DNA from: a bacterium HR17
GTDB taxonomy: Bacteria > Armatimonadota > Fervidibacteria > Fervidibacterales > Fervidibacteraceae
DNA: 64,000 nucleotides
Direction of reading: 5' to 3'
NCBI GenBank assembly: GCA_002898575.1
Contig: BEHT01000001.1
Coordinates: 62,001 to 126,000 of the forward strand
In this document: positions 1-64,000 of the stretch, in pieces
How the letters are laid out: each line of letters starts with the position of its first letter
Position numbering within the stretch: the stretch's first letter is position 1
The notes under the pieces: model-generated
Told to the model about the DNA's origin: nothing
Database searches by the model: none
Seen by the model: the letters and a program-made list of their open reading frames with translations, nothing else
Made by a program: the position numbers and the translations under genes

Positions 1-633
1 CCACAGTTGCTGTGCGGCGGCTTCTAAATTTTCTGTGCCTGTCAGCGACGCGAGTTCGTGACGGGTCAAAAACAACACGGTGGCGCGCCTTAAAAGGCTT
101 TCCAACGCGGCTGCGCCCCGCTGGGCATACAGCGTGCCCGGTGCGAAACTCACCAAAACATCTTTGGGCAGTTGTTGCACCAGCCATTGTTGCTGCTCTA
201 ACATCGCGTCCCCGACCAATGAGGACAAATGCACACACTCAGCGCGGGCGGCGAAATGGAGATCGGCTTCCGTCAGCCGTAGGGCTTTGTTAGCACCCGG
301 CTGCACATACAGCGAGCGGCGCCCTTTGCTGTCTATCAGCCCGAGCACCCGCCCTGTTCGCTGTCCTTTTACGACGCGGATGTGTTGGGTGTCCACACCG
401 ACGCCTTGCAAATCGGCGATAATGTGTTGCCCTTCCGAGTCGTCGCCGACAGCACCGAGAAACCCCGTCGGTGTCCCCCACTTGGCGAGGGCGTAGATCG
501 TGTTCGCTGCGGATCCACCTGGCGCTTCAAAACTCTCTTCCACGATACTTTCGCTGTCCGTCACCAGTTGCTGAACTTTGAACAAGCAGTCCCAATTGAG
601 CGCGCCGCAGCCGACGACGGTCAAATTCGCCAC
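1..633 (-). CDS. PfkB-family sugar kinase (3' end outside window)
   Basis: The protein reads leftwards and runs off the window after 211 codons. It begins with GTG at 633-631, behind GGGGTGA in the end of the HAD gene. The N-terminus has the PfkB/ribokinase pattern: a first strand with VVGCGALNWD, the GG motif (APGGSAANT, about residue 36) that contacts the sugar, then FLGAVGDDSEG. The C-terminal PfkB signature (DTxGAGD) lies outside the window, so the substrate cannot be judged. Only 6 bases separate it from the upstream HAD gene, so the two are probably co-transcribed. Such kinases phosphorylate sugars or nucleosides with ATP; the association with a phosphatase-like and a formyltransferase-like gene does not match a pathway I recognise. 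Confidence 0.85.
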   Translation of the reverse strand, partial: MANLTVVGCGALNWDCLFKVQQLVTDSESIVEESFEAPGGSAANTIYALAKWGTPTGFLGAVGDDSEGQHIIADLQGVGVDTQHIRVVKGQRTGRVLGLIDSKGRRSLYVQPGANKALRLTEADLHFAARAECVHLSSLVGDAMLEQQQWLVQQLPKDVLVSFAPGTLYAQRGAAALESLLRRATVLFLTRHELASLTGTENLEAAAQQLW

Positions 634-639
634 AAGCGC

Positions 640-1623
640 TCACCCCAGTTTCGCCGCTTGCCCCCGCACTTGCTGACGGCACCGTCGGTGCACGGGCAAG
701 GCATTTTGCCACTCGTCACCGTCCAACCAGTGGTAATACGCCTGCCCATCGTCTTGGCTTACCCGTCGTTGGAGCCATTGTTGAACGCCGTCTCGCCCCT
801 CTTGAGCGAACGCGATGAGCACGGGTAAAATCGCTCGCAAATCTGTCGCTGCGATGCCGACATTGCCGTAAGGAAGCGCATACTCGTTGCCGTTGAACAC
901 GACGGCTAAACCGCCCGATTCGCGCACCGTGCGCAGCAAATGGGCGTCGGTGATACTATCACCGATGGCGACGCACTGGCTTAACGGCACGCCTGCCTGC
1001 TGGGCGAAGCGCTGCAACGCTTCGGTCTTGCGGCGTCCGCCGACCACTTTTAACTCCAACACGACGCCGATGGGGAACTTGACCAGATGCTGCCAGAAAA
1101 ACTCGTCGCACAACCGTTTGAGCCCGTCATCGTCGTCGGCAGGACACTCCAAGATGCGGCGCTGCCACGACAGGATGAAACTGTAGGCGTCGTCGGTCAT
1201 TGCCCCTTCCCACGCGGCGAAATCGACGGGCGTCGCCGCCACCAAATCGGGCGGGACACCGACGCGCCGCGCAACGCTCAAAGCGTGGGGGGCGTAACTG
1301 GTGGAAATGATGCAAGGTTGCCACCCGTGCGCCCAAATCGCCTGAACGCACTCTACCGCTCCCTCCGTCAGCGCCGCTCGTTCCGACACTTGTCGGATAT
1401 GGTTCTCGTTGATCCCATGTGCCAGCAGGAAAGGCACGATGAGTTTGAGTGTGTCTCCGGCTTCGTAGTCGGGGCGCCCCGATAGCACTAACAGGTCGTC
1501 GTAGCGGCTCAGCCGCTCAAACAGCCGCCGTCCGTCTGGGATGAGCGACATCACCTCATAAGCGTTGTCCTGCGGCGAAAGCGGTCCTTCTAAGTCAAAT
1601 GCGACCAACATCGTCGCTATCAC
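640..1623 (-). CDS. HAD-superfamily hydrolase-like protein
   Basis: This 327-residue protein has HAD motif I as FDLEGPL near residue 10, with the nucleophilic Asp and Glu in place of the second Asp, and motif III/IV as AIGDSITD at about residue 218. Both suggest a phosphatase or phosphotransferase. The long region between these motifs resembles the uncharacterised, mainly archaeal COG4030-type HAD proteins, a resemblance given from memory. The GTG at 1623 and the ATG at 1611 are both possible starts; the ATG has GGGTGAT about 6 bases upstream. The start overlaps the end of the formyltransferase-like gene by up to 29 bases and the stop lies 6 bases before the PfkB gene, so the three genes look translationally coupled. 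Substrate unknown. Confidence 0.75.
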   Translation of the reverse strand: MIATMLVAFDLEGPLSPQDNAYEVMSLIPDGRRLFERLSRYDDLLVLSGRPDYEAGDTLKLIVPFLLAHGINENHIRQVSERAALTEGAVECVQAIWAHGWQPCIISTSYAPHALSVARRVGVPPDLVAATPVDFAAWEGAMTDDAYSFILSWQRRILECPADDDDGLKRLCDEFFWQHLVKFPIGVVLELKVVGGRRKTEALQRFAQQAGVPLSQCVAIGDSITDAHLLRTVRESGGLAVVFNGNEYALPYGNVGIAATDLRAILPVLIAFAQEGRDGVQQWLQRRVSQDDGQAYYHWLDGDEWQNALPVHRRCRQQVRGQAAKLG

Positions 1624-2479
1624 CCGTCCCGTAAATATTTGGCGCTTCCAAGAACGCTTCCACCTCTTCAGTCAGGTCAACCCCGTGCGGCGCTGGCGAG
1701 TTGTGCCAAAGCACTTGCTTATCGCGCAGGTGTATCTCACCTTGCGCCAACTTTTTGAGCGTCAGCAAGATAAGGGGCAATTCGCGGCGCAACTCCCGTT
1801 GACGGATGGCGGCAAACAACGGTTCGCGTTCCCCTTCCGTTGCGATGATGGCGTCAAGGGTTTGGCGGCGCAACTTGACATCCAACGCCTCCCACAACGG
1901 GCGCAACTCTGGCGTTTGGAGGGGCAAACGGCAAAAACTGACGGGTGGACCGCTGTCCAGTTCAGGCGTGACAAGGTGGATTTGCGCCCCTGCCCATTGA
2001 GCGCGCTGACGGATGAGTTGCCAGATGACTTCCTGCCATGTCCCTTTCGGTCCACCCGGCAATGCGGGATGCAAATTGAGCAGCGTGTAGCGTTCGCAAA
2101 AATCGTCGCTGACGATGAGCATGTAACCCGCCAGAAACGAAAAGGGCACGCGGTCAAGAAAAGGCGCGAGGCGACGGGCAACCTCCTCGTGGTAGCGGCG
2201 CCGCCATTCCTGCAGCGTCGCTGAGTCGCCCTCTTTGCCTCGGCGCCACAAATCGGGCAGAAACCGACGGGACGAAAAAGCGATAAGCGGCAGCCCTTGC
2301 TGCTGCACGAACGCAAGGAACGCGTCGCTTTCTGGGGCGTCGCCGATTTCACGGTTGCAAAAAACAAACGCAATTTCAAGGGGCAAAAACCCGGCGCGGA
2401 TAGCGTCCAGCGTCTTTCGCAGCAGCCACAGCGCCGCGTCATCGCGCCCCGTTGAAAACCAACCGATGGGCAGCGTCAT
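1595..2479 (-). CDS. Formyltransferase-fold protein (PurN/GART-like)
   Basis: The ATG at 2479-2477 follows a GGGAAGG-type ribosome site; an open frame continues upstream but adds only Arg/Pro-rich sequence. The protein (294 aa) carries the formyltransferase landmarks: LLNLHPALPGG (about residues 130-140), matching the N-x-H-P-S/A-L catalytic His region of PurN, and IHLVTPELDSGP (about 165-176), matching the Asp-containing VTxxLDxGP segment. PurN transfers formyl from 10-formyl-THF to GAR in purine synthesis. This protein is longer than PurN (about 200 aa) and has an extra C-terminal region, and its neighbours are HAD and PfkB genes rather than pur genes, so another formyl acceptor is possible. 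Confidence 0.75.
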   Translation of the reverse strand: MTLPIGWFSTGRDDAALWLLRKTLDAIRAGFLPLEIAFVFCNREIGDAPESDAFLAFVQQQGLPLIAFSSRRFLPDLWRRGKEGDSATLQEWRRRYHEEVARRLAPFLDRVPFSFLAGYMLIVSDDFCERYTLLNLHPALPGGPKGTWQEVIWQLIRQRAQWAGAQIHLVTPELDSGPPVSFCRLPLQTPELRPLWEALDVKLRRQTLDAIIATEGEREPLFAAIRQRELRRELPLILLTLKKLAQGEIHLRDKQVLWHNSPAPHGVDLTEEVEAFLEAPNIYGTGDSDDVGRI

Positions 2480-2708
2480 TGCGCCTTCCCACTCCTTTGT
2501 GCACGCATCGCGTGGAAGGGGTGGGCAGCGGACCCGTCCTCCCAACGCTGTTTAAACCGTTCGCTCACTCCCACAAGGTCGTGGCTATTTTGTAATAGCA
2601 GCCGTCGGTCCGTCGCCGTTCACGACCAGCACCATCCCTATAGCGCGGTTTTCGGGGTCGGTCGGAGCACCGTAAGGCGCAACGGCATGCGCGGCTAAGC
2701 GTGGTCGT
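2480..2708 (-). other. Gap with coding-like remnant
   Basis: This gap lies between mutL and the formyltransferase-like gene. On the minus strand, one frame reads from inside the mutL 3' end to a TAG near 2594 and gives about 40 codons of protein-like text (containing NRAIGMVLVVNGDGP), but with no convincing start or ribosome site. It may be a remnant of a lost gene. No terminator is visible. Confidence 0.25.
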
Positions 2709-4613
2709 TTACCGTTCAAAGCGTCTGTCCAATTCCGCTTTCGTCAAAGCGATCAGGATGGGTTGGCCGTGCGGGCAGAGCGCTGGGTTGTCCAACGCCA
2801 ACAGTTCGTCCAAAAGGCGCTGCATTTCCTCATGACTCAACACATCGCCGGCTTTGATCGCGGCTTTGCACGCCAATGTCGCCAGTAAATCGCGGAACAA
2901 CTCGCCCGCGCCGGCGAAATGTCCTGCCATCAGTTCATCAACCAAATCGTGCAGTAGCCGTTCGTAATCGCGTTGGGCGATGGCGGCGGGGACAGTCCGC
3001 ACCAGGTAAGTGTTGCGTCCGAAAGGTTCAACTTCAAAACCGGCTCGGCGCAACACCGCCAAGTGAGACTCCACGAACGCTGCTTGCGCTTGCCCCAAAC
3101 TCAAGGTGAAAGGCACGACCAAGCCCTGCCGCGCTACTTCGTCTGTTTCCGCTTGTTCCAATAACCGCTCAAACAAAATTCGTTCATGCGCCCGATGCTG
3201 GCTGACGATGAACAAGTCCCCTTGCTCGTTCTCGGCAAGGATGTAAGTCACCGCCAATTGCTTAAGCGGGGTAAGCGCCCCAGGACGCGGAAGCAGCGCC
3301 GCTTCGCGAGAGGCTAAGCGCTGCGCTGCCAGTGGCGTGGCGGGTGAAGGCGGAACGGCTACCGTAGCGGAAGCAACCGGTGCGGCAGCGACTTCAGGTG
3401 GTGAGCCAGCGGAGGATGCGGCTGGCTCAACGGATGAAGACGGAGGTGGAGACACCGGCTCTTCGGGAACCGCTGCGCGCCCGAAACGCACGCGTAGCAA
3501 GGTGCGGAAATCGGTCAGGTCGCGTTGGGACGCAGTGGCTGGGGGAGAAGAAGGCGGTCGCAAAACGGTTTCGGAGGACGACACCGACAGGGCAACTTGC
3601 GTCAACGGGACGGCAGGCACAATTTGCCCTGCAACCAACGCTTCGCGCACCGCGCGAACGAGAACGCTTTGCACTTCCGCCTCTTTACGGAAGCGCACTT
3701 CAATCTTTGCAGGGTGCACATTGACATCCACCAATTCAGGTGGCAGGTCCACGAACAGGATGGCAATCGGTTGGCGCCCTTCGGGCAAAAAGCCGTGATA
3801 GGCGTGGCTGACAGCAGCCGTAAGGGTTTTGCTGCGGACAAAGCGGCGGTTGACGAAAAACCACTGATGGCTGCGGGTCGGCTTGCTGACTGTCGGAGGG
3901 GAAACGAATCCGTGCACCGTATAAGGTGGTTCGTGGTAGGCGACGGGCACCAATTGCCCTGCCAGTTCACGACCTACCACTTCCGCTAACGCCCCTTTGG
4001 GGTCGCCGGTCGGGACATGGCGCATTACCTCCCGCTCGTTGTGCTCCAGCGTAAAGGCGATGTCGGGGAAGGCAAGGATGTAGCGGCTGACGACTTCAGC
4101 GATGTGTGCAAATTCGGTGGACGCTCCTTTCAAAAACTTCAACCGCGCGGGCGTGTTGAAAAACAGGGCGGTGACGGTCACCGTCGTCCCTGCGGGGCAA
4201 CCGGCAGGTTCTACCCTTTGCAAGATACCTCCTTCCATGACGACTCGGGTGCCGCGTTCAGCGGTGGGCGGGCGCGTCAGCAACTCCACACGGGCGACGG
4301 CTGCGATGGATGGCAAAGCCTCGCCCCGAAACCCCATCGTCGTGATGCGCCACAAATCATCGGCGTCGCGGATTTTGCTGGTGGCGTGGCGCTGAAATGC
4401 CAGCACCGCATCCTCGCTGTCCATACCACAGCCATCGTCGCTAACGCGGACGAGTTTTTTGCCTCCGTCCTCTACGCGGATGGCAATGCGCGTTGCGCCT
4501 GCGTCAATGGCGTTTTCCACGAGTTCTTTGACGACGGACGCCGGGCGTTCCACGACCTCGCCCGCAGCGATTTGGGACGCGACATCGGGCGGTAATTGCA
4601 CAATACGCCCCAA
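2709..4613 (-). CDS. mutL: DNA mismatch repair protein MutL
   Basis: MutL couples MutS mismatch recognition to strand processing. The N-terminal GHKL ATPase is intact: KELVENAIDAGA (residues 29-40), DDGCGM (59-64) and GFRGEAL (94-100). A Pro/Ser/Ala-rich linker spans roughly residues 350-440. In the C-terminal domain ACKAAIKAGD (581-590), CPHGQP (613-618) and a final FER resemble the endonuclease-type MutL motifs. The DQHA(x2)E(x4)E motif, however, reads SQHRAHERILFE at residue 471, so the metal-site Asp is Ser. The TTG start at 4613 has GGAGG about 9 bases upstream and a TATAAT just beyond. Length (634 aa) is normal for the family. No mutS lies in the window. Confidence 0.96.
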   Translation of the reverse strand: MGRIVQLPPDVASQIAAGEVVERPASVVKELVENAIDAGATRIAIRVEDGGKKLVRVSDDGCGMDSEDAVLAFQRHATSKIRDADDLWRITTMGFRGEALPSIAAVARVELLTRPPTAERGTRVVMEGGILQRVEPAGCPAGTTVTVTALFFNTPARLKFLKGASTEFAHIAEVVSRYILAFPDIAFTLEHNEREVMRHVPTGDPKGALAEVVGRELAGQLVPVAYHEPPYTVHGFVSPPTVSKPTRSHQWFFVNRRFVRSKTLTAAVSHAYHGFLPEGRQPIAILFVDLPPELVDVNVHPAKIEVRFRKEAEVQSVLVRAVREALVAGQIVPAVPLTQVALSVSSSETVLRPPSSPPATASQRDLTDFRTLLRVRFGRAAVPEEPVSPPPSSSVEPAASSAGSPPEVAAAPVASATVAVPPSPATPLAAQRLASREAALLPRPGALTPLKQLAVTYILAENEQGDLFIVSQHRAHERILFERLLEQAETDEVARQGLVVPFTLSLGQAQAAFVESHLAVLRRAGFEVEPFGRNTYLVRTVPAAIAQRDYERLLHDLVDELMAGHFAGAGELFRDLLATLACKAAIKAGDVLSHEEMQRLLDELLALDNPALCPHGQPILIALTKAELDRRFER

Positions 4614-4633
4614 ATGTTTTCGCCTCCACCAAC

Positions 4634-4639
4634 ATTATA
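4634..4639 (-). promoter_or_regulatory. -10 box for mutL
   Basis: On the minus strand a perfect TATAAT lies about 20 bases before the mutL TTG start, leaving just enough room for the GGAGG ribosome site. The -35 region (TATCGT at 17 bases) is poor, so this is a likely but unproven promoter. Confidence 0.4.
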
Positions 4640-4721
4640 CCCTGCGTATCCGCTCAACGATAGATGTGCTGGCGTCCTAATTTTGGCAGTAGCCACCGGT
4701 GATGGTAGGAACTGATTTGTT

Positions 4722-4935
4722 GTCGGAGGGCGCGCGCCGTTTTTTTCGGCGGTGCTTCGGAGGGCGCGTCTTCTGACGCGCCGAATGGCGGCTCAGGAGA
4801 GCCGCCCTCCGAATAAGCCTTTGGCGGTGGTTTGGAGGGCGCGTCTCCCGACGCGCCGTTTTTTTCGGCGGTGCTTTGGAGGGCGCGTCTTCTGACGCGC
4901 CGAATGGCGGCGGCTCAGGAGAGCCGCCCTCCGAC
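4722..4935. repeat. Palindromic two-hairpin repeats (about three, partly truncated)
   Basis: This intergenic stretch holds about three copies of the element seen in the 36.8-37.4 kb array. The complete unit at 4757-4812 has hairpin 1 GGCGCGTC-TTCT-GACGCGCC (4763-4782) and hairpin 2 GGCGGCTC-AGGA-GAGCCGCC (4787-4806), closed by TCGGAGGG and CCCTCCGA. A neighbouring copy has the TCCC loop instead of TTCT. The block lies 3' of the small membrane-protein gene ending at 5009 and upstream of mutL. The rest of 4640-5008 shows nothing else. Confidence 0.9.
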
Positions 4936-5008
4936 CGAACCCATTTTTCAACACAGCAGTAGGAACAAAATTACCCCCTCTGCCTCTCACAGTCACAGCG
5001 ACACCGTG

Positions 5009-5194
5009 TCACAACCCTTGAGGGGTGGCTTTTTGGGGTTGGTTTGGAACCTGCGGTTGAGTAGGTGCGCCTCCAATGGGCACTTCCACAGGTCTGTATG
5101 TGGCTCTGCGGGTGTGCCAAAACCATAGCCATACTCCTGCAGCGAGAATGATCAAAACCACCAGTGCTATAAACAACCCACGATTAACCTGCAT
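5009..5194 (-). CDS. Small proline-rich single-span membrane protein (cassette 1)
   Basis: The ATG at 5194 has GAGGTGG 9 bases upstream. The 61-residue product has a short N-terminus, one membrane helix (about residues 8-27, ending in WLWFWH), then a basic patch and a Pro/Gln/Thr-rich tail of about 30 residues. It lies 12 bases after the pseudopilin stop, so it is surely in the same transcript. A protein with the same plan but little sequence identity follows the second pseudopilin at 37477-37683, and both are followed by palindromic repeats. The role is unknown; co-inheritance with a pseudopilin suggests an assembly partner, chaperone or anchor, which is inference. Confidence 0.75.
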   Translation of the reverse strand: MQVNRGLFIALVVLIILAAGVWLWFWHTRRATYRPVEVPIGGAPTQPQVPNQPQKATPQGL

Positions 5195-5206
5195 CAACTG
5201 TCCACC

Positions 5207-6052
5207 TCACTGCACGATAGGCCGGAAAAGCCAATGGGCGCAGCCGTCCCACCAAGCACTTGTAGGGCGACCCGTGCCTTCATCCACTCTTGCCCAAGGA
5301 GACTGCTCCCAATGCCCAGGGTTGCGCTGCCATTTGACATGTCCATCAGCATGCATGTAAACGGTTCCTCCTGAATGCACTCGCACATCGCCAGGTAAGA
5401 TGATGTTGCCACTGCCGTCCAACCACCAGTAAAAAGTGGTGCGTGTCTCCTGATTAGGGTCACAAGGGTTCCCTATCGGCAGCACACGAGGGCGGTATGT
5501 CCAAGGGTAACTACCGATCCAGTTCGTGAAGCGCGGCTCGTGAGATGCAAAGACGATCGGTGCGGCATTGCCGTAAAACTCCGACATCAACAAGCATTTA
5601 GTCGGATTAACGACCTGTGCCAGCGGATATGCCCCCAAGAGCGAGTTGAACTGGTAACTGAACAGGATCTGAAAGCGGTAATCTGTCGCCACAGCAGCAC
5701 CTTGGGACGAAGGACAGGAAAAGAGTTGGTAGTTGCGCATGTAGGGTTGAACCGCTTGTGCCCAGTAAGCCCGTCGAGCCAACACAGGAGTCTGAGGTTC
5801 AGGAGGACGGGCGTCGGGGGGTGAAGTAAAAAAGCTTGTGCGGTCGGCGCTCTGCGTAGCGGCGTCATTGCCCAAATAGGGCACGCGAAGGACGAACAGT
5901 TCGTCGTAGTCTTGCAGGTACTGATGATGGGCCATACTCAAATTGCGTTGATTGCTGACGCATTGGGTTTGCCGCGCTTTTTCGCGGGCTTGACTGAAGA
6001 CAGGGAAAAGGATACCAGCCAAAACGGCAATGATGGCGATCACCACGAGCAA
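5207..6052 (-). CDS. H-X9-DG (DUF1559-like) pseudopilin, leader cut off by in-frame stop
   Basis: The frame encodes a type IV pilin-like protein: a hydrophobic helix ([19 protein letters not shown]), the [10 protein letters not shown] segment, a large globular domain, and a C-terminal [12 protein letters not shown] motif, an exact H-x9-DG. The frame continues upstream through GFTLIEL, but a TAA at 6073-6071 sits directly before the Gly of that G|F prepilin cleavage site. The intended start is the ATG at 6145, which has a strong GGGAGG. As read, only an internal TTG (6052) or GTG could restart translation, without a leader. Possibilities are a true nonsense mutation (CAA, AAA or GAA to TAA), a sequencing error or stop readthrough. 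The paralogue at 37747-38709 is intact. Confidence 0.8.
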
Positions 6053-6070
6053 CTCAATGAGGGTGAAACC

Positions 6071-6145
6071 TTAACCGTGCTCTACTGTGGAAGAGCGACA
6101 AGCAGTCCGACAACACTCCCAGCGCTTTTGCGTTAACGCCAGCAT
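6071..6145 (-). pseudogene. 5' leader of pseudopilin 1, ended by TAA
   Basis: ATG at 6145-6143, with GGAGG 9 bases upstream, opens 24 codons ending in VEHG, followed by TAA and then GFTLIEL in the same frame. The ribosome site, its spacing and the hairpin upstream match the intact paralogue at 38709, so this is the genuine start of the pseudopilin, now separated from it by one stop codon. Confidence 0.7.
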
Positions 6146-6178
6146 CGCTATCGCCTCCCTTGCAGCAGCATTTTTCTC

Positions 6179-6197
6179 GGTGTCCTTGCAGGACACC
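6179..6197 (-). promoter_or_regulatory. 5' UTR hairpin of pseudopilin 1
   Basis: On the minus strand GGTGTCCT-GCA-AGGACACC forms a perfect 8-bp stem with a 3-base loop. Exactly 33 bases separate it from the ATG at 6145, the same as between the 38743-38770 hairpin and the ATG at 38709. It is followed by GAGAAAAATG, not a T tract, so it is unlikely to be the pilT terminator. Confidence 0.5.
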
Positions 6198-6244
6198 TCG
6201 TTTCGCTTTGTGAGGTGAGGCGACATAACGCCTTACAAAGGGGG

Positions 6245-7429
6245 TCACCCGTTAGCACCTTGCTGCGGTCCCCGGAGCAAAGTCGCTCGCTGCTGTTGCC
6301 GTTGGGCTTCTTCGGCTTTGCGGCGCTTTTCTTCCAAGACGCGGTGCAAAATGTGTCGCATCTCGCTGGGGTTGGTGGACGCCCGCAGGGCTGTCTCGGG
6401 CGTGATGAGGTCTTGGCGCACATAGTCTTCCAGCGCTTGGTTCATCGTCTGCATGCCCCAATAGCCGCCTTCCTGCTTGTCCTTTGCCATCAGGCTGTAG
6501 AGGTTACCGGTGCGCCCTTCTTCAATTTCCTTGGCAACTGTCGGCGTGACGACCATATACTCCACCGCTGGCAGCCGACCTTTTCCGTCCATGCGCGGGA
6601 CGAGTTTCTGCGAGACAATGGCGAGGAGCGAGCGGGACAACCGCAGGCACACTTCGCGCCGTTCATGGGGCGGGAACATGTTGACGATGCGTTCCATCGT
6701 TTCGGATGCCGAGGGGGTGTGCACCGTGCTGAAGACCAAGTGCCCGGTTTCTGCCGCCATCAACGCGGCGTTGAAAGTTTCCACATCGCGCATCTCGCCG
6801 ATCAAGATGACATCAGGGCTTTCGCGCAGGACATACTTGAGGGCTTCGGTAAACGATGCGGTGTCGTAACCGACTTCGCGCTGACTGACGATGCTCATCT
6901 TATCTTCGTAGACATACTCAATCGGGTCTTCAATGGTGACGATATGGCATTGACGGGTCTGATTGATGAGGTCCAGCATCGCCGCCAAAGTCGTGGACTT
7001 CCCTGAGCCCGTCGGTCCCGTCACAAGCACCAACCCCTGCGTCGCGTAGCCGGGGTAAGACGGATCGGTGACCAACCGTTTGAGGACAATCGGCAGGTTG
7101 AGTTCTTCCACCGTCCGAATGCGCAGGGGCAACACCCGCATGACAATGGCGAGGCTGCCCCGTTGCTGGTAAACATTGACGCGGAACCGACATACGCCGG
7201 GGAAGGTGAACCCCATGTCCAGTTCGTGGCGTTTTTCAAAGGCTGCCATTTGGTCTTCCGTGAGGATAGCGCCGGCAATTTCTTTCAAGTCGTTGACGGT
7301 CAGGGGAGGGGCGTTGAGGCGGTAAACCTTTCCGTGCACGCGCATACAGGGCGGCGTCCCTACCTTCAGAAAAATGTCGGAGGCGGACACCTCCATCGCG
7401 TAGCGGATGAGTTTTTCCAAATCTACCAT
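6245..7429 (-). CDS. pilT: Type IV pilus retraction ATPase PilT
   Basis: PilT is a hexameric cytoplasmic ATPase that depolymerises type IV pili, driving twitching motility and DNA uptake. The sequence has the family's N-terminal domain, Walker A GPTGSGKST (138-146), the Asp box VTIEDPIEYVY, the Walker B-like segment with DVILIGEMRD, the His-box segment STVHTPSA, and the PilT-type AIRNLIRE-like region, here present only as a variant near KDKQEGGYWGMQTMNQAL. Length (394 aa) is slightly above usual because of a Gln/Arg-rich C-terminal tail. The ATG at 7429 follows GGAGGCGACGACG. It lies upstream of pseudopilin cassette 1 on the same strand. No PilB, PilC or PilQ gene is in the window. Confidence 0.96.
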   Translation of the reverse strand: MVDLEKLIRYAMEVSASDIFLKVGTPPCMRVHGKVYRLNAPPLTVNDLKEIAGAILTEDQMAAFEKRHELDMGFTFPGVCRFRVNVYQQRGSLAIVMRVLPLRIRTVEELNLPIVLKRLVTDPSYPGYATQGLVLVTGPTGSGKSTTLAAMLDLINQTRQCHIVTIEDPIEYVYEDKMSIVSQREVGYDTASFTEALKYVLRESPDVILIGEMRDVETFNAALMAAETGHLVFSTVHTPSASETMERIVNMFPPHERREVCLRLSRSLLAIVSQKLVPRMDGKGRLPAVEYMVVTPTVAKEIEEGRTGNLYSLMAKDKQEGGYWGMQTMNQALEDYVRQDLITPETALRASTNPSEMRHILHRVLEEKRRKAEEAQRQQQRATLLRGPQQGANG

Positions 7430-7568
7430 ACTCGTCGTCGCCTCCAGCCGCGTCGTGTGCCGCCAATATTAGCGCAAAAGAGAGGATATCGTCAATAGTC
7501 GGTGACGCCCTGCAAAGCAGGGGGAGGCGCCGATGTGTTCAAGCAGCCTGTCCCTCGGAAGGCGGCTG

Positions 7569-8342
7569 TCATAACGCTCCCTTCGCCATGCGCCCGATGA
7601 GCGCCGCTAAGTAACCGGCACCGAAACCGTTGTCTATGTTGACGACGGCGATGCCCGGCGCGCAAGCGTTGAGCATCGTGAGGAGCGCTGAGAGCCCGTG
7701 AAAGTTCGCCCCGTAGCCGACGCTGGTCGGGACAGCGATGACAGGCTGCCACATCAATCCTGCGACGACGCTGGGCAAAGCCCCTTCCATGCCGGCGACG
7801 ACGACAAGCACTTGCGCTGTTTCCAGCACCGCCCGATGATCCAATAACCGGTGGATGCCCGCCACACCGACATCCACGACGCGGCTGACGCGACAACCCG
7901 CATATTCAGCGGTAAGCGCGGCTTCCTCAGCGATAGGTAAATCGGCGGTGCCGGCACAGAGGACGGCGATGTGTGGCTGCTGCTCAGCGGGCAGCGGCGT
8001 CGGTTCGGCGCCTTCCACAGCGATCAACCGCGCCGTCTCGTGGTAGCGGGCTTGAGGAGCGATCTGGCGCACCGCTTCGTAGTGCCCTGCCGATGCTTTT
8101 GTCGCTATGACGGTCGCACCCGTTTGCGCCATCGCCGCGACGATGCGTTGCACCTGTTCAGGCGTTTTGTGGAGGCAGTAAACGGCTTCGGGGAAACCGC
8201 GCCGCAGGAGCCGGTGGTGGTCAATCTTGGCGAACCCCAAGTCCTCAAAAGGCAATGTCCGCAGGTGCTGTAGGGCTTCATCTACGCTCAAGTCGCCGGC
8301 TCGCACGCGTTCCAACACCTGACGCAACCGTTGAAGGAGCAT
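7569..8342 (-). CDS. larB: Nickel-pincer cofactor biosynthesis protein LarB
   Basis: LarB carboxylates and hydrolyses nicotinic acid adenine dinucleotide in the first step of the nickel-pincer nucleotide of lactate racemase and related enzymes. The C-terminal two thirds has the AIR-carboxylase (PurE-like) fold: PHIAVLCAGTADLPIAEEA, then GVAGIHRL, VVVAGMEGALPSVVAGL, and VPTSVGYGANFHG with NIDNGFGAG, all typical of LarB. The ATG at 8342 is preferred over that at 8348 because GAGGGTG then sits at proper distance. No larC, larE or racemase gene is in the window. The gene is divergent from the secreted-protein gene at 8469. Confidence 0.9.
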   Translation of the reverse strand: MLLQRLRQVLERVRAGDLSVDEALQHLRTLPFEDLGFAKIDHHRLLRRGFPEAVYCLHKTPEQVQRIVAAMAQTGATVIATKASAGHYEAVRQIAPQARYHETARLIAVEGAEPTPLPAEQQPHIAVLCAGTADLPIAEEAALTAEYAGCRVSRVVDVGVAGIHRLLDHRAVLETAQVLVVVAGMEGALPSVVAGLMWQPVIAVPTSVGYGANFHGLSALLTMLNACAPGIAVVNIDNGFGAGYLAALIGRMAKGAL

Positions 8343-8468
8343 GTTCATCACCCTCGGCAAGTTTGCCACGAGAGCGAGATGCTGTGCCCTTGCGTCTAAA
8401 TGGGCGACAGGTAAAACTTTCCGTGAACGATGGACACTCCTCAGCGCGCGTGGGCAGGTGATTCGGAG

Positions 8469-9431
8469 ATGCACCGCTACATCTTAGTGTGCTTCGTTGT
8501 CGGTTGGGTTTTTGCCATTGCTGGGGCACAACCTCCCGACAAGGTCACGCTGCGGTTGCATTACCAGCCGGGGCAAACTCTGGTTTACGAAGTGGATGTG
8601 GACGGGAAAATCACGGTCATCAGCGAAATCGGTGTCGCTACGGATTTGCAGTTTCGGGGCACATTGCGCCAAGAGCAGCAAGTGGAGTCTGTCGCTGAGG
8701 ACGGCACCGCCGCAGTGCTGATCACGGTGAACGGCACGCTGCGGGTGGACATGGGCGGTAACCCTGCGCCCGGCACACCGACGGCTCAACAGTCCAACGA
8801 GACAACGATTCCGCAGACGAAGTTGCGGATGAAAATCGCCCCCAACGGACGCGTTTTGGAGATGCAACCCGTGCCTAGCGATAAGGCGTCCGATGGCGGC
8901 AAAGCAACGCCACCGCCAATGCTGCAAGACCCCTTTCAAGCCCTGACTCTGGGCAGCGGGGCAATCAGCCTTTTGCCCGTGTTGCTGCCCGATAAACCGG
9001 TGAAAGTGGGCGACAGTTGGGATTTGACCGGCACCGCACAGTTGCCGCTGCCCGGCGGTCGGTCGGTGCCCATCGCCATCAAAGGCATGGGTAAGTTGGC
9101 GGCGGTGCAGACCGCAAACGACCGCCCCGTCGCTGTCGCCGATGTCCGCATAGAAGCGCCCGAACTGGGCGACGCTATTGTTAAAGTGCTGCCCTTAAAG
9201 GAAATGGGCATTGACATGCAAGCCAAAGGGGGCACGACCACTAACGGTAAACATTGGTTTGACCTCGCCTCCGGGGTGTTGACCCGCAGCGAAGTTACTG
9301 CCGAAACGCAACTGTCCACGCTCATCCGTATGCCTGAAAATGTCGGTGGCAGCGTCTTGACCCTGCAATCGCGGACGACGCTGAAGACCACGACGCGCTT
9401 GGTGGAAGTTAGGGCGCCGTCTAAGCGGTGA
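8469..9431 (+). CDS. Secreted protein of unknown function (first of a related pair)
   Basis: The ATG at 8469 has AGGTGATT upstream and opens a clear signal peptide (residues 1-20, ending AIAGAQ). The 320-residue mature protein is beta-rich and hydrophilic: LRLHYQPGQTLVYEVDVDGK near the start, a Thr/Gln-rich link around residues 105-120, a KVGDSWDL motif near the middle, and RLVEVRAPSKR at the end. The downstream gene encodes a protein with the same plan (signal, YxxxxGxxxxY start, QVGDAW motif) and overlaps by 4 bases (GTGA), so they are a co-translated pair. I do not recognise the family. Likely periplasmic or surface exposed. Confidence 0.8.
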   Translation: MHRYILVCFVVGWVFAIAGAQPPDKVTLRLHYQPGQTLVYEVDVDGKITVISEIGVATDLQFRGTLRQEQQVESVAEDGTAAVLITVNGTLRVDMGGNPAPGTPTAQQSNETTIPQTKLRMKIAPNGRVLEMQPVPSDKASDGGKATPPPMLQDPFQALTLGSGAISLLPVLLPDKPVKVGDSWDLTGTAQLPLPGGRSVPIAIKGMGKLAAVQTANDRPVAVADVRIEAPELGDAIVKVLPLKEMGIDMQAKGGTTTNGKHWFDLASGVLTRSEVTAETQLSTLIRMPENVGGSVLTLQSRTTLKTTTRLVEVRAPSKR

Positions 9432-10387
9432 ATCGCACAAGGAGCGTGGCGGGATTGAACCGCTACTGGATGACTGCGTTGGTGCTGCTCGTGACCTTAA
9501 TAAGCGCCGCACAGACGCCGCCGATCGCCCCATCCTATCACTTTGCTGTCGGGCGCGTTTTTACTTACCGTCTGCTGATCAACGGGGAAACCGAGGTGGC
9601 GGCGAACGGCGTGATGGGCACCGCGCACTTTGCAGCCACCGTAGATATTGAACAACGATGGCGCGTCGCCGGTGACCGATTAGGCTGCGATTTGACTGTG
9701 AGGGGAGGCACTTTGCGGGTGTTTTCGTCATCTGGTGAGCAAATACAACGGTTGGGTTATCTCACGCTCACCTTCATCACCACCCCGTTGGGACAACTGG
9801 TAGATGTGCAAGGCAACCGTGCCCGCTCGGTCGACGAGTTGACCGCCGAGTTGGATTTGCTGGCGACGGCGTTGGCAAGTTTGCTCGTGCCCTTTCCCCC
9901 TAACGGGGTGCAGGTCGGCGACGCTTGGCAAGCGACCCATCGCTTGGGCGCTCAACCGGCGTTAGCGACAGTGCAATGCGTTGACTTTGAACCTCAACGC
10001 AACGCCATCAAGTTGCGGCTCCGATACACATTGCCGATGGATACGCTCATAGACCCTCGCTTGCGCGCACAGTGGCAGTTCAATGCCCGCTATTCAGCCG
10101 AGAGCGACATTTTGTTTAGCGTCACCGAAGCGCGGGTGTTATCGGCGGCGGGGACGATGCGATTAGAAGCCACATGGCAACTCCCCATGGCTGCGGTCTC
10201 GCCCCCTGAGCCGACCCAAGAGACTGCCCCCACACCCGACTCCGCTGCGCCGAACGAACCAGGGCAAAACCATCCTTCGGAACCGTCCAATGAAGGGACA
10301 GCACCGCCTGCCCCTTCACCGTCGATGCCCCCCTTTACCTTTCGGATGCGGGTAGACGCTAAATTTGATTTGCTGCCCGCGCGATAG
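9428..10387 (+). CDS. Secreted protein of unknown function (second of the pair)
   Basis: The GTG start overlaps the previous stop (GTGA). A signal peptide covers about residues 1-28 (hydrophobic core TALVLLVTLISAA). The body parallels the upstream protein: YHFAVGRVFTYRLLINGE at the N-terminus, a region with GTLRV, and VQVGDAWQATH in the middle. Near the C-terminus lies a low-complexity Pro/Ser/Glu/Thr segment of about 50 residues (10198-10330), then a short beta-like end. The two genes are probably an old tandem duplication. Function unknown. Confidence 0.8.
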   Translation: MNRTRSVAGLNRYWMTALVLLVTLISAAQTPPIAPSYHFAVGRVFTYRLLINGETEVAANGVMGTAHFAATVDIEQRWRVAGDRLGCDLTVRGGTLRVFSSSGEQIQRLGYLTLTFITTPLGQLVDVQGNRARSVDELTAELDLLATALASLLVPFPPNGVQVGDAWQATHRLGAQPALATVQCVDFEPQRNAIKLRLRYTLPMDTLIDPRLRAQWQFNARYSAESDILFSVTEARVLSAAGTMRLEATWQLPMAAVSPPEPTQETAPTPDSAAPNEPGQNHPSEPSNEGTAPPAPSPSMPPFTFRMRVDAKFDLLPAR

Positions 10388-10512
10388 CCGCGACAGCGCT
10401 GAAAAAAATCGGCGCGTGCGCCTTTACAGGCACACTGAACTGCCAAGGGTCATTGCGGCAACGACACTGCCCCTCTTTTTAGGCGTTGAACGCAATTGGG
10501 GAGGGATGGGTA

Positions 10513-11295
10513 ATGATCGGCGATTTCGTGTTAGCGTTCGGAATGGGTGTGCGTTTAGCCGCGTTGGTGTTGATCGTCGCCCTCGTCGGCGCCGCTATCA
10601 TCGGACGGTTATGGGAAGGGGAATTAACCGGCAGCCATGCCGCTATCGCACTGTTGTTTGTGGCGGGTTTGTTGATCGGGGTCGTTTTGCTTTGGAACAG
10701 CCCGTGGGTGTTTGCCCTCTTTCTGGTTGCCGCAGGGTTGGCGGCGTTGTGGTGGATGGCACAAGCAGCTACAGAGCATCACTTGCTCGCCCAAATGCGT
10801 GCGGAAGAGGAACAGCGCTATCGAGCAGCTGTTGCCCGCGACCCCCGCAACGCCGCTGCATGGAGTGCGCTCGGCGATTTGTATCTGGAAATGCATCGCT
10901 ACGACGACGCCATCGCCTGTTACGAACGGGCAGTGAGCGTCGTTCCGCACGCCGCCGAGGAGCACCGCAAATTGCAGCGTGCCCGTCGTCTCAAAGAGGA
11001 CGCTATGCGCCACCAGCGCCGTTGCCCCTCTTGTCACTCGCCCCTCCCTGTTCTCGCCGTCGTTTGCCCGCAGTGCGGCGAAGAAATCAGCGCGCCGGTA
11101 TGGGTGTATGCGTTGGCGGCGTTGAAAGACCGCACAGCGTTGCGAAAAACACTGCTGGCATTTCTCATCGCTTTCCCGACGGTAACTTTCTGGCTGGCGC
11201 TCCTGTTCGCTTTAGCACCGCCCGGTCGCGCTTTTTTGGTTCTGGTCACCCTCGCGGCGATTGCCATCGTCGTGCTTGTAGAGTCGCGGGGTTAG
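10513..11295 (+). CDS. Membrane protein with TPR pair and zinc ribbon
   Basis: The ATG at 10513 is chosen because GGGAGGG sits about 8 bases upstream; an earlier in-frame ATG at 10486 lacks one. The 260-residue protein has about three N-terminal membrane helices (residues 1-80), a TPR-like helix pair (DPRNAAAWSALGDLYLEMHRYDDAI region), a four-Cys zinc ribbon (CPSCHS...CPQCGEEI), and two C-terminal helices. The soluble part is likely cytoplasmic, with the ribbon as a protein or nucleic-acid contact. Function unknown. It is separated from the preceding secreted pair by 125 bases that show nothing else. Confidence 0.75.
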   Translation: MIGDFVLAFGMGVRLAALVLIVALVGAAIIGRLWEGELTGSHAAIALLFVAGLLIGVVLLWNSPWVFALFLVAAGLAALWWMAQAATEHHLLAQMRAEEEQRYRAAVARDPRNAAAWSALGDLYLEMHRYDDAIACYERAVSVVPHAAEEHRKLQRARRLKEDAMRHQRRCPSCHSPLPVLAVVCPQCGEEISAPVWVYALAALKDRTALRKTLLAFLIAFPTVTFWLALLFALAPPGRAFLVLVTLAAIAIVVLVESRG

Positions 11296-11380
11296 CCGTA
11301 GTTGAGGCGAATATTGCCCATTGCCACTGGCGTGCTATCATGCTTCGGCGGCCGGCACAGAACGAGGGGGGTGTTTTGCG

Positions 11381-13162
11381 ATGGCTGTCACCGTTGAAGC
11401 CACGCGCCTGCGGGTTGGGGCGTTACAGGAGTTGCAGCGCAAAGGTGTTATCGTCGTCACGGGTCCTTATTGCCCCATCGCGGTCTTTTGGCATGACGGG
11501 CGAGTTTACGCCGTTGACAACCGCTGCCCGCACATGGGCTTCCCGCTGCACAAAGGTCCGGTGCAAGACGGCATTTTGACCTGCCCGTGGCACCATGCCC
11601 GCTTTGACCTGTCCAGCGGTTGCACCTTTGACCTTTGGGCGGACGACGCCCCGTCCTTTCCCGTTGAGGTGCAAGACGGCGAAGTGTTCGTGCTCGTCCC
11701 GCCCCTTGACAACGAACGAGTGCGTCGCCACTGGTTGCGCCGATTGCGGGAAGGCATGGAGCACGGTTTGGATTTAGTCGTCGCCAAAGCGGTCATTCAC
11801 CTTTTGCGCGCGGGAGCGGATTACCGTGCGTTGGTGCAAGTCGGTGCCGAGTTGGGGACGCGCTACCGCAACAGTTGGGCATCGGGCATGACCATTTTGA
11901 CAGCGATGGCAAACCTTGTGCCGTTGCTGCCGACAGACGAAGCGCTGCGGGCGCTTTTTCATGGGCTTTCGCATGTCGCCAGCGACATTCAAGGGCAAGC
12001 GACACGCCGAGAGCGCCAACCGCTGGAAGGCAGCACCGCCACCCTCACACAGATCAAACGCTGGCTACGCCATTGGACTTTGGTGCGCCATCGAGACGGC
12101 GCAGAACGATGCCTGCTGACGGCGCTGGCAAATGGCGCGACACCGGCGGACATCGCTGATTTGCTCTTCACCGCAGCCACCGACCGCCCGTTTGCCGATG
12201 GCGGGCACCTCGTGGACTTTTGCAACAAGGCGATGGAATTGTTGGATTTGATTGGCTGGGACTTTGCCCCGCAGGTGTTGCCGACTTTGACGACGCAACT
12301 GGTGTCCAGTCGTGGCGGCGAAGAGAACAGCGCATGGCGCTATCCGGTTGACCTTGTGGCGCTCATGCGGGAAGCGGAAGCCCAATTGCCCGAATGGTTG
12401 CGACAAGGACGACAGCACCGCATGGATGGGAAACCTACGATGCCCGTCGCCCACCTTGCCCACGCCTTGCTCAGCGACAAACCGCAGGACATCTTGAGCG
12501 CGTTGCAAGAAGCAGCAGTCAGTGGGATAAAACCGACGGAGTTGAGCAAGGCGCTATGCTATGCGGCAGCGTTGCGCATCGCTCGCTTCGGCGAAAGCAA
12601 CGAGTTTGGCGACTGGATTACCGTCCTGCACACCTTCAGCTACTGCAACGCCGTCCATCAAACGCTCAAACGGTTTGGCGACACCGCGTCAGCGGAAGTC
12701 GTGCGAGCAGTATGGCATGGAGCGATGGCGGTTTACCTTGACCGCTTCCTGAACATTCCGCCTGAACCGTTGCCGGGCGAACGCAGTCCGCTGAGCGATT
12801 TGCCGACCGATGCGGGCGCGTTACGAGCAGCGATTTTGGAGGCTTGCGACAAGACGGGGCAGGATTTGACCGTCGCAGCGTTGACGGCGCACTACTTGCA
12901 GTTACGCCATCCCGTTGAACCGCTGCTGGCGACATTGGCGCACTGCGTCTTGCGCGAAGACGCCGACTTTCATACCTTCCAGATGCTTGAGGCGGGGATC
13001 CGACAGTTTCAGGAATGGGGCACGACGACCGAAGGGCAACACATTCTCATCGCGACCGCTCGCTATATCGCTGCCCACGCCCCGACCCAGCGTGCCAACG
13101 AACAAACCTTCAGGATCGCGTGGCGGTTGCATCGGGGCGAGGCGCTGCATGACGCTGTATGA
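11381..13162 (+). CDS. Rieske [2Fe-2S] domain fused to large helical domain
   Basis: The ATG at 11381 follows GGGGGGTG. Residues 1-105 form a Rieske domain with both cluster motifs intact: C49-P-H51-M-G and C68-P-W-H71 followed by HARFDLSSG. The spacing and the ARFD segment are typical of soluble, ferredoxin-like Rieske proteins rather than of bc1 subunits. The remaining 490 or so residues are predicted helical with several His-containing stretches (HGLSHV, HTFSYCNAVHQ, VWHGAM). I do not recognise that domain; a metal-dependent oxygenase or an AhpD-like fold are guesses. The gene stands alone. A weak TTGCCC-16-TATCAT promoter lies at 11314-11341. Confidence 0.8.
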   Translation: MAVTVEATRLRVGALQELQRKGVIVVTGPYCPIAVFWHDGRVYAVDNRCPHMGFPLHKGPVQDGILTCPWHHARFDLSSGCTFDLWADDAPSFPVEVQDGEVFVLVPPLDNERVRRHWLRRLREGMEHGLDLVVAKAVIHLLRAGADYRALVQVGAELGTRYRNSWASGMTILTAMANLVPLLPTDEALRALFHGLSHVASDIQGQATRRERQPLEGSTATLTQIKRWLRHWTLVRHRDGAERCLLTALANGATPADIADLLFTAATDRPFADGGHLVDFCNKAMELLDLIGWDFAPQVLPTLTTQLVSSRGGEENSAWRYPVDLVALMREAEAQLPEWLRQGRQHRMDGKPTMPVAHLAHALLSDKPQDILSALQEAAVSGIKPTELSKALCYAAALRIARFGESNEFGDWITVLHTFSYCNAVHQTLKRFGDTASAEVVRAVWHGAMAVYLDRFLNIPPEPLPGERSPLSDLPTDAGALRAAILEACDKTGQDLTVAALTAHYLQLRHPVEPLLATLAHCVLREDADFHTFQMLEAGIRQFQEWGTTTEGQHILIATARYIAAHAPTQRANEQTFRIAWRLHRGEALHDAV

Positions 13163-13241
13163 ATTGGGCGCAACACAATGGGCAGGGCGAACGGTATCTG
13201 CCAGCGGCGGTCTTTAACGGATGCAGTGATGGGAGGACAGC

Positions 13242-13270
13242 ACGACATGCCAAGCGGCGTGATGCATAAT
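13242..13270 (+). promoter_or_regulatory. Promoter of tRNA-Leu
   Basis: ACGACA (13242-13247), a 17-base spacer and CATAAT (13265-13270) place a transcript start about 10 bases before the tRNA. The -10 box is good and the -35 box is moderate (4 of 6). Confidence 0.45.
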
Positions 13271-13286
13271 TTTAAAGGAGAACGAT

Positions 13287-13371
13287 GCCGGGGTGGCGGA
13301 AACGGCAGACGCGCCAGACTTAAAATCTGGTGGGTTGAAAGCCCGTGCGGGTTCGAGTCCCGCCCCCGGCA
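13287..13371 (+). tRNA. tRNA-Leu (anticodon UAA)
   Basis: An 85-base tRNA with the long variable arm of class II tRNAs. The acceptor stem GCCGGGG pairs with CCCCGGC (13364-13370), with discriminator A at 13371. The anticodon stem CCAGA/TCTGG encloses the loop CTTAAAA with anticodon TAA at 13321-13323. The T stem is GCGGG/CCCGC around TTCGAGT. The long arm, the A discriminator and the anticodon agree on leucine. CCA is not encoded. Confidence 0.96.
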
Positions 13372-13455
13372 TTGGCGGCAACTGTCGTCGCATCGCCCTT
13401 ACATCTTCACCTCCCTCGTGGCGCGAATAGATTTCTCCTGCCCCGAACAAGACTG

Positions 13456-13560
13456 CAAGCCCTTGCGGGCTTGTTTACCAAGAAGATGCATACACGCCCT
13501 CCGACGGCGGTTCAGGAGAACCGCCCTCCGAAAGGGGCTTGGTTTACCAAGAAGATGCAT
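13456..13560 (+). repeat. Single palindromic hairpin between 19-bp direct repeats
   Basis: The 19-base sequence GTTTACCAAGAAGATGCAT occurs at 13473-13491 and again at 13542-13560. Between them lies a half copy of the palindromic element: GGCGGTTC-AGGA-GAACCGCC (13506-13525) flanked by CCTCCGA. Just before the first repeat, CAAGCCC-TTGC-GGGCTTG (13456-13473) followed by TTT could be a weak terminator for the tRNA. Confidence 0.7.
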
Positions 13561-13630
13561 GACACCCACGCTTCTGCGGGACTACTGGGTCGCTGGCAAA
13601 CTTCGTTTTGGGTGTAAGAGGTGACAGACG

Positions 13631-14773
13631 ATGCGGAAGTTGTTCTATCAACTTGTGGAGTTGTTGGAGCAAGGCGTTCCCTTCGCGTTCGGTGAAGTGG
13701 TGGAGACGCACGGCTCAACGCCACAAAAGCCCGGCGCCAAAGCCATTTTCCTTGCAGACGGTCGGTCCTCCGGCACGCTTGGCGGGGGCTGTCTGGAAGC
13801 CGAATCGCGTCGGGTCGCGTTGGAATGCCTACGGGAGCGGTCACGCAGTTTGCTGACGCTGCACCTCAACGACGATTTCGGTTGGGACGACGGTTTGATT
13901 TGTGGCGGCACGGCAAAAGTTTTTCTTGACGGCAAACCCGATGAGCACGATGCCTTGTGGCGCGCGGTGGCTGATTTTCTGAAATCCCGCCGGCGCGGTG
14001 CGTTGCTGGTTATCGTTAACGCTGCGGCTCCTTCTTTGTTGGGAGTGCGGTGGTTGGTGGAGGTCAACCCTGACGGTAAAGCCGAGGTCGTCATGGCGTC
14101 CCCTCCCGATGCTCCCTCGCTGCCCCCCGAAGCCCTTGGGTTAGCCCAGCAAGTCGTGCAGCAACGGGAAGAAAAAACGCTGCGCGTGCCATTGCAGGGG
14201 GCGACAGCGGAATTGTTTGCCGAGCCGTTGCTACCGCGCCCCCATCTCATCGTCGTGGGCGCAGGGCACATCGGCGCCGCAGTCGCGCATTTGGGCGCGT
14301 TGTTGGAGTTTGAAGTGACCGTCATAGATGACCGTCCCAGTTTCGCCAACCGCGAGCGGTTACCTGAGGCAGACCACATTTTGGTCGGCGATATCCCTCA
14401 AACTGTCGCTCAGCAACCGATAGACCAAGACACTTACATCGTCATCGTCACGCGGGGACATCGGCACGACGCGCAGGTGCTCCGCGAAGTCGTCAAGGCT
14501 GTGGATACTGCGGCTTATATCGGCATGATCGGGAGCCGACGCAAAATCAAACTCATCTACGATGAACTTTTGGAACTTGGGCTGGCGACGCCGGAGCAAT
14601 TGGCGCGCATTCATGCGCCGCTGGGGATTGACATCGGCGGCGAAAGCGTCTGGGAAATCGCCGTCAGCATCGCCGCAGAGTTAGTTTGGGTACGGAACGG
14701 GCAAGCAGGGACATTGCGTCCGCTCAATGAACGGACGCGCCCGCTCGTGCTCAGCGAAACTGCTGGCGGTTAG
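13631..14773 (+). CDS. XdhC/CoxI-family protein
   Basis: XdhC proteins insert or sulfurate the molybdenum cofactor of xanthine dehydrogenase-type enzymes. The N-terminal XdhC domain has the conserved GSTPQKPGAK (about residues 28-37) and GTLGGGCLEAE (48-58); the C-terminal Rossmann domain has VVGAGHIGAAVAHL (about 208-221), VIDDRPSFANRERLP and the ending segment YIGMIGSRRK...HAPLGIDIGGESVWEIAVSI. The length (380 aa) is normal. GAGGTGA precedes the ATG at 13631. No molybdenum hydroxylase subunits lie nearby, so the partner enzyme must be encoded elsewhere. Confidence 0.9.
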   Translation: MRKLFYQLVELLEQGVPFAFGEVVETHGSTPQKPGAKAIFLADGRSSGTLGGGCLEAESRRVALECLRERSRSLLTLHLNDDFGWDDGLICGGTAKVFLDGKPDEHDALWRAVADFLKSRRRGALLVIVNAAAPSLLGVRWLVEVNPDGKAEVVMASPPDAPSLPPEALGLAQQVVQQREEKTLRVPLQGATAELFAEPLLPRPHLIVVGAGHIGAAVAHLGALLEFEVTVIDDRPSFANRERLPEADHILVGDIPQTVAQQPIDQDTYIVIVTRGHRHDAQVLREVVKAVDTAAYIGMIGSRRKIKLIYDELLELGLATPEQLARIHAPLGIDIGGESVWEIAVSIAAELVWVRNGQAGTLRPLNERTRPLVLSETAGG

Positions 14774-14874
14774 CCCTAAAGCGTGGGGTGTTTGGGTGGG
14801 GGAACGAATGGCGTCCTCTGAAAAACAGCGAAGGGCGCACTGGCTCCTGTTTTCCGCTTCAAGATCGCGTCGGC

Positions 14875-14880
14875 TATAAT
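14875..14880 (+). promoter_or_regulatory. -10 box upstream of the repeat protein gene
   Basis: A perfect TATAAT lies 49 bases before the ATG at 14929. The -35 region is weak (TTTCCG at 18 bases), so the promoter may need an activator or be incidental. Confidence 0.4.
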
Positions 14881-14928
14881 TGTTACAACTCTCCGATACG
14901 CCCGGTGGACGGAGGTGCGACGGCAGAA

Positions 14929-15771
14929 ATGGGAAAAAAACGCCAGCGTTGGACGCGCGAGCGCATCGTTGAGGAAATCCGCAAACTCCACGCGAAGGGC
15001 GTCCCGCTGAACATGGCATCGGTGCGGCGAGTGTTCTCCGCGTTGGTCGCGACAGCGTGCTCACGGAAATATTTCGGCAGTTGGCGGGCAGCCGTGGAAG
15101 CCGCCGGCATCAACTACGATGAAGTCGTGCAAATCAAACGATGGACACCGGACGCTGTCTTGCAGGAAATTCGCCGCTTGCACCGTCAAGGCGTTGATTT
15201 GCGCCCTTCCGCAGTCGCTCGGATCAGGCAAACATTGGTCTTGACAGCGCGTCGTTATTTTGGTGGTTGGAGAGAGGCTTTAAAAAAAGCCGGCGTTGAT
15301 TACGACGAATATGTGCAACGCTTGAACGACCGTCGTGTGCAAACAGACAAACAGCAGGTCATTGAAGCCATACGACGGCTGTATCAAGAGGGCAAATGGG
15401 AAGAAATCAGCGGCGCATGGCGCTACCACCTCTCACTTTTTCGCAAGGCGCGGCACCGTTTCGGCAGTTGGCGGGCGGCTGTGGAGGCTGCCGGACTGGA
15501 CTACGATGAAGTCGTGCAACGGCAAAAATGGACGCGCGAGCGTATCGTTCGCGAAATCCAGCGGCTCTATGCCGAGGGCAAGGATCTGAGCGTGACAGCC
15601 GTGCAGCGCACTTACCCGTCGTTGTTAGCCATCGCCCAGTCACCCCGCTATTTCGGTAGTTGGCGGGCTGCGGTGGAAGCCGCTGGGTTGGATTACGAAC
15701 TGATCAAGCGTCAACGGGGACGGCGCCGGCGTGAACCGGTGCGGGTGCGTGTCAGCGCCCCCGATGCGTAA
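14929..15771 (+). CDS. Four homing-endonuclease-associated repeats, no nuclease domain
   Basis: The ATG at 14929 has GGAGGTG 11 bases upstream. The 280-residue, very basic protein is almost entirely four repeats of about 60-65 residues. Each begins W/Q-T-x-E/D-x-I/V, has a short helix with I-R-x-L-x-x-x-G, then a second helix, and closes with YFGSWRAAVEAAGLDYDEVVQ or a variant. This matches the HNH_repeat/homing-endonuclease-associated repeat, a helical DNA-binding unit usually fused to HNH or LAGLIDADG nucleases. Here there is no nuclease; the protein is probably a DNA-binding regulator. It is followed 16 bases later by a histidine kinase gene. Confidence 0.8.
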   Translation: MGKKRQRWTRERIVEEIRKLHAKGVPLNMASVRRVFSALVATACSRKYFGSWRAAVEAAGINYDEVVQIKRWTPDAVLQEIRRLHRQGVDLRPSAVARIRQTLVLTARRYFGGWREALKKAGVDYDEYVQRLNDRRVQTDKQQVIEAIRRLYQEGKWEEISGAWRYHLSLFRKARHRFGSWRAAVEAAGLDYDEVVQRQKWTRERIVREIQRLYAEGKDLSVTAVQRTYPSLLAIAQSPRYFGSWRAAVEAAGLDYELIKRQRGRRRREPVRVRVSAPDA

Positions 15772-15787
15772 GGGGGGAGAAGGGAGT

Positions 15788-17218
15788 ATGGAAGCCGCTG
15801 TTCCCGCCAACCTGAAAGCCTTTCTACAAGAGGTGTTGAACACACCGACCAAACAGGAACTGTTGGTCTTTTTCGCGACAAACCAAGCGATGGACACCGT
15901 CAAGGGATTGGCAGTCTGGTTGGGGCGTCCGGAAGCAGAACTTTGGCAAGCTGCCGAAGCGTTGGTGCAAGCGGGGTTGTTGCACCGCAGCGGCGAGGGG
16001 CGCGACGCCGTTTACAGTTACCGCCCGCACCCTGAATTGCGCCCGTTGGTGGACGCTTTTGTGGCTCTTTATCAATCGGCGCGGGTGCAGTTGCTGCAAG
16101 AGATGGAACACATCCGTCGTCAAGCTCAATCGGCGCAGGAACAATTGCGCGCTTTGCAATGGGAGCAGAGTCGGTTCCGATTGGTGCTCGCCAGCATGTT
16201 GGACGGTGTGCTCGTGCTATTGCCCGATGGCACTGTTTCTTACCTCAACGATGCAGCGGCGCAATTGATAGGGCGCCGTCCTGCAGAGGTTATCGGGCGT
16301 AACCTATCCGAAATAGAAACCCCGCTGACCGTTGCCCTGCACAAAAGCGCTGCTGAAGTCTTTCAACCGCCCCACCCCGCCTTGGCGCGCGAATGGCATT
16401 TGCCCGACGCGACGGTGGTGCGGGGTAACCTTATGCCAGTTTTTAACGAAACGCACCAATGCATCGGGGTCGTCGCCGTCCTCTCAGACATCACAGCAGT
16501 GCGCCGTCGCGAGCGGGAACAGCGGGAGGTGCTGGCGGTTTTAGCCCACGACATCAAATCGCCGTTAACCGCCATCCGAGGGTTCGCCTTATCGGGCGTT
16601 AAAGGGTTCCTCGGTGAGGTTCCAGCCAACGCCCAGCGAGCGTTTCAAGTCATCGCCGAACAGGCTGACCGGGTGTTGAGCATGATCCAGCAAATGGTGC
16701 GGTTGATGACGGACTTGCCCGGCGGCACGACGCTGCGTCCGGTGCGGTTTGACCTGCGGGAGTGCGTCAACAGCATCGCTAACGCCTACGAAGGCGAGTG
16801 TGCGGAGCGAGGGTTGACCTTATCGGTGGAACTGGCGTCGCAGCCGGTATGGGTGCATGCCGACCGTGATTTGATGGAGCGTGCCATCGCCAACTTGTTG
16901 AGCAACGCGGTGAAATATAACCGCGAAGGTGGGGCTGTATGGGTGCGTGTCTGGGCGACGGAACATGACGCTGTCGTGGAGGTGGAAGACACGGGTGTCG
17001 GTATCCCCCCAGCGGAGTTGCCCCTTGTGTTCCAGCAGTTTTATCGCGCTTCCAACGCCCTTGGGGAAGGGTCAGGTGTGGGCTTGGCATTTGTGCGTCA
17101 AGTCGTAGAAGCCCATGGCGGTCGGGTGGAAGTGACCAGTTCCGTCGGGCAAGGCAGTCTTTTTCGGGTCGTGCTGCCGTTAGCGACACGCCCTTCGGTC
17201 GCTGCGGCGTTGCGTTAA
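15788..17218 (+). CDS. PAS-domain sensor histidine kinase with N-terminal HTH-like domain
   Basis: The ATG at 15788 is preceded by AAGGGAG. Residues 1-85 resemble a winged-helix domain (LAVWLGRPEAELWQAAEALVQAGLLHR), followed by a coiled coil (about 90-125), a PAS domain (SMLDGVLVLLPDGTVSYLNDAA, about 136-245), and a HisKA/HATPase_c kinase. The phosphoacceptor is H254 in AHDIKSPLTAIRGF; the N box is NLLSNAVKYN, and G boxes are EDTGVGIP and GSGVGLAFVRQVVEAHGG. There is no membrane helix, so it is a cytoplasmic sensor. No response regulator is adjacent; the nearest, at 42.6-43.3 kb, is probably not its partner. The upstream repeat protein is in the same transcript. Confidence 0.9.
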   Translation: MEAAVPANLKAFLQEVLNTPTKQELLVFFATNQAMDTVKGLAVWLGRPEAELWQAAEALVQAGLLHRSGEGRDAVYSYRPHPELRPLVDAFVALYQSARVQLLQEMEHIRRQAQSAQEQLRALQWEQSRFRLVLASMLDGVLVLLPDGTVSYLNDAAAQLIGRRPAEVIGRNLSEIETPLTVALHKSAAEVFQPPHPALAREWHLPDATVVRGNLMPVFNETHQCIGVVAVLSDITAVRRREREQREVLAVLAHDIKSPLTAIRGFALSGVKGFLGEVPANAQRAFQVIAEQADRVLSMIQQMVRLMTDLPGGTTLRPVRFDLRECVNSIANAYEGECAERGLTLSVELASQPVWVHADRDLMERAIANLLSNAVKYNREGGAVWVRVWATEHDAVVEVEDTGVGIPPAELPLVFQQFYRASNALGEGSGVGLAFVRQVVEAHGGRVEVTSSVGQGSLFRVVLPLATRPSVAAALR

Positions 17219-17224
17219 AAGGCG

Positions 17225-18685
17225 TCACGGCGGCGTTTCCTGTGGTTTCGGTGGCGACTGCTCTTTGCCCTTGTCCTCTTCCTCTGTCACGATGAACGCC
17301 ACTTTGACGGGCGGGTCAAACTGGGCTTCGTCCGTTTGTAAGTTGATGACAGCACGGGGGCATTGAAAGCGGTGCCCTTTTGTCAGTTCGTCCACGACGA
17401 TGTTGCCTTCCAAAGTCAGAATTTCGTCCCGCGTCAGGTAAATAAGTTTGTCGGCGCGACCTTTGTAGCGCCCTTGTTGCTCAAACTGCACATTGCCCGT
17501 TGCCACGACCCGCCGGTCGCGGTAGTAATATTCGGCGCGGTCGCAAGTCAATCGCCCGCCGCGTTGGCGCAACCGCTCGCGGAAACTTTCCCGTTGTTTC
17601 TGCGCCGTTGTGCCTTCCTTCTGGGTCGGTGGGTTCGACGCTGGGTTTGACCCCGCCTTACTGGGTTCAGTAGCCTTGCGGGGTTTGATGGTGACTTCAA
17701 CGGGTCCGAAAAATACGGCGATGCGCCGGCGCGCGTCTATTTGGGCGCGAGGTGCCGTCGCCACCGTTTCAGGGTCTTCAAACCGAGCGCCGCCTTCCAC
17801 CTGAACTTGTTCTGTGGCTCTGTTGTAGACTGCCCGCTGTGCGGTGACTTTGTAGTCCTCGCCCTCTTCCGTAATGACGACATCTTGGGCGATCAACTCA
17901 TCGCCTTTCAAGATGACAGGTTTGTTTGTCTCTAGATGGACGCGCTGCTGTTTTGGCTCAGCGGGTGGCTTGGACGGTGGAGGTTGTTGAGCGACGGGGC
18001 GCAAAGTCACCGGCGCAAGCCCGGCAAAAAGCGTCACCCGCACGGGTGGGTCTGCCAAGTAGTAACGGCGCGGCAAATTTGCCCGCACAGCCGGACATGT
18101 CAGTTGTAGGGACGGGCGAATCACAGTTACGCCCCCGCCACCTGCCAACACGCCTCGGTCAGGCACATAGCGCACCCGCTGGACAAGAAACTGCGTGTCG
18201 GACGCTCGTCCTTGAACACGCCACGCTTCTAAAGCGCGGTCGCGTTCACGCCAGACCGCTATGTCAGCGGTTGCCGTCAGTCGTTGACCGCGCGGTAACT
18301 GTGCCTGCACACGGATGCCACCCTCTACCGTGACGACACCCTGCGTGGCGTCGTAACGGAGGGTCGGTGCCGAGAGCCAAAAGAGCGGGCGCCCGTCTGC
18401 CCCGTAGTAGATAGCCTTGCGGATATTTTCGGCGGTCGCTTGTGTTTGGGTTTTGTCCAATGTGATGCGGTCAGCAAACAACTCCCAAGTTTTACGCCCT
18501 TCCTGTTGAAAGACCAAGCCCTCTACGCCTTCAACGGTCAACCCTGGCAGAGGTGTTTGGGTTGCCGGAGGGCTCGGCGGGCGCTCACCAGAAGGCGTTT
18601 GCGGCAGGCGCGAGCGCCAAAGCACCACCGCTGCAACGCAAAAACCGAAAAGAAGAACACCGCCGACCATCGTTTGCCGTTTCAT
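17225..18685 (-). CDS. LptC/LptA (OstA)-like LPS transport protein
   Basis: An N-terminal membrane anchor (residues 5-24) is followed by an LptC-like beta-jellyroll region (GLVFQQEGRKTWELFADRI) and OstA/LptA-like repeats, notably LTCDRAEYYYRDRRVVATGNVQFEQQ split over the C-terminal part and ending in a VTLEGNIVVDEL-type strand. LptC and LptA form the periplasmic bridge that carries lipopolysaccharide to the outer membrane; here both appear in one 487-residue chain, with two Pro/Lys/Gln-rich links. The ATG at 18685 has GGAG 11 bases upstream (an in-frame TTG is at 18691). It ends a minus-strand envelope cluster and lies tail to tail with the kinase gene. Confidence 0.8.
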   Translation of the reverse strand: MKRQTMVGGVLLFGFCVAAVVLWRSRLPQTPSGERPPSPPATQTPLPGLTVEGVEGLVFQQEGRKTWELFADRITLDKTQTQATAENIRKAIYYGADGRPLFWLSAPTLRYDATQGVVTVEGGIRVQAQLPRGQRLTATADIAVWRERDRALEAWRVQGRASDTQFLVQRVRYVPDRGVLAGGGGVTVIRPSLQLTCPAVRANLPRRYYLADPPVRVTLFAGLAPVTLRPVAQQPPPSKPPAEPKQQRVHLETNKPVILKGDELIAQDVVITEEGEDYKVTAQRAVYNRATEQVQVEGGARFEDPETVATAPRAQIDARRRIAVFFGPVEVTIKPRKATEPSKAGSNPASNPPTQKEGTTAQKQRESFRERLRQRGGRLTCDRAEYYYRDRRVVATGNVQFEQQGRYKGRADKLIYLTRDEILTLEGNIVVDELTKGHRFQCPRAVINLQTDEAQFDPPVKVAFIVTEEEDKGKEQSPPKPQETPP

Positions 18686-18705
18686 GGTCAAGTTCGCTCC
18701 CGCGC

Positions 18706-19098
18706 TTAAAACGGTGGTGGTGGCGGTCCTTCTGCGGCAAACCGCAGAGTCACTTGGGTTTCCGCATTCGGCGCCGCTACGACGGCAGTCGCCACCGCTT
18801 GGTTGCCACTGCGCGCCGTAACCACCACGGTCGTTGTCGCCGATAAAGAAAATCGGACAAGGAAACTGCCGTCTGAAGTGGTCGTCGTTTGCGCAAGCAA
18901 AGCGTTGTTGGCGAACACCTGAACGGTCGCTCCGTTGACAGGGTTACCGGCGGAATCTAACACAACGCCTCGGATTGTCGCCAGCGATCCACCAGTGCTG
19001 CCGCCACCGACCCCACCGCCAACACCGCCGCCACCACAACCCCACAACAGTAACGCTAACAGCCCGACGGTCCCCAGCATTTTGCCAACAGGACGCAT
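18706..19098 (-). CDS. Lipoprotein with one carboxypeptidase-regulatory-like domain
   Basis: The signal sequence ends in the lipobox LLLWGC at residues 16-21, followed by a Gly-rich tether (GGGGVGGGVGGGSTGG). The rest is one carboxypeptidase-regulatory-like (CarboxypepD_reg) beta-sandwich: IRGVVLDSAGNPVNGATVQVF, then TTTTSDGSFLVRF. The protein is likely lipid-anchored in the periplasm or on the cell surface. It lies 20 bases before the LptC/A-like gene and 62 bases after the larger lipoprotein gene with the same domain. Confidence 0.85.
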   Translation of the reverse strand: MRPVGKMLGTVGLLALLLWGCGGGGVGGGVGGGSTGGSLATIRGVVLDSAGNPVNGATVQVFANNALLAQTTTTSDGSFLVRFSLSATTTVVVTARSGNQAVATAVVAAPNAETQVTLRFAAEGPPPPPF

Positions 19099-19160
19099 GT
19101 TACCGACCCCCTTGACCGTTTTTATTGTGCCGCACGGCTATGTTGGGGCGAACGCCCTTT

Positions 19161-20348
19161 TTACGGCGACCGGCGCAAAGTGAAGTTGACCCCTTGCACA
19201 GCAACGCCTGGCGGCAACTGCACCGTTTGTGTGACTGTTTGGAAACCTGCCAGGCTGGCACGCAAGGTGTAGGTGCCAGGCGGCAACCAGAGCGTGTAAC
19301 GCCCATCCACACCTGTAATCGCGGCGTCCACGATTGTATCACCGCGCAGGGCTTCTACCCGCACACCGCTGTAGTTTGTTTCGCCCTCCAAAGTGACTTG
19401 ACCGGCAACGGTGAACGGTAGCGGTGGCAATGCGGTGCTACCCGCACCCAAGAAAATGATCAGCAGTTCCCCGTTGATCGTTATCGTGTCCGAAAAAGGC
19501 GCTAAGGTCGTGTCTGGCGGTGTGACTTGCACGGGCACTTGAAGCCCTGTCGGGGCTTCAGCGATGACGAAAATGCCCCGCGAATCCGTCGTCGCTTGCT
19601 TGTCCCCCACGCGCACCGTGGCGCCGTTGACCGGTTCCAGCGTTTCGCTTTTGAGCACAGTGCCTGTCAATCGCACCAGCGTGCCCAACGGAAAAAGTTC
19701 AATCGTGACGCGGTTGACACGGTCATCTCCTTGTTGTAGCGTTACCGAACGGCTCAGTTGCCCCGTCTGCGGGTCCAACATGACCAAGTAGTTGGGATGG
19801 CGTGCCCGTATTTCAAAAACGCCGTCAGGCGGCATGATACCGCTTAGCAGGAAACTGCCGTCCGATGCGGTGCGCCCTCGCTGGATCGTCCCGCCGTTCA
19901 CCTGCAGCAGCACCTCAGCGTTAGCGATCGGGCGCCCTGAACCTCTCTCTACGACTCGTCCGCCCAAACTGCTGCTTTGCGGCGCGGGCACTAAGTAAAT
20001 TGGCGGCAGTTCGTTGCTGCCGGAAGTGTTAATTTGCACTTCGTCCGTGTAGGTGACATAGCCATGCTTGGCAGCTGTAAGAGTGGCTCGGATGGTTTGT
20101 GGGGTTGTCGTCGGAACAGGCGCGTTGACATTGAAGCGTCCGTCGGCATCGGTGACCGCTGCCGCACTGCCGTTGATGACTATACGCACCCCTGCAATCG
20201 GTGTGTCTTGCAATGCACTACCGTCTAGCACGCGCCCGCTCACCGGCACGGTCGGCGTGTTCAGACCGCTCGGCAATTTCAGCCCACCGCAACCGCTCAA
20301 CGCCGCACTGCTGACTGCGACCCCGACAAGCAACCACCTCACCTTCAC
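19161..20348 (-). CDS. Lipoprotein with several carboxypeptidase-regulatory-like domains
   Basis: The lipobox AALSGC lies at about residues 15-20. About four beta-sandwich repeats follow, each with the G-x-V-x-D/x-x-G-x-P-I-x-G/N-A-x-V pattern and a D-G-x-F/Y-x-V/L strand: SGRVLDGSALQDTPIAGVRI, GRVVERGSGRPIANAEVLL, TGTVLKSETLEPVNGATVRV, and a final GQVTLEGETNYSGVRVEAL. Such domains serve as binding or spacer modules on outer-membrane and surface proteins. The GTG start overlaps the stop of the 1008-residue secreted protein gene (GTGA), so the two are translationally coupled. Confidence 0.85.
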   Translation of the reverse strand: MKVRWLLVGVAVSSAALSGCGGLKLPSGLNTPTVPVSGRVLDGSALQDTPIAGVRIVINGSAAAVTDADGRFNVNAPVPTTTPQTIRATLTAAKHGYVTYTDEVQINTSGSNELPPIYLVPAPQSSSLGGRVVERGSGRPIANAEVLLQVNGGTIQRGRTASDGSFLLSGIMPPDGVFEIRARHPNYLVMLDPQTGQLSRSVTLQQGDDRVNRVTIELFPLGTLVRLTGTVLKSETLEPVNGATVRVGDKQATTDSRGIFVIAEAPTGLQVPVQVTPPDTTLAPFSDTITINGELLIIFLGAGSTALPPLPFTVAGQVTLEGETNYSGVRVEALRGDTIVDAAITGVDGRYTLWLPPGTYTLRASLAGFQTVTQTVQLPPGVAVQGVNFTLRRSP

Positions 20349-23300
20349 CGCAACATCACCACCTGCACAGCCCGCTGTTCCCGCCCATCATCGGTGCGAG
20401 CGGCAACGGTGATCAGGTAGGGTCCAGCCGGCACGAGAGCGCCCGTAGCGTCGCGTCCGTTCCACGACAGCGTTGTGACCGGGGCACGACCGATGAACCG
20501 TTCGGCGAAGCGATGCACCAACCGCCCCGCGAGCGTCCGCACTTCGGCTTGCACTTGCACGGGCGCTGGTGTCGCTAAACGCACCAGCAAGCCGCGTCCG
20601 CGTAACGGTTGCACGCCGATGATACGCACCAACGGCACAGCGCTAACGGTCACGGCTTCAAAGGTGAAGCGGCGGGTTTCCTTGGCACGAGCGGTAAAGG
20701 TGTAATGGCTGCGTTGGCGCAGCGAAAGACGCTCGCCTGTTGCCGTGTCGGTCAACCACACTTGCACAGTGCGGGGCACTGAAGACACCCCATTCCACCG
20801 GAGCGTGATTTGGGTATCGTGAGCCAAGCCGTTGGTGACGATGAAATGCCAGCGCAAGGTCGTTCCGTTGGGACGGAAATCGTGAGCGAGAGGGTCGGTG
20901 CCGTCGGTCGGCACAAACGCCGCCCACACACTGTCGGGCACTATAGGCGGTTTGACCACCTGGATCGGCGTCGCCCCAGCAGGAAGGACACCGAAACGGT
21001 TTTCGGTGTCAGCAGCGTCATCCGTCGTCACCATCAGTTGAACCGTCCATTGCGGGGAAGGGGACGGCGTCGCTGAAGGAGTGACTTGCCGATGCGCCCG
21101 TAGACGCGGAGAGCCAAAAATCAATCGCACGCCCGGTCGTAGCGCCCGAATCCAAAAGCCTTGCCATGTCCGCACCGTTTCTGCGATCTGATAACGGCGC
21201 TGCTGCGGGTCCCAAACCCACACCGTTGCCTGCAGCCACTGGCGTTGTTGTGCGGTGTTCAAGTCCACCGGTCCTTCCGTGCCTAACATCGCTTGGATTT
21301 CGCCGACAGGCAAATCGCGGTTGTAAGGGTTACCGAGTTGGTTCCAGCCGCCAAATAGCGGGACTTGATAGGGTTCGCCGTTAGGCACAGGGGTGCCTTG
21401 CACTTGGAGGGTCGTGTCCTGTAGCAGCCGCAACCAGTAGCCGACGCCGGGCGCCATTGCCGTCGTAATGCGCGGGTAGAGTTCATATTTGACATCGCCG
21501 GGGCGGGTCGGGTTCCACCGCGCCAGTAGCAATTGGTCGGGTGGAAGACCCAATGCAGCGGCTTCGTCACTGACCGTCGGAAACAGCGGCACGGTGAACA
21601 GATGGATGCCGGCGGGCAGCGCAACTTGCAGCGTCACGACGCTGGGACGGGCGCGGACAATTAGGCAGTAAAAGTCAAACGCCCCGTTGCGCCACTCTGT
21701 GCTCTCCGCCATCCCGTCGGCGGTGTGTTGAAGCCGCAGCCGATAGGTCGTCCCCAAGTCCACACCTTGCGTGACGGCAAAAACGCCCCGTTGGACCGTA
21801 ACAGGCGCCAAATCCGCGGCGTCGTTGAAGCGGATGCGGACTGTCCCCCCCAGCGCGTTCAGCACACCGCCCCAGAGCGGGTTTTCGTTGGGCTCTTCGC
21901 CCCGAACCATGTAAGGGAAGGGCACCGTCAGGGCTAAGTTGTTGGCGAACACATCCACAAAAATCAGGTTTGCCCCGCCGATGTTGAAAAACTGTGGGGC
22001 GATGAACCCTTCGCCATCCACGATCATCGCTTCGTTCCCCTCTTCTGCCGCCAAGTCGTCGCTTTGATCGTTACGGTAACGCAGTTGTGCTGTCACACCC
22101 GTGAACGGCTGTTCGTCCACCACTACCCCGCCAGACGGTCCTGGCACTTGCACGGTGCGGTAGTGATTGAGAACCAGCAAGATGCCGGTGTGCAATGGCA
22201 CAGCGAACGCGTAAAGTTTCGGACCGACCGAGACACCTGTATCCAAGACGAACTGGCGCCGATACCAGTCGCGAAAATCCTGTCCTTCAACGGTCGGGAC
22301 AATGGTGCGCATCAAATCCACCAATGCCACCGTGTCTCCTCGCAAAGTTGCCGGGTCTGGCTGAGCCAGCAAAGCCCCATTGAATTGACGAAAGCATTGG
22401 GGATTTTCGGCGGCGACTTTTAACCACGCCGCAGCGCTCATGCCGATCCGCCAAAACGCCATCGGCTGGTAGCCTGACGGGGGCAGAAAAGTCGGGTTAC
22501 CCAGCGGCGGTTGATTGAGCACATCATAGAGAGGCAACACCCACAAAGGGTCACCGTTGATCGGGTCTTTAGGGTCAAACTGGCTCAGTTCTGCCACACC
22601 TTGCCCGCGCAGTTGGACGGCTGCCAGCAACGCTGCCGCCCGTGCCATGCCCTCTTCCCATGCCGGAAAACTCAGCAGCAACGGTCCACGAAACGCATGC
22701 AAAACTTGGTGCAGCAGGTTGAACCAATCGTAACCGCGCGTGGGCACAAATTCCGGCAGCCGAATGGTGTCCGTCGCCGCATCGTAAACGCCTCCGTCCA
22801 ACGCTTGCAACCCTTCATCCAGAACGATCGTCACGACGCGATGGGCGTTCGGAGGCGTCGTTACGGGCGGTCCGTAAAGGTCGGTCAGCAGGGGCAATGC
22901 CGTTTGCAAGAAAGACCGCACCCTCGCTTCTGTCGCCGTCGGGAAGTTTTCAAACTGGAAGGAAAGGGTGCCAGCGCCGAAGGCTTGGCGCGACCGAGGC
23001 AGTGGGCGGTCAGTGGGCACGATCAAAGCGTCTATCCCGATGGGCTGGTCGGGACGCCAACGCCCGTGCTGAATGAGCCAATCAATCAGACGGGGGCGTG
23101 TAACCCTAAGGACGGCGTCCCAATCTTGGGCTCGTTGCCGCGCCGTTGCCCGCACTTGGGGGAGCGTTAGCCCGCGCGTCGGGACACCCAACGCGCCGAC
23201 GACGCCTTCCGCTTTACCCGCAAAAGGGCGCCTGCTCAGGAGCCGATAAGCGCTTCGGTCTCCGACCAACGGCTGAGCGCGCGGCGCCGAGAGAAGGGAC

Positions 23301-23371
23301 GCCGTTGCCATCAGAAGCGCCATCGCCCCTACCACGCGCCGGCGCTGGGGACGAGCGTTAGTCACCCGCAA
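20345..23371 (-). CDS. Large secreted protein with C-terminal FlgD-like domain
   Basis: Translation starts at TTG 23371 or GTG 23365, with AGGTGG upstream. A signal peptide covers about residues 12-32. The middle has a zincin-like HQVLHAF segment (about 220-226), but it lacks the HExxH pattern. A putative cell-surface region follows, then Pro-rich segments, and the C-terminus (about 930-1008) resembles the FlgD Ig-like/T9SS-type domain: LAGRLVHRF, TTLSWNGRDATGALVPAGPY split around residue 980, ending LITVAAR. The protein is probably exported and surface located. Function unknown. It forms one transcript with the downstream lipoprotein gene. Confidence 0.8.
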   Translation of the reverse strand: MRVTNARPQRRRVVGAMALLMATASLLSAPRAQPLVGDRSAYRLLSRRPFAGKAEGVVGALGVPTRGLTLPQVRATARQRAQDWDAVLRVTRPRLIDWLIQHGRWRPDQPIGIDALIVPTDRPLPRSRQAFGAGTLSFQFENFPTATEARVRSFLQTALPLLTDLYGPPVTTPPNAHRVVTIVLDEGLQALDGGVYDAATDTIRLPEFVPTRGYDWFNLLHQVLHAFRGPLLLSFPAWEEGMARAAALLAAVQLRGQGVAELSQFDPKDPINGDPLWVLPLYDVLNQPPLGNPTFLPPSGYQPMAFWRIGMSAAAWLKVAAENPQCFRQFNGALLAQPDPATLRGDTVALVDLMRTIVPTVEGQDFRDWYRRQFVLDTGVSVGPKLYAFAVPLHTGILLVLNHYRTVQVPGPSGGVVVDEQPFTGVTAQLRYRNDQSDDLAAEEGNEAMIVDGEGFIAPQFFNIGGANLIFVDVFANNLALTVPFPYMVRGEEPNENPLWGGVLNALGGTVRIRFNDAADLAPVTVQRGVFAVTQGVDLGTTYRLRLQHTADGMAESTEWRNGAFDFYCLIVRARPSVVTLQVALPAGIHLFTVPLFPTVSDEAAALGLPPDQLLLARWNPTRPGDVKYELYPRITTAMAPGVGYWLRLLQDTTLQVQGTPVPNGEPYQVPLFGGWNQLGNPYNRDLPVGEIQAMLGTEGPVDLNTAQQRQWLQATVWVWDPQQRRYQIAETVRTWQGFWIRALRPGVRLIFGSPRLRAHRQVTPSATPSPSPQWTVQLMVTTDDAADTENRFGVLPAGATPIQVVKPPIVPDSVWAAFVPTDGTDPLAHDFRPNGTTLRWHFIVTNGLAHDTQITLRWNGVSSVPRTVQVWLTDTATGERLSLRQRSHYTFTARAKETRRFTFEAVTVSAVPLVRIIGVQPLRGRGLLVRLATPAPVQVQAEVRTLAGRLVHRFAERFIGRAPVTTLSWNGRDATGALVPAGPYLITVAARTDDGREQRAVQVVMLR

Positions 23372-23515
23372 TCACCACCTGGGAGATGCGCCCTCTGACG
23401 CGCTCTGTCACAGTTGACATCGTCCCTACCGTTTGCTCGTGCGAGAAGAACCACACCCTACGACGCTAATGCCCCGAAAGCAGGGTATTTTCAAGTTACC
23501 CCGTTTGGCGCAGTC

Positions 23516-26455
23516 TTAAAAGTTTGCGGTGAGCGATGCCCGAAGCAGTGATGCGCTGTAGTTTTGGGCTGCCTGCTCACCACTACGGCGAGTGCGAGTC
23601 CAGATGAGCGAAAAACCGATGTTGCGGGTCAACCGATAGGTCAATTCGGCTTCCAGTTCCAAGTTGCGAAATTGCCCCCCATACAGTCCAGCGGGGCTAC
23701 GGTTTTGCAGCCAAGCGGCGCGCAGGCTGGTCATCCAACGCCCTGCGATCGGCAGTTGCGCGCTTAAAGCGAGGGCGGTGTAGGTAGTTTCGTCCAGTTG
23801 AGGTAGAGGCGTCGCTAACCGCAAGGTCTGCATCCGAAGCCGTTGCAGGCTCAGTGTCAGGTTCAACCCATCGTAGCGCCCCCAGGTGAGCCCGATTAAG
23901 CCCGTAAGTGTCAGAGACTCGTTTTTCTGGGACAGGTCGCTGGTGCGGTCGCGACCGAACTGCGCGAACAGTGAAAGGCGGTCACTGATTTGCCACATCC
24001 CGTTCAAGTTCAGTGCGCGCTGGCGCAAAGTGCCCACCTCAGTAGACCCTTTGTCCGCGTTAGTCGTCCAATCCAGCGCGAGGGAAAGGCGCCGAAAAGG
24101 CGTCCATTGCGCGGTGAACGAAGTGACAGCGCTAGCGGTGCCGACCCGCGTAGACGGCAAAGGCTGAGGCAAGGGCAGCGGCAGTTGACGGCTTCGGTTC
24201 GTCCAACTGGGTGTCGTCGTCCATCCAGAAGATGCAGAGGAGCTGACCCAGCCTGGCGGTGCTGTAGATGCGCTACCGAGCGGCGTCCATGTCCCCGAAC
24301 TGCTTGGGAAGGGCGTTGTGCCGACGCCGAAAGTGCCGTAGCCGCCAAAGCCAGTGGTGCTGAAAGAACCGTTCCAGCCGCTGAAACCACCGCCAAAGCC
24401 GATGCCAGACAAACCGCCACCTGCGACGCCTGTCAGGTAACTGCCTCCGAGCAACGCGCTCACGCTGCTGCCGCCGCTGAGGCGTTGGTGAGTGAAACTT
24501 AACTGCAAACTTTGCCACGGTGTGTAAGACAGTTGAAAAACGCGTTGCGTCGCTTCGGTGTTGAACTGTTGCTGCGAGCTGTTAGAAGCATTTTGAGTCC
24601 AGTCTAACAACGCAGTCAACTTACTGCCGGGGCGATAAGCGACGCTGAACCGCCTGCGGCTCGTCGTGATGCGGTTAACCGTAAGGGGCGCATTGGTCTC
24701 TGTTGGCACAGTTTCGCTGCGGTCGCGCGAGTGTTCCCAAGCCCCTTCCAGCGTCAAGTGCCCCATCTGATGGCTCAAGTAAGCGGTGGTCAGCGTTTTG
24801 GCACTTTCAGTGCCCCCAAAACCCGTGGACAAATGTTGGTGGCTAAGTTGCAGACGCGGCAGTTTAGGGCGGTCAAAGGTCAATTGGAGCCCTAAATTGC
24901 GGTTTGTGCTTTCGCTACTGGCATCGCTTCCGGTAGATGTGCCTAACGGTCCGAAAAACAATCGCCCTCGGCTGCGGCTGTCCTGCCATTGGCTGGTCAG
25001 GGTCAGACCAGGCAACAAGTCGTAGCGCAAGTCGGCGAACAAACCCGATTCGCTGCGGAAAAAGTCCGTGTTGTCAATGCGCGTGAACCCTGGCGAGATT
25101 CGTCGCCACCGGAGGCTGTAGGCGAACCGGCGGCGCTCGTTGCTGAGGGCGATTTCAGTGGCGGTGCCGTTACGCCCGACACCGGCGCTGTGCCCGAATT
25201 GCAGGCTCACCCGCCCAAGCGCGGCGAGCTGAACGCCCCAATCCAATCCCAACAGGCGCAGGGCGCCGACTTGCGCGATAGCGCCAAGCGCTTGGTCGTA
25301 TTCCACGACGACCAATGCCCCGACCGGCACGGGCTGAAGGAAGGTCACCAACCCCGTTTGATAGTCAATGCGGTAGTGCACATCGCGCGTTTGCTGGATA
25401 CCGTTGACGAAGACTCGCTCAGTGCCAGTGACGATCGGACGGGTTTGGAGCAAAAAGGGACCGACGGTGCCGTTGCCTTGAAACTCTTCGCGGCGGTGGC
25501 GTTGCTCGTTGCTCGTGATGGAAAACGGCACTTGTTGGGTCAGGAAGGTGATGCCCAGCAGGCTATTGTTGCCCGTGCGCAGGTTGGCGCGGGCGCCGAC
25601 AAACCGCCCGACGCCCCCCGAACCGACGGTCTCGTAACTGACGGCGATAGTGGAAGTGGGCGGGATGGGCGTGGCGAACATCAGTTGTCCGTAACTGTAG
25701 TCAATTTGGTAGTCCACACCGCGCCGCAACGGGCGTTCATCCACACGCACTTGCTCGCTGCCTTCAATGATCGGGCTGCTGCGCAAAAAATACGGACCGG
25801 GCGAGTTTTTTCCGGCGAAAGTTTCCGTGATGACCTGTGACGGTGTCTCAAAGGTGACCACTGTCAAGTCGCCGGTTTTGCCGAGTTGGTGTTTGATTTG
25901 CAACCCTTGCGCGTAGCGCGAAAACGACACAAATTGGTTGCCTTGCAAACTCATGCTCAAATTGCCGAAGGTGAACCGGGTGCTGCCGGCGTTGTATTCT
26001 GCGAGCAGCCGTCGCGCTGTCGGAGAATAGGAAAACGGCGTCCAATCGCCTTGTAGGCGCAGGTTGCCGATCTGCCAGTCCCAGTTCAGCGCACCGAAAG
26101 GGTTAAAGGCTTTGGTCATGCCAAAGTAATCGTTGCGGAAAATGCGTTCCCCTTCAGGACCGCCTTGAACGGTTGTGCCGACTTGGTAGACGAGGCTGAG
26201 GCTGCCTCGCGCTTCAAACTTGAAGGAAAACGGGCGTTTTTTGCGGCGCCCGGCGTTCGCCAAGCGTTCCGAGGGCGATCCCGCGCCGCTTTCGGCAGCC
26301 TCAGCGAAGGGGACGGCTTCCTGTCCCCGCTCTATCGGTTGCAGCGGCACCGGCGCAGCGGTGTCTGGGGTGACAGGTGCCGGCTCTTCGGGCGCTTGCG
26401 CGACCCCGAAGCGCCACAGTCCCATCAATGTCAGCACGACCCACCAAAAGCGCAT
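23516..26455 (-). CDS. Outer-membrane beta-barrel protein
   Basis: A signal peptide (residues 1-20, ending FGVAQA) is followed by a Pro/Glu-rich link and a long beta-rich protein of 979 residues that ends in Phe (LTANF), the usual signal for outer-membrane insertion. Two similar modules at about 220-276 and 332-388 each read GP-x-x-L-x-x-x-P-I, then a VRVDERPLRRGVDYQIDY-like strand and a Y-G/T-G-x-x-x-F segment. The C-terminal half shows alternating strands typical of a barrel with many strands, interrupted by a Gly/Ser/Thr/Pro-rich insert of about 100 residues (about 660-770). The ATG at 26455 follows GGGGTGA. Possible roles are transport, secretion or adhesion; none can be chosen. Confidence 0.8.
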   Translation of the reverse strand: MRFWWVVLTLMGLWRFGVAQAPEEPAPVTPDTAAPVPLQPIERGQEAVPFAEAAESGAGSPSERLANAGRRKKRPFSFKFEARGSLSLVYQVGTTVQGGPEGERIFRNDYFGMTKAFNPFGALNWDWQIGNLRLQGDWTPFSYSPTARRLLAEYNAGSTRFTFGNLSMSLQGNQFVSFSRYAQGLQIKHQLGKTGDLTVVTFETPSQVITETFAGKNSPGPYFLRSSPIIEGSEQVRVDERPLRRGVDYQIDYSYGQLMFATPIPPTSTIAVSYETVGSGGVGRFVGARANLRTGNNSLLGITFLTQQVPFSITSNEQRHRREEFQGNGTVGPFLLQTRPIVTGTERVFVNGIQQTRDVHYRIDYQTGLVTFLQPVPVGALVVVEYDQALGAIAQVGALRLLGLDWGVQLAALGRVSLQFGHSAGVGRNGTATEIALSNERRRFAYSLRWRRISPGFTRIDNTDFFRSESGLFADLRYDLLPGLTLTSQWQDSRSRGRLFFGPLGTSTGSDASSESTNRNLGLQLTFDRPKLPRLQLSHQHLSTGFGGTESAKTLTTAYLSHQMGHLTLEGAWEHSRDRSETVPTETNAPLTVNRITTSRRRFSVAYRPGSKLTALLDWTQNASNSSQQQFNTEATQRVFQLSYTPWQSLQLSFTHQRLSGGSSVSALLGGSYLTGVAGGGLSGIGFGGGFSGWNGSFSTTGFGGYGTFGVGTTPFPSSSGTWTPLGSASTAPPGWVSSSASSGWTTTPSWTNRSRQLPLPLPQPLPSTRVGTASAVTSFTAQWTPFRRLSLALDWTTNADKGSTEVGTLRQRALNLNGMWQISDRLSLFAQFGRDRTSDLSQKNESLTLTGLIGLTWGRYDGLNLTLSLQRLRMQTLRLATPLPQLDETTYTALALSAQLPIAGRWMTSLRAAWLQNRSPAGLYGGQFRNLELEAELTYRLTRNIGFSLIWTRTRRSGEQAAQNYSASLLRASLTANF

Positions 26456-26500
26456 GGCACAGTCACCCCTTCCTTGCGCCGGTATGAACGGGGTTGTCGG

Positions 26501-27604
26501 TCAAACCTTTGGGGTCACCCGCTTTTTACCCGACGGCAGGATGTCCCGAACCCAGCGCAAAGCGCCCTGCCGCCATGCCACGCGGTGCGTGACCCCCTCG
26601 CGGCGGTCTAACATCGCTTTGTGCGCTTGATACCAGTCGTAAGTGCGACACAACGCCTCCGCGTTGCTGTAGCGCGGGCGCCAGTTGAGCAAGGCTTTGG
26701 CGCGTTCTATGGCGACGAAGGAGTCTTTATCGGCGGTGCCGTAAACCCACTTGTAAAGCGGCGATAGCCGCAGGGTCTCCAAGACCCGCAGCACCGACTT
26801 GACCAACGCTGGGGGGGTTGGGACAACGAACGCCCCTGTCCCGGCGTGATCGCATAGCGTTTGCACATCTTCACGCACCGTCCCAAACCGCTCCGCACCG
26901 ATGTTGAAAGTCGTGTTCACCCGTTCGGCAGGCAACATCACCGACCGTTCTATCGCGTCCGTGAGGTCATCCACATCCAGCAACTGGTACCTGTTTGTGC
27001 CGCTCCCGATGACAGGGATCGGCTTGCCCCGCTCAATCCAATCAAACAGGATCTGAAACACCCCCAACCTTCCAGGACCGACGAAAGTTTTAGGGCGAAT
27101 GATCGGCACCACCATGCCGGCTCGCCGCGCTGCAAGGCAAAGCCGTTCCGCCCAAATCTTGCTTTTGCCGTAAGGTCCTACGCCGTCCAACGGGTCGTCC
27201 TCGTAGAGCGGATGTTTTTCGGGGATGCCGTAGACAGAAGTGGACGAGATGAAGATAACGCGGTCTACACCTAACGCGCAGGCTTCATCCAAAACGATTT
27301 GGGTGCCCGTTACATTGACCGTGAAAATGTCGCGGGGATGCCACAGCGGGAGAGCGGCTGCGGCGTGAACGACCGCGTCGGCGCCCCGCAACGCTGACCG
27401 CACGGTGGCTGCGTCCCGCACATCACCGCACACGATATTGAGCCGTCGTTCCCATCCGTTCGGCAAGGGTTCACCCAGCGTTGCGTATTCCGACGGATCA
27501 AAGGGGGCGATGTCCAAAACAACGACCTCGTGCCCGCTCGCTAACAGCCGGCGCGAAAGGTGCAAGCCCAAAAATCCAGCGCCGCCAGTAATAACCACAC
27601 GCAT
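26501..27604 (-). CDS. NAD-dependent sugar epimerase/dehydratase (extended SDR)
   Basis: The Rossmann motif GGAGFLG (residues 7-13) is followed by the S-S-T/Y-x3-K catalytic set: SSTSVYG with YGKSK (Y144-x3-K148 by position). The substrate-binding C-terminal region has KTFVGPGRLGVF and the NTTFNIG segment near residue 240. This places it in the extended short-chain dehydrogenase family, including nucleotide-sugar epimerases and 3-beta-HSD-like enzymes. It lies between the pyruvyl transferase and outer-membrane protein genes, suggesting cell-surface polysaccharide chemistry. The exact sugar is unknown. It starts at the ATG at 27604. Confidence 0.88.
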   Translation of the reverse strand: MRVVITGGAGFLGLHLSRRLLASGHEVVVLDIAPFDPSEYATLGEPLPNGWERRLNIVCGDVRDAATVRSALRGADAVVHAAAALPLWHPRDIFTVNVTGTQIVLDEACALGVDRVIFISSTSVYGIPEKHPLYEDDPLDGVGPYGKSKIWAERLCLAARRAGMVVPIIRPKTFVGPGRLGVFQILFDWIERGKPIPVIGSGTNRYQLLDVDDLTDAIERSVMLPAERVNTTFNIGAERFGTVREDVQTLCDHAGTGAFVVPTPPALVKSVLRVLETLRLSPLYKWVYGTADKDSFVAIERAKALLNWRPRYSNAEALCRTYDWYQAHKAMLDRREGVTHRVAWRQGALRWVRDILPSGKKRVTPKV

Positions 27605-27677
27605 ACAGAAGCGTTCCCCTCTTCCCGACAGGGATAGAGCCGGTCGGGCGCGAAAAGTTCAGCCGAGAACCGCTGGC

Positions 27678-28724
27678 TCAGAGCACCCCACGCAGCAGTT
27701 CAAAATTATAAGCGGCTTTCCGCTTTTGGTCGGTGACGAAAGCAGTTGTGCGTTCCTGCCACCTTGATGGGTCTTCCGGCGCCGCTCGCTGGACGGCGGC
27801 GATGGCGTCAGGCGCGAAATTCAAGGGCAACAGGCGGTCGGCGAAGGCATCGCCGAAAATGCCCGCCACTTTAGGGTCGTAGTTCAGCCCGATAAAAGGC
27901 ACGCTGAGCAAGCAGGCAGCGATCAGCCCGTGGAGCCGCATCCCGACGAGCAACTGCACTTGCGCGATGCCGTCCAAATTGTCCTGCCAATGCGGTCTGC
28001 GCCACCATGTCCCGCGGCAGTGTTGGGCTAAGTCAGTGAGGGCAGCGTCATCTACGCCGTGATGCAGCGGCAAAAACAGCACTTGCCCGTCCCAAAACAT
28101 CTGTATCCACTGGGCTAACGCTTCCACGAGCCTGCGCAGCGTCGCTTCTGGCGCTTTAACGGGGCGCAGGTTGACACCGAGGGAAAAGCGCGGACGCCGA
28201 GACGGAACTTCGTCCCAAACGAAGGTCAAATCAGCGGTTACGCGGATCAATGACGCTGGCACCCCTAAACGCTCTGCCAATTGTCTCGAGACCGTGTCGC
28301 GGAAAGTGACCAAATGGCACGAGCGCAACGCCCACCTCGCCAACGCGCGGCTCATTGGACGGCGCAGTGGTCCTAAACCTTGTGCCAACAGCACAGTGCG
28401 CTTGCCGAACTGGCGCGCCATCACAATGAGTGTGCAGTAGAAAATCAGCGATCGCAGACTTGTGGCGTCTTGCAGTAGTGACCCGCCGCAACCGATGACG
28501 CATTCACACCGGCTCAACGCCATGCTGACAGCGCGCCATTGGCGCGGGATCGCTGTGACCGCGTGGTCGTTAGCCGTCGCTGCGGGGTTACGGCTGAGCA
28601 CGAAGGGCGTAAATGCGCAACCGTGTTGACGACACCCTTTCAAAAACGCCGCCAGCGTCCATTCATCGCCGAAGTTGCCGGCGCCAAAATAGCCGAAAAT
28701 TAGCCCATTGATCGCTGCCCTCAC
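27678..28724 (-). CDS. Polysaccharide pyruvyl transferase (CsaB-like)
   Basis: CsaB-type enzymes add pyruvate ketals to cell-wall polysaccharide, the anchor for S-layer homology proteins in Gram-positives and some other bacteria. The features are GYFGAGNFGDEWTL near residue 10, GCGGSLLQDATSLRSL, the AQGLGPL segment with RDTVSRQLAERLGV, and the C-terminal VGMRLHGLIAACL (about 265-277), all diagnostic of the family. The GTG at 28724 overlaps the pyrE stop (GTGA) and has GGGGGAG 6 bases upstream; the open frame continues further into pyrE but without a ribosome site. No S-layer protein is in the window. Confidence 0.88.
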   Translation of the reverse strand: MRAAINGLIFGYFGAGNFGDEWTLAAFLKGCRQHGCAFTPFVLSRNPAATANDHAVTAIPRQWRAVSMALSRCECVIGCGGSLLQDATSLRSLIFYCTLIVMARQFGKRTVLLAQGLGPLRRPMSRALARWALRSCHLVTFRDTVSRQLAERLGVPASLIRVTADLTFVWDEVPSRRPRFSLGVNLRPVKAPEATLRRLVEALAQWIQMFWDGQVLFLPLHHGVDDAALTDLAQHCRGTWWRRPHWQDNLDGIAQVQLLVGMRLHGLIAACLLSVPFIGLNYDPKVAGIFGDAFADRLLPLNFAPDAIAAVQRAAPEDPSRWQERTTAFVTDQKRKAAYNFELLRGVL

Positions 28725-29296
28725 CGTTTGCTCCCCCGCCGTTCTAACGGGATGCCTTGCTGACACAGCGGACATTCCTCAGGGAGGAACGCTCGCAACG
28801 GCAACCGCAACAACACTTCCGTGCGGATACCGGGTAGGTGTAACGGCGTCTCACCCCGATCCACCAGCACACCCACGCCGACGACTTGAGCGTTACGGGC
28901 TTGGGCTAACGCGATGGTTTCTTTCAGCGAACTCCCTGTAGTGACGACATCTTCTACAATCAGCACGCGCTCGTGGGGGTGAAGGGCGAAGCCACGCCGC
29001 AGCGTACGGCATCCGTTATCCGTTTCCGCGAACAAGTAGCGGCATCCCAACTGGCGCGCCGTCTCAAACGCCAACACGATTCCGCCGACGGCGGGTCCTA
29101 ACACGGCGTCTATTGGTGTGTCGCCAAACCGTCGGACCCATTCAGCGCACATGCGGCTGACCAAATCTGGGCGCTCCAAAAGCCGAAACTTTTCCACATA
29201 GTGGTCGCTGTGCAGCCCACTGGTCAACAGAAAGTGCCCTTGCAACAAGGCTCCGCAAGCGTGCAACCACGCTATCATCGCATCTTCCGAAAGCAT
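28721..29296 (-). CDS. pyrE: Orotate phosphoribosyltransferase
   Basis: PyrE joins orotate to PRPP to make OMP in pyrimidine synthesis. The PRPP loop VLIVEDVVTTGSSLKE (about residues 111-126) and the N-terminal FLLTSGLHSDHYVEK segment are typical. The ATG at 29296 has GGAGG 10 bases upstream, while the ATG at 29305 is too close to it. The C-terminus carries an extra CPLC pair near residue 180 (ECPLCQQG), as in some PyrE proteins. It overlaps the csaB-like gene by 4 bases; no other pyr gene is nearby. Confidence 0.92.
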   Translation of the reverse strand: MLSEDAMIAWLHACGALLQGHFLLTSGLHSDHYVEKFRLLERPDLVSRMCAEWVRRFGDTPIDAVLGPAVGGIVLAFETARQLGCRYLFAETDNGCRTLRRGFALHPHERVLIVEDVVTTGSSLKETIALAQARNAQVVGVGVLVDRGETPLHLPGIRTEVLLRLPLRAFLPEECPLCQQGIPLERRGSKR

Positions 29297-29410
29297 AGCG
29301 ATCATGCCTCCTTGTGATACCGCTCGCCTTCTGTTTTTGCCGCATGGGGTCGGGAAAACTTTTACGCCGTTGCTGCGTCCATTTTAACAGCCGCGCAGGA
29401 ACCAAAGCGG

Positions 29411-29800
29411 GTGATGACAACGATGCGAATGTCACCATTTCATGGTATCGCAGGGGCAGTGCGATGGGGCTCACGCCTCTTTGTGGCATGCGGGTTACAC
29501 GGCATAAAGGTTTTTGAAATCGGTGGCGAGCATGTAAGGCTGATCGCTTGCTTAGATGATTTTCCGGCTTTTGACATCGCCTTGCGGGGCAACATTTTGG
29601 CTATCGCTGCAGGCGAACGAGGCGTCGTGTTGGTAGACGCGCGCTCGTTGCAGCCGCTCAAGGTGTGGAAAACACCGTTCCCCGTTCACGCTTTGCAGTG
29701 GAAAGAGAACGACTTGACGGGCTTGAGTGGGTGCAACCCCTCTACCGCTGTTCGGTTCACCGCTGTGCCGACGCGTCCTATCCCTGCCCTCACGGGTTGA
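29411..29800 (+). CDS. Short beta-propeller-like protein, possibly a fragment
   Basis: Of the 129 residues, about 25-100 read as two propeller-like blades: LFVACGLHGIKVFEI, then ILAIAAGERGVVLVDARS, resembling LVIVD or WD-type repeats that normally occur in six or more copies. After about residue 100 the sequence loses this pattern, so the gene may be a truncated or frameshifted remnant. GGGTGATG lies at the start, and the ATG at 29423 is also possible. The stop overlaps the -35 box of the following promoter. Function unknown. Confidence 0.45.
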   Translation: MMTTMRMSPFHGIAGAVRWGSRLFVACGLHGIKVFEIGGEHVRLIACLDDFPAFDIALRGNILAIAAGERGVVLVDARSLQPLKVWKTPFPVHALQWKENDLTGLSGCNPSTAVRFTAVPTRPIPALTG

Positions 29801-29825
29801 TTTATCAGGTGGTGCGTGTTATATA
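29797..29825 (+). promoter_or_regulatory. Sigma-70-type promoter before leader RNA and gsp operon
   Basis: TTGATT (29797-29802), an exact 17-base spacer and TATATA (29820-29825) are followed by AAG. The start of transcription would fall near 29832, the first base of the long stem of the downstream structured RNA. Confidence 0.6.
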
Positions 29826-29831
29826 AAGTAG

Positions 29832-29918
29832 TGGCTGTGGGTGCGCTAAGCGCTGGGCAGGTGTGCGTGGTTAGTGCAACGGGCGGGGATGGGCGCACCC
29901 ACAGCCGTTGTTTTCTTT
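29832..29918 (+). ncRNA. Structured RNA or leader attenuator with 14-bp closing stem
   Basis: GGCTGTGGGTGCGC (29833-29846) pairs perfectly with GCGCACCCACAGCC (29893-29906), enclosing 46 G-rich bases that include a GCGC-TAA-GCGC alternative and a GTT-AGTGC-AAC mini hairpin. A T-rich tail GTTGTTTTCTTT follows. With a promoter ending exactly at the stem, this looks like an independent RNA of about 87 bases or a leader terminator for gspF, which begins 160 bases further. No SRP, 6S, tmRNA or RNase P core motif is recognisable. Confidence 0.5.
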
Positions 29919-30080
29919 ATGCCTTGTAATCGCCGCGCTTTGAACTTTCCCTGCACCATCGGATGCCGGGGCTACTGCCCTGCGGCGAATCGCTCAGCAC
30001 GCCGCTGATACGCCTTCTCGTCGGGCGTCCGTCAAAATCATCGGCGTTCAACGCTTTCAGGTAAAGGGGAGCGACGCGCC

Positions 30081-31172
30081 ATGACCGTGACGACACGAGC
30101 GCCCGCTTCAGCGACACCGCGCCGGCGCCGCCGACGCCGCGTCAGTTTTCAAGACCTGACGGTCATGACGCGGCAACTTGCCAGTTTAGTCGGCGGCGGG
30201 TTGACTTTGATGCAAGCAATTGACGCCCTAATTGAACACACGGAAAACGACACGCTTGCCGCTGCCCTCACGCAGGTGCGCGAGGAGTTGCGCAGCGGCG
30301 GCACTTTTGCTGAGGCGTTGGCGAAACACCCACGCCTGTTTAGCCCGCTGTATGTCAGCATCGTTCGTGCGGGCGAAGTGAGCGGTGAATTGCCTCGCGT
30401 GCTCAACTGGTTGGCGGATTACATGGAACGGGAGCAAACCCGCCGCACCCAAATTCGTTCCGCTCTCGCTTATCCGATTTTGCTGTCGGTCGTCATGGTT
30501 GGCGCGTTGGCGTTTCTGCTGATTTTCCTTGTCCCGCGTTATGCGGCGTTGTTCGCTGAGATGGGGCAATCGTTGCCGTTGCCGACGCAAATTTTGCTCA
30601 CGGTTTCAGGTGCCCTCGCGCGTTGGTGGTGGCTGGTAGCCCTCGCCGTTCTCGCTACCGTTTATCTCTACCGCACAGCGCGGCGCACGGTGCGAGGGCG
30701 GTGGGTCACAGATCTGTGGAAGTTGCGTCTGCCCCTGTTCGGGCGATTGCATCTAAAGTCGGCGGTCGGGCGCATGGCGCGGGCGTTGTCCGTGTTGCTG
30801 ATGGGTGGGGTGCCCGTGCTGGAAGCGTTGGGGGTTGTGCGGGAAGTCGTCAGCAATGAGGTGCTGGCACAAGCGTTGGACGAAATGCGCCAACGCGTCC
30901 GCGAAGGGGAACGACTCGCCGACCATTTGCGCCGCAGCGGCGTTTTCCCGCCTTTGCTCACCCGCCTCGTCGCCGTCGGCGAGGAGACCGGCAGTTTGCC
31001 TCAAGCCCTGACGACTGTCGCCGACACGCTGGATTTAGAGGTAGATAGCGCCCTCAAAGCCTTGGTGGCGTTGTTAGAACCTGCGCTTATTTTGCTCTTG
31101 GGCACAGTCGTCGGTTTCGTCGTCATCTCACTGCTCATGGCAGTGTTTCAATTGAACGCTCTCGTGCGGTGA
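30081..31172 (+). CDS. gspF: Type II secretion inner-membrane protein GspF
   Basis: GspF is the inner-membrane platform protein of type II secretion and the counterpart of PilC. A very basic N-terminus (RRRRRRRR) precedes two T2SSF domains (about 30-150 and 230-350). Family motifs include LASLVGGGLTLMQAI, the IRAGEVSGELP segment (here VRAGEVSGELP), and the second copy AVGEETGSLPQAL. Three membrane helices fall near 128-150, 175-195 and 335-360. It heads a cluster of six genes in the classic order F-G-H-I-J-K. The GspE ATPase and GspD secretin are absent from the window. Confidence 0.93.
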   Translation: MTVTTRAPASATPRRRRRRRVSFQDLTVMTRQLASLVGGGLTLMQAIDALIEHTENDTLAAALTQVREELRSGGTFAEALAKHPRLFSPLYVSIVRAGEVSGELPRVLNWLADYMEREQTRRTQIRSALAYPILLSVVMVGALAFLLIFLVPRYAALFAEMGQSLPLPTQILLTVSGALARWWWLVALAVLATVYLYRTARRTVRGRWVTDLWKLRLPLFGRLHLKSAVGRMARALSVLLMGGVPVLEALGVVREVVSNEVLAQALDEMRQRVREGERLADHLRRSGVFPPLLTRLVAVGEETGSLPQALTTVADTLDLEVDSALKALVALLEPALILLLGTVVGFVVISLLMAVFQLNALVR

Positions 31173-31232
31173 CAGCAGGGGCTTTGGTGCGTCCAAAACG
31201 AATAGGCAACTTTGACCGGAGGTGGCTTTACC

Positions 31233-31652
31233 ATGTCGTCGCAACAGCGTCGTCGGCGAAAAGCCCTAACGCTCATTGAGTTGGTCGTGGTTATGGTCAT
31301 TTTGGTGTTGCTGGCGTCTATTGCCACGACCATCGTCATTCGCCGTATTGAGGACGGACGGCGCACTAAAGCGCTCATGGACATCAAGACCATGGAAACC
31401 GCCTTGGACCTTTACAAAGCCGATACAGGCAGTTACCCGACGACCGAGCAAGGTTTGGAAGCGCTGATCGCACCACCCACGACGCCGCCAGTGCCAGCGA
31501 AATGGAACGGTCCCTATCTCAAGCAGCGGCAAGTGCCATTGGATCCGTGGGGCAACCCCTATCAATACGAGAGCGACGGTGAAAACTATGTGTTGTTTTC
31601 CGTTGGCAAGGATGGGCAACCGAACACGGATGATGATGTGCGTCCCGATTAA
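31233..31652 (+). CDS. gspG: Major pseudopilin GspG
   Basis: The ATG at 31233 has GGAGGTGG 8 bases upstream. The prepilin site reads RRRRKA|LTLIELVVV, so the -1 residue is Ala instead of Gly, and the +1 residue Leu instead of Phe; Glu at +5 is kept. The body is typical GspG: DIKTMETALDLYKADTGSYPTTEQGLEAL, then VPLDPWGNPYQYE and the calcium-site ending GKDGQPNTDDD. GspG polymerises into the short pseudopilus that pushes folded exoproteins through GspD. The length (139 aa) is usual. Confidence 0.93.
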   Translation: MSSQQRRRRKALTLIELVVVMVILVLLASIATTIVIRRIEDGRRTKALMDIKTMETALDLYKADTGSYPTTEQGLEALIAPPTTPPVPAKWNGPYLKQRQVPLDPWGNPYQYESDGENYVLFSVGKDGQPNTDDDVRPD

Positions 31653-32283
31653 CCTGCGACATCGCGTCGGGTTTACGCTACTGGAATTGACCGTCGCGAT
31701 GACCCTTTTGGTGTTGCTGGCATTGGTCGCTGTGCCGCTATTTGTCGGTGCCACACGCGGTGCGCAAATACGAACAGCCGCGCAGCAGACGGTGGCGTTG
31801 CTGCGCTACGCCCGTGCCAAAGCCCTTTCGTTAGGGCGCCCTGTCCTTGTGTCGGTGGATCGTTCCAACAACCGCTTGCGCGTGTTGGTCCCCGCTGAGG
31901 TCGTGCAGAGTCAACGGAACGCGGTTTTAGATACCATGCCCTCGTCAGGCACACACCAAGTGTCCGATGTGGAACTCACCGATGAGGATTGGCGGGCAAT
32001 AGCGGGTGAGCAGTTGGAACCCTTAGACCCCGATGCTTTTGCTCCCGACCCTTCCCCGATGGGGCAGGAGCGCCAGTTGCCCGACGGGGTGACCGTCGCC
32101 GCCTTGGAAGACTTGACGACCGGCGAAGAAGTTAACTTGATCGCTTTCTATCCCGACGGAAGCGCGTCAGGAGTGCGGCTTGTTTTGCAGGGGCAAACCG
32201 AATCCGTGACATTGGAGGTCACCCCATTAACGGGCACCGTTCAAGTCGTCACCGCACTGCCAGCGGACGCAGCGAGGCGATGA
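31636..32283 (+). CDS. gspH: Minor pseudopilin GspH-like
   Basis: The gene overlaps the 3' end of gspG by 17 bases, and the ATG at 31636 lies in a run of three in-frame ATGs. The prepilin site is RHRVG|FTLLELTVAMTLLVLL, with the Gly and Glu kept. The remainder resembles GspH: AAQQTVALLRYARAKALSLGRPVLVSVDRSNNRL falls in its early globular part, in two segments. The protein is longer than usual (215 aa) because of an Asp/Pro-rich middle. Minor pseudopilin, expected at the pseudopilus tip. Confidence 0.85.
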   Translation: MCVPINLRHRVGFTLLELTVAMTLLVLLALVAVPLFVGATRGAQIRTAAQQTVALLRYARAKALSLGRPVLVSVDRSNNRLRVLVPAEVVQSQRNAVLDTMPSSGTHQVSDVELTDEDWRAIAGEQLEPLDPDAFAPDPSPMGQERQLPDGVTVAALEDLTTGEEVNLIAFYPDGSASGVRLVLQGQTESVTLEVTPLTGTVQVVTALPADAARR

Positions 32284-32286
32284 GGG

Positions 32287-32748
32287 ATGCGGACGAACCC
32301 GTCAGCCGGTTTCACGCTCGTGGAGTTGGTCGTCGCTTTTGTCATCTTGAGCATCGGTATCGTCGCCATCTTGGAACTAGTCGGGCAAAGTGCCCGTAAC
32401 GCGCGCCTCGCTCGCAACCGCACGCAAGCCGCTATGTTGGCGCAGCAAAAGATGGAAGAGTTATTGGCGCAACCCGATCTCCAACCGGGCAACTTGGAAG
32501 GCGATTTCGGGGACCGTTACCCTCAATTTCGCTGGAGCGCTCAAGTGCAGGCGCTCCCGACGGATTCCGCTGTGACGCCGGCGCCGTTGTTGCAGGTCAG
32601 CGTCGTCGTGGAGTGGCGAGAAGGCAATCAGCCGCAGAGCGTGCAACTGGACACTCTCCAGTCGCCTGTTGCGCTGACCGTGCCTCCGCCCACACCTCCT
32701 GCGACGAACGGCAATGTCCCCAACGCAGCGGGAGGGGGAACACCGTGA
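32287..32748 (+). CDS. gspI: Minor pseudopilin GspI-like
   Basis: The prepilin site SAG|FTLVELVVAFVILSIGIVA is complete with Gly, Phe and Glu. The ARNRTQAAMLAQQKMEELL segment is typical of GspI, which pairs with GspJ and GspK in the tip complex. The C-terminal 25 residues are Pro/Gly/Asn-rich. It starts 3 bases after the gspH stop, with GATGAGGG upstream, and its stop overlaps the gspJ start (GTGA). Confidence 0.88.
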   Translation: MRTNPSAGFTLVELVVAFVILSIGIVAILELVGQSARNARLARNRTQAAMLAQQKMEELLAQPDLQPGNLEGDFGDRYPQFRWSAQVQALPTDSAVTPAPLLQVSVVVEWREGNQPQSVQLDTLQSPVALTVPPPTPPATNGNVPNAAGGGTP

Positions 32749-33665
32749 GCGTCGTCGTCTCTCGCCGGCACGGTTTCACGCTCGTGGAACTCCTCGTCGT
32801 CCTTGTGTTGCTCGTGTTTTTCGGTTTGGCAATTGGTGGGTTGGCGCGAACGATCACTGACGCTCGCGACCGCGTCGATGAATCCAGCGAAACGAACCAA
32901 CTCGCCCGCACCATTTTACAGCGGATCAGCGATGAACTCGCCAGCGTCATTCCGTTGCCCGTGCCTCTCAACACCGCGGATGAACCTACCGGGCTTGTCA
33001 ATGCAACAGCATCCCCGACGACGATTCTCACCTTTTATCACGAAGACACGCCCGATTTGCAATGGGGGCTGGAGGAAGACACCTTGCGGTTTACGACGGC
33101 ACGGGGCGACCCTCGTCAGGGGAATGTGCCGCAGGGCGAATTGATAGAAGTTGCCTACTTCGTGGACACAGACCCGCAAACGCCTGAACAAGGGTTAGTG
33201 CGTTCCGTCGGCACCTTGCCCGGCTTATTGCCCGAAGAAACCCAACCTGAGCAAGTGCCCCGCGAAGTCCTCTCCGAACGCGTCGTCGCCCTTGACTTCC
33301 AATTCTACGACCCAGATACAGGCGAATGGCTGGGGACTTGGGAACGCACCGATATGCTGCCTGCCCTTGTGTCCGTCACCCTCGGTATCGCACCTGTCCC
33401 GTGCGATGAATTTTTTGCCCGTTTGCCCCGCGATCAAAGTCTGGTGGAACGCGTGGAGTGGTTCACCACAACGGTCGCCCTGCGCGTGCGGTCTTACCCA
33501 GACCCTTCGGTGCAAGGAAGCCGTCAGCGCTCCGGCGGTGGGACATCCGCTGCCCTTTCAGGTGGTGTGTCGTCTGCGTCACCGAATGTTCCGCCAGTTT
33601 CGCTGTCTTTCAGTGGGCAACGACCGTCGGGGCAAACGGGGCAGAGCGGAGGGGGGCTACGATGA
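32745..33665 (+). CDS. gspJ: Minor pseudopilin GspJ-like
   Basis: The GTG at 32745 overlaps the gspI stop and has GGAGGGGG 6 bases upstream; the open frame continues to 32613 inside gspI but that part is not credible. The prepilin site RRHG|FTLVELLVVLVLLVFF is complete. The fold is the larger GspJ type, with the AFYFVD-like strand VAYFVDTDPQTP near the middle. A Gly/Ser-rich tail of about 60 residues follows. The stop overlaps the gspK start by 4 bases (ATGA). Confidence 0.88.
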   Translation: MSVVVSRRHGFTLVELLVVLVLLVFFGLAIGGLARTITDARDRVDESSETNQLARTILQRISDELASVIPLPVPLNTADEPTGLVNATASPTTILTFYHEDTPDLQWGLEEDTLRFTTARGDPRQGNVPQGELIEVAYFVDTDPQTPEQGLVRSVGTLPGLLPEETQPEQVPREVLSERVVALDFQFYDPDTGEWLGTWERTDMLPALVSVTLGIAPVPCDEFFARLPRDQSLVERVEWFTTTVALRVRSYPDPSVQGSRQRSGGGTSAALSGGVSSASPNVPPVSLSFSGQRPSGQTGQSGGGLR

Positions 33666-35236
33666 CCGTGCGGCGCGGGTTTGCCCTCATTTTAGTGTTG
33701 GGGTTGCTGGTGCTGCTGACTTTGTTGGCAGCGGGTTTGGCGTTCACTGTCCGCAGCGAAGTCAACATCGCCAGCGATTTCGCCGATCGCGTGCGGGCGC
33801 GCTACCTTGCCCAAGCAGGTTTGCACTACGCGTTGCAACAGTTGATGCAAGACGGCATCGGCGTGGATGGGGCTACGGATGTTTGGGCGACAGAGTTGCG
33901 GTCCCGTGACGCGCAGTTGAACTTTGCCGACGGGCAATTCTTCGTGCGGGTCGTGGACGAAACGGGCAAGTTGAACCTCAACACCGCCGACCGCACGACA
34001 CTCGTCGCGTTCTTTACGCAATTGACGGGTGATAGCGCCCTCGCCGAGGAGTTGGCGGACAGCATCTTAGACTGGCGGGACAGCGACGATACCCCCAACC
34101 CAATGGGGGCGGAAAGCGACTACTACCTGTCGCTACCGCAGCCTTACCGCGCCAAAAACGCGCCTTTTGATAGCCCTTACGAGTTGCTGTTGGTCAAGGG
34201 CATGACCCGCGACCTGTTTTACGGCGATCCGCAACGGGGCACGCCGCCGCTGACCGACTTGGTCACGACATTTTCCGCAGCACCCAATGTGGACGAGCGC
34301 GGTCAACCCCGCGTCAACATCAACACCGCCACCCGTGAACAGTTGCAATCAGCGTTAGGCGATGTCTTAACACCCAGTGAAATTGACGCCATCTTGCGTT
34401 TTCGGGACGGTGGCGGGCAACAGCGCCCGTTCGGTGGCACACCGCCGTCAAACCAACCGCTGACGCCTCAATCGCCATCTGGACAATTTCTACCGCCGTC
34501 AGGACAACCGTTGGGTAGCGGGCAGCGCCCTCAACCGCCCAGCGGTCAACCGCGCCCGCTGCAACGCCCGATGGGCGCCAGCCCCTCACGCGGTGTGCCG
34601 TCAGAGACGATGGTCCCTCCGCCAGCGTCCGGCAATGCACCCAGCGGCACACCAGCGCAACGACCGTCACCGATGCAAACGCCACAGCAAGGGGGACGCC
34701 CCGGTGGGCAATCGGGCGGGCAGGGACAACGACGCCGCATTCAATCGCCGTTAGACCTGCTTGCCGTGCTGCCCCGTGAAAAACTCATCGCCGTGTGGGA
34801 ACGGCTGGGTACCGACGAGGCACCGCTGCAGTATGGGGTGATTAACCTCAATACGGCGCCGGCGGAAGTGTTAGCGTCGCTGTTACCTGAAAACCCTGCC
34901 GCCGCCGAGGATATCGTCGCCTATCGCGAGCAACATGGCGAGTTCCAGAGCGTCGGGGAATTGCTGAACATTCCGTCGCTGACACAATCGGAGTTACGCC
35001 AACTTGTCAGCCGCGTGACGGTCAAAAGCGCTGTCTTTCGCATCCGCGCCGTCGGTGTCATCGGTAACCGCAAGGTCGTGCATCTCATAGAGGCTGTCGT
35101 GCAACGCCAACCTGCAACCGCACCGTCTGCCGAGGCACCAACTGTCAACGAGGCGCTAACCGTCAGCGAAACGCTTGGTTCGGAGGCAGCCGTTCAACCT
35201 GTCCAGTTCATCGTCCGCTACTGGCGTGAGCGGTGA
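33662..35236 (+). CDS. gspK: Minor pseudopilin GspK-like, with low-complexity insert
   Basis: The ATG at 33662 overlaps the gspJ stop. The N-terminus has the GspK pattern MTVRRG|FALILVLGLLVLL, without Glu at +5 as is normal for GspK. Three helix-hairpin-helix-like segments read KLNLNTADRTTL, RVNINTATREQL and VINLNTAPAEVL. A Pro/Gln/Ser/Gly-rich stretch of about 110 residues (34395-34735) lies between the second and third. GspK caps the pseudopilus tip. The 3' end overlaps the convergent glycosyltransferase gene by 19 bases. Confidence 0.88.
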   Translation: MTVRRGFALILVLGLLVLLTLLAAGLAFTVRSEVNIASDFADRVRARYLAQAGLHYALQQLMQDGIGVDGATDVWATELRSRDAQLNFADGQFFVRVVDETGKLNLNTADRTTLVAFFTQLTGDSALAEELADSILDWRDSDDTPNPMGAESDYYLSLPQPYRAKNAPFDSPYELLLVKGMTRDLFYGDPQRGTPPLTDLVTTFSAAPNVDERGQPRVNINTATREQLQSALGDVLTPSEIDAILRFRDGGGQQRPFGGTPPSNQPLTPQSPSGQFLPPSGQPLGSGQRPQPPSGQPRPLQRPMGASPSRGVPSETMVPPPASGNAPSGTPAQRPSPMQTPQQGGRPGGQSGGQGQRRRIQSPLDLLAVLPREKLIAVWERLGTDEAPLQYGVINLNTAPAEVLASLLPENPAAAEDIVAYREQHGEFQSVGELLNIPSLTQSELRQLVSRVTVKSAVFRIRAVGVIGNRKVVHLIEAVVQRQPATAPSAEAPTVNEALTVSETLGSEAAVQPVQFIVRYWRER

Positions 35237-36339
35237 CCCTGCTCGGTTAAAATATCAGCGTAAACGAGCCAGTGACGCTGCGCGACATGCACAACGGTTT
35301 GGCGCCGTGCGAATGACCGGGCAGCATCCATCAATCGCCGCTTTTCTTCGGCATCGGTTCGCAACCGTTCAATGGCTGCCACCCACGCCGTGGGGTCATT
35401 GGGCACCAGTAAAAGTGCTCCGGACGCTTCCGCCAATTCTCGCAGTGGTGGTAGATCGGAAGCGATGATGGGTTTTTCATGAGCCAGTGCTCGCATCACC
35501 GACGCAGAGCCGCTCAGTTGTTGAAACGGCGCGAGAACGACATCAGCCGCCGCCAACCACTCGTCAACTGCCTCGTCAGGTAAGTAGCCCGTGACGAACA
35601 CCCGTTGCCGTAGGGGGTGCTCAGAAAGGCGTTGCATCAATCGGGCGTAATAACCCGAACGGTCTAACGGGTGCGGACCACCTGCCAGCACCAGCAGTGT
35701 GTCTTTGGGCAACTGGGGTAGGGCTTCAAGGAGCATTTCGTAATTGCGCCGCGCTCCGATAAATCCGAACGCCACCAACACAAATTTGTCCGTGACCCCC
35801 AATCGCTCTTTAGCCGCTTGGGTTGATGGACGATGGGGAAGCGCTGGCACCCACATCGGGATGACGGTCACCGCCTCGTAGCCCAGCCGCCGCAGCTGTT
35901 CAGCGACGAAGTGAGTCGTGGCGATAAGCCGGCGCACGAGACAGGCGCGCCACCAACGCCTTTGCATCCATCGTTTAAAAGCCCCTTGAAACGAATGTCC
36001 CGTCACATCCACCTCGTGAACCGTGACAACGGTAGGGCGACGCAACCGAGACAGGAAAAAAGGCAGTAGATTACGCAAGGGACGGAAGCCACCGAAGAAA
36101 TGGGGGGCAAACTGCACATGCACAAGATCGGCATCGTTCGCGTAGCGGGCGACCTCACACCAATAAGACCGCTCCCACCACCAACCCACTTTGCGCCCGT
36201 CTGCCTGCCACACTTGCGGACCTGCAGGCAGCACCGTCACTTGACAATTGGGCAGTTGCTGTAGCGCGCCGACCAACTCTTCCGTATAGCGAGCGATGCC
36301 GCAGGGCACCCGCCAACTGGTGACCATTGCCAAGTGCAT
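35218..36339 (-). CDS. Glycosyltransferase family 4-like protein
   Basis: The 373-residue protein has the GT-B plan: an N-terminal domain with SWRVPCGIARYTEELV (an early GxxxY region) and VHEVDVTGHSF, and a C-terminal domain with VAFGFIGARRNYEMLLEALP, LVLAGGPHPLD and VFVTGYLPDEAVDEWLAAADVVLAPF. The nucleotide-sugar E-x7-E motif is loose (SVMRALAHEKPIIASDLPPLREL in two parts). It would use a nucleotide sugar to build polysaccharide or glycolipid. It starts at the ATG at 36339 and stands alone; the donor is unknown. Confidence 0.85.
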   Translation of the reverse strand: MHLAMVTSWRVPCGIARYTEELVGALQQLPNCQVTVLPAGPQVWQADGRKVGWWWERSYWCEVARYANDADLVHVQFAPHFFGGFRPLRNLLPFFLSRLRRPTVVTVHEVDVTGHSFQGAFKRWMQRRWWRACLVRRLIATTHFVAEQLRRLGYEAVTVIPMWVPALPHRPSTQAAKERLGVTDKFVLVAFGFIGARRNYEMLLEALPQLPKDTLLVLAGGPHPLDRSGYYARLMQRLSEHPLRQRVFVTGYLPDEAVDEWLAAADVVLAPFQQLSGSASVMRALAHEKPIIASDLPPLRELAEASGALLLVPNDPTAWVAAIERLRTDAEEKRRLMDAARSFARRQTVVHVAQRHWLVYADILTEQGHRSRQ

Positions 36340-36356
36340 CGGGCGTGACCGCTCCG

Positions 36357-36608
36357 TTAGTGAACTTCAATGTCCTGCAATTTCTGCGACGCCCGTTCGG
36401 CGCTGCGGATGCGCTCATCAATCATCGCTCGCACCGCCTTAAAGACCTCAATTTCAGCGTTGATCAGGTGGCGGGCGGCTTCTTCACCGATCAGGCTGAC
36501 GATCAAGTCGGACAGCCGTCGCTTAAGCGACTTGCGCCGTCGGGGCACCTCCTCGCGCACTTCCTCTTCGGTGACTTCTACGGCTTCCGCCTCACGCCGG
36601 CGCGGCAT
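36357..36608 (-). CDS. Small charged protein of unknown function
   Basis: The ATG at 36608 has AGGAGGTGA 8 bases upstream, and the frame before it is not supported. The 83-residue protein has an acidic/basic N-terminus (EVTEEEVREEVPRRRKS) and a helical C-terminal half (IGEEAARHLINAEIEVFKAVRAM in two parts, then a DERIRSAERASQKL helix). There is no membrane segment. It starts the same transcript as, and ends 17 bases before, the glycosyltransferase gene. I do not recognise it. Confidence 0.65.
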   Translation of the reverse strand: MPRRREAEAVEVTEEEVREEVPRRRKSLKRRLSDLIVSLIGEEAARHLINAEIEVFKAVRAMIDERIRSAERASQKLQDIEVH

Positions 36609-36805
36609 CGTAGGTGTCACCTCCTGCCAGAAAGGGTCAAGCAACCAAGTCAATTATGCAACCGCAGGGCTACTGTGACGGTCATCACACCTGGTAGCCG
36701 CCTGCCTGAGTGAACCGCCCTCAGAACACCCTACCGTAGCGGAAGCGGGGAAATCATTGCGGACAGTTTGGTCACCTTGCAGGAGGTTGTTTGGCAGGGC
36801 TTGTT

Positions 36806-37430
36806 TTCCTCCGAACGCACCTTCAACATTCGGAGGGCGCATCTCCCGATGCGCCGCTTGCTTTTCGGCGGCTCGGAGAGCCGCCCTCCGAACGCACCTT
36901 CAACATTCGGAGGGCGCATCTCCCGATGCGCCGCTTGCTTTTCGGCGGCTCGGAGAGCCGCCCTCCGAACGCACCTTCAACATTCGGAGGGCGCATCTCC
37001 CGATGCGCCGCTTGCTTTTCGGCGGCTCGGAGAGCCGCCCTCCGAACGCACCTTCAACATTCGGAGGGCGCATCTCCCGATGCGCCGCTTGCTTTTCGGC
37101 GGCTCGGAGAGCCGCCCTCCGAACGCACCTCAACACTCGGAGGGCGCATCTCCTGATGCGCCGCTTTTCCTGCGGCGGCTCGGAGAGCCGCCCTCCGAAC
37201 GCACCTCAACACTCGGAGGGCGCATCTCCTGATGCGCCGCTTTTCCTGCGGCGGCTCAGAGAGCCGCCCTCCGAACACACCTTCAACACTCGGAGGGCGC
37301 ATCTCCTGATGCGCCGCTTTTTCCTTCGGCGGCTCGGGAGAGCCGCCCTCCGAACGCACCTTCAACATTCGGAGGGCGCGTCTCCCGACGCGCCGCTTTT
37401 CCTGCGGCGGCTCGGAGAGCCGCCCTCCGA
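36806..37430. repeat. Tandem array of eight palindromic two-hairpin units
   Basis: Eight units repeat with period 76-79 bases. Each holds hairpin 1, GGCGCATC-TCCC-GATGCGCC or a variant, hairpin 2, GGCGGCTC-GGA-GAGCCGCC, and an outer pairing TTCGGAGGG with CCCTCCGAA, so the unit can fold into a three-way cruciform. The first four units are nearly identical, the next three share the loop TCCT, and the last switches to GGCGCGTC-TCCC-GACGCGCC. Open frames through the array are by-products. The rest of 36609-37476 holds the ends of the flanking genes and no other signal. Confidence 0.95.
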
Positions 37431-37476
37431 TCATGCCTGAAAAACAGGGGGCGGGTGCGTGACGCGCCTGAATCGA

Positions 37477-37683
37477 TCACCGAGGCGGTTGTGCGGGTGC
37501 CTGGGAAGGTGTTGTGCCCGCCGAAGGGTTTAGGGCGGGACCCACTTTCAAAGTCGGCGCAGTGGGCGGAGGCGATGCCCCTTCCCGCGTCTTGGGCTGG
37601 CGCAGCCAATAGATGCCTGCGACGATGAGCACGACCAAAATCGCTGCCACGACAGCGACCCAAATTGGGACCTCCCGTTGCAT
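37477..37683 (-). CDS. Small proline-rich single-span membrane protein (cassette 2)
   Basis: The ATG at 37683 has GGAGGTGA 8 bases upstream. The 68-residue product has one membrane helix (about residues 6-25, VPIWVAVVAAILVVLIVAGI), then a basic patch KTR and a Pro/Ala/Thr-rich tail of about 40 residues. The same layout, with little identity, is seen in the protein after pseudopilin 1 (5009-5194). It lies 63 bases after the second pseudopilin stop and about 47 bases before the palindromic array. Function unknown. Confidence 0.75.
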   Translation of the reverse strand: MQREVPIWVAVVAAILVVLIVAGIYWLRQPKTREGASPPPTAPTLKVGPALNPSAGTTPSQAPAQPPR

Positions 37684-37746
37684 CGTCTTTCACCTCCTAA
37701 CACTCAATGGGGGCGGCACCTTATGCACCGCCCCCACTGCACATCG

Positions 37747-38709
37747 CTACGGACACCCGACCCCTCTTCCGCCTGTGCGTGTCGGCGGCGTTGTGTAATG
37801 CCCCCACAGTTCGCGTCCGGGCGTCTTGTCATACAGCGGTCCACCGCCGGGGATACTGGCATCGGGGTCGTTATTGACATTGCGCGCTGTCCGACAATCC
37901 CACATCACAGGGTACCATTTGGCATGCCCGTCTGCAAAGGTCATTACCGCACCCCGCAAGTGCACCCGGCTGACATGCCATTGCGTTGCCTCTAAACAGG
38001 CGGTCGTGAACAAGTCCAGCAGCCCACCCGTCGGGTGCTTACCGACCCCGCATTGCAGATCTTGCCAGGCTGCATGGTCGCTCCCCTGCGGGCAGCCGGT
38101 TTCTGGATCGGTCCAGCCCGCGCACCCTGGGGGATTAGGTTTGCTGTCACCGACCAAAATGGTGGACGCTGGCGCACCGAATTCAGGCAACGCTCGCGTC
38201 GCCCCTTGACAACCCGCTGCATGTCCCCAGTTAAACCCGTAACCCCGATAGCGGTTGAACGGGGTCAATTCCGCCCCCGCAAAAGGGTGGCGCCGCGTCG
38301 TGCTGGTCATTTGCACCCCTGTCTTGGACGGGCACATGAATATCTGCCAGTTGCGGGTGTAAGGGTGCAGCAGGTTGAACCAATAGCCCATCGTTATCCA
38401 TGAGTCAGGGTCGGGTTGGGTATAAACCGCCTGAAAGCCCATCGCGTAAAGGTAGGAGTAATACCACGGGAAGCGTTCGTCGTAGTCTTGGGCATACTGT
38501 TGGAAGGCGAGACCGATTTGCCGCATGTTGCTGAGGCAGGTGGCTTGTCGGGCTTTTTCGCGGGCTTGGCTGAAGACGGGGAACAGAATCGCCGCCAGGA
38601 TGGCGATAATCGCAATCACGACCAACAACTCAATGAGCGTGAAGCCGTGATTGCGATCCATCCAAGGGGCAATGGACGCAGGGCGACGGCGACGCCTAAA
38701 TGCCATCAT
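37747..38709 (-). CDS. H-X9-DG (DUF1559-like) pseudopilin, intact
   Basis: Two adjacent ATGs (38709, 38706) follow AAGGAGGGG. A basic leader ([12 protein letters not shown]) ends in [22 protein letters not shown], a complete prepilin site. The [20 protein letters not shown] segment and the C-terminal [17 protein letters not shown], an exact H-x9-DG, are those of the abundant Planctomycetes/Armatimonadota-type pseudopilins. Cys-rich stretches between them may form disulfides. The predicted role is a pilus-like or secreted pilin component; there is no direct evidence. It pairs with the small membrane protein at 37477-37683. Confidence 0.9.
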
Positions 38710-38742
38710 CGGCAACCCCTCCTTTGAAACTGCAGCCTGTTT

Positions 38743-38770
38743 GCCTTTGTGCAATCCCTTGCACAAAGGC
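38743..38770 (-). promoter_or_regulatory. 5'-terminal mRNA hairpin of pseudopilin 2
   Basis: On the minus strand GCCTTTGTGCAA-GGGA-TTGCACAAAGGC makes a perfect 12-bp stem with a 4-base loop, followed by exactly 33 bases to the ATG at 38709. The predicted transcript start (about 38771) is directly before it. A second GGCTGC further on could pair with GCAGCC at the stem base. It resembles 5' hairpins that stabilise mRNA. Confidence 0.6.
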
Positions 38771-38777
38771 TGCGGTT

Positions 38778-38807
38778 ATTTTAGCCCGTGCCCTAGCGGG
38801 GCGTCAA
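38778..38807 (-). promoter_or_regulatory. Promoter of pseudopilin cassette 2
   Basis: On the minus strand TTGACG (38807-38802), an 18-base spacer and TAAAAT (38783-38778) form a strong promoter. Box quality and spacer match the Flp pilin promoter at 50938-50967 (TTGACG-18-TATAAT). Confidence 0.65.
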
Positions 38808-38886
38808 GAGGCAGACAAAGCCGCAGGGCGCGCTTGTGCCAAAATAAGGCGGTGCTTTAACGCTGGAGAAACGGAGGTGGGTTGGG

Positions 38887-39864
38887 TTGCGTTCGGTGCG
38901 AATTGGCTTCATCGGTTGTGGCGGCATTGCCACGCTGCACATGAACAACCTCAGCCGCATTGAAGGTGTAGAGTTGGTGGCGTTCTGCGATGTGGACGAA
39001 GGACGGGCAAACGCGGCAGCGGAAAAGTTCAAGGGTGTCGCTTACACCGACCATCGGGCGATGCTAGCGCGGGAGCGGTTGGACGCCGTTTACATTTGCC
39101 TCCCACCCAATGCGCACACTGACCAAGAAATCCTCGCCGCCCAAGCGGGTGTCGCTGTGTTCGTGGAAAAGCCTGTCGCCCGCACGCTGGATAAAGCGCT
39201 GGAGGTGCGGGAGGCTATCCAGAAATCTGGCGTCATCAATGCCGTCGGTTACCATTTCCGCTACTTTGACGGCACGGAAATCGCGCAAGAGCGGCTGAGG
39301 GGCAAAACGATCGGCATGGTCATGGGCTATTGGATGGGCGGGTTGCCAGGCACCTATTGGTGGCGACGGTTGGAGATGTCGGGCGGGCAAATCGTAGAGC
39401 AAACGACCCACATCTTTGACCTCGCCCGCTACCTCGTCGGCGAGATCGTGCAAGTCAGTGCGGCGACGGCGTTGCGGGCACTGCATGATGTGCCCGATTT
39501 GAATGTGCCTGATGTCGGTGTCGTCAATGTTTGGTTTCAAAACGGTGCGGTCGGGTGCATCGCCAACACTTGCCTGCTCAAGATGGGCTACACGACGGGC
39601 TTGCACATCCTCACGCCCGACCTGATTGCTGAAATCACATGGAGTGGCGTTAAATTCATAGAGCCCTATCGCACGGAGGAAATTCGCCACCAGCGCAACG
39701 GACACTTTTACGAAAGCGTCGTCTTCGTGGAAGCGGTTCGGACAAAGAACCAAGCGCTCATCCGCAGCGATTACGCCGATGCAGTTAAAACGCTGGCGGC
39801 GACTTTGGCGGCGTTGGAATCGGCAGATAAAGGCGGCGTCCCAGTAGAAGTGCCGCGCCTTTAG
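38887..39864 (+). CDS. Gfo/Idh/MocA-family oxidoreductase
   Basis: These NAD(P)-dependent enzymes oxidise or reduce sugars, inositols and related compounds. The Rossmann motif GFIGCGGIATLH (residues 7-18) is followed by the EKPVARTLDKA motif (about 93-103) with its conserved Lys, and VGYHFRYFD. The C-terminal domain has GQIVEQTTHIFDLARYLVG. The TTG start at 38887 has GGAGGTGG 8 bases upstream. It is divergent from pseudopilin 2. Such genes are numerous in bacteria of this kind; the substrate cannot be told. Confidence 0.9.
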   Translation: MRSVRIGFIGCGGIATLHMNNLSRIEGVELVAFCDVDEGRANAAAEKFKGVAYTDHRAMLARERLDAVYICLPPNAHTDQEILAAQAGVAVFVEKPVARTLDKALEVREAIQKSGVINAVGYHFRYFDGTEIAQERLRGKTIGMVMGYWMGGLPGTYWWRRLEMSGGQIVEQTTHIFDLARYLVGEIVQVSAATALRALHDVPDLNVPDVGVVNVWFQNGAVGCIANTCLLKMGYTTGLHILTPDLIAEITWSGVKFIEPYRTEEIRHQRNGHFYESVVFVEAVRTKNQALIRSDYADAVKTLAATLAALESADKGGVPVEVPRL

Positions 39865-39896
39865 TCGCCCTCTTGCCGCGCCGTTTGCGGCACTTT

Positions 39897-40709
39897 TTAG
39901 TAGGGTGTGGTGGGCTTGTTGTCCCATACGGTTGGGAAGTGGTCGCCCTTTAGGATTTCGCCGGGTGCGACGGTGATGTGCTCTTCACAGACATGGCGTC
40001 CGCGCGGCGCATAGCGGGTGTAGCCGGGCATGCAATGGATGGCGATAGCGGGACGGGGACGGTCGCTCAAGTTGGGCGGCGTCCCATGCCAGGTCAGGCA
40101 ATGGTGGAACATCACCCATCCCGCAGGCACTGGGCACGGCACGACTTCCACCTGTTCTCCTGCCGGCACAAACGCGGGGTCGTAGGCAGGTCCCCAAGTT
40201 TGCGGGTCACTGCCGATGGTGCCGCCAGCGTAAGCCCCCCAAAGGTGGCTGCGGGGGACGACATGCATGCACCCGTTTTCCACATCGGCATCGTCCAGCG
40301 CGATCCATGCGCTGACCAAATCGGGCGGCTCCAGTGACGGCCAATATGGGAAGTCTTGGTGCCAAATGGTCGGACCACCGCGCTGGGGCGGTTTGTATTG
40401 GATTTGATCGTGCCACACCCGCACAATGTCCGTGTCCATCAGTTTTGCCATGGCTTCCGCCAAGGTGGGGTGAAACAACAATCGGTGAAACTTGCGGTCG
40501 GCTTGCCATGCGTTGACGATTTGGATGACGACCCAACCCCGCTCATCGCGATAAAGTTCGCGGTTGAGAAGGGGGCGCCCTTCCGCTCGTCCTTCTATCA
40601 GGGCGTAGCAGCGTTCCCGTAACTCAGCCACTTCCTCGGCGTTCAAAAACGGGCGTGCCGGCAGATACCCGTTGTCGCGAAAAAATCGCACATCGGCATC
40701 TGTGACCAC
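39897..40709 (-). CDS. Phytanoyl-CoA dioxygenase (PhyH)-family protein
   Basis: The Fe(II) site is complete by position: H117 and D119 in WHQDFPYW and H208 in CLTWHGTPPN; the 2-oxoglutarate Arg is likely in RPRPAIAIH after that. PhyH-family oxygenases hydroxylate diverse substrates using Fe(II) and 2-oxoglutarate. Length (270 aa) is typical. It is convergent with the Gfo/Idh/MocA gene; the two families are often clustered, but no shared pathway is evident. Start at the ATG at 40709. Confidence 0.9.
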   Translation of the reverse strand: MVTDADVRFFRDNGYLPARPFLNAEEVAELRERCYALIEGRAEGRPLLNRELYRDERGWVVIQIVNAWQADRKFHRLLFHPTLAEAMAKLMDTDIVRVWHDQIQYKPPQRGGPTIWHQDFPYWPSLEPPDLVSAWIALDDADVENGCMHVVPRSHLWGAYAGGTIGSDPQTWGPAYDPAFVPAGEQVEVVPCPVPAGWVMFHHCLTWHGTPPNLSDRPRPAIAIHCMPGYTRYAPRGRHVCEEHITVAPGEILKGDHFPTVWDNKPTTPY

Positions 40710-40756
40710 TGCCTCTCACCCCCATGTTTGGTTGTAGGACAATTGCAAGCGCCTAT

Positions 40757-41050
40757 TTATTCGCCAGGGCGGAACTCGTTTAAACGCCGGGCGAACTCCA
40801 AGTCAGCGCGGGTGACCGTGCGCTCGCTGTGAGTCGTCACAGTGACGATAACGGACTTGCTGCCCGTGTCCAGCGTGACATCGGGGTGGTGGTTGGTAGC
40901 AGCGATGGTGTCGGCGAGGTGCTGCATGAACCGGGTGATGTCGCTCCACTTCTCAAAGCGGAAGCGCTTGGTGATGCTAATGACCCAGCCGTCTAACCCT
41001 TCCAGGGACTGTTGAAGTTCGCCTCCAGCGATAGGCGTTTTGTCCTCCAT
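40757..41050 (-). CDS. Pterin-4a-carbinolamine dehydratase
   Basis: The 97-residue protein matches the family (PhhB/PCD): GWVISITKRFRFEKWSDITRF, then TIAATNHHPDVTLDTG with the catalytic HHPD (H54-H55-P-D by position), and the ending TVTRADLEFARRLNE. The enzyme recycles 4a-hydroxytetrahydropterins made by aromatic amino-acid hydroxylases, or moonlights as a cofactor regulator. No hydroxylase is in the window. It lies between PhyH and the Mrr-like gene on the same strand. Confidence 0.9.
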   Translation of the reverse strand: MEDKTPIAGGELQQSLEGLDGWVISITKRFRFEKWSDITRFMQHLADTIAATNHHPDVTLDTGSKSVIVTVTTHSERTVTRADLEFARRLNEFRPGE

Positions 41051-41066
41051 CGGTCACACCCTCCTC

Positions 41067-41636
41067 TCAATTGGTGTGGGGGAACTGCAACAAGTCACCG
41101 CGCGGTGGCGCTGGCGGCAGTTCGGCGATTTCTTGGGGTAAATGCTCGGACAGCCAATCTTCCAGTCGGTTCCCGTCCACGAACTCTATGGGGATACCGG
41201 GCAACGCCGTCGTGGCGTTGAGGGCTTCAGGGGTGAAACCGCCGGTCGTGATGAAGATGGCTTTCATCGCCCCTTCCTCTTTAGCAAAATGGCGCAGCCG
41301 GTGCACAAGGTGCACACCGATTAACTGGTCTGCACCTCGTACGCAATAGATCGCGTAAACGCCGCCGAGCAATTCGCGCGGGTGAAGGGCGATGACCGCG
41401 ATCCCATCGGCTTCGCCGTCCAAGGGCGCGATGTGGTCTACGCGCAATCCCATGCGGGCGATCAGCGCAGTTATCAAATCAGCGAAATGTTGAAGGGGCA
41501 GGGCATCCAAACGGACGAGCAAATCGCCGACAGGCTCTACAGCGGGGCGCTGTCGGGGAGGCGTGAAGGCTTGGGCGATTGCGATCAGGATGAACCCGAT
41601 GACAATGACCAACAACACATTGAAGGGGAACGGCAT
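41067..41636 (-). CDS. Membrane-anchored Mrr-like (restriction-endonuclease-fold) protein
   Basis: An N-terminal membrane helix (residues 4-23) is followed by a Mrr-type restriction endonuclease-like domain: HFADLITALIARMGLRVDHI, a DGEADG acidic turn, YAIYCVRGADQLIGVHLVHRL, and the GGFTPEALNAT and IEFVDGNRLEDWL segments that are typical of Mrr_cat. The catalytic Q-x-K of active Mrr enzymes reads C-V-R here, so cleavage is doubtful. Such proteins may act in DNA quality control at the membrane. It lies 16 bases upstream of the pterin dehydratase gene. Confidence 0.75.
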   Translation of the reverse strand: MPFPFNVLLVIVIGFILIAIAQAFTPPRQRPAVEPVGDLLVRLDALPLQHFADLITALIARMGLRVDHIAPLDGEADGIAVIALHPRELLGGVYAIYCVRGADQLIGVHLVHRLRHFAKEEGAMKAIFITTGGFTPEALNATTALPGIPIEFVDGNRLEDWLSEHLPQEIAELPPAPPRGDLLQFPHTN

Positions 41637-41722
41637 TGCCAGATCACCTCACGCCCCAAGCATGACACGGTTGCAGCGCGTTTGCCACCGGTCAGTCCCT
41701 CACGGGGACCTTAATGCATGCC

Positions 41723-42391
41723 TCAGCCACCGCCCACGCCCATCATGGGGTGCGGTGGGGGCGGGCTGCCGTTCGCGACCGCTGTCAGCACGCTCGCGAA
41801 AAAGTGTTGATACATGTCGGGATGTGGCGGTGCCATCCCTGTGTAAGTTGCGATGACCTGCCCGTCTTTGCGAACGACGACGACCGTCGGCGTCGCCTTG
41901 ATTTGCCATTGGCGGGCGACTTTGCCCCCTTTGTCCCAGAGCACTAAGGTGTTGACGGGACGCTGTTTCAGTGCGCGACGCACTGCTTGGGCATCTGCAT
42001 CTACAAACACCGTCGCGACCAACGCGCCCTTGGCTTTGCCGTCTTGTAAGGCGATGGCTTTGGTGACCCCCTGCAATTGCTGGCGCGAATAAGGGCACTG
42101 GGTGCCGACAAAGTCCAGCACCAATCCGCGCACGCCATCGCGTTTGAGCAAGTTCGCGATGGTCACCAGCGTCCCCTCTTTGATGCCGTTGCCGTTCGCT
42201 AACACGACAAAAGCGTGGTTGGATACTTTCCGACCGGTAAGGCTCAGCGGGCTTGAGGCGTTGGATTCTGAGGGGCAACCGCCGCACGCTGCATCATGGT
42301 GGGACGGGGTTTGCTGTTTGGGGGCTGCTGTCGCGATGCCTAATCCCACGACCGCACCCAAAAGCAATAAGCCCTTAACAAGCCGTCTCAT
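41723..42391 (-). CDS. Exported thioredoxin-fold protein with single active-site Cys
   Basis: The ATG at 42391 has GGAGGTG 8 bases upstream. A signal peptide (1-23, cut near TAAP) is followed by a linker with His and Cys (HHDAACGGC). The redoxin domain has VLDFVGTQCPYSRQQL, and C99-P-Y-S102 replaces the usual C-x-x-C, so the second Cys is missing. A conserved cis-Pro falls in IKATPTVVVV. The protein is likely periplasmic, related to TlpA/ResA or AhpC; peroxidase activity with one Cys is possible. The C-terminus is Pro/Gly-rich. Confidence 0.75.
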   Translation of the reverse strand: MRRLVKGLLLLGAVVGLGIATAAPKQQTPSHHDAACGGCPSESNASSPLSLTGRKVSNHAFVVLANGNGIKEGTLVTIANLLKRDGVRGLVLDFVGTQCPYSRQQLQGVTKAIALQDGKAKGALVATVFVDADAQAVRRALKQRPVNTLVLWDKGGKVARQWQIKATPTVVVVRKDGQVIATYTGMAPPHPDMYQHFFASVLTAVANGSPPPPHPMMGVGGG

Positions 42392-42567
42392 CGCCACGCA
42401 CCTCCTTGATGAGGGAGCGCCCAAACAATGATGGCATCAGGGTCATCCAAAAGACACATACCGTTCCCCGTGACACCCTGTCATGCCACCCAATGCTGAG
42501 CCGCTCCCGTAGGCGCCCGACAAACTGCAACGGCTGTGCGCTTTGTTGAGTTCCCGCGACCGTTTCG

Positions 42568-43296
42568 TCAGTGCCAACGCAGCGGTTCTGTCTGTGTCGG
42601 CAGTGTCGGAGGAGTGAGGGGCGTTAGGTCGCTGAGTTCAAGCACCCGCAAAGCATAAAGGGTCGCTTCGGTGCGGTTGCGCAAGTTCAGTTTCCGCAAG
42701 ATGCGGGTGACATGTTCTTTCACCGTGCCAGGACGAATTTGGAGGAGACGGGCAATCTCTTTGTTGCTCAATCCTTGTGCGACCAAGCGCAGCACTTCCT
42801 GTTCGCGGGGGGACAGTTGACGCCAGCCAGGCACCGGGTTCGTCAGGGCTTGCAAGAGCCTCTCGGTGAACTCGCGTTGGATCCATGGCTTGCCTTGCTG
42901 GATGGACTGCAACGCCAATAGCAGCAAAGAGGGGTCGCTTTCTTTGGAAAGGTAACCGATCGCTCCGGCGCGGATGCTGTTAACCAACATCTCGGGTGTG
43001 GCGTAACCCGTTAAAATCAGCACCTTGGTGTTGGGGTTGATTGTCCGCAGTTGCCGGATGACTTTGAAGTCTGTAGAACGGGCGATGGATAAGTCCATGA
43101 TGACGATATCCGCCGGCATTTGCTGGGCACAGCGCAGGATCTGGTCGGCGTTGTTGGCTTCGCCGACGACGCAATAGTTCGTGTGCTGCTCCAAGAAGGT
43201 GCGCAAGCCCAGCAAAAACAAAGGGTGATCATCGGCGATGATAAGCGAAACGCTCTCTTGCAGGGCATGTTTACCGTCTCCCCGGCGCGTCCTCAT
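42568..43296 (-). CDS. NarL/FixJ-type response regulator
   Basis: The receiver domain (about 15-130) has the acidic pair DD22-23, the phosphoacceptor D68 in IVIMDLSIA, and K in YLSKES. The C-terminal LuxR-type HTH reads LSPREQEVLRLVAQGLSNKEIA then GTVKEHVTRILRKLNLRNRTEA. It would bind DNA as a dimer once phosphorylated. No sensor kinase is adjacent; the histidine kinase at 15.8 kb is a candidate only by being in the same window. The ATG at 43296 has GAGGTGATG upstream. Confidence 0.92.
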   Translation of the reverse strand: MRTRRGDGKHALQESVSLIIADDHPLFLLGLRTFLEQHTNYCVVGEANNADQILRCAQQMPADIVIMDLSIARSTDFKVIRQLRTINPNTKVLILTGYATPEMLVNSIRAGAIGYLSKESDPSLLLLALQSIQQGKPWIQREFTERLLQALTNPVPGWRQLSPREQEVLRLVAQGLSNKEIARLLQIRPGTVKEHVTRILRKLNLRNRTEATLYALRVLELSDLTPLTPPTLPTQTEPLRWH

Positions 43297-43329
43297 AACC
43301 GCGCATCACCTCGGCTGGCTAACACTTTG

Positions 43330-43704
43330 TCACAACGGCTCTATTCGCACCTTCACACCTTCTTTGACCGATTGGAAAACCGACGCATCGCCAACGATGT
43401 GCCCGAAGATGTTGACGGGGCTGGCGGGACGAATTTCGTCCGGCGATCGGCTGGCGGGTGTCGGTCCGAAAAAGATGCAGATCGCCTTACCTGGCACCCA
43501 GTAACCCAAATCACCCTTGTTGACGACGGCTTGCGGGTTGTCCGGCGGGCAATCCACAGGGACGCTGAAGTAAATTTCGTCGCCCCAGCGTAACGCTACG
43601 CCTTCCAACGGCAACGCGGCGCTGATGCAGCGCGCCGTCGCGCTGTCATTCAGCACGGCTTCAGCGGTGACATCGCCGGCACGGATGAGCACGCGTGCGC
43701 CCAT
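43330..43704 (-). CDS. Cyclophilin-like fold protein
   Basis: The 124-residue protein matches the TM1367-type cyclophilin-like family (Cyclophil_like): SATARCISAALPLEG, then RWGDEIYFSVPV, GDLGYWVPGKAICIFFGPTP and a final PVNIFGHIVGD segment. The fold is related to peptidyl-prolyl isomerases, though these bacterial forms lack a known activity. It starts 3 bases after the end of the glycoside hydrolase-like gene, so the two are co-translated. Confidence 0.8.
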   Translation of the reverse strand: MGARVLIRAGDVTAEAVLNDSATARCISAALPLEGVALRWGDEIYFSVPVDCPPDNPQAVVNKGDLGYWVPGKAICIFFGPTPASRSPDEIRPASPVNIFGHIVGDASVFQSVKEGVKVRIEPL

Positions 43705-43707
43705 CGT

Positions 43708-44631
43708 TCACATCGCCCCCCACACTTGCTGGAAAAACGCTTTTTCTTCGCCGTCCAACTGATCCCAGAGACGCTGCTGGCGCAGGTCAAAGAGGCGGTA
43801 AATTTTTTCGTGAGGCGTAAAGAACCATCCGGCTGCTCCGGCGGTGTAGGCGGATTGAAAGTCTTGCAGCAAATCCTGAGCCGTCGGTTCGTAGCGCGGC
43901 GCTGTGCCTCGGTGCAGCGATTCCTGATAGAGGACGGGCATCTCGTGATCTAAGGCGCGCAGCCACTCCCGATATTGAGCCGTCCACTCCGCAGTTTTTC
44001 CAGCCGTGCGCGGTGTGCAGGGGCGATGAAAAGCGAGGAAATCCACCCCACCGTTGAAGAGGTATTTGGTCATTTCCTCTCGCGGCAAATCGCCCGAATG
44101 AGATGCCGTGACGAGCCGCCGCGCATCCTGCGCCTTTGCCGCGTCTCTCAGCGCTTTCACCTCGTCCATGTGGACGAACCGCGCATCGCGCAGGTTGCGT
44201 TCCGTCGCCATGTCCAAATACCAGTTTTCAAAAACGCCCAGTGCCTGCAGCACAGTCGCCACCGCCCGCAAATGCGCCTCGTGGTTAGCCAGTTGGGGTT
44301 CACCCGATGCATTGCCGCGCCCGATGGTGACACCTACGATGAAGCCGCGTCGGTCGCACTCGCGCACGAACCACTGCAGTTTGGACAAGAAAGGCTCACG
44401 CGGGTTGCCTTGTCGGTCCAGTGCTGCGACATCCAGATGAGACACACGCCAATTTGCCCATATCCGCACGCAATTGACGCCAAATTGCTGAAAGTCGGTC
44501 AAATCGCGACGGACAAATTCCTCAGGTGCACTGAGACCGCCACAATAGTTGACGCCCAGCAGAAAGGTCTGTTGATGGTTTAGCGTAAACTGTGTCCCCC
44601 GAACGCCCAACACCGTAGCCACGCCGTTCAC
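43708..44631 (-). CDS. GH-A clan (GH5-like) glycoside hydrolase or relative
   Basis: The protein has a beta/alpha-barrel outline: FLLGVNYCGGLS, then FQQFGVNCVRIWANW, YLDMATERN at strand 4 and PVLYQESLHRG at strand 7. The E of ATERN aligns with the acid/base of the N-E-P motif and E of YQES with the nucleophile, so catalysis is possible, but N-E-P has become T-E-R. There is no signal peptide, so it is cytoplasmic unless exported otherwise. GTG starts at 44631 and 44622 are both possible. Substrate unknown. Confidence 0.7.
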   Translation of the reverse strand: MNGVATVLGVRGTQFTLNHQQTFLLGVNYCGGLSAPEEFVRRDLTDFQQFGVNCVRIWANWRVSHLDVAALDRQGNPREPFLSKLQWFVRECDRRGFIVGVTIGRGNASGEPQLANHEAHLRAVATVLQALGVFENWYLDMATERNLRDARFVHMDEVKALRDAAKAQDARRLVTASHSGDLPREEMTKYLFNGGVDFLAFHRPCTPRTAGKTAEWTAQYREWLRALDHEMPVLYQESLHRGTAPRYEPTAQDLLQDFQSAYTAGAAGWFFTPHEKIYRLFDLRQQRLWDQLDGEEKAFFQQVWGAM

Positions 44632-44703
44632 CCCCTACGGTGTCGTTGCACGCGGAACACCGTGAAATTTGCCACGAAGGGGGCAAAGAACGCAAGATTT
44701 CTG

Positions 44704-46461
44704 TCACATCTGCTCGTGCGGGAACGAACTCAGCGAAGTTTCCATCCCCATCTGAAGCCGATACATGCGGGCATACCAGCCACCGTTCGCCATCAACGCG
44801 TCGTGCGTGCCCCGCTCCACGATTTGCCCGTCCTGCACGACCAAAATCAAGTCACAATCGCGCACCATAGACAACCGGTGGGAAACGATAACGGTCGTCC
44901 GCCCTTCCATCAACCGCTCCAAAGTCGCTTGAATGACGGCTTCGCTTTCGGGTTCCACAGAGGCTGTCGCTTCGTCCAGCAGCAAAATTTTGGGGTCAGC
45001 GAGGAAGGCGCGGGCGATGCAAAGGCGCTGCTTTTGACCGCCTGACAGCCGAACGCCCCGCTCACCGACGACAGTGTCGTAGCCGTTGGGCAACTCCTCA
45101 ATGAACTCGTGGGCGTTTGCCAATTTCGCTGCCGCCACGAGTTCGTCGTCGGTCGCGTCCAAGCGCCCATAGCGGATGTTGTTGCGCACCGTGTCGTTGA
45201 ACAAAAAGGGCTCTTGCGTGACGATGGCGCAATGGCGGCGCAAACTCTCCTGCGTGACTTGCCGTAGGTCGTAGCCGTCCAGTAAAATGCGCCCTTGCTG
45301 CGGCTCATACAGGCGCAACAGCAACGCTAAAATCGTGCTCTTGCCCGCCCCCGATGGACCGACGATGCCGACCTTTTGCCCCGGCAACACCTCAAAACTG
45401 ACATCGCGTAGGACGACATTTTTGTCGTCGTAGGCGAAAGTCACACGGTCAAAAACGATGTGCCCACGCACTTCGGTCAGGGCGACGGCGTCAGGCGCAT
45501 CGGTGATTTCCAGCGGTGCGTCCAAAATCTCAAAGACGCGGGACGCCGACGCGATTGCCCGCTGCACCATCTCGTTGATTTGCGCCAGCGAAAAGACGGG
45601 CGAAAACAACTGCCACCAATAGCCCCGATAGGCGACCAACCCGCCGATGGTGAATTCACCCCGCAAAACGAACAGCGCCCCGACGCCGATCATCACGACG
45701 CTGGAGAAAAAGCCGACGGTGAAAACGGCGGGGAAGTAAACGGTGCGGGCGATGACGCCTTTGATGCTTTCGTCCAAGTAGCGGCGGTTTTCCTGCTCAA
45801 ACCGCTGCAGTTCGTAAAGTTCGCGGGCAAAGGCTTTGATGACTAACATGCCCAGCAAGTTTTCCTGCAATTTCGCCGAGACATCACCCAGCCGGTCGCG
45901 GATGCGCCGATATAGCCCACGAATGCGGGCGTTGAACAACCACACCATCGCCGCCACGCCCAACATCGGCAGCAAAGTCAGCGTCCCAACTTTCCAGTTG
46001 AGTGCAACGACGATGCCTGCCACACCGACAAATTGCAAGGCGTTGGCGATGATGTTATCCACGCCGTTGATGGCGATTTCCTGCAGCGTGTCCACATCGC
46101 CGATGACGCGGGCGATCAAATCGCCGCTGCGCCGCTCATGGAAGAAGCGGAGCGAGTGGCTTTGCAGTTTGCGGTAGAGTTCGTTGCGCAAGTCGTAGAC
46201 AAAGCGCTGCCCGACGACGCCCAAAAGATAAGTCCGCAGCGCTGACAACCCTGCGCCGACAAGGTGCACAGCGACCATGACCAGCAAGGCGGGGAGGAGC
46301 AAACCGACCTCGCGGCGAACGATCACCTCGTCCACGATGAACTTCCAGACAAGCGGGTGAAACAGTTGCGCGGGCGTCGCCAACAGCAGGCACAACAACC
46401 CGACGGCAATCTGCCACCGATAAGGCTTCAAGTAGCGCAGCAACCGCACGAACTGCGTCAT
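44704..46461 (-). CDS. ABC exporter, fused membrane and ATPase domains (MsbA-like)
   Basis: The 585-residue half-transporter has six membrane helices (about 15-310) and an ATPase with Walker A GPSGAGKST (about 378), signature LSGGQKQRLCIARAF, Walker B ILLLDEATASVEPESE and His switch VIVSHRL. It would form a homodimer or pair with another half. MsbA-type proteins flip lipid A or export drugs and lipids. It stands next to the glycoside hydrolase gene and 72 bases before it, without an obvious partner. The ATG at 46461 is the start. Confidence 0.92.
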   Translation of the reverse strand: MTQFVRLLRYLKPYRWQIAVGLLCLLLATPAQLFHPLVWKFIVDEVIVRREVGLLLPALLVMVAVHLVGAGLSALRTYLLGVVGQRFVYDLRNELYRKLQSHSLRFFHERRSGDLIARVIGDVDTLQEIAINGVDNIIANALQFVGVAGIVVALNWKVGTLTLLPMLGVAAMVWLFNARIRGLYRRIRDRLGDVSAKLQENLLGMLVIKAFARELYELQRFEQENRRYLDESIKGVIARTVYFPAVFTVGFFSSVVMIGVGALFVLRGEFTIGGLVAYRGYWWQLFSPVFSLAQINEMVQRAIASASRVFEILDAPLEITDAPDAVALTEVRGHIVFDRVTFAYDDKNVVLRDVSFEVLPGQKVGIVGPSGAGKSTILALLLRLYEPQQGRILLDGYDLRQVTQESLRRHCAIVTQEPFLFNDTVRNNIRYGRLDATDDELVAAAKLANAHEFIEELPNGYDTVVGERGVRLSGGQKQRLCIARAFLADPKILLLDEATASVEPESEAVIQATLERLMEGRTTVIVSHRLSMVRDCDLILVVQDGQIVERGTHDALMANGGWYARMYRLQMGMETSLSSFPHEQM

Positions 46462-46765
46462 CGGTGTTTGCTATCTCCTTTCCCACGCCGTTGCTACCTT
46501 GCCCGCACAAATCTTTATCGTGCGGCAGGTTTTATGGCGTGCTGGTGCCGTGCGCTCAACCTATCGTCTTTGGACGCAACCGCCCGATGTCATCCGTCGG
46601 CGTTGTGGCGACATTCATCCCCTACGCGCTCGTTGGGGCGCCGTCTCTTGTCGTTAGCGAGCCGGTTTTTGCTCCGCTTTGCGTGTCGCCTTTTTGCCCG
46701 CCCTTTCGTCACGGCTCTCGCCGATGCACGAACGCTCCGCAACTTTACCGTCAACGCCTCCTGCC
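46462..46765. other. Gene-free stretch
   Basis: About 300 bases between the ABC exporter start and the aldolase stop. On both strands I see only open frames that are mirror images of the neighbours, without ribosome sites. No promoter, repeat or terminator stands out. Confidence 0.4.
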
Positions 46766-47536
46766 CTATTGGTCCATCGCCGAACGCACCGTTGCGACCG
46801 TTTGCTGCAAGGTTTGGTGCAGCAACCGCGCATCGGACGAAACGGCGACGAACCGAAAACCTTGCGCGAACCGTTGGCGCGCTTCGTCCGCCGATGCCGT
46901 TTGGATGCCGGCGGCTTTGCCGAATTCGTTGGCGGCGTCCACGACCGCTTGCACAGCGGCTTGCCAACGGGAGTTATCGCGGAACGGCGTGCCTGTCAAC
47001 CCCAGCGACGCCGCCAAATCATTTGGACCGACGAACACGACATCCACGCCGTCCACGCGGCAAATTTCCCGCACTTGCCGCACAGCCTCGTGATGCTCCA
47101 CTTGCACGGCGACGAGGATGTGGTCGTTGGCAGCGACGAAGTAGTCATCGCCGTGCCACAGTTGTGCCAGGAAACCGCCGACGCTGCGGGCGCCTTGCGG
47201 CGGAAATTTGGCGGCGTCCACCGCCCGTTTGGCTTCATCCGCGTTCATCACCATCGGCACCAAGATGCCCAACGCGCCCGTGTCCAGCGCCCGCTTGATC
47301 AGGGCGACATCGTTCCATGCGACCCGCACGACGGGCACGGTCTCCGTCGCCAACAGTTCGTGCACTGCCAGCAGCGTGGCGTCATAGCCCAACGCGCCGT
47401 GTTCCGTGTCCACGACGACCCAATCAAAACCGACCCGCCCCATGATGGCGGCGATGGCGGGTGAACCGAGGCTCAGCCAGCAACCCAGTGTCGCTTTGCC
47501 CTGTTGCAACAGCGCCCGCACGCGGTTAGTGCGCAT
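46766..47536 (-). CDS. HpcH/HpaI-family aldolase
   Basis: Class II pyruvate-type aldolases cleave 2-keto-3-deoxy acids or 4-hydroxy-2-oxoheptanedioate. The typical segments are GCWLSLGSPAIAAIMG, FDWVVVDTEHG (with the metal-binding Glu and the catalytic His), RVAWNDVALIKRALDTGALGILVPMV in two parts, and VFVGPNDLAASLG (Asp in the NDLA motif). Length (256 aa) is normal. The gene is divergent from a sugar permease gene. The sugar-acid substrate is not clear. Confidence 0.92.
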   Translation of the reverse strand: MRTNRVRALLQQGKATLGCWLSLGSPAIAAIMGRVGFDWVVVDTEHGALGYDATLLAVHELLATETVPVVRVAWNDVALIKRALDTGALGILVPMVMNADEAKRAVDAAKFPPQGARSVGGFLAQLWHGDDYFVAANDHILVAVQVEHHEAVRQVREICRVDGVDVVFVGPNDLAASLGLTGTPFRDNSRWQAAVQAVVDAANEFGKAAGIQTASADEARQRFAQGFRFVAVSSDARLLHQTLQQTVATVRSAMDQ

Positions 47537-47624
47537 CTTCGTCCCCCCATCCGTTCATAGAAACTTTTGCGCGTTCGCCTTACAATGGTGGCACGCGTGC
47601 TCGGATAAGGGGGAACAAGGTGCG

Positions 47625-48536
47625 ATGGCGCGATGGGCACTCCTTTTGCTTATTTGGCTGGTAGCGATCAGCGCCTTTGGCATACGGACGCCGGAGTTTG
47701 TGCGTCCGACCAACTTGTTGGAAATGACCCGCCAGTTCACTGAAGTTGCCGTCATGGCGCTGCCGATGACAGCGTTGCTGATCGCTGGCGGCATTGACCT
47801 TTCTGTGGCGTCCGTTTTGGCGATGGCGACAGTCATTGTCGGCTGGAGTTACCGCGCTGGTGTCCCCCTCACCATCGGCGTGCCGCTGGCGTTGCTGGGC
47901 GGGGCGTTGATGGGAGCAGTCAACGGCGCCTGCATCGCTTACCTGCGGTTGCCGCCCATCATCGTCACGCTGGCGACGATGGCGCTCTTTCGTGGGTTGG
48001 CAATGGGCGTGACAGGGGGCGGAAAGGTGAGTGGGTTTCCCCGCGCCTTTTTGGCGATCGGGCAAGACCAATGGTTGGGCATCGTGCCTGTCCAACTGCC
48101 GTTGTTGCTCACGCTGGCAGCGCTGACTTGGTTTGTGCTCCACCAGACGGTGTGGGGGCGACACATTTACGCCGTCGGCGCCGGCGAGGAAGCAGCGCGC
48201 TTTTCAGGGGTGCCCGTTGAAGCGACCAAATTGGGGCTGTATGTCGCCAGCGGGCTGTTCGCAGCGTTAGCAGGCGTGCTCTATGTCGCCCGATTTAACA
48301 CGGCAAAAGCCGACGCCTACTTAGGCGCTGAACTGGATGTCATCACCGCTGTCTTGTTAGGCGGCACGCCGCTGACGGGCGGCGAAGGTTCGCTGACCGG
48401 CACGCTGTTGGCGCTGTTGTTGCTATGCACCTTGCGGCGGGGCTTGGACATGGCGCAAATCGGAACGGAGCAGCAAGCCATCCTGACGGGCGCGTTGCTC
48501 ATCCTCGCCGTCGCCCTTGGACAAAAGCGACGGTGA
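47625..48536 (+). CDS. ABC sugar permease (RbsC/BPD_transp_2 family)
   Basis: The ATG at 47625 has AAGGTG 5 bases upstream; the long frame before it is the shadow of the aldolase gene. The protein has about nine membrane helices and RbsC-type landmarks: ALLIAGGIDLSVASVLAMA near residue 60, VTLATMALFRGLA, and the EAARFSGVPVEATKL and ITAVLLGGTPLTGGEGS segments. No ATPase (RbsA) or binding protein (RbsB) gene lies within reach, so it must use components encoded elsewhere. A PfkB-family kinase gene follows 47 bases later. Confidence 0.9.
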   Translation: MARWALLLLIWLVAISAFGIRTPEFVRPTNLLEMTRQFTEVAVMALPMTALLIAGGIDLSVASVLAMATVIVGWSYRAGVPLTIGVPLALLGGALMGAVNGACIAYLRLPPIIVTLATMALFRGLAMGVTGGGKVSGFPRAFLAIGQDQWLGIVPVQLPLLLTLAALTWFVLHQTVWGRHIYAVGAGEEAARFSGVPVEATKLGLYVASGLFAALAGVLYVARFNTAKADAYLGAELDVITAVLLGGTPLTGGEGSLTGTLLALLLLCTLRRGLDMAQIGTEQQAILTGALLILAVALGQKRR

Positions 48537-48583
48537 CGGCTCCGCAACGAGGGCGCCGCACCCTTGGGCGGGGGTGAAAAAGG

Positions 48584-49642
48584 ATGACGCTCACGGAATC
48601 GCGCTTAGCAGAACTGCTGGACGGTTTCCCGCAGGTGCGCATCGCGCTCGTCGGCGACTTCTTTCTGGACAAATATTTGGACTGCGATCGGCAGTTGAGC
48701 GAGGTGTCGCTGGAAACGGGGTTGGAAGCCTACCAAGTCGTGCGGGTGCGGTGCTACCCGGGAGCGGCAGGCACCGTTGCCGCCAACTTGAAAGCGCTGG
48801 AAGTCGGCAGGGTTTACGCCGTCGGGTTTACAGGCGATGACGGCGAAGGTTACGAACTACGGCGCGGCTTAGCCCGATGGGGCGTGGACACGACTTACCT
48901 TTTCGTGCGCTCGGATTTGCTGACGCCGACTTACACCAAACCGATGATGCGTGAACACGATGGGCGCATCCACGAACTCAACCGCTTGGACATTCGTCCC
49001 CGCCAACCCCTGCCCGAGGATTTGCAAAATGACATCCTTGCGGCGTTGGAACGCTTGCTGCCTGAGGTGGACGCCGTGATCGTCGCCGACCAAGTGCCGG
49101 AGCGCAACTGGGGCGTCATCACCGATCGCGTGCGGGCGATGCTCGTTAGTTGGGCAGCCACTCGTCCACGACCCCTCTTTTACGCCGATTCGCGCGTGCG
49201 TATCGGCGAGTTCACCCACTTTGTCGTCAAGCCCAACCGCTTTGAAGCGGCGCAAGCGGTCTTGGGAGCCCGTCCCGAAGAAGTTTCGCTAGAGCAAGCG
49301 ACGGCGTTCGCTCAAAGGCTGTTTGACCGCACGGGCAAGCCCGTGTTCGTCACGGCGGGCGAACAGGGCATCATCGTTGCAGCGACAGGCGGTGTTTGGC
49401 ATGTGCCAGCCGTGCCCGTGACGGGCGAGATTGACATCACGGGCGCCGGCGACAGTGTGACAGGCGGGTTGGTGCCTGCGCTCTGCCTTGGAGCGCACCC
49501 CGTTGAAGCCGCGACCGTCGGCAATTTGGTGGCGTCCATCACGGTTCAGCAGGTCGGCGTGACCGGAACGGCGACGCGGTCGCAAGTGTTAGACCGGTTT
49601 CGGGAGTGCGCCGAGTCCCTTTGTCCGCGCCGGCTGGCGTGA
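48584..49642 (+). CDS. PfkB-family kinase, RfaE/HldE-like
   Basis: The protein has the PfkB pattern: IALVGDFFLDKYLDC at the start, PGAAGTVAANLKAL (the sugar-site GG/AxGN region as PGAAGTVA), GFTGDDGEGYELR, and the C-terminal DITGAGDSVTGGLV with the catalytic Asp. The N-terminal segment resembles the kinase domain of HldE/RfaE, which phosphorylates heptose 7-phosphate in lipopolysaccharide core synthesis; the nucleotidyltransferase domain is absent. The ATG at 48584 follows GGGGTGAAAAAGG. It could act on the sugar taken up by the upstream permease. Confidence 0.88.
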   Translation: MTLTESRLAELLDGFPQVRIALVGDFFLDKYLDCDRQLSEVSLETGLEAYQVVRVRCYPGAAGTVAANLKALEVGRVYAVGFTGDDGEGYELRRGLARWGVDTTYLFVRSDLLTPTYTKPMMREHDGRIHELNRLDIRPRQPLPEDLQNDILAALERLLPEVDAVIVADQVPERNWGVITDRVRAMLVSWAATRPRPLFYADSRVRIGEFTHFVVKPNRFEAAQAVLGARPEEVSLEQATAFAQRLFDRTGKPVFVTAGEQGIIVAATGGVWHVPAVPVTGEIDITGAGDSVTGGLVPALCLGAHPVEAATVGNLVASITVQQVGVTGTATRSQVLDRFRECAESLCPRRLA

Positions 49643-49644
49643 CC

Positions 49645-50766
49645 CTAACGCGCCAAAAGCGGGTGGTGACTTTTCAGCCACTTGACCACTCGCTCTGTAT
49701 CCGCCTGCACGGTCGGCGGCGATGTGGTGGGTTGAGCGTCGCGGAGCCGGTGCAACAAGACGCCGTAAGGCTGCGCGATTGACCGCCACTCGTCAGGCAC
49801 ATGGTCTGGGATGTCCTGCCCGACCATCACTGCCAGCACCAATGTCCATGCGCGGCACACATTGGCGATGTTGTAACCACCACCCCCTAACGCCACCCAA
49901 GGCAGCCCCGACCCTCGGAAGGCATGCAGGGCCCGCAGGTAACTATAGGTCGTCAAGTTCCAGTGGGTGATGGGGTCGTCGTGCAGTGCGTCGGCGCCCA
50001 ATTGAGTCACAAGGGCTTGGGGGCGGAAAGCGTCCAGCGCCGGTAGCACCACTTCGTCCAACACCCGCAGATACACATCGTCGCCTGCGCGGGGCAAAAA
50101 GGGCACATTGAGGGCGAACCCGTAGCCTTCGCTTTCCCCCATCTCTGTCTCAAAGCCTGTGCCCGGAAACAGGTAACGCCCGTTTTCGTGTAGGCTGACG
50201 GTCAGGACGCGGGGATCGCGGTAGAAGGCTACCTGCACGCCGTCGCCGTGATGGGCGTCAATGTCCACATAAGCGACCCGCTCAAATTTGCTCAACAACT
50301 TGTGAATAGCGACGACGGGGTCGTTGATGTAACAAAAGCCCCACGCGTAAGACGGCATCGCGTGGTGCAGCCCTCCCGCCATGTTGAAGGCGATGGTGGT
50401 GTGACCGCCGGCGACGGCTTCCGCTGCCTGCGCCGACGCCCCTGCGACCAACATGGACATCGTGTAGACGCCGGGTATGACAGGGCAATCGGGTGTGCCC
50501 AACCCGTAGCGCGACAGGTCCGAAAACCAAATCCCTTCATCGGCGAGCCGCAACGCCGCCAAGTAGTCAGGCTCGTGAAAGACGGTCACCTCTTCACTCG
50601 TCGCCATCCGGGGTTCAACGAGATGCACCCCGTTTAAGTCCAGCAGCCCGTAGAGCCGCTGCAACTCTTGGGTCAGCCGGAGCCGCCACATCTTGAGCGG
50701 GTGCGTCGGTCCGTAGTCGTAGAACCAGAAAGGCTCTGTGTTGATGAACACCACTTGCTCTGGCAT
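49645..50766 (-). CDS. acuC: Histone deacetylase-family protein (AcuC-like)
   Basis: AcuC deacetylates acetyl-CoA synthetase or other acetylated substrates. Catalytic residues are visible: GGLHHAM (H134-H135), Zn-site YVDIDAHHGDGVQ (D168/D170, H172), and QLGADALHDDP with the second Zn Asp. The substrate-site Tyr likely lies in GGGGYNIAN near residue 290. Length (373 aa) matches AcuC. It is tail to tail with the kinase gene, two bases apart. No acs gene is in the window. Confidence 0.9.
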   Translation of the reverse strand: MPEQVVFINTEPFWFYDYGPTHPLKMWRLRLTQELQRLYGLLDLNGVHLVEPRMATSEEVTVFHEPDYLAALRLADEGIWFSDLSRYGLGTPDCPVIPGVYTMSMLVAGASAQAAEAVAGGHTTIAFNMAGGLHHAMPSYAWGFCYINDPVVAIHKLLSKFERVAYVDIDAHHGDGVQVAFYRDPRVLTVSLHENGRYLFPGTGFETEMGESEGYGFALNVPFLPRAGDDVYLRVLDEVVLPALDAFRPQALVTQLGADALHDDPITHWNLTTYSYLRALHAFRGSGLPWVALGGGGYNIANVCRAWTLVLAVMVGQDIPDHVPDEWRSIAQPYGVLLHRLRDAQPTTSPPTVQADTERVVKWLKSHHPLLAR

Positions 50767-50937
50767 GTCCGCTCACCTGACCGGAGTCGTTTGCCCGATC
50801 GCGATTGTAACGCTGTGCCCGACGAACGCACTTTTTACTCCGATCACATCGTCGGCTAAAGGCAAAAGGGACAACTTGCCGATAGCACATATGCCGTCCT
50901 CCCCCATAAGGAAGGGGTCAGGGCAGGCGTTGAGCCG

Positions 50938-50967
50938 TTGACGCCGATGCGCCTGTCGTGGTATAAT
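50938..50967 (+). promoter_or_regulatory. Strong promoter of the Flp pilin gene
   Basis: TTGACG (50938-50943), an 18-base spacer and perfect TATAAT (50962-50967) form one of the best sigma-70-type promoters in the window. A short CCCC-GATAA-GGGG hairpin lies in the leader, 50 bases before the ribosome site. Confidence 0.7.
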
Positions 50968-51019
50968 TAAAGTTAAGCACCCCGATAAGGGGCAGGACTT
51001 TACTCGGAGGTGATCGGTG

Positions 51020-51184
51020 ATGTTGCTGCGCAAGTTGTTGGTAGAGGACGAGGGGCAAACGCTCGTGGAGTATGGCTTGTTAGTGGCGTTGATCGCGCTG
51101 GTGGTCATCGCCGCTCTGACGATTTTGGGGCGCAAGGTCGCGAATACCTTCAACACCATCAACAACACCCTCCCTGGCGGTTAA
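51020..51184 (+). CDS. Flp/Fap-type pilin
   Basis: The 54-residue frame has an ATG at 51020 with GGAGGTG 7 bases upstream (an in-frame GTG is just before it). The sequence is the classic Flp pilin: a short leader MLLRKLLVEDE, then GQTLVEYGLLVALIALVVIAAL, with the conserved G-x-T/S-L-V-E-Y site cleaved by the TadV peptidase, and a short tail KVANTFNTINNTLPGG. Flp pilins build Tad pili for attachment. No tad secretion genes lie in the window, so this is an orphan locus; the strong promoter suggests high expression. Confidence 0.9.
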   Translation: MLLRKLLVEDEGQTLVEYGLLVALIALVVIAALTILGRKVANTFNTINNTLPGG

Positions 51185-51210
51185 TGCCATGTAAGTGGAA
51201 GGTGACAAAC

Positions 51211-51241
51211 GGGGCGGTTGGTCTGAGATGGCAGCCGCCCC
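51211..51241 (+). terminator. Hairpin after the Flp pilin gene
   Basis: GGGGCGG (51211-51217) pairs with CCGCCCC (51235-51241), with a 17-base loop, and is followed within 10 bases by TTGAATTTT. Position, 27 bases after the pilin stop, supports a terminator; the T run is not perfect. Confidence 0.45.
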
Positions 51242-51265
51242 GCTCTGTTGAATTTTCCTTCGGCA

Positions 51266-51352
51266 ATGCCTCAAAGGGCGCGTCTCCCGACGCGCCGTTA
51301 TGTTTTGTATGGCATGTCATTTTTCGGCGGCTCAGGAGAGCCGCTCTCCGAC
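51266..51352. repeat. Palindromic two-hairpin element with longer spacer
   Basis: Hairpin 1 GGCGCGTC-TCCC-GACGCGCC and hairpin 2 GGCGGCTC-AGGA-GAGCCG are separated by about 35 bases of AT-richer sequence. The outer arms are degenerate (AAAGGGC and CTCTCCGA). It lies just after the Flp pilin terminator. Confidence 0.85.
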
Positions 51353-51393
51353 CAAATCCGTTGTTCAACACGGCACAGCCGCCCGTTTTTTGT

Positions 51394-51912
51394 TCAAATG
51401 AACGGCGCGGCGATGCGGCGGCTGCGAGGGTCTAGGCGCTCAAAGTTTGGAATTTCGTAGCGGTTGCCTTGGTCGTCTATCAGGAAGATGCGCGGATAGC
51501 GCGAGGTGTAGATGTGCTCGCTGCCGGGGACGACGAACTCCTTGGCACCTTCGTCCGTCTCCACCCGCCAACGGGTGTGCCCAGTTTGTGGCAACCGTTC
51601 CACACTCAGCACCTTAAGGACCTTGGGCATGTGATAGCGCCGTTCTAACTCCTCGCGCACGACGGCTTGTGAGGTGGGGTCTAGTTCGGCGATGTCCGTG
51701 ATGATTCCGATTTCGTTGCCCTCTGCGTCGTAGACAATTAAGTAGCGCCATGGGTCGGTGATGGGCAGGGTACGCAAGATTTTGCCGACGACGATCGTTT
51801 GGTCGCCCCACACCAAAGCGATTCGTCCATCGGGCAACTTAAAGAACCGCACATCGTCGGGCGGCAAAACGCGCACTTCTATGTCAGGTTCGGCTTCCCA
51901 CGAGCGCAGCAT
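51394..51912 (-). CDS. DUF1854-domain protein
   Basis: The 172-residue protein matches the DUF1854 family: VRFFKLPDGRIALVWGDQTI, then LPITDPWRYLIVYDAEGNEIGII in two parts, LDPTSQAVVREELERRY, and the final FLIDDQGNRYEIPNFERLDPRSRR. DUF1854 is known mainly as a C-terminal domain of fused ABC exporters. Here it is a separate frame that starts inside the 3' end of the exporter gene (29-base overlap), so the two proteins are coupled. A ribosome site GGGGGAAC precedes the ATG. Function unknown. Confidence 0.85.
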   Translation of the reverse strand: MLRSWEAEPDIEVRVLPPDDVRFFKLPDGRIALVWGDQTIVVGKILRTLPITDPWRYLIVYDAEGNEIGIITDIAELDPTSQAVVREELERRYHMPKVLKVLSVERLPQTGHTRWRVETDEGAKEFVVPGSEHIYTSRYPRIFLIDDQGNRYEIPNFERLDPRSRRIAAPFI

Positions 51913-53764
51913 GGCGGCCGTTCCCCCTTGTCATTTCAGGCACAGGAGTTTGCTCGTGCCCATCTCCGTTGCGTTTGGTGTCTTTGGGCGGGGTTATCGG
52001 GGCGAAGTTCAGGGTTTCACTCATACGCATTTGGATTTCCACCAGCCGCCGGTAAATGCCGTCTTCTTTCGCCATCAACTCTTCGTGAGTGCCCTGCTCC
52101 ACGATTTCGCCGTTTTCCAGCACGACGAGTTTATCGGCTTTGCGCAGGGTGGAGAGACGGTGGGCAATCGCAATCGTCGTGCGCCCTTGCAGTAGGCGCT
52201 CCAACGCTTGCTGGATGGCGTATTCGCTTTCGCTGTCCACAGCGGAGGTCGCTTCGTCCAAGATGAGGATTTTCGGGTCACGCAAGAGTGCCCGTGCGAT
52301 GGAGATGCGCTGGCGCTGTCCGCCCGACAACTTCGTGCCCCGCTCGCCGACATAGGCATCGTAAGCGTCGGGAAATTCCATGATGAACTGGTGGGCGTTG
52401 GCGGCTTTTGCCGCGCGGATGATGTCCAGCATGTCCGCATCAGGCTTCCCGTAGGCGATGTTGTCCTTGATGGTGCCGTGGAAGAGGTAAGGCTCTTGCA
52501 ACACCATCCCGATATGGGCGCGCAACGCCTGCAGGTCTACCTTGCGCAGGTCAATCCCGTCCAGTTCAATGCTGCCTTCCGTCGGGTCATAAAAGCGTGG
52601 GATTAACGCTGCGAGGGTGCTTTTGCCGGCGCCGCTGCGCCCGACGATCCCGATCATTTCGCCGGGACGGATTTCCAAATCAATGCCTCTCAACACCGGT
52701 TCGCTGTTGCCGGGGTAAGCAAATCGCACACCCTTCAACCGCAAGTGCCCGCGCACCGTTTGAGGGACGACGGCGTCAGGGGCATTGACGATATCGGGTT
52801 GCGTGTCTAGGATTTCAAAGACCCGTTCCGCCGACGCTTTCGTGCGTTGAATGACATCGTTGAGTTGGGCGAGGTTTTGAACGGGCATGTAGAACCGCTG
52901 CAAGTAAAGCGTGAACATCGTCAGCACGCCCAAACTAAGGGTGCCTTCCATGACCTCTTTGCCACCGACCAACCACACAGCGACCAAACTGACGCTGCTA
53001 ACCAGCCCCATTGCGGGAAAGAAGGTTGACCAAATCAACACCCCTTTGAGGCTGGTTTGCAGGATCCGCAGGTTTTTGTGGCGGAACCGACCGACTTCGT
53101 GTTCTTCTTGGTTGAAGACTTTAACGACCCGAATACCGCCCAGCGTGTCGGATAGGAACGAGGTCAAATCGCCCCACACATACCGCAGGCGACGGTAGAC
53201 AGGCAGCACGAAGTCTTTGTACTTAACCGTCATCAGAAACAGCAAAGGGCTGGGGGCTAACGCGATAAGCGCCAGTTTGATGTCCGTCTGGAAAAGCACG
53301 AAGCCGATGCCCAACAGCGTCAACAAGTCCACGAAGAACTGCGGAATGCTGTGAATGAGGAAGCCCTCCAACATCCCGACATCGCCCGTGATACGCGACA
53401 TCAGTTGTCCCGTGCGGTGGTTGTCGTAGAAACTAAGGGAGAGGCGCTGCAAATGCTGATAGAGTTCCGACCGCATGTCGTAAAGCACTTTTTGCCCCAA
53501 CCACGACATGAGGTAAGTGCGGGCGAAGGAAATAAGGGCGCTGGCGAGGTAAACGCCCAGCAGTAACCCACACAGGTGCCATAAGAGGGAGAGGTCCTTG
53601 CGGGGAATGGCTTTGTCCAGCAACAACTGCATTAACTTCGGCGGCAGCAAACCCAACGCGGTGACCACCAGCGTCAGCACCAGGCTCAGCAACGCCCAGT
53701 GCCAATAAGGGCGCAGGTAGCGGAACAACCTGCGCCACATACTCGGACCGCCATTACTGTCCAC
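51884..53764 (-). CDS. ABC exporter, fused membrane and ATPase domains
   Basis: The GTG at 53764 has GGAGG 9 bases upstream; the ATG at 53740 is an alternative. Six membrane helices (about 15-310) are followed by an ATPase with Walker A GRSGAGKST, signature LSGGQRQRISIARAL, Walker B ILILDEATSAVDSESE and switch IAIAHRL. The C-terminal tail is rich in Thr/Pro/Arg. The overlapping DUF1854 gene suggests a transporter of the type seen near cyanophycin-like or polymer genes, but this is only family context. The substrate is unknown. Confidence 0.92.
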   Translation of the reverse strand: MDSNGGPSMWRRLFRYLRPYWHWALLSLVLTLVVTALGLLPPKLMQLLLDKAIPRKDLSLLWHLCGLLLGVYLASALISFARTYLMSWLGQKVLYDMRSELYQHLQRLSLSFYDNHRTGQLMSRITGDVGMLEGFLIHSIPQFFVDLLTLLGIGFVLFQTDIKLALIALAPSPLLFLMTVKYKDFVLPVYRRLRYVWGDLTSFLSDTLGGIRVVKVFNQEEHEVGRFRHKNLRILQTSLKGVLIWSTFFPAMGLVSSVSLVAVWLVGGKEVMEGTLSLGVLTMFTLYLQRFYMPVQNLAQLNDVIQRTKASAERVFEILDTQPDIVNAPDAVVPQTVRGHLRLKGVRFAYPGNSEPVLRGIDLEIRPGEMIGIVGRSGAGKSTLAALIPRFYDPTEGSIELDGIDLRKVDLQALRAHIGMVLQEPYLFHGTIKDNIAYGKPDADMLDIIRAAKAANAHQFIMEFPDAYDAYVGERGTKLSGGQRQRISIARALLRDPKILILDEATSAVDSESEYAIQQALERLLQGRTTIAIAHRLSTLRKADKLVVLENGEIVEQGTHEELMAKEDGIYRRLVEIQMRMSETLNFAPITPPKDTKRNGDGHEQTPVPEMTRGNGRHAALVGSRT

Positions 53765-54025
53765 GACCCATCGCCTCCTTGACGCAGTAGGCAGTGAACC
53801 GTCCTTTTTGGACAATCGGCGTCGCAGCAAGTTGCTTTAGCCCTTCGCCGCCATCGGCTGGCGGCACTCTGCACCGTCGTCCACTGCCACTGCGGGCAGG
53901 CGGGAATTGCCCGACGGTTGTCGCCGGGACACCTACCACCGAGGCGTGAATTATAGACGCCCTGCGTCACCTGTCAAGCGGGAAAACTCCTGCCTTTTGC
54001 GGGTAAACCGGCAAAAAAGGGTCGT

Positions 54026-54622
54026 TCAGACCTCGCGGCGCGCCTCCAACGCCCGCAAAACGGTCAGGGGATCCGCATAGTCCAGCGCCCCACCGACAGG
54101 CAACCCCATCGCCAACTGGGTGACTTTCACACCCATCGGCTTAAGCAGTTTGGCGAGGTAGGTCGTCGTCGCTTCTCCTTCAGTCGTCGGGCTGAGGGCG
54201 AGGATGACCTCCGTGATATTGTCTGTCCGCACACGCTGCACCAACTCGGCGATGCGCAAGTCATCGGGACCGATGCCTTCCGTCGGAGCGATGACGCCGT
54301 GCAAGACATGGTAGCGCCCGCGAAAGCCCGTGCCCTCAATGACCGCAATATCCATCGGGTCTTCCACGACGCACAGGACCGAGGGGTCGCGGTCTTCATC
54401 TTGACAAATGGCACACAAATCGCTCTCCGAAAAATTGAAGCAGCGCCGACACAACCGCAAGTTATCCCGCACAGATTGCAACGCCCGCACCAAACGGTCC
54501 ATCTCCTCACGGTGGTGAAGCAGGAACATGACGATCCGTCCAGCGCTTTTGGGTCCGATGCCTGGAAGGCGCTCCAGTTCGCGCAGTAATTCCTTGAGGG
54601 ATGACGGAAAATCACCCCGCAT
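54026..54622 (-). CDS. recR: Recombination protein RecR
   Basis: RecR acts with RecF and RecO to load RecA on gapped DNA. The helix-hairpin-helix LPGIGPKSAGRI (19-30) is followed by a zinc finger with four Cys (C58, C61, C70, C73), a Toprim domain VLCVVEDPMDIAVIE and ILALSPTTEGEAT, and the C-terminal hallmark LAMGLPVGGALDYAD (170-184). Length (198 aa) is normal. It starts 7 bases after ebfC, the usual pairing. Confidence 0.97.
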   Translation of the reverse strand: MRGDFPSSLKELLRELERLPGIGPKSAGRIVMFLLHHREEMDRLVRALQSVRDNLRLCRRCFNFSESDLCAICQDEDRDPSVLCVVEDPMDIAVIEGTGFRGRYHVLHGVIAPTEGIGPDDLRIAELVQRVRTDNITEVILALSPTTEGEATTTYLAKLLKPMGVKVTQLAMGLPVGGALDYADPLTVLRALEARREV

Positions 54623-54629
54623 GTCAAGG

Positions 54630-54962
54630 TCACCTGCCTAAACCGAAAAGTCCGCCCAGCGGCAGTTGGCCCAGCATCTCTTGGAACTGTTGCCGTTGCG
54701 TTTCCTCGGCTTGGCGCACCGCGTCTCGGACGGCAACGACGATCAAGTCTTCTAAAAGGTCGTGATTTTCGGGCATCAACAGTTGCGGGTCAATGTGTAT
54801 CTCCAACAGTTCGCCTGTCCCTGTCACGATCGCGCGTACCTGTCCCCCGCCGGCTTGCCCTTCCAAGCGCATAGTCTGCAGCCGTTCCGCCATCTTCTGT
54901 GCCTGTTCCTGCCAGCGCAGGAAGTGCTTTCCCAATAACTGTTGCAGGCTGCTTGGCAACAT
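54630..54962 (-). CDS. ebfC: Nucleoid-associated protein EbfC/YbaB
   Basis: YbaB/EbfC proteins bind DNA as dimers. The pattern is typical: an N-terminal helix (LQQLLGKHFLRWQEQAQKMAERLQ in two parts), a VRAIVTGTGELLEIHIDPQLL sheet, and LLEDLIVVAVRDAVRQAEE. The 110-residue size is normal. Placement directly upstream of recR is widespread in bacteria. Start at ATG 54962 with AGGTGA 7 bases upstream. Confidence 0.94.
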   Translation of the reverse strand: MLPSSLQQLLGKHFLRWQEQAQKMAERLQTMRLEGQAGGGQVRAIVTGTGELLEIHIDPQLLMPENHDLLEDLIVVAVRDAVRQAEETQRQQFQEMLGQLPLGGLFGLGR

Positions 54963-54996
54963 GTCGCTTCACCTCATCATGTCCTACGAGGTGGTG

Positions 54997-55236
54997 TTAA
55001 CTGCGTCTTGAGCGGCGCTGCCTTCCCCGTTCTTTTGGTAGTTGGCGGTCCTCCACCAGTTGATTGAACCACTCTTCGCCCAAGAATTCACGCAAAGCCG
55101 CTTCAGGGATGCGATACAGCCGTGTCCCTTGAGGGTGCAGCGCCTTCAGTTTGCCCTCCTGCACCCATCGCCGCACTGTCGGCAACGATACACCCAACAT
55201 ACGCGCGATGTCTGTCAAGTTGTAAAACTCCGCCAT
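54997..55236 (-). CDS. MerR/excisionase-type helix-turn-helix protein
   Basis: The ATG at 55236 has GGAGG 7 bases upstream; a GTG three codons earlier is possible. The 79-residue protein begins with the HTH_17 pattern FYNLTDIARMLGVSLPTVRRWVQEGKLKAL, a DNA-binding winged helix, then a basic tail KERGRQRRSRRS. Such proteins are excisionase-like or small repressors. It is the first clear gene of the ebfC-recR transcript. Confidence 0.85.
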   Translation of the reverse strand: MAEFYNLTDIARMLGVSLPTVRRWVQEGKLKALHPQGTRLYRIPEAALREFLGEEWFNQLVEDRQLPKERGRQRRSRRS

Positions 55237-55281
55237 TTTGCTCACCTCCGCAAAGAATGTTAAGGCGCGCTGCCGCTACCT

Positions 55282-55641
55282 TCAAGGTCTCGGCTGTGTT
55301 CGCGGCAGGGCGCTCAGCCGCAGCGCCTCGCTCCGCTGCAAGCAGCGGCAAAGCGAAAACGCGCAACGACCGTTGCCAAAAACCGCTGCGGCATTCGCAA
55401 AACAAGCGACCACAACGCTTCCAAACACGCCGTCAGTCCAACCAGCCGATGCACCGACGACAAACGCCATCGGCACACCTTGCTCATTTCCGGCAGCCTC
55501 AAAAATTTCGTCGGGTGAAAGTAGGCGCTGACCCAAGCGTGCTAGAAAGTAGGCAAGAAACCGCCTCCTAATAGGGGAAGTTGTCCACCGCCATTGCAGC
55601 GCCTCTCCTTGTTGCGGTTCCGTCGCTGACAACAAAAGCAT
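55282..55641 (-). CDS. Doubtful hypothetical protein
   Basis: An open frame of 119 residues with codon use like its neighbours (TTT for Phe, GTC for Val). A stretch FVVGASAGWTDGVFGSVVVACFANA could be a membrane segment. No ribosome site is clear at the ATG, and it faces sucC only 37 bases away. I do not recognise any family. If not a gene, 55237-55678 is gene-free. Confidence 0.3.
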   Translation of the reverse strand: MLLLSATEPQQGEALQWRWTTSPIRRRFLAYFLARLGQRLLSPDEIFEAAGNEQGVPMAFVVGASAGWTDGVFGSVVVACFANAAAVFGNGRCAFSLCRCLQRSEALRLSALPRTQPRP

Positions 55642-55678
55642 ATCACGCCAACATTTTTCACGGAGGTGGACCGTTGCG

Positions 55679-56824
55679 ATGAAATTGCACGAGTATCAAT
55701 CTAAGATGCTGTTTGCCCGTTACGGCATCCCTATTCCGCGCGGTGAAATCGCTCACACACCACAAGACGCTAAAGCCGTCGCGCAACGCTTGGGCAAACC
55801 TGTCGCGGTCAAGGCACAAGTCCTTGTCGGCGGGCGGGGCAAAGCCGGCGGCATCAAAGTCGCTTCAACCCCTGACGACGCCGAACAAGCCGCTGCCCAC
55901 ATCCTCAACATGACCATCAAAGGCTTGCCCGTTAAAACCGTGTTGGTGGAAGAAGCCCTGTCCATCGCCCACGAATACTACTTGGGCATCATCATTGACC
56001 GCAGCCGTAAACGCGCCGTCATGATGGCGTCGGCGATGGGCGGTGTGGACATTGAAGAAGTCGCTGAACGCCACCCTGAAGCCATCGCTCGCTGTGCGAT
56101 TGACCCGCTGTTAGGCGTGCGGGATTTTCAATTGCGCCAGCTAGCCAAAACCGCCCGCTTTGACCCGCAAATCGTTCGCTCTTTCGTCAGCACATCTAAC
56201 GCGCTTTATCGCCTCTTTGTGGACTGCGACGCGACGCTGGCGGAAATCAACCCGTTGGTCGTCACAGACGATGGGCGATTAATTGCTGCCGACGCGAAGT
56301 TGCTCATTGACGACAACAGTTTGTATCGGCAGACGGAAATTGCGGCGTGGCGCGAGACGACCGAAGAGGACCCCTTTGAAGCCCAAGCGCGCCAGTTGGG
56401 GCTGGCGTATGTGCGTTTGCAAGGGGAAGTCGGTATCATCGGCAACGGGGCAGGACTGACGATGACGACTTTGGATGTCGTTCAGCGGGCAGGCGCAGCG
56501 CCCGCCAACTTTCTGGACATCGGCGGTGGTGCCAGAGCCGACATCGTGCGCAACGGTTTGCGCCTCATCCTCAGCGACCCGCAGGTGAAAGGCGTGCTCA
56601 TCAACATCTTTGGCGGCATCACGCGGTGCGACGAAGTGGCGCGGGGTATCTTACAAGCCTTGGAAGGCATGGAAGTGTCCGTGCCCATCGTCGTGCGCCT
56701 GACAGGCACGCGAGAAGAGGAAGGACGCAAATTGCTGGAGGGCACATCGCTCATCCCAGCCGCAACGATGCGAGAAGCCGCCGAAAAAATCGTCGCTCTC
56801 GTTCGCCAACAGCAAGCGGCGTGA
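55679..56824 (+). CDS. sucC: Succinyl-CoA ligase [ADP-forming] beta subunit
   Basis: SucC pairs with SucD to make succinate, CoA and ATP in the TCA cycle. It opens with MKLHEYQSKMLFARYGIPIPRG, in two parts typical of SucC, has the ATP-grasp segment AVKAQVLVGGRGKAGGIK, the metal/ATP-site DCDATLAEINPLVV, and the C-terminal GNGAGLTMTTLDVV and NIFGGITRCDEVA. The ATG at 55679 has GGAGGTGG 11 bases upstream. The expected sucD does not follow; a convergent tatA gene does. Confidence 0.95.
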   Translation: MKLHEYQSKMLFARYGIPIPRGEIAHTPQDAKAVAQRLGKPVAVKAQVLVGGRGKAGGIKVASTPDDAEQAAAHILNMTIKGLPVKTVLVEEALSIAHEYYLGIIIDRSRKRAVMMASAMGGVDIEEVAERHPEAIARCAIDPLLGVRDFQLRQLAKTARFDPQIVRSFVSTSNALYRLFVDCDATLAEINPLVVTDDGRLIAADAKLLIDDNSLYRQTEIAAWRETTEEDPFEAQARQLGLAYVRLQGEVGIIGNGAGLTMTTLDVVQRAGAAPANFLDIGGGARADIVRNGLRLILSDPQVKGVLINIFGGITRCDEVARGILQALEGMEVSVPIVVRLTGTREEEGRKLLEGTSLIPAATMREAAEKIVALVRQQQAA

Positions 56825-56829
56825 GCGCA

Positions 56830-57015
56830 TCAGCGCCACCGATTGGCAGCGTCATCGTCGCTCATTAATTGCCGTTGCAATTCCTCCCAAGCCCGACGGG
56901 CTTCCCGCGTCGCCCGCCCGACCATTCGGGCGATTTCGGGCAACTTCTGCGGGCCAAACAGCAGCAGCGCCAGCAAAAAGATGACCAACAGTTCGCTTGT
57001 GCCGATGCCAAACAT
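56830..57015 (-). CDS. tatA: Sec-independent translocase subunit TatA
   Basis: TatA oligomers form the Tat export channel for folded proteins. The ATG at 57015 has AGGTGA 10 bases upstream. The 61-residue protein has the TatA pattern: short N-terminus GIGTSELL, one helix VIFLLALLLFG, the FGPQKLPEIAR hinge with conserved Phe-Gly-Pro-x-K-L-P, and an amphipathic helix. TatC is not in the window. It is convergent with sucC. Confidence 0.93.
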   Translation of the reverse strand: MFGIGTSELLVIFLLALLLFGPQKLPEIARMVGRATREARRAWEELQRQLMSDDDAANRWR

Positions 57016-57048
57016 CAGCGCGTTCACCTGCCTGAAAAAGGCGCTCGG

Positions 57049-57762
57049 TTAATCAACGGGCATCTTTATTGTGCCGTCCATCATGTCCGACAGAAACGCC
57101 ACCAATTTGCTGATGACGATTTCCGCCAGTTGCCGCCCTTGCTCAGATGTCGCCAAGCGGGGTTCGGGGTCATCTTGGTCAGCGATGGCGTCGTGACGAA
57201 CGAGGTCGGGAAAAGCGTGCAGGGCAATCGCCGTCTCAAACTCTTGGGCGTGTCCTGGCAATCGCTTCGTCTGCAGCACTTGGTCGGCAATCTCGCGCGG
57301 GATGAAGTCCCAATAACTGGCAAACTGCAGGTTGCTGCCAGGGTATTGGCGGGCAAAGTAAAGTCGCCATTGTCGCAACACACCTTGCACGGGTGCGACA
57401 TTCCCCGCGTGCCCGTTAAGGATGAGGACATGGCGAATGCCGTGCCGAAACAGGGAATCAACTGCATCAAACACCACCGCCAACCAACTGCCGGGTTTCG
57501 CCGTCAAGGTGCCTTTCGCCCACATCCAATGTTCGCTAATGCCGATGCTAACGGGCACGGTGACGATAACGCGCGGGAAAAGGGACAACGCGGCTTGCTC
57601 GGCGACCCAAAAAGCGCTTTGGATGTCGTGGCAAAGGGGCAAATGCTCCAAATGTTGCTCTATACTGCCGACGGCGATGACAGCGGCTTGCAAGGCGCCA
57701 CTTTCCAACCGTTGGCGCACCTCGCGGCGGGTCAACCGTTCCAACACCACTTCTTGGCGCAT
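57049..57762 (-). CDS. Creatininase-family amidohydrolase
   Basis: The metal-site segments are visible: VGSIEQHLEHLPLCHD (residues 32-47, Glu-x-His-x-x-His-x4-Asp), ILNGHAGN (about 114) and GHAQEFETAI (about 170) with the Glu ligand. Family members hydrolyse creatinine or formamide-type pyrimidine intermediates. The gene lies on the minus strand just after tatA and is divergent from the ABC ATPase gene. Substrate unknown. Confidence 0.9.
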   Translation of the reverse strand: MRQEVVLERLTRREVRQRLESGALQAAVIAVGSIEQHLEHLPLCHDIQSAFWVAEQAALSLFPRVIVTVPVSIGISEHWMWAKGTLTAKPGSWLAVVFDAVDSLFRHGIRHVLILNGHAGNVAPVQGVLRQWRLYFARQYPGSNLQFASYWDFIPREIADQVLQTKRLPGHAQEFETAIALHAFPDLVRHDAIADQDDPEPRLATSEQGRQLAEIVISKLVAFLSDMMDGTIKMPVD

Positions 57763-57907
57763 CTTCCTTCGCCCCTTTCACCGCCCGTTGCCTAAGGGCG
57801 ATTGCCCTTTGCCCTCAAAGCGAGGGGCACAGCGCGCTAAAATTTTGACGCCATCGGAAACTCGCTTCACGCTGTCATCGCTGCAGTTATGCGGAGGGCG
57901 ACGCATC

Positions 57908-58828
57908 GTGATTGAGGTCAGCGGATTGACCAAATTCTACGGGGAAGTCCGAGCGTTGGACAATGTGACTTTTGACGTCCGCAAAGGCGAAATCTTGGGG
58001 TTCCTTGGTCCCAACGGCGCCGGTAAGACCACCACGATGCGCATTTTGACAGGCTACATAAGCCCGACCGCTGGGACAGTTAAAGTCGGCGGCTATGACG
58101 CTGTTGAGAACGCGCTGGAAGTCCGTCGCATTACAGGCTATTTGCCCGAAACGGTTCCGCTTTACAGTGAGATGCGCGTCCGCGAATATTTGGGCTACAT
58201 GGCGCGCGTTCGGGGCGTTCCCCGTAAGCGCTTGCGCGACCGTGTGGATTATGTGATGGCACGATGCGGTTTGACAGAGGTCGCCGACCGCATTGTCGGG
58301 CACCTGTCCAAAGGTTACCGCCAACGCGTCGGCATCGCCCAAGCCATTGTCCATGACCCGCAAGTGCTCATCTTGGACGAGCCGACGATCGGGCTTGATC
58401 CCGTGCAGGTGCGGGAAGTGCGCCAACTCATCAAGAGCATGGCAGGCGAACGCACCATCATCCTAAGCACCCATATTCTGCCCGAAGTCTCCATGACCTG
58501 CGAGCGGGTGCTCATCATCCACAAGGGACGCATCGTCGCTGAGGATACGCCCGAAGGGCTGTCACGCCGGTTGCGTCAATCGGAACGGGTTTTGGTGCGA
58601 TTGGCACGCCCCCCGTCTCAACCGCTCAGCGCGCTGGGACAATTGGAGGGCGTCATGCGGGTGGAGCATGTCGGCGATAACCTGTTTGCCCTTGAAGCGC
58701 CCGCAGGGCGCGACATCCGCGAGCAAGTCGCCGAATTCGTCGTCCGAAACGGTTGGGGACTGTTGGAACTGCGCCGCGAGGAAATGACCCTTGAGGACAT
58801 CTTTGTCAACTTGGTGACCCGCGAGTAG
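57908..58828 (+). CDS. ABC transporter ATPase (GldA/CcmA type)
   Basis: The GTG at 57908 has GGAGG 10 bases upstream; the frame continues upstream to 57422 inside the creatininase shadow and should be ignored. Walker A GPNGAGKTTT (about residue 39), signature LSKGYRQRVGIAQAI, Walker B VLILDEPTIGLDPVQ and switch STHIL are complete. It closely follows the GldA-type ATPase of gliding and other Gld-like systems and begins the gene set with the permease at 59047 and the auxiliary protein at 59910. The C-terminal third is an extra domain of unknown role. Confidence 0.93.
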   Translation: MIEVSGLTKFYGEVRALDNVTFDVRKGEILGFLGPNGAGKTTTMRILTGYISPTAGTVKVGGYDAVENALEVRRITGYLPETVPLYSEMRVREYLGYMARVRGVPRKRLRDRVDYVMARCGLTEVADRIVGHLSKGYRQRVGIAQAIVHDPQVLILDEPTIGLDPVQVREVRQLIKSMAGERTIILSTHILPEVSMTCERVLIIHKGRIVAEDTPEGLSRRLRQSERVLVRLARPPSQPLSALGQLEGVMRVEHVGDNLFALEAPAGRDIREQVAEFVVRNGWGLLELRREEMTLEDIFVNLVTRE

Positions 58829-59046
58829 GTGCCTGAGGCGCCTTGACCTGAGACCGCAACCGATTTGCTTGAACCTTGGGGAGCGAAGACGCGGTCGTAG
58901 GACTGCGGGTTCAAACTTGCAAAGGCGGGCGAAGTTTACGAAGCGACATTGGAGACTCGCCCCAAATCTGGTGGGACGATGTCTTTGAGATTGTCGTCTT
59001 GGTGCGAGAAGCGAAAACCTGTTGCGGCAAAGGGGGCGGAGAGACA

Positions 59047-59832
59047 ATGGCGCAAGCGACGGCAAAAGTTTTGGTCGCTGTGAAGCCCAAGGAAACGGTC
59101 GCCCGCGTCGGTGAGTGGCTGGCGGTCACGCTCACCATTGCGTTGCGGGAGGTCCGCAGCCTGTTCAGTTCGTGGGTCGCTTATGTGACGCTGGCGTTTT
59201 TCACGGTGTGGGCGGGGTTCTTCTTTTTCGCCATCGTGCGGCTGGGGCAAACTTCCGATATGCGCTACCTGTTTTGGAACATGGCGGTCATCCTGTTTAT
59301 CGTTTTGCCCATGGTGACGATGCGGTTGCTCGCTGAGGAGCGCCGCTTGGGCACACTGGAACTGTTGCTCACTTCCCCCGTGACGGACTGGCAGGTGGTG
59401 CTGGGCAAGTTTTTAGGCGCTTACTTTTGGCTCGTCGTCGCGCTGGGGCTGACGCTCTACGTGCCTTACCTCGTCTATCGCTTTTCGGGCGGAACGGTTG
59501 ACTTAGGACCCTACTGGACGGCTTACATCGGTCTGCTGCTGTTTGGTGCGGCGGCTATCGCTGTCGGTGTCTTTTGGTCGTCGCTGACCGACAACCAAAT
59601 CATCGCTGCCTTCGGGACTTTCGGCACCTTGCTCCTTGCCTATGTCATCACTTGGCCGACGGAGGGGACAGGCACTTTGGCGGAGATTTGCCGTAAGGTC
59701 TCGCTCTATTACCGTTACCAGGACTTCACGGCAGGGCTTGTCCAAAGCAAAGACGCGCTCTTCTTCCTATCGGTAACATTCGCTTTCCTTTACCTTTCCG
59801 TGCAAGTGCTCAGCAGCCGGCGATGGCGGTGA
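59047..59832 (+). CDS. ABC-2 type permease (GldF-like)
   Basis: The ATG at 59047 follows GGAGAGACA. The protein has six membrane helices and the ABC-2 pattern: SSWVAYVTLAFFTVWAGFFF, MAVILFIVLPMVTMRLLAEERRLGTLELLLTSPVTDWQVVLGKF in several parts, the EERRxGTLELLLTSP segment that is the hallmark of GldF-like permeases. It is the channel partner of the upstream ATPase. The substrate is unknown. A Gly-rich leader sequence precedes it in a 218-base gap that shows nothing else. Confidence 0.92.
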   Translation: MAQATAKVLVAVKPKETVARVGEWLAVTLTIALREVRSLFSSWVAYVTLAFFTVWAGFFFFAIVRLGQTSDMRYLFWNMAVILFIVLPMVTMRLLAEERRLGTLELLLTSPVTDWQVVLGKFLGAYFWLVVALGLTLYVPYLVYRFSGGTVDLGPYWTAYIGLLLFGAAAIAVGVFWSSLTDNQIIAAFGTFGTLLLAYVITWPTEGTGTLAEICRKVSLYYRYQDFTAGLVQSKDALFFLSVTFAFLYLSVQVLSSRRWR

Positions 59833-59909
59833 CTGCAGCCTACGCTGAGTGGAATTGGCACTGCCTTTTGGGGACTTGGCGACTTGCCGATGCGAAGGGG
59901 TGATGTGCA

Positions 59910-61448
59910 ATGATGAAGCGCTTACGGGAATTGACGAAAGCCAACGCGTTAGTCATCGGGATGATGGGCTTTGTCGCCTTGCTGATTGGCTTCAGCCTTT
60001 ACTTTGCGCAGCCCGACAGAAAATGGGCGTGGATAGCCGCATGGGCAATCGGGGTTGCGTTGTGGGTCGGGTTGATTGCCCTTCACTTTGAGGCGGTCTT
60101 GCGTTACTTGATTAGCCAACGGGGGCGCATGGGCGCCAACGCGGTGCTTAGCAGCCTTTTTATGTTGGGCGTCGTCGCGCTCGTCGTTTACATCGCCGAC
60201 CGTCACAACACCAGTTGGGACTGGACGAAAACGAAACGCAACACTCTGTCGCCCCAAACCTTGAAAGTTGTCCGGGGAATCAACAAGGAAGTCAATGTCG
60301 TCGCTTTTTACGACGCCACATCGCAAGAGTTTGTGCGGGTGCGCGATTTGCTCAAACGCTACGAAGCCGCCAACCCCAAAATCAAAGTCCGCGTCGTAGA
60401 CCCGCGCCAAGAGCCTGCCTTGGCGCGCCAGTATGAGGTGACGGGTGCAGGCGTGACGGTGTTTGAAGCGGACGGCAGAAAAGAGCGGGTGAGTTTTGGG
60501 AGCGAAAAGGAGTTCACGGGCGCCCTCATCAAGGTCACGAAGGACAAAAAGCCGACGGTTTACTTCCTGCAGGGGCACGGCGAGCACGACCCCGACAGTT
60601 TTGACCCCGAAGGCTACAGCGACTTGAAGCGGGGATTGGAAGCACTCAACTACCAAATCAAACCGCTTAAATTGCTGACGGAAAAAAGCGTTCCCAAAGA
60701 CTGCGATGTGCTCGTCATCGCGGGGGCGCAACGGGAGCTGTTCCCTCAGGAAAAACAAGCCGTTAAGGCTTTCTTGGACAAAGGCGGGCGCTTGCTGTTG
60801 ATGCTGGAGCCTGACCCTGCACCGAGTTTCCAGGATTGGCTGGACGCGTGGGGCTTGGAAGCGCTCAAGGGCACGGTCGTGGAACCCGCCAACAACATCC
60901 TGCAAGATGCGGCTGCCATTTTCGCCTTCAGTTTTCGCTTCCACGACATCACGCGCCCCTTCCAACGGGCGCGGCAGGAAGCCGTCCTGTTCATCACGGC
61001 ACGCCCCTTGAAGCGCAAAACAAATGTGCCGTCGGGCATCACGCTGACCGAACTGATTGAGACGAGCGCCGCCAGTTGGCAGGAGCTTAACTTCCAAGGC
61101 GTCGTCCGCAAAGAGCCGAACGAAACGGGTGGTCCCTTCGTCCTTGCCGCTGCCGTTGAAAAAAACGGGACGGACAAAAAGAAGATGCGTGCGGTCGTTT
61201 TGGCGGATTCCGACTTTTGCACCAACCGCTTCGTGCGCAACCTACTCAACGGAGCGTTCGCCGCAAACTGCATTCATTGGTTGGCGGAGGAGGATGTGCT
61301 CATTGATATCCCGCCCAAAGACGAACCACCCCAGACGCTCTTTCTGTCCCGTCAGCAAACGGTCTTCACTTTTGTCTGGAGCGTCATCGTCCTACCGCTG
61401 GCAATTTTGGTCAGTGGCTTAATCGCTTGGTGGACGCGGCGGAGTTAA
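59910..61448 (+). CDS. GldG-like ABC auxiliary membrane protein
   Basis: The protein has three N-terminal membrane helices (about 15-35, 40-60, 78-98) and a large periplasmic domain of the GldG type (ABC_transp_aux): a TLSPQTLKVVRGINKEVNVVAFY segment, FLQGHGEHDP, and DVLVIAGAQRELFPQEKQAVKAFLDKGGRLLLML in several parts. It ends with a membrane helix and a short cytoplasmic tail. It stands next to the GldF-like permease and ahead of a DUF4340 protein, a widely conserved quartet in bacteria, associated with gliding only in Bacteroidota. Confidence 0.93.
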   Translation: MMKRLRELTKANALVIGMMGFVALLIGFSLYFAQPDRKWAWIAAWAIGVALWVGLIALHFEAVLRYLISQRGRMGANAVLSSLFMLGVVALVVYIADRHNTSWDWTKTKRNTLSPQTLKVVRGINKEVNVVAFYDATSQEFVRVRDLLKRYEAANPKIKVRVVDPRQEPALARQYEVTGAGVTVFEADGRKERVSFGSEKEFTGALIKVTKDKKPTVYFLQGHGEHDPDSFDPEGYSDLKRGLEALNYQIKPLKLLTEKSVPKDCDVLVIAGAQRELFPQEKQAVKAFLDKGGRLLLMLEPDPAPSFQDWLDAWGLEALKGTVVEPANNILQDAAAIFAFSFRFHDITRPFQRARQEAVLFITARPLKRKTNVPSGITLTELIETSAASWQELNFQGVVRKEPNETGGPFVLAAAVEKNGTDKKKMRAVVLADSDFCTNRFVRNLLNGAFAANCIHWLAEEDVLIDIPPKDEPPQTLFLSRQQTVFTFVWSVIVLPLAILVSGLIAWWTRRS

Positions 61449-61482
61449 AATCCGTGGAGACCCGCTGTGGTGAATAATAAGG

Positions 61483-61636
61483 TTCCTTCGGAGGGCGGCT
61501 CTCTGAGCCGCCGAAAAGAGAGAAAAGCGGCGCGTCAAAAGACGCGCCCTCCGAGATGCGAGGGTTCCTTCGGAGGGCGGCTCTCTGAGCCGCCGAAAAG
61601 AGAGAAAAGCGGCGCGTCAAAAGACGCGCCCTCCGA
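61483..61636. repeat. Two palindromic elements in reverse orientation
   Basis: Two near-identical copies, about 82 bases apart. Each reads GGCGGCTC-TCT-GAGCCGCC first and GGCGCGTC-AAAA-GACGCGCC second, closed by TTCGGAGGG and CCCTCCGA. Compared with the 37-kb array the order of hairpins is reversed, so these are inverted. They lie in the 415-base gap between the GldG-like and DUF4340 genes; the rest of that gap shows nothing else. Confidence 0.92.
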
Positions 61637-61863
61637 GGCGTGAAAATTCAACAAAGCAGCGGGAACCGAACGGTTGCGTGCGGGTTGCACACCGTCCCTA
61701 TCGCCTTGTGCTGTCAAACCGCGTTTGCGATAAGCCCCGTTTGCTACAGCGGTTGGGGCAGCTCCCCACTGACGCTCTGGAGCGCATGGAACAGGCGATG
61801 CGGATCAATTGGGCTTTTAATCCGAACGCTCACATACCTAACGCACAATGTGAGGTGATGCCG

Positions 61864-63606
61864 ATGCGGTTGAAGGGCGCAGCACTTTGGGCGATCGCCT
61901 TCGCGGTGCTGCTTGCTTATGTGCTGCTGAGGGAGCGAGGCGAGGTCGTGCAAGGGACAGTCGTGCTCAATTTGAACCCCGAGGACATCGTGAAGATACG
62001 AGTGCAGCGCCAACAATTGCCCAAAGAAGTCGTGCTGGAACGCAAAGGCAAGGGTTGGTGGCTAACGAAACCGGTCCGAGCACCCGCTGACACAACGACC
62101 GTTGAAACCCTCCTTAACCGCTTCAAAAACCTGAAAGCCGAATTGGAACTGGAAGCAAAGAAACCTGAGTATGGCTTGGCAAACCCGCCAGTGGTCCTAA
62201 CCGTTTACGACCGTCGAGGGCGCCAGTATCGCATTGAGTTTGGCAACAAAACGCCCGACAACATGGGCGCTTACGCCATCGTGGAAGGCTGGCGTAAACC
62301 GGTCGTGCTGACGAGTTGGCTCTTGGATGACGCCAACAAAACGCCCGACGATTTGCGGGACAAACGGTTGCTCGTCTTTGACCGCAGCAAAGTAACGAAA
62401 ATTGCGCTCGTTTATCCTGACAAGCAAATCGTTTGCGAGCGAAAGGGCAAAGACGAATGGCGGCTGAGCGAGCCCATCCGAACGCCTGCCGACACAACCG
62501 CCGTCACGACGCTGTTGGACAAACTGTCCAACTTGCAAGCCCGCCAGTTCATCGTGGAGCGCCCGAAGGAAACGCAACTCGTCAGCTACCAACTGGACAA
62601 ACCCGGTCTGCAGGTGCAGGTGTGGCTCAAAGGGCGGACGCAACCGTTGACCGTGACCGTCGGCAAAAAGCATGAGACGCAACCGTCCCGCTACTACGCC
62701 CGCACGACCCGCTTCCCTGCCGTCGTGTTGGTAGACGATCTTGACCTGAAGGACATCCGCAAGACCGCCAACGATTTGCGTTCCAAACGCGTTCTGGCGT
62801 TCAAAAAGGACGCCGTAGAACGGGTCACGCTGCGCTACGACGGCACAGAAATTGATGTCCGCAAGTTGAAAGCGGGCGACGACGAAATCCGCTGGCATCT
62901 TTTCAGCCCCATCAAAGTGCCCGCGGACACATGGCGGGTGGACGACATCCTTTGGGCGCTGGACGGCGCACAAGCCGAAGGGTTCTTTGACAACCCGCAA
63001 AACCTTGCTCAGTTCGGTTTGGACAGACCGCAACTGGCATTGCGCCTCTGGGAGAAAGGGCGCAAGCAGCCCAAAACCGTTTGGCTGAGTGTCAAGGGCA
63101 ACGCAGGTTACCTGCGCACCAGCGAGGGCGACACAGTCTACAAAGTCCGCGCCGGTTTGCTCAACGACTTAAAGAAATCGCCCGACGATTTGCGGGATTT
63201 GCAGGTCGTCAAGTTCAAGCGGGACGACGCCGAAGAGATCGCTTTGCGTTGGGACAAGAAACGGGTGCGGTTGGTCAAGCGCGGCGAACGCAACTGGGAA
63301 CTCGTCGAGCCCAAACGCCAAAGCGCAAACTGGAGCACAGTGGACAGCATCTTGTTTGAGTTGGAGAGCCTGCGCGCGGATAAGTGGGTCGCTGAAAAAC
63401 CCGCACCTGAACACGGTTTGGATAAACCCCAACTGGAAGCGGAAGTTAAACTCAAAGGCGGACGCACCATCACGGTCAAGTTCGGCAAACCGACCGACCA
63501 AGACAGCGTGTTCGTCTGCTCCAGTTACAGCGAAAACCAAGTCTACCGCAAAGCCAAGTTTGTTTTGGACAACCTGAAGCGCTACGGCGACGAACTGCTG
63601 CGATGA
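61864..63606 (+). CDS. DUF4340-domain membrane protein
   Basis: The ATG at 61864 has GAGGTG 7 bases upstream; the earlier frame is not supported. An N-terminal helix (about 5-24) anchors a protein made of about four DUF4340 repeats. Each has the W-x-L/V-x-x-P-x-x-x-P-A-D motif (for example RAPADTTTVETLLNRF, RTPADTTAVTTLLDKL and IKVPADTWRVDDILWAL), separated by an LRDKRLLVFDRSKV-like strand (KTPDDLRDKRLL). It likely supports the GldF/G-like ABC system from the periplasm. 581 residues. Confidence 0.88.
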   Translation: MRLKGAALWAIAFAVLLAYVLLRERGEVVQGTVVLNLNPEDIVKIRVQRQQLPKEVVLERKGKGWWLTKPVRAPADTTTVETLLNRFKNLKAELELEAKKPEYGLANPPVVLTVYDRRGRQYRIEFGNKTPDNMGAYAIVEGWRKPVVLTSWLLDDANKTPDDLRDKRLLVFDRSKVTKIALVYPDKQIVCERKGKDEWRLSEPIRTPADTTAVTTLLDKLSNLQARQFIVERPKETQLVSYQLDKPGLQVQVWLKGRTQPLTVTVGKKHETQPSRYYARTTRFPAVVLVDDLDLKDIRKTANDLRSKRVLAFKKDAVERVTLRYDGTEIDVRKLKAGDDEIRWHLFSPIKVPADTWRVDDILWALDGAQAEGFFDNPQNLAQFGLDRPQLALRLWEKGRKQPKTVWLSVKGNAGYLRTSEGDTVYKVRAGLLNDLKKSPDDLRDLQVVKFKRDDAEEIALRWDKKRVRLVKRGERNWELVEPKRQSANWSTVDSILFELESLRADKWVAEKPAPEHGLDKPQLEAEVKLKGGRTITVKFGKPTDQDSVFVCSSYSENQVYRKAKFVLDNLKRYGDELLR

Positions 63607-63696
63607 CAAACGGCTCAGCAGGTCAGCAAACGGGCGAAATCGTCGGGGGCATTCTGATGTGTCTAACGGTGGAGGGGCGAGCAGGAGCGGTGCATC

Positions 63697-63716
63697 TTGC
63701 CGAAAAGTTTCGGCAA
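63697..63716 (+). terminator. Hairpin after the DUF4340 gene
   Basis: TTGCCGA (63697-63703) and TCGGCAA (63710-63716) can pair around AAAGTT. It is followed by AATCGG, so there is no T tract and termination is uncertain. The distance from the stop is about 90 bases. Confidence 0.35.
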
Positions 63717-63734
63717 AATCGGTTAAACCTGCCG

Positions 63735-63763
63735 TTGACATCCCCCTGTCCGCCGGGCATAAT
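63735..63763 (+). promoter_or_regulatory. Promoter of the rightmost gene
   Basis: TTGACA (63735-63740), an exact 17-base spacer and CATAAT (63758-63763) give a strong promoter; the transcript would start near 63770, at the first NrdR-like box. Confidence 0.7.
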
Positions 63764-63770
63764 AGCGCTG

Positions 63771-63818
63771 CCACGAGATGTTGTGGCAGAAAACCAAGAA
63801 GACCACAAGATATTGCGG
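63771..63818 (+). promoter_or_regulatory. Pair of NrdR-like boxes
   Basis: Box 1 CCACGAGATGTTGTGG (63771-63786) and box 2 CCACAAGATATTGCGG (63803-63818) agree at 13 of 16 bases and resemble the palindromic NrdR consensus (CAC...AT...GTG). Their starts are 32 bases apart, about three helical turns, as is usual for paired NrdR boxes. They cover the transcript start of the next gene, so NrdR would repress it. Confidence 0.6.
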
Positions 63819-63937
63819 TTTAATTGGCACCGACATGAGACGGGTGCGGCGAAAAAGTCGCTACCTTTTGTCGCCGACGCGCAGGCTTTCCCATATCTTG
63901 GTGGTGAGCCCATGATGGCAAGGAGGTGGCTTTTCCG

Positions 63938-64000
63938 GTGACGAGTGTGCGGGACTTACCGAAGGTGACGCTAGAATGGTTTGGTGGGGACGAACTGCGG
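63938..64000 (+). CDS. Probable ribonucleotide reductase, N-terminus only
   Basis: GTG at 63938 has AGGAGGTGG 8 bases upstream, and 21 codons remain in the window, giving LPKVTLEWFGGDELR at the end. This resembles the start of B12-dependent (class II) ribonucleotide reductases as I remember it, but is too short to be sure. The pair of NrdR-like boxes upstream makes this identity more likely. A frame at 63603-63941 upstream is not supported by a ribosome site. Confidence 0.55.
   Translation, partial: MTSVRDLPKVTLEWFGGDELR

Follow-up and report, generated by a model that had tools for sequence, protein, structure and literature searches.

The palindromic repeats described here probably belong to a miniature transposable element of composite, BOX-like build, in which a double-hairpin core, present n times, stands between a left and a right end. 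The window, i.e., the whole 64,000-nt stretch of DNA that was analysed, comes from the genome of bacterium HR17, an Armatimonadota MAG of 3.15 Mb in 75 contigs (96% complete), which shares its phylum with Candidatus Zipacnadia. Dispersal of the element in the HR17 genome looks MITE-like and its core looks REPIN-like. The element thereby joins REPIN/BIME palindromes and BOX-type composite MITEs, two kinds of small repeat that are usually treated apart. No paper on REP repeats in Armatimonadota was found by literature search.

A preliminary description of the window had reported an eight-unit array and further copies around 4.7–4.9, 13.5, 51.3 and 61.5 kb, and all of them were found:

36808..37430, + strand: tandem array of 8 units, about 77 bp each (period 76–79 bp)
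36830..36891, + strand: unit 1 of the array, reading TCGGAG, GGCGCATC TCCC GATGCGCC, GCTTGCTTTTC, GGCGGCTC GGA GAGCCGCC, CTCCGA
37369..37430, + strand: unit 8 of the array, with the other stem-1 allele GGCGCGTC/GACGCGCC and a linker shared with units 5 and 6
51242..51374, + strand: complete single-unit element of 133 bp; its terminal inverted repeats (TIRs; left GCTCTGTTGAATTTT, right GTTGTTCAACACGGC) enclose a type-1 hairpin followed, after a long linker, by a type-2 hairpin
51232..51240, no strand: left copy of the 9-bp target-site duplication (TSD) CAGCCGCCC beside the 51242..51374 element
51376..51384, no strand: right copy of the same 9-bp TSD CAGCCGCCC
61464..61657, − strand: complete two-unit element of 194 bp with both TIRs, without a clear TSD
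4723..4957, + strand: copy with several units, in part degenerate; a right TIR (TTTTTCAACACAGC) is present, whereas a left one was not recognised
13491..13531, − strand: fragment with the type-2 hairpin as GGCGGTTC/GAACCGCC

Each array unit consists of TCGGAG, the stem 1 hairpin, a pyrimidine-rich linker of 11–13 nt, the stem 2 hairpin, CTCCGA and a spacer of the CGCACCTTCAACATTC type. Both hairpins have stems of 8 bp and are framed by TCGGAG/CTCCGA; stem 1 reads GGCGC[A/G]TC...GA[T/C]GCGCC and stem 2 GGCGGCTC...GAGCCGCC. A degenerate half-element, GAACCGCCCTCAGA, lies directly upstream of the array at positions 36690–36735.

A pattern search of the genome gave 347 exact type-2 hairpins with the GGAG tag (control 0), and a DNA search gave 288 matches to the repeat. 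In the 222 kb fetched around matches, we counted 447 tagged half-elements, 197 complete units and 54 clusters; these stretches, to which TIR stretches were added later, were chosen by similarity and are not a random sample. All 197 units pair one type-1 with one type-2 hairpin, and unit orientation is uniform within every cluster of the fetched DNA (0 mixed). Clusters hold 1 to 14 units, and units are more alike within arrays (identity 0.92) than between them (0.85). All clusters except one (53/54) are intergenic, and according to simple, crude ORF calls the neighbouring genes are tandem in 19 cases, convergent in 8 and divergent in 5. The TCGGAG tag is near-invariant at the cluster edges (T 94/94, C 92/94).

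The other genomes of the phylum are almost without the element. A regular-expression search for whole units gave 0 matches in the relatives, but units did become apparent when the matches were read directly, and a core with the same stems and without TIRs is present in Zipacnadia. In the relatives the core lacks the ends, so it disperses there in some other way. Zipacnadia contigs (L112–L114) also contain several more families of GGAG-tagged hairpins, with the stems AGGCCGGA, GGGCGAGC and GGGCCGGTC.

The evidence for the outer layer of the element lies outside the palindromes, in TIRs and TSDs that the preliminary description had overlooked. When the flanks were aligned, conservation fell sharply beyond TCGGAG and a second conserved pattern followed (type-1 side GCTTTGTTGAATTTTCCTTTCRGCARTGCC, type-2 side AYNAACCCCATTATTCAACACAGC); its two parts form an imperfect TIR. 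The TIR pattern GCTKTGTTGAATWWT has 68 matches in the genome and 0 for the reversed control. A core is present within 220 nt of 65 of 67 TIR matches in the fetched DNA, so TIR elements without a core are rare. De-duplicated across strands, 38 elements have both ends. These complete elements span 71 bp (a deleted form) to 983 bp, and several copies show a basic form of about 130 bp with a single unit and a longer linker.

Many of the copies lie between direct repeats of about 9 bp. A flank match of at least 6 nt was seen in 12 of the 38 elements, where 0.96 were expected and the shuffled maximum was 5, while a clear TSD is missing at the other 26. The flank match was 3.32 nt compared with 0.64 nt after shuffling (highest of 1000 shuffles 1.61). 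TIRs together with direct repeats are what characterises a MITE that a DDE-type transposase has moved, and by analogy with TIR/TSD elements generally the enzyme would belong to this class. A search of the genome for PF01609 (DDE_Tnp_1), the one DDE family covered, gave no transposase, and none of the 68 TIR matches form a pair spaced 1–3 kb apart.

At least one end is kept in 33 of 50 clusters. The remaining 17, among them the array at 36808..37430, have neither, and the core may therefore also move or persist without ends. The recurring spacers of the arrays look like the first part of the right flank (GAACGAACC) followed directly by the last part of the left flank (TTCARCATTC), which indicates that tandem growth multiplied the core along with the flanks closest to it.

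In the BOX-type explanation, the ends, imperfect inverted repeats (TGCTTTGTTGAATTTT... / ...ATTATTCAACACAGCA), would be recognised by a transposase supplied in trans, and this putative enzyme would insert the element with TSDs of about 9 bp. The core consists of two REP-like hairpins in inverted orientation, each with a GGAG tag (a REPIN); Candidatus Zipacnadia has REPINs with identical stems, and a same-order genome has very similar ones. After insertion, the core with about 9 nt of the right flank and about 10 nt of the left flank would be amplified in tandem to 2–14 units; replication slippage or unequal recombination, aided by the hairpins, is the most likely mechanism. The array at 36808..37430 would then be an expanded core whose ends are past recognition. 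Against this explanation count the search that gave no transposase with these ends, the 26 end-bounded elements without a clear TSD, the clusters without ends and the relatives in which the core has none.

The organisation closely resembles that of the BOX elements of Streptococcus pneumoniae, which are built as boxA-(boxB)n-boxC, measure 67–637 bp and have TIRs and TSDs (PMC3049150). As far as organisation alone is compared, both have a left end that differs from the right end and pairs with it, a TIR, TSDs and a tandem middle module in variable number. They are also similar in size range (67–637 bp there, 71–983 bp here), intergenic position and the lack of a transposase of their own. Unlike in BOX, the module in the middle is REPIN-like, with two hairpins and a GGAG tag, the core is GC-rich, and the host belongs to another phylum.

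The core also shares features with the REPIN/BIME repeats associated with RAYTs, in which two hairpins stand in inverted orientation, their 5' tags pointing outward (PMC3116915, PMC3733652, PMC6006769). It joins two different hairpin types, as do the Y/Z BIMEs of Escherichia coli, and occurs in hundreds of copies between genes, in tandem clusters with recurring spacers. It differs from them in its tag, which is GGAG (TCGGAG) instead of GT[AG]G, in having no cognate RAYT that could be found in the genome, and in sitting in a TIR/TSD frame. The CGTC-tagged REPs, described as REP-like palindromes without a dedicated transposase (PMC3733652), are similar in that respect; they have another tag and other stems, and a TIR/TSD frame is not part of the account of them drawn on here (PMC3733652). 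Because the organisation is that of BOX, the GT[AG]G tag of GTAG REPs is lacking and no cognate RAYT was found, the element is best classed as a composite MITE of BOX-like build whose core is REPIN-like and tagged with GGAG.

The main alternative is that the repeats are a REPIN/BIME family and owe their movement to a RAYT (Y1 HUH transposase) whose guide is GGAG in place of GT[AG]G, the TIR frame being a secondary passenger or an insertion site. Such a link to a RAYT-like transposase had been proposed in the preliminary description, but the search for it led elsewhere. The single Y1_Tnp/RAYT gene found in the genome adjoins an unrelated REPIN family with a GTAG tag:

L002 4530–6480 (G000 C41:28872–30822), also on C16 and C5: GTAG REPIN family at the only RAYT of the genome

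This family reads GGTAG, CGTCGTCC..GGACGACG, linker, CGTCGGGG..CCCCGACG, CTACC and has 39 matches, mostly on three contigs. A GGAG-type RAYT protein used as query revealed no second RAYT gene in the genome (one further match, E 0.41), and we rejected the genome's own RAYT as the direct mover. No cognate RAYT flanked by the hairpins of the GGAG element itself was found in this MAG; since its completeness is 96% and the assembly breaks at arrays, such a gene could be missing from it.

Other genomes speak more in favour of this alternative. The RAYT genes at L118, L119, L121 and L139 (Zipacnadia, family relatives) have inverted GGAG-tagged hairpins with other stems on both sides, and the Zipacnadia genomes with such RAYTs also share the GGAG core, there without TIRs. 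In the same-order genome G004, a diverged RAYT (L132) lies among GGAG-tagged REPINs. The gene is RAYT-like and missed by PF01797 (L132 1000–2400, G004 C97), and both stems of its REPINs contain tandem G.A mismatches (GGTGAGGC/GCCGAACC and GGCGAATC/GATGAGCC). Because RAYTs in Zipacnadia, a family relative and G004 all adjoin GGAG-tagged hairpins, GGAG is plausible as a REP tag. At L122 the RAYT has GTAG-tagged flanks, and the REP tag may follow the RAYT lineage. An automatic tally of tags at all RAYT loci covers few loci only and missed mismatched stems and overlapping ORFs. The surveyed REP/RAYT literature gives GT[AG]G, CGTC or atypical feet and makes no mention of a GGAG foot.

The REPIN architecture, the near-invariant TCGGAG at the cluster edges and the clusters without ends would all suit movement by such a RAYT. 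Against it stand the GTAG family served by the only RAYT found in the genome and the lack of these particular stems beside any RAYT found. The rarity of TIR elements without a core also argues against it, as do the TSDs at many copies, which are unexpected of Y1 enzymes, given that those of IS200/IS605 make none (PMC2817692). We therefore regard movement by a GGAG-guided RAYT as unlikely, although the core is REPIN-like, by descent or convergence. Two nested mobility systems, with a TIR/TSD MITE carrying a REPIN that is recognised by a RAYT lineage with a GGAG guide, are a tentative further possibility. If this is true, one enzyme could amplify the core and another disperse it. The RAYTs with GGAG hairpins point to a GGAG tag for REP/RAYT pairs, and if that is true such pairs would add a third class of tag to GTAG and CGTC.

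A structured RNA or a terminator/attenuator, spread between genes by selection for its function, would fit the intergenic position and the very stable folding of the unit (z about −4 to −6). The Rfam search of the window, however, matched a tRNA and nothing at the element, copy number is variable, the clusters lie between genes of both orientations, and the element is almost missing from the rest of the phylum. With TIRs and TSDs indicating mobility as well, we consider such a function very improbable. An assembly artefact or a simple tandem expansion without mobility is hardly credible, since homologous copies with conserved ends and TSDs are dispersed in tens of places and the same kind of core is found in other genomes, even though many contigs end inside arrays, which makes array lengths uncertain.

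The stems themselves show covariation. The two stem-1 alleles named in the preliminary description, GGCGCATC/GATGCGCC and GGCGCGTC/GACGCGCC, each occur commonly across the genome, and pair 6 switches between A-T and G-C in many clusters. Among the fetched half-elements, A-T occurs 106 times (35 clusters) and G-C 80 times (30 clusters), with 28 mixed states (16 G.T, 10 A.C and 2 others); with one unit per cluster the numbers are about 25 A-T, 18 G-C and 7 mixed. With one unit taken per cluster, the most informative site for this pair is its partner base (MI 0.43, null 0.02), followed by loop 1 (MI 0.30, null 0.14). The top rank of the partner base speaks for pairing over general linkage, though loop 1 is also linked. 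Both alleles are found together within 14 clusters, and seven linkers were seen with both. As both also occur in Zipacnadia, they may represent an old polymorphism reshuffled by recombination rather than many new compensatory events.

The corresponding claim for stem 2 was overstated. The allele GGCGGTTC/GAACCGCC (pair 6) exists, but it occurs once in the window and seven times in the fetched DNA (3 clusters), beside seven one-sided T.G forms. Elsewhere two-sided changes are rare. Stem 1 pair 3 is T-A in 8 units of 3 clusters and also in G004, and further changes of this kind were seen at stem 1 pairs 5 and 8 (1 and 2 units), at stem 2 pair 1 (1 unit) and at stem 2 pair 3 (in G004 and G002). 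Covariation thus extends, genome-wide, beyond the two sites originally named, contrary to the outcome that was to refute the preliminary description, but its excess is modest: in 51 distinct rows, roughly one per cluster, four pairs changed on both sides against a shuffled mean of 1.4. Pair counts were made on gap-free stems and alignment A2. In the same rows 98.8% of cells pair, and of the 21 cells changed on both sides 17 belong to one pair, so that the covariation is real but concentrated there. Mutation bias may contribute, because a transition from G/C to A/T accounts for several of the changes, in some cases at CpG. The idea that pairing is selected or produced by copying holds as far as a pairing constraint is concerned; the data do not separate selection for folding, hairpin-templated correction and reshuffling of two old alleles, any of which would keep the pairing in the proposed mechanism. 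The clusters offer natural material for studying how arrays of hairpins grow and still keep their pairing.

The loops had been thought to vary freely, but each is limited to a few forms, mostly TCCT/TCTT/TCCC/TTTT in loop 1 and AGA/AGGA/AAAA/GGA in loop 2. A three-way fold of the unit, which had also been suggested, is possible; we rejected it as the main fold, as the minimum-energy structure with both DNA and RNA parameters is a single long imperfect hairpin. The covariation tracks the two local hairpins.
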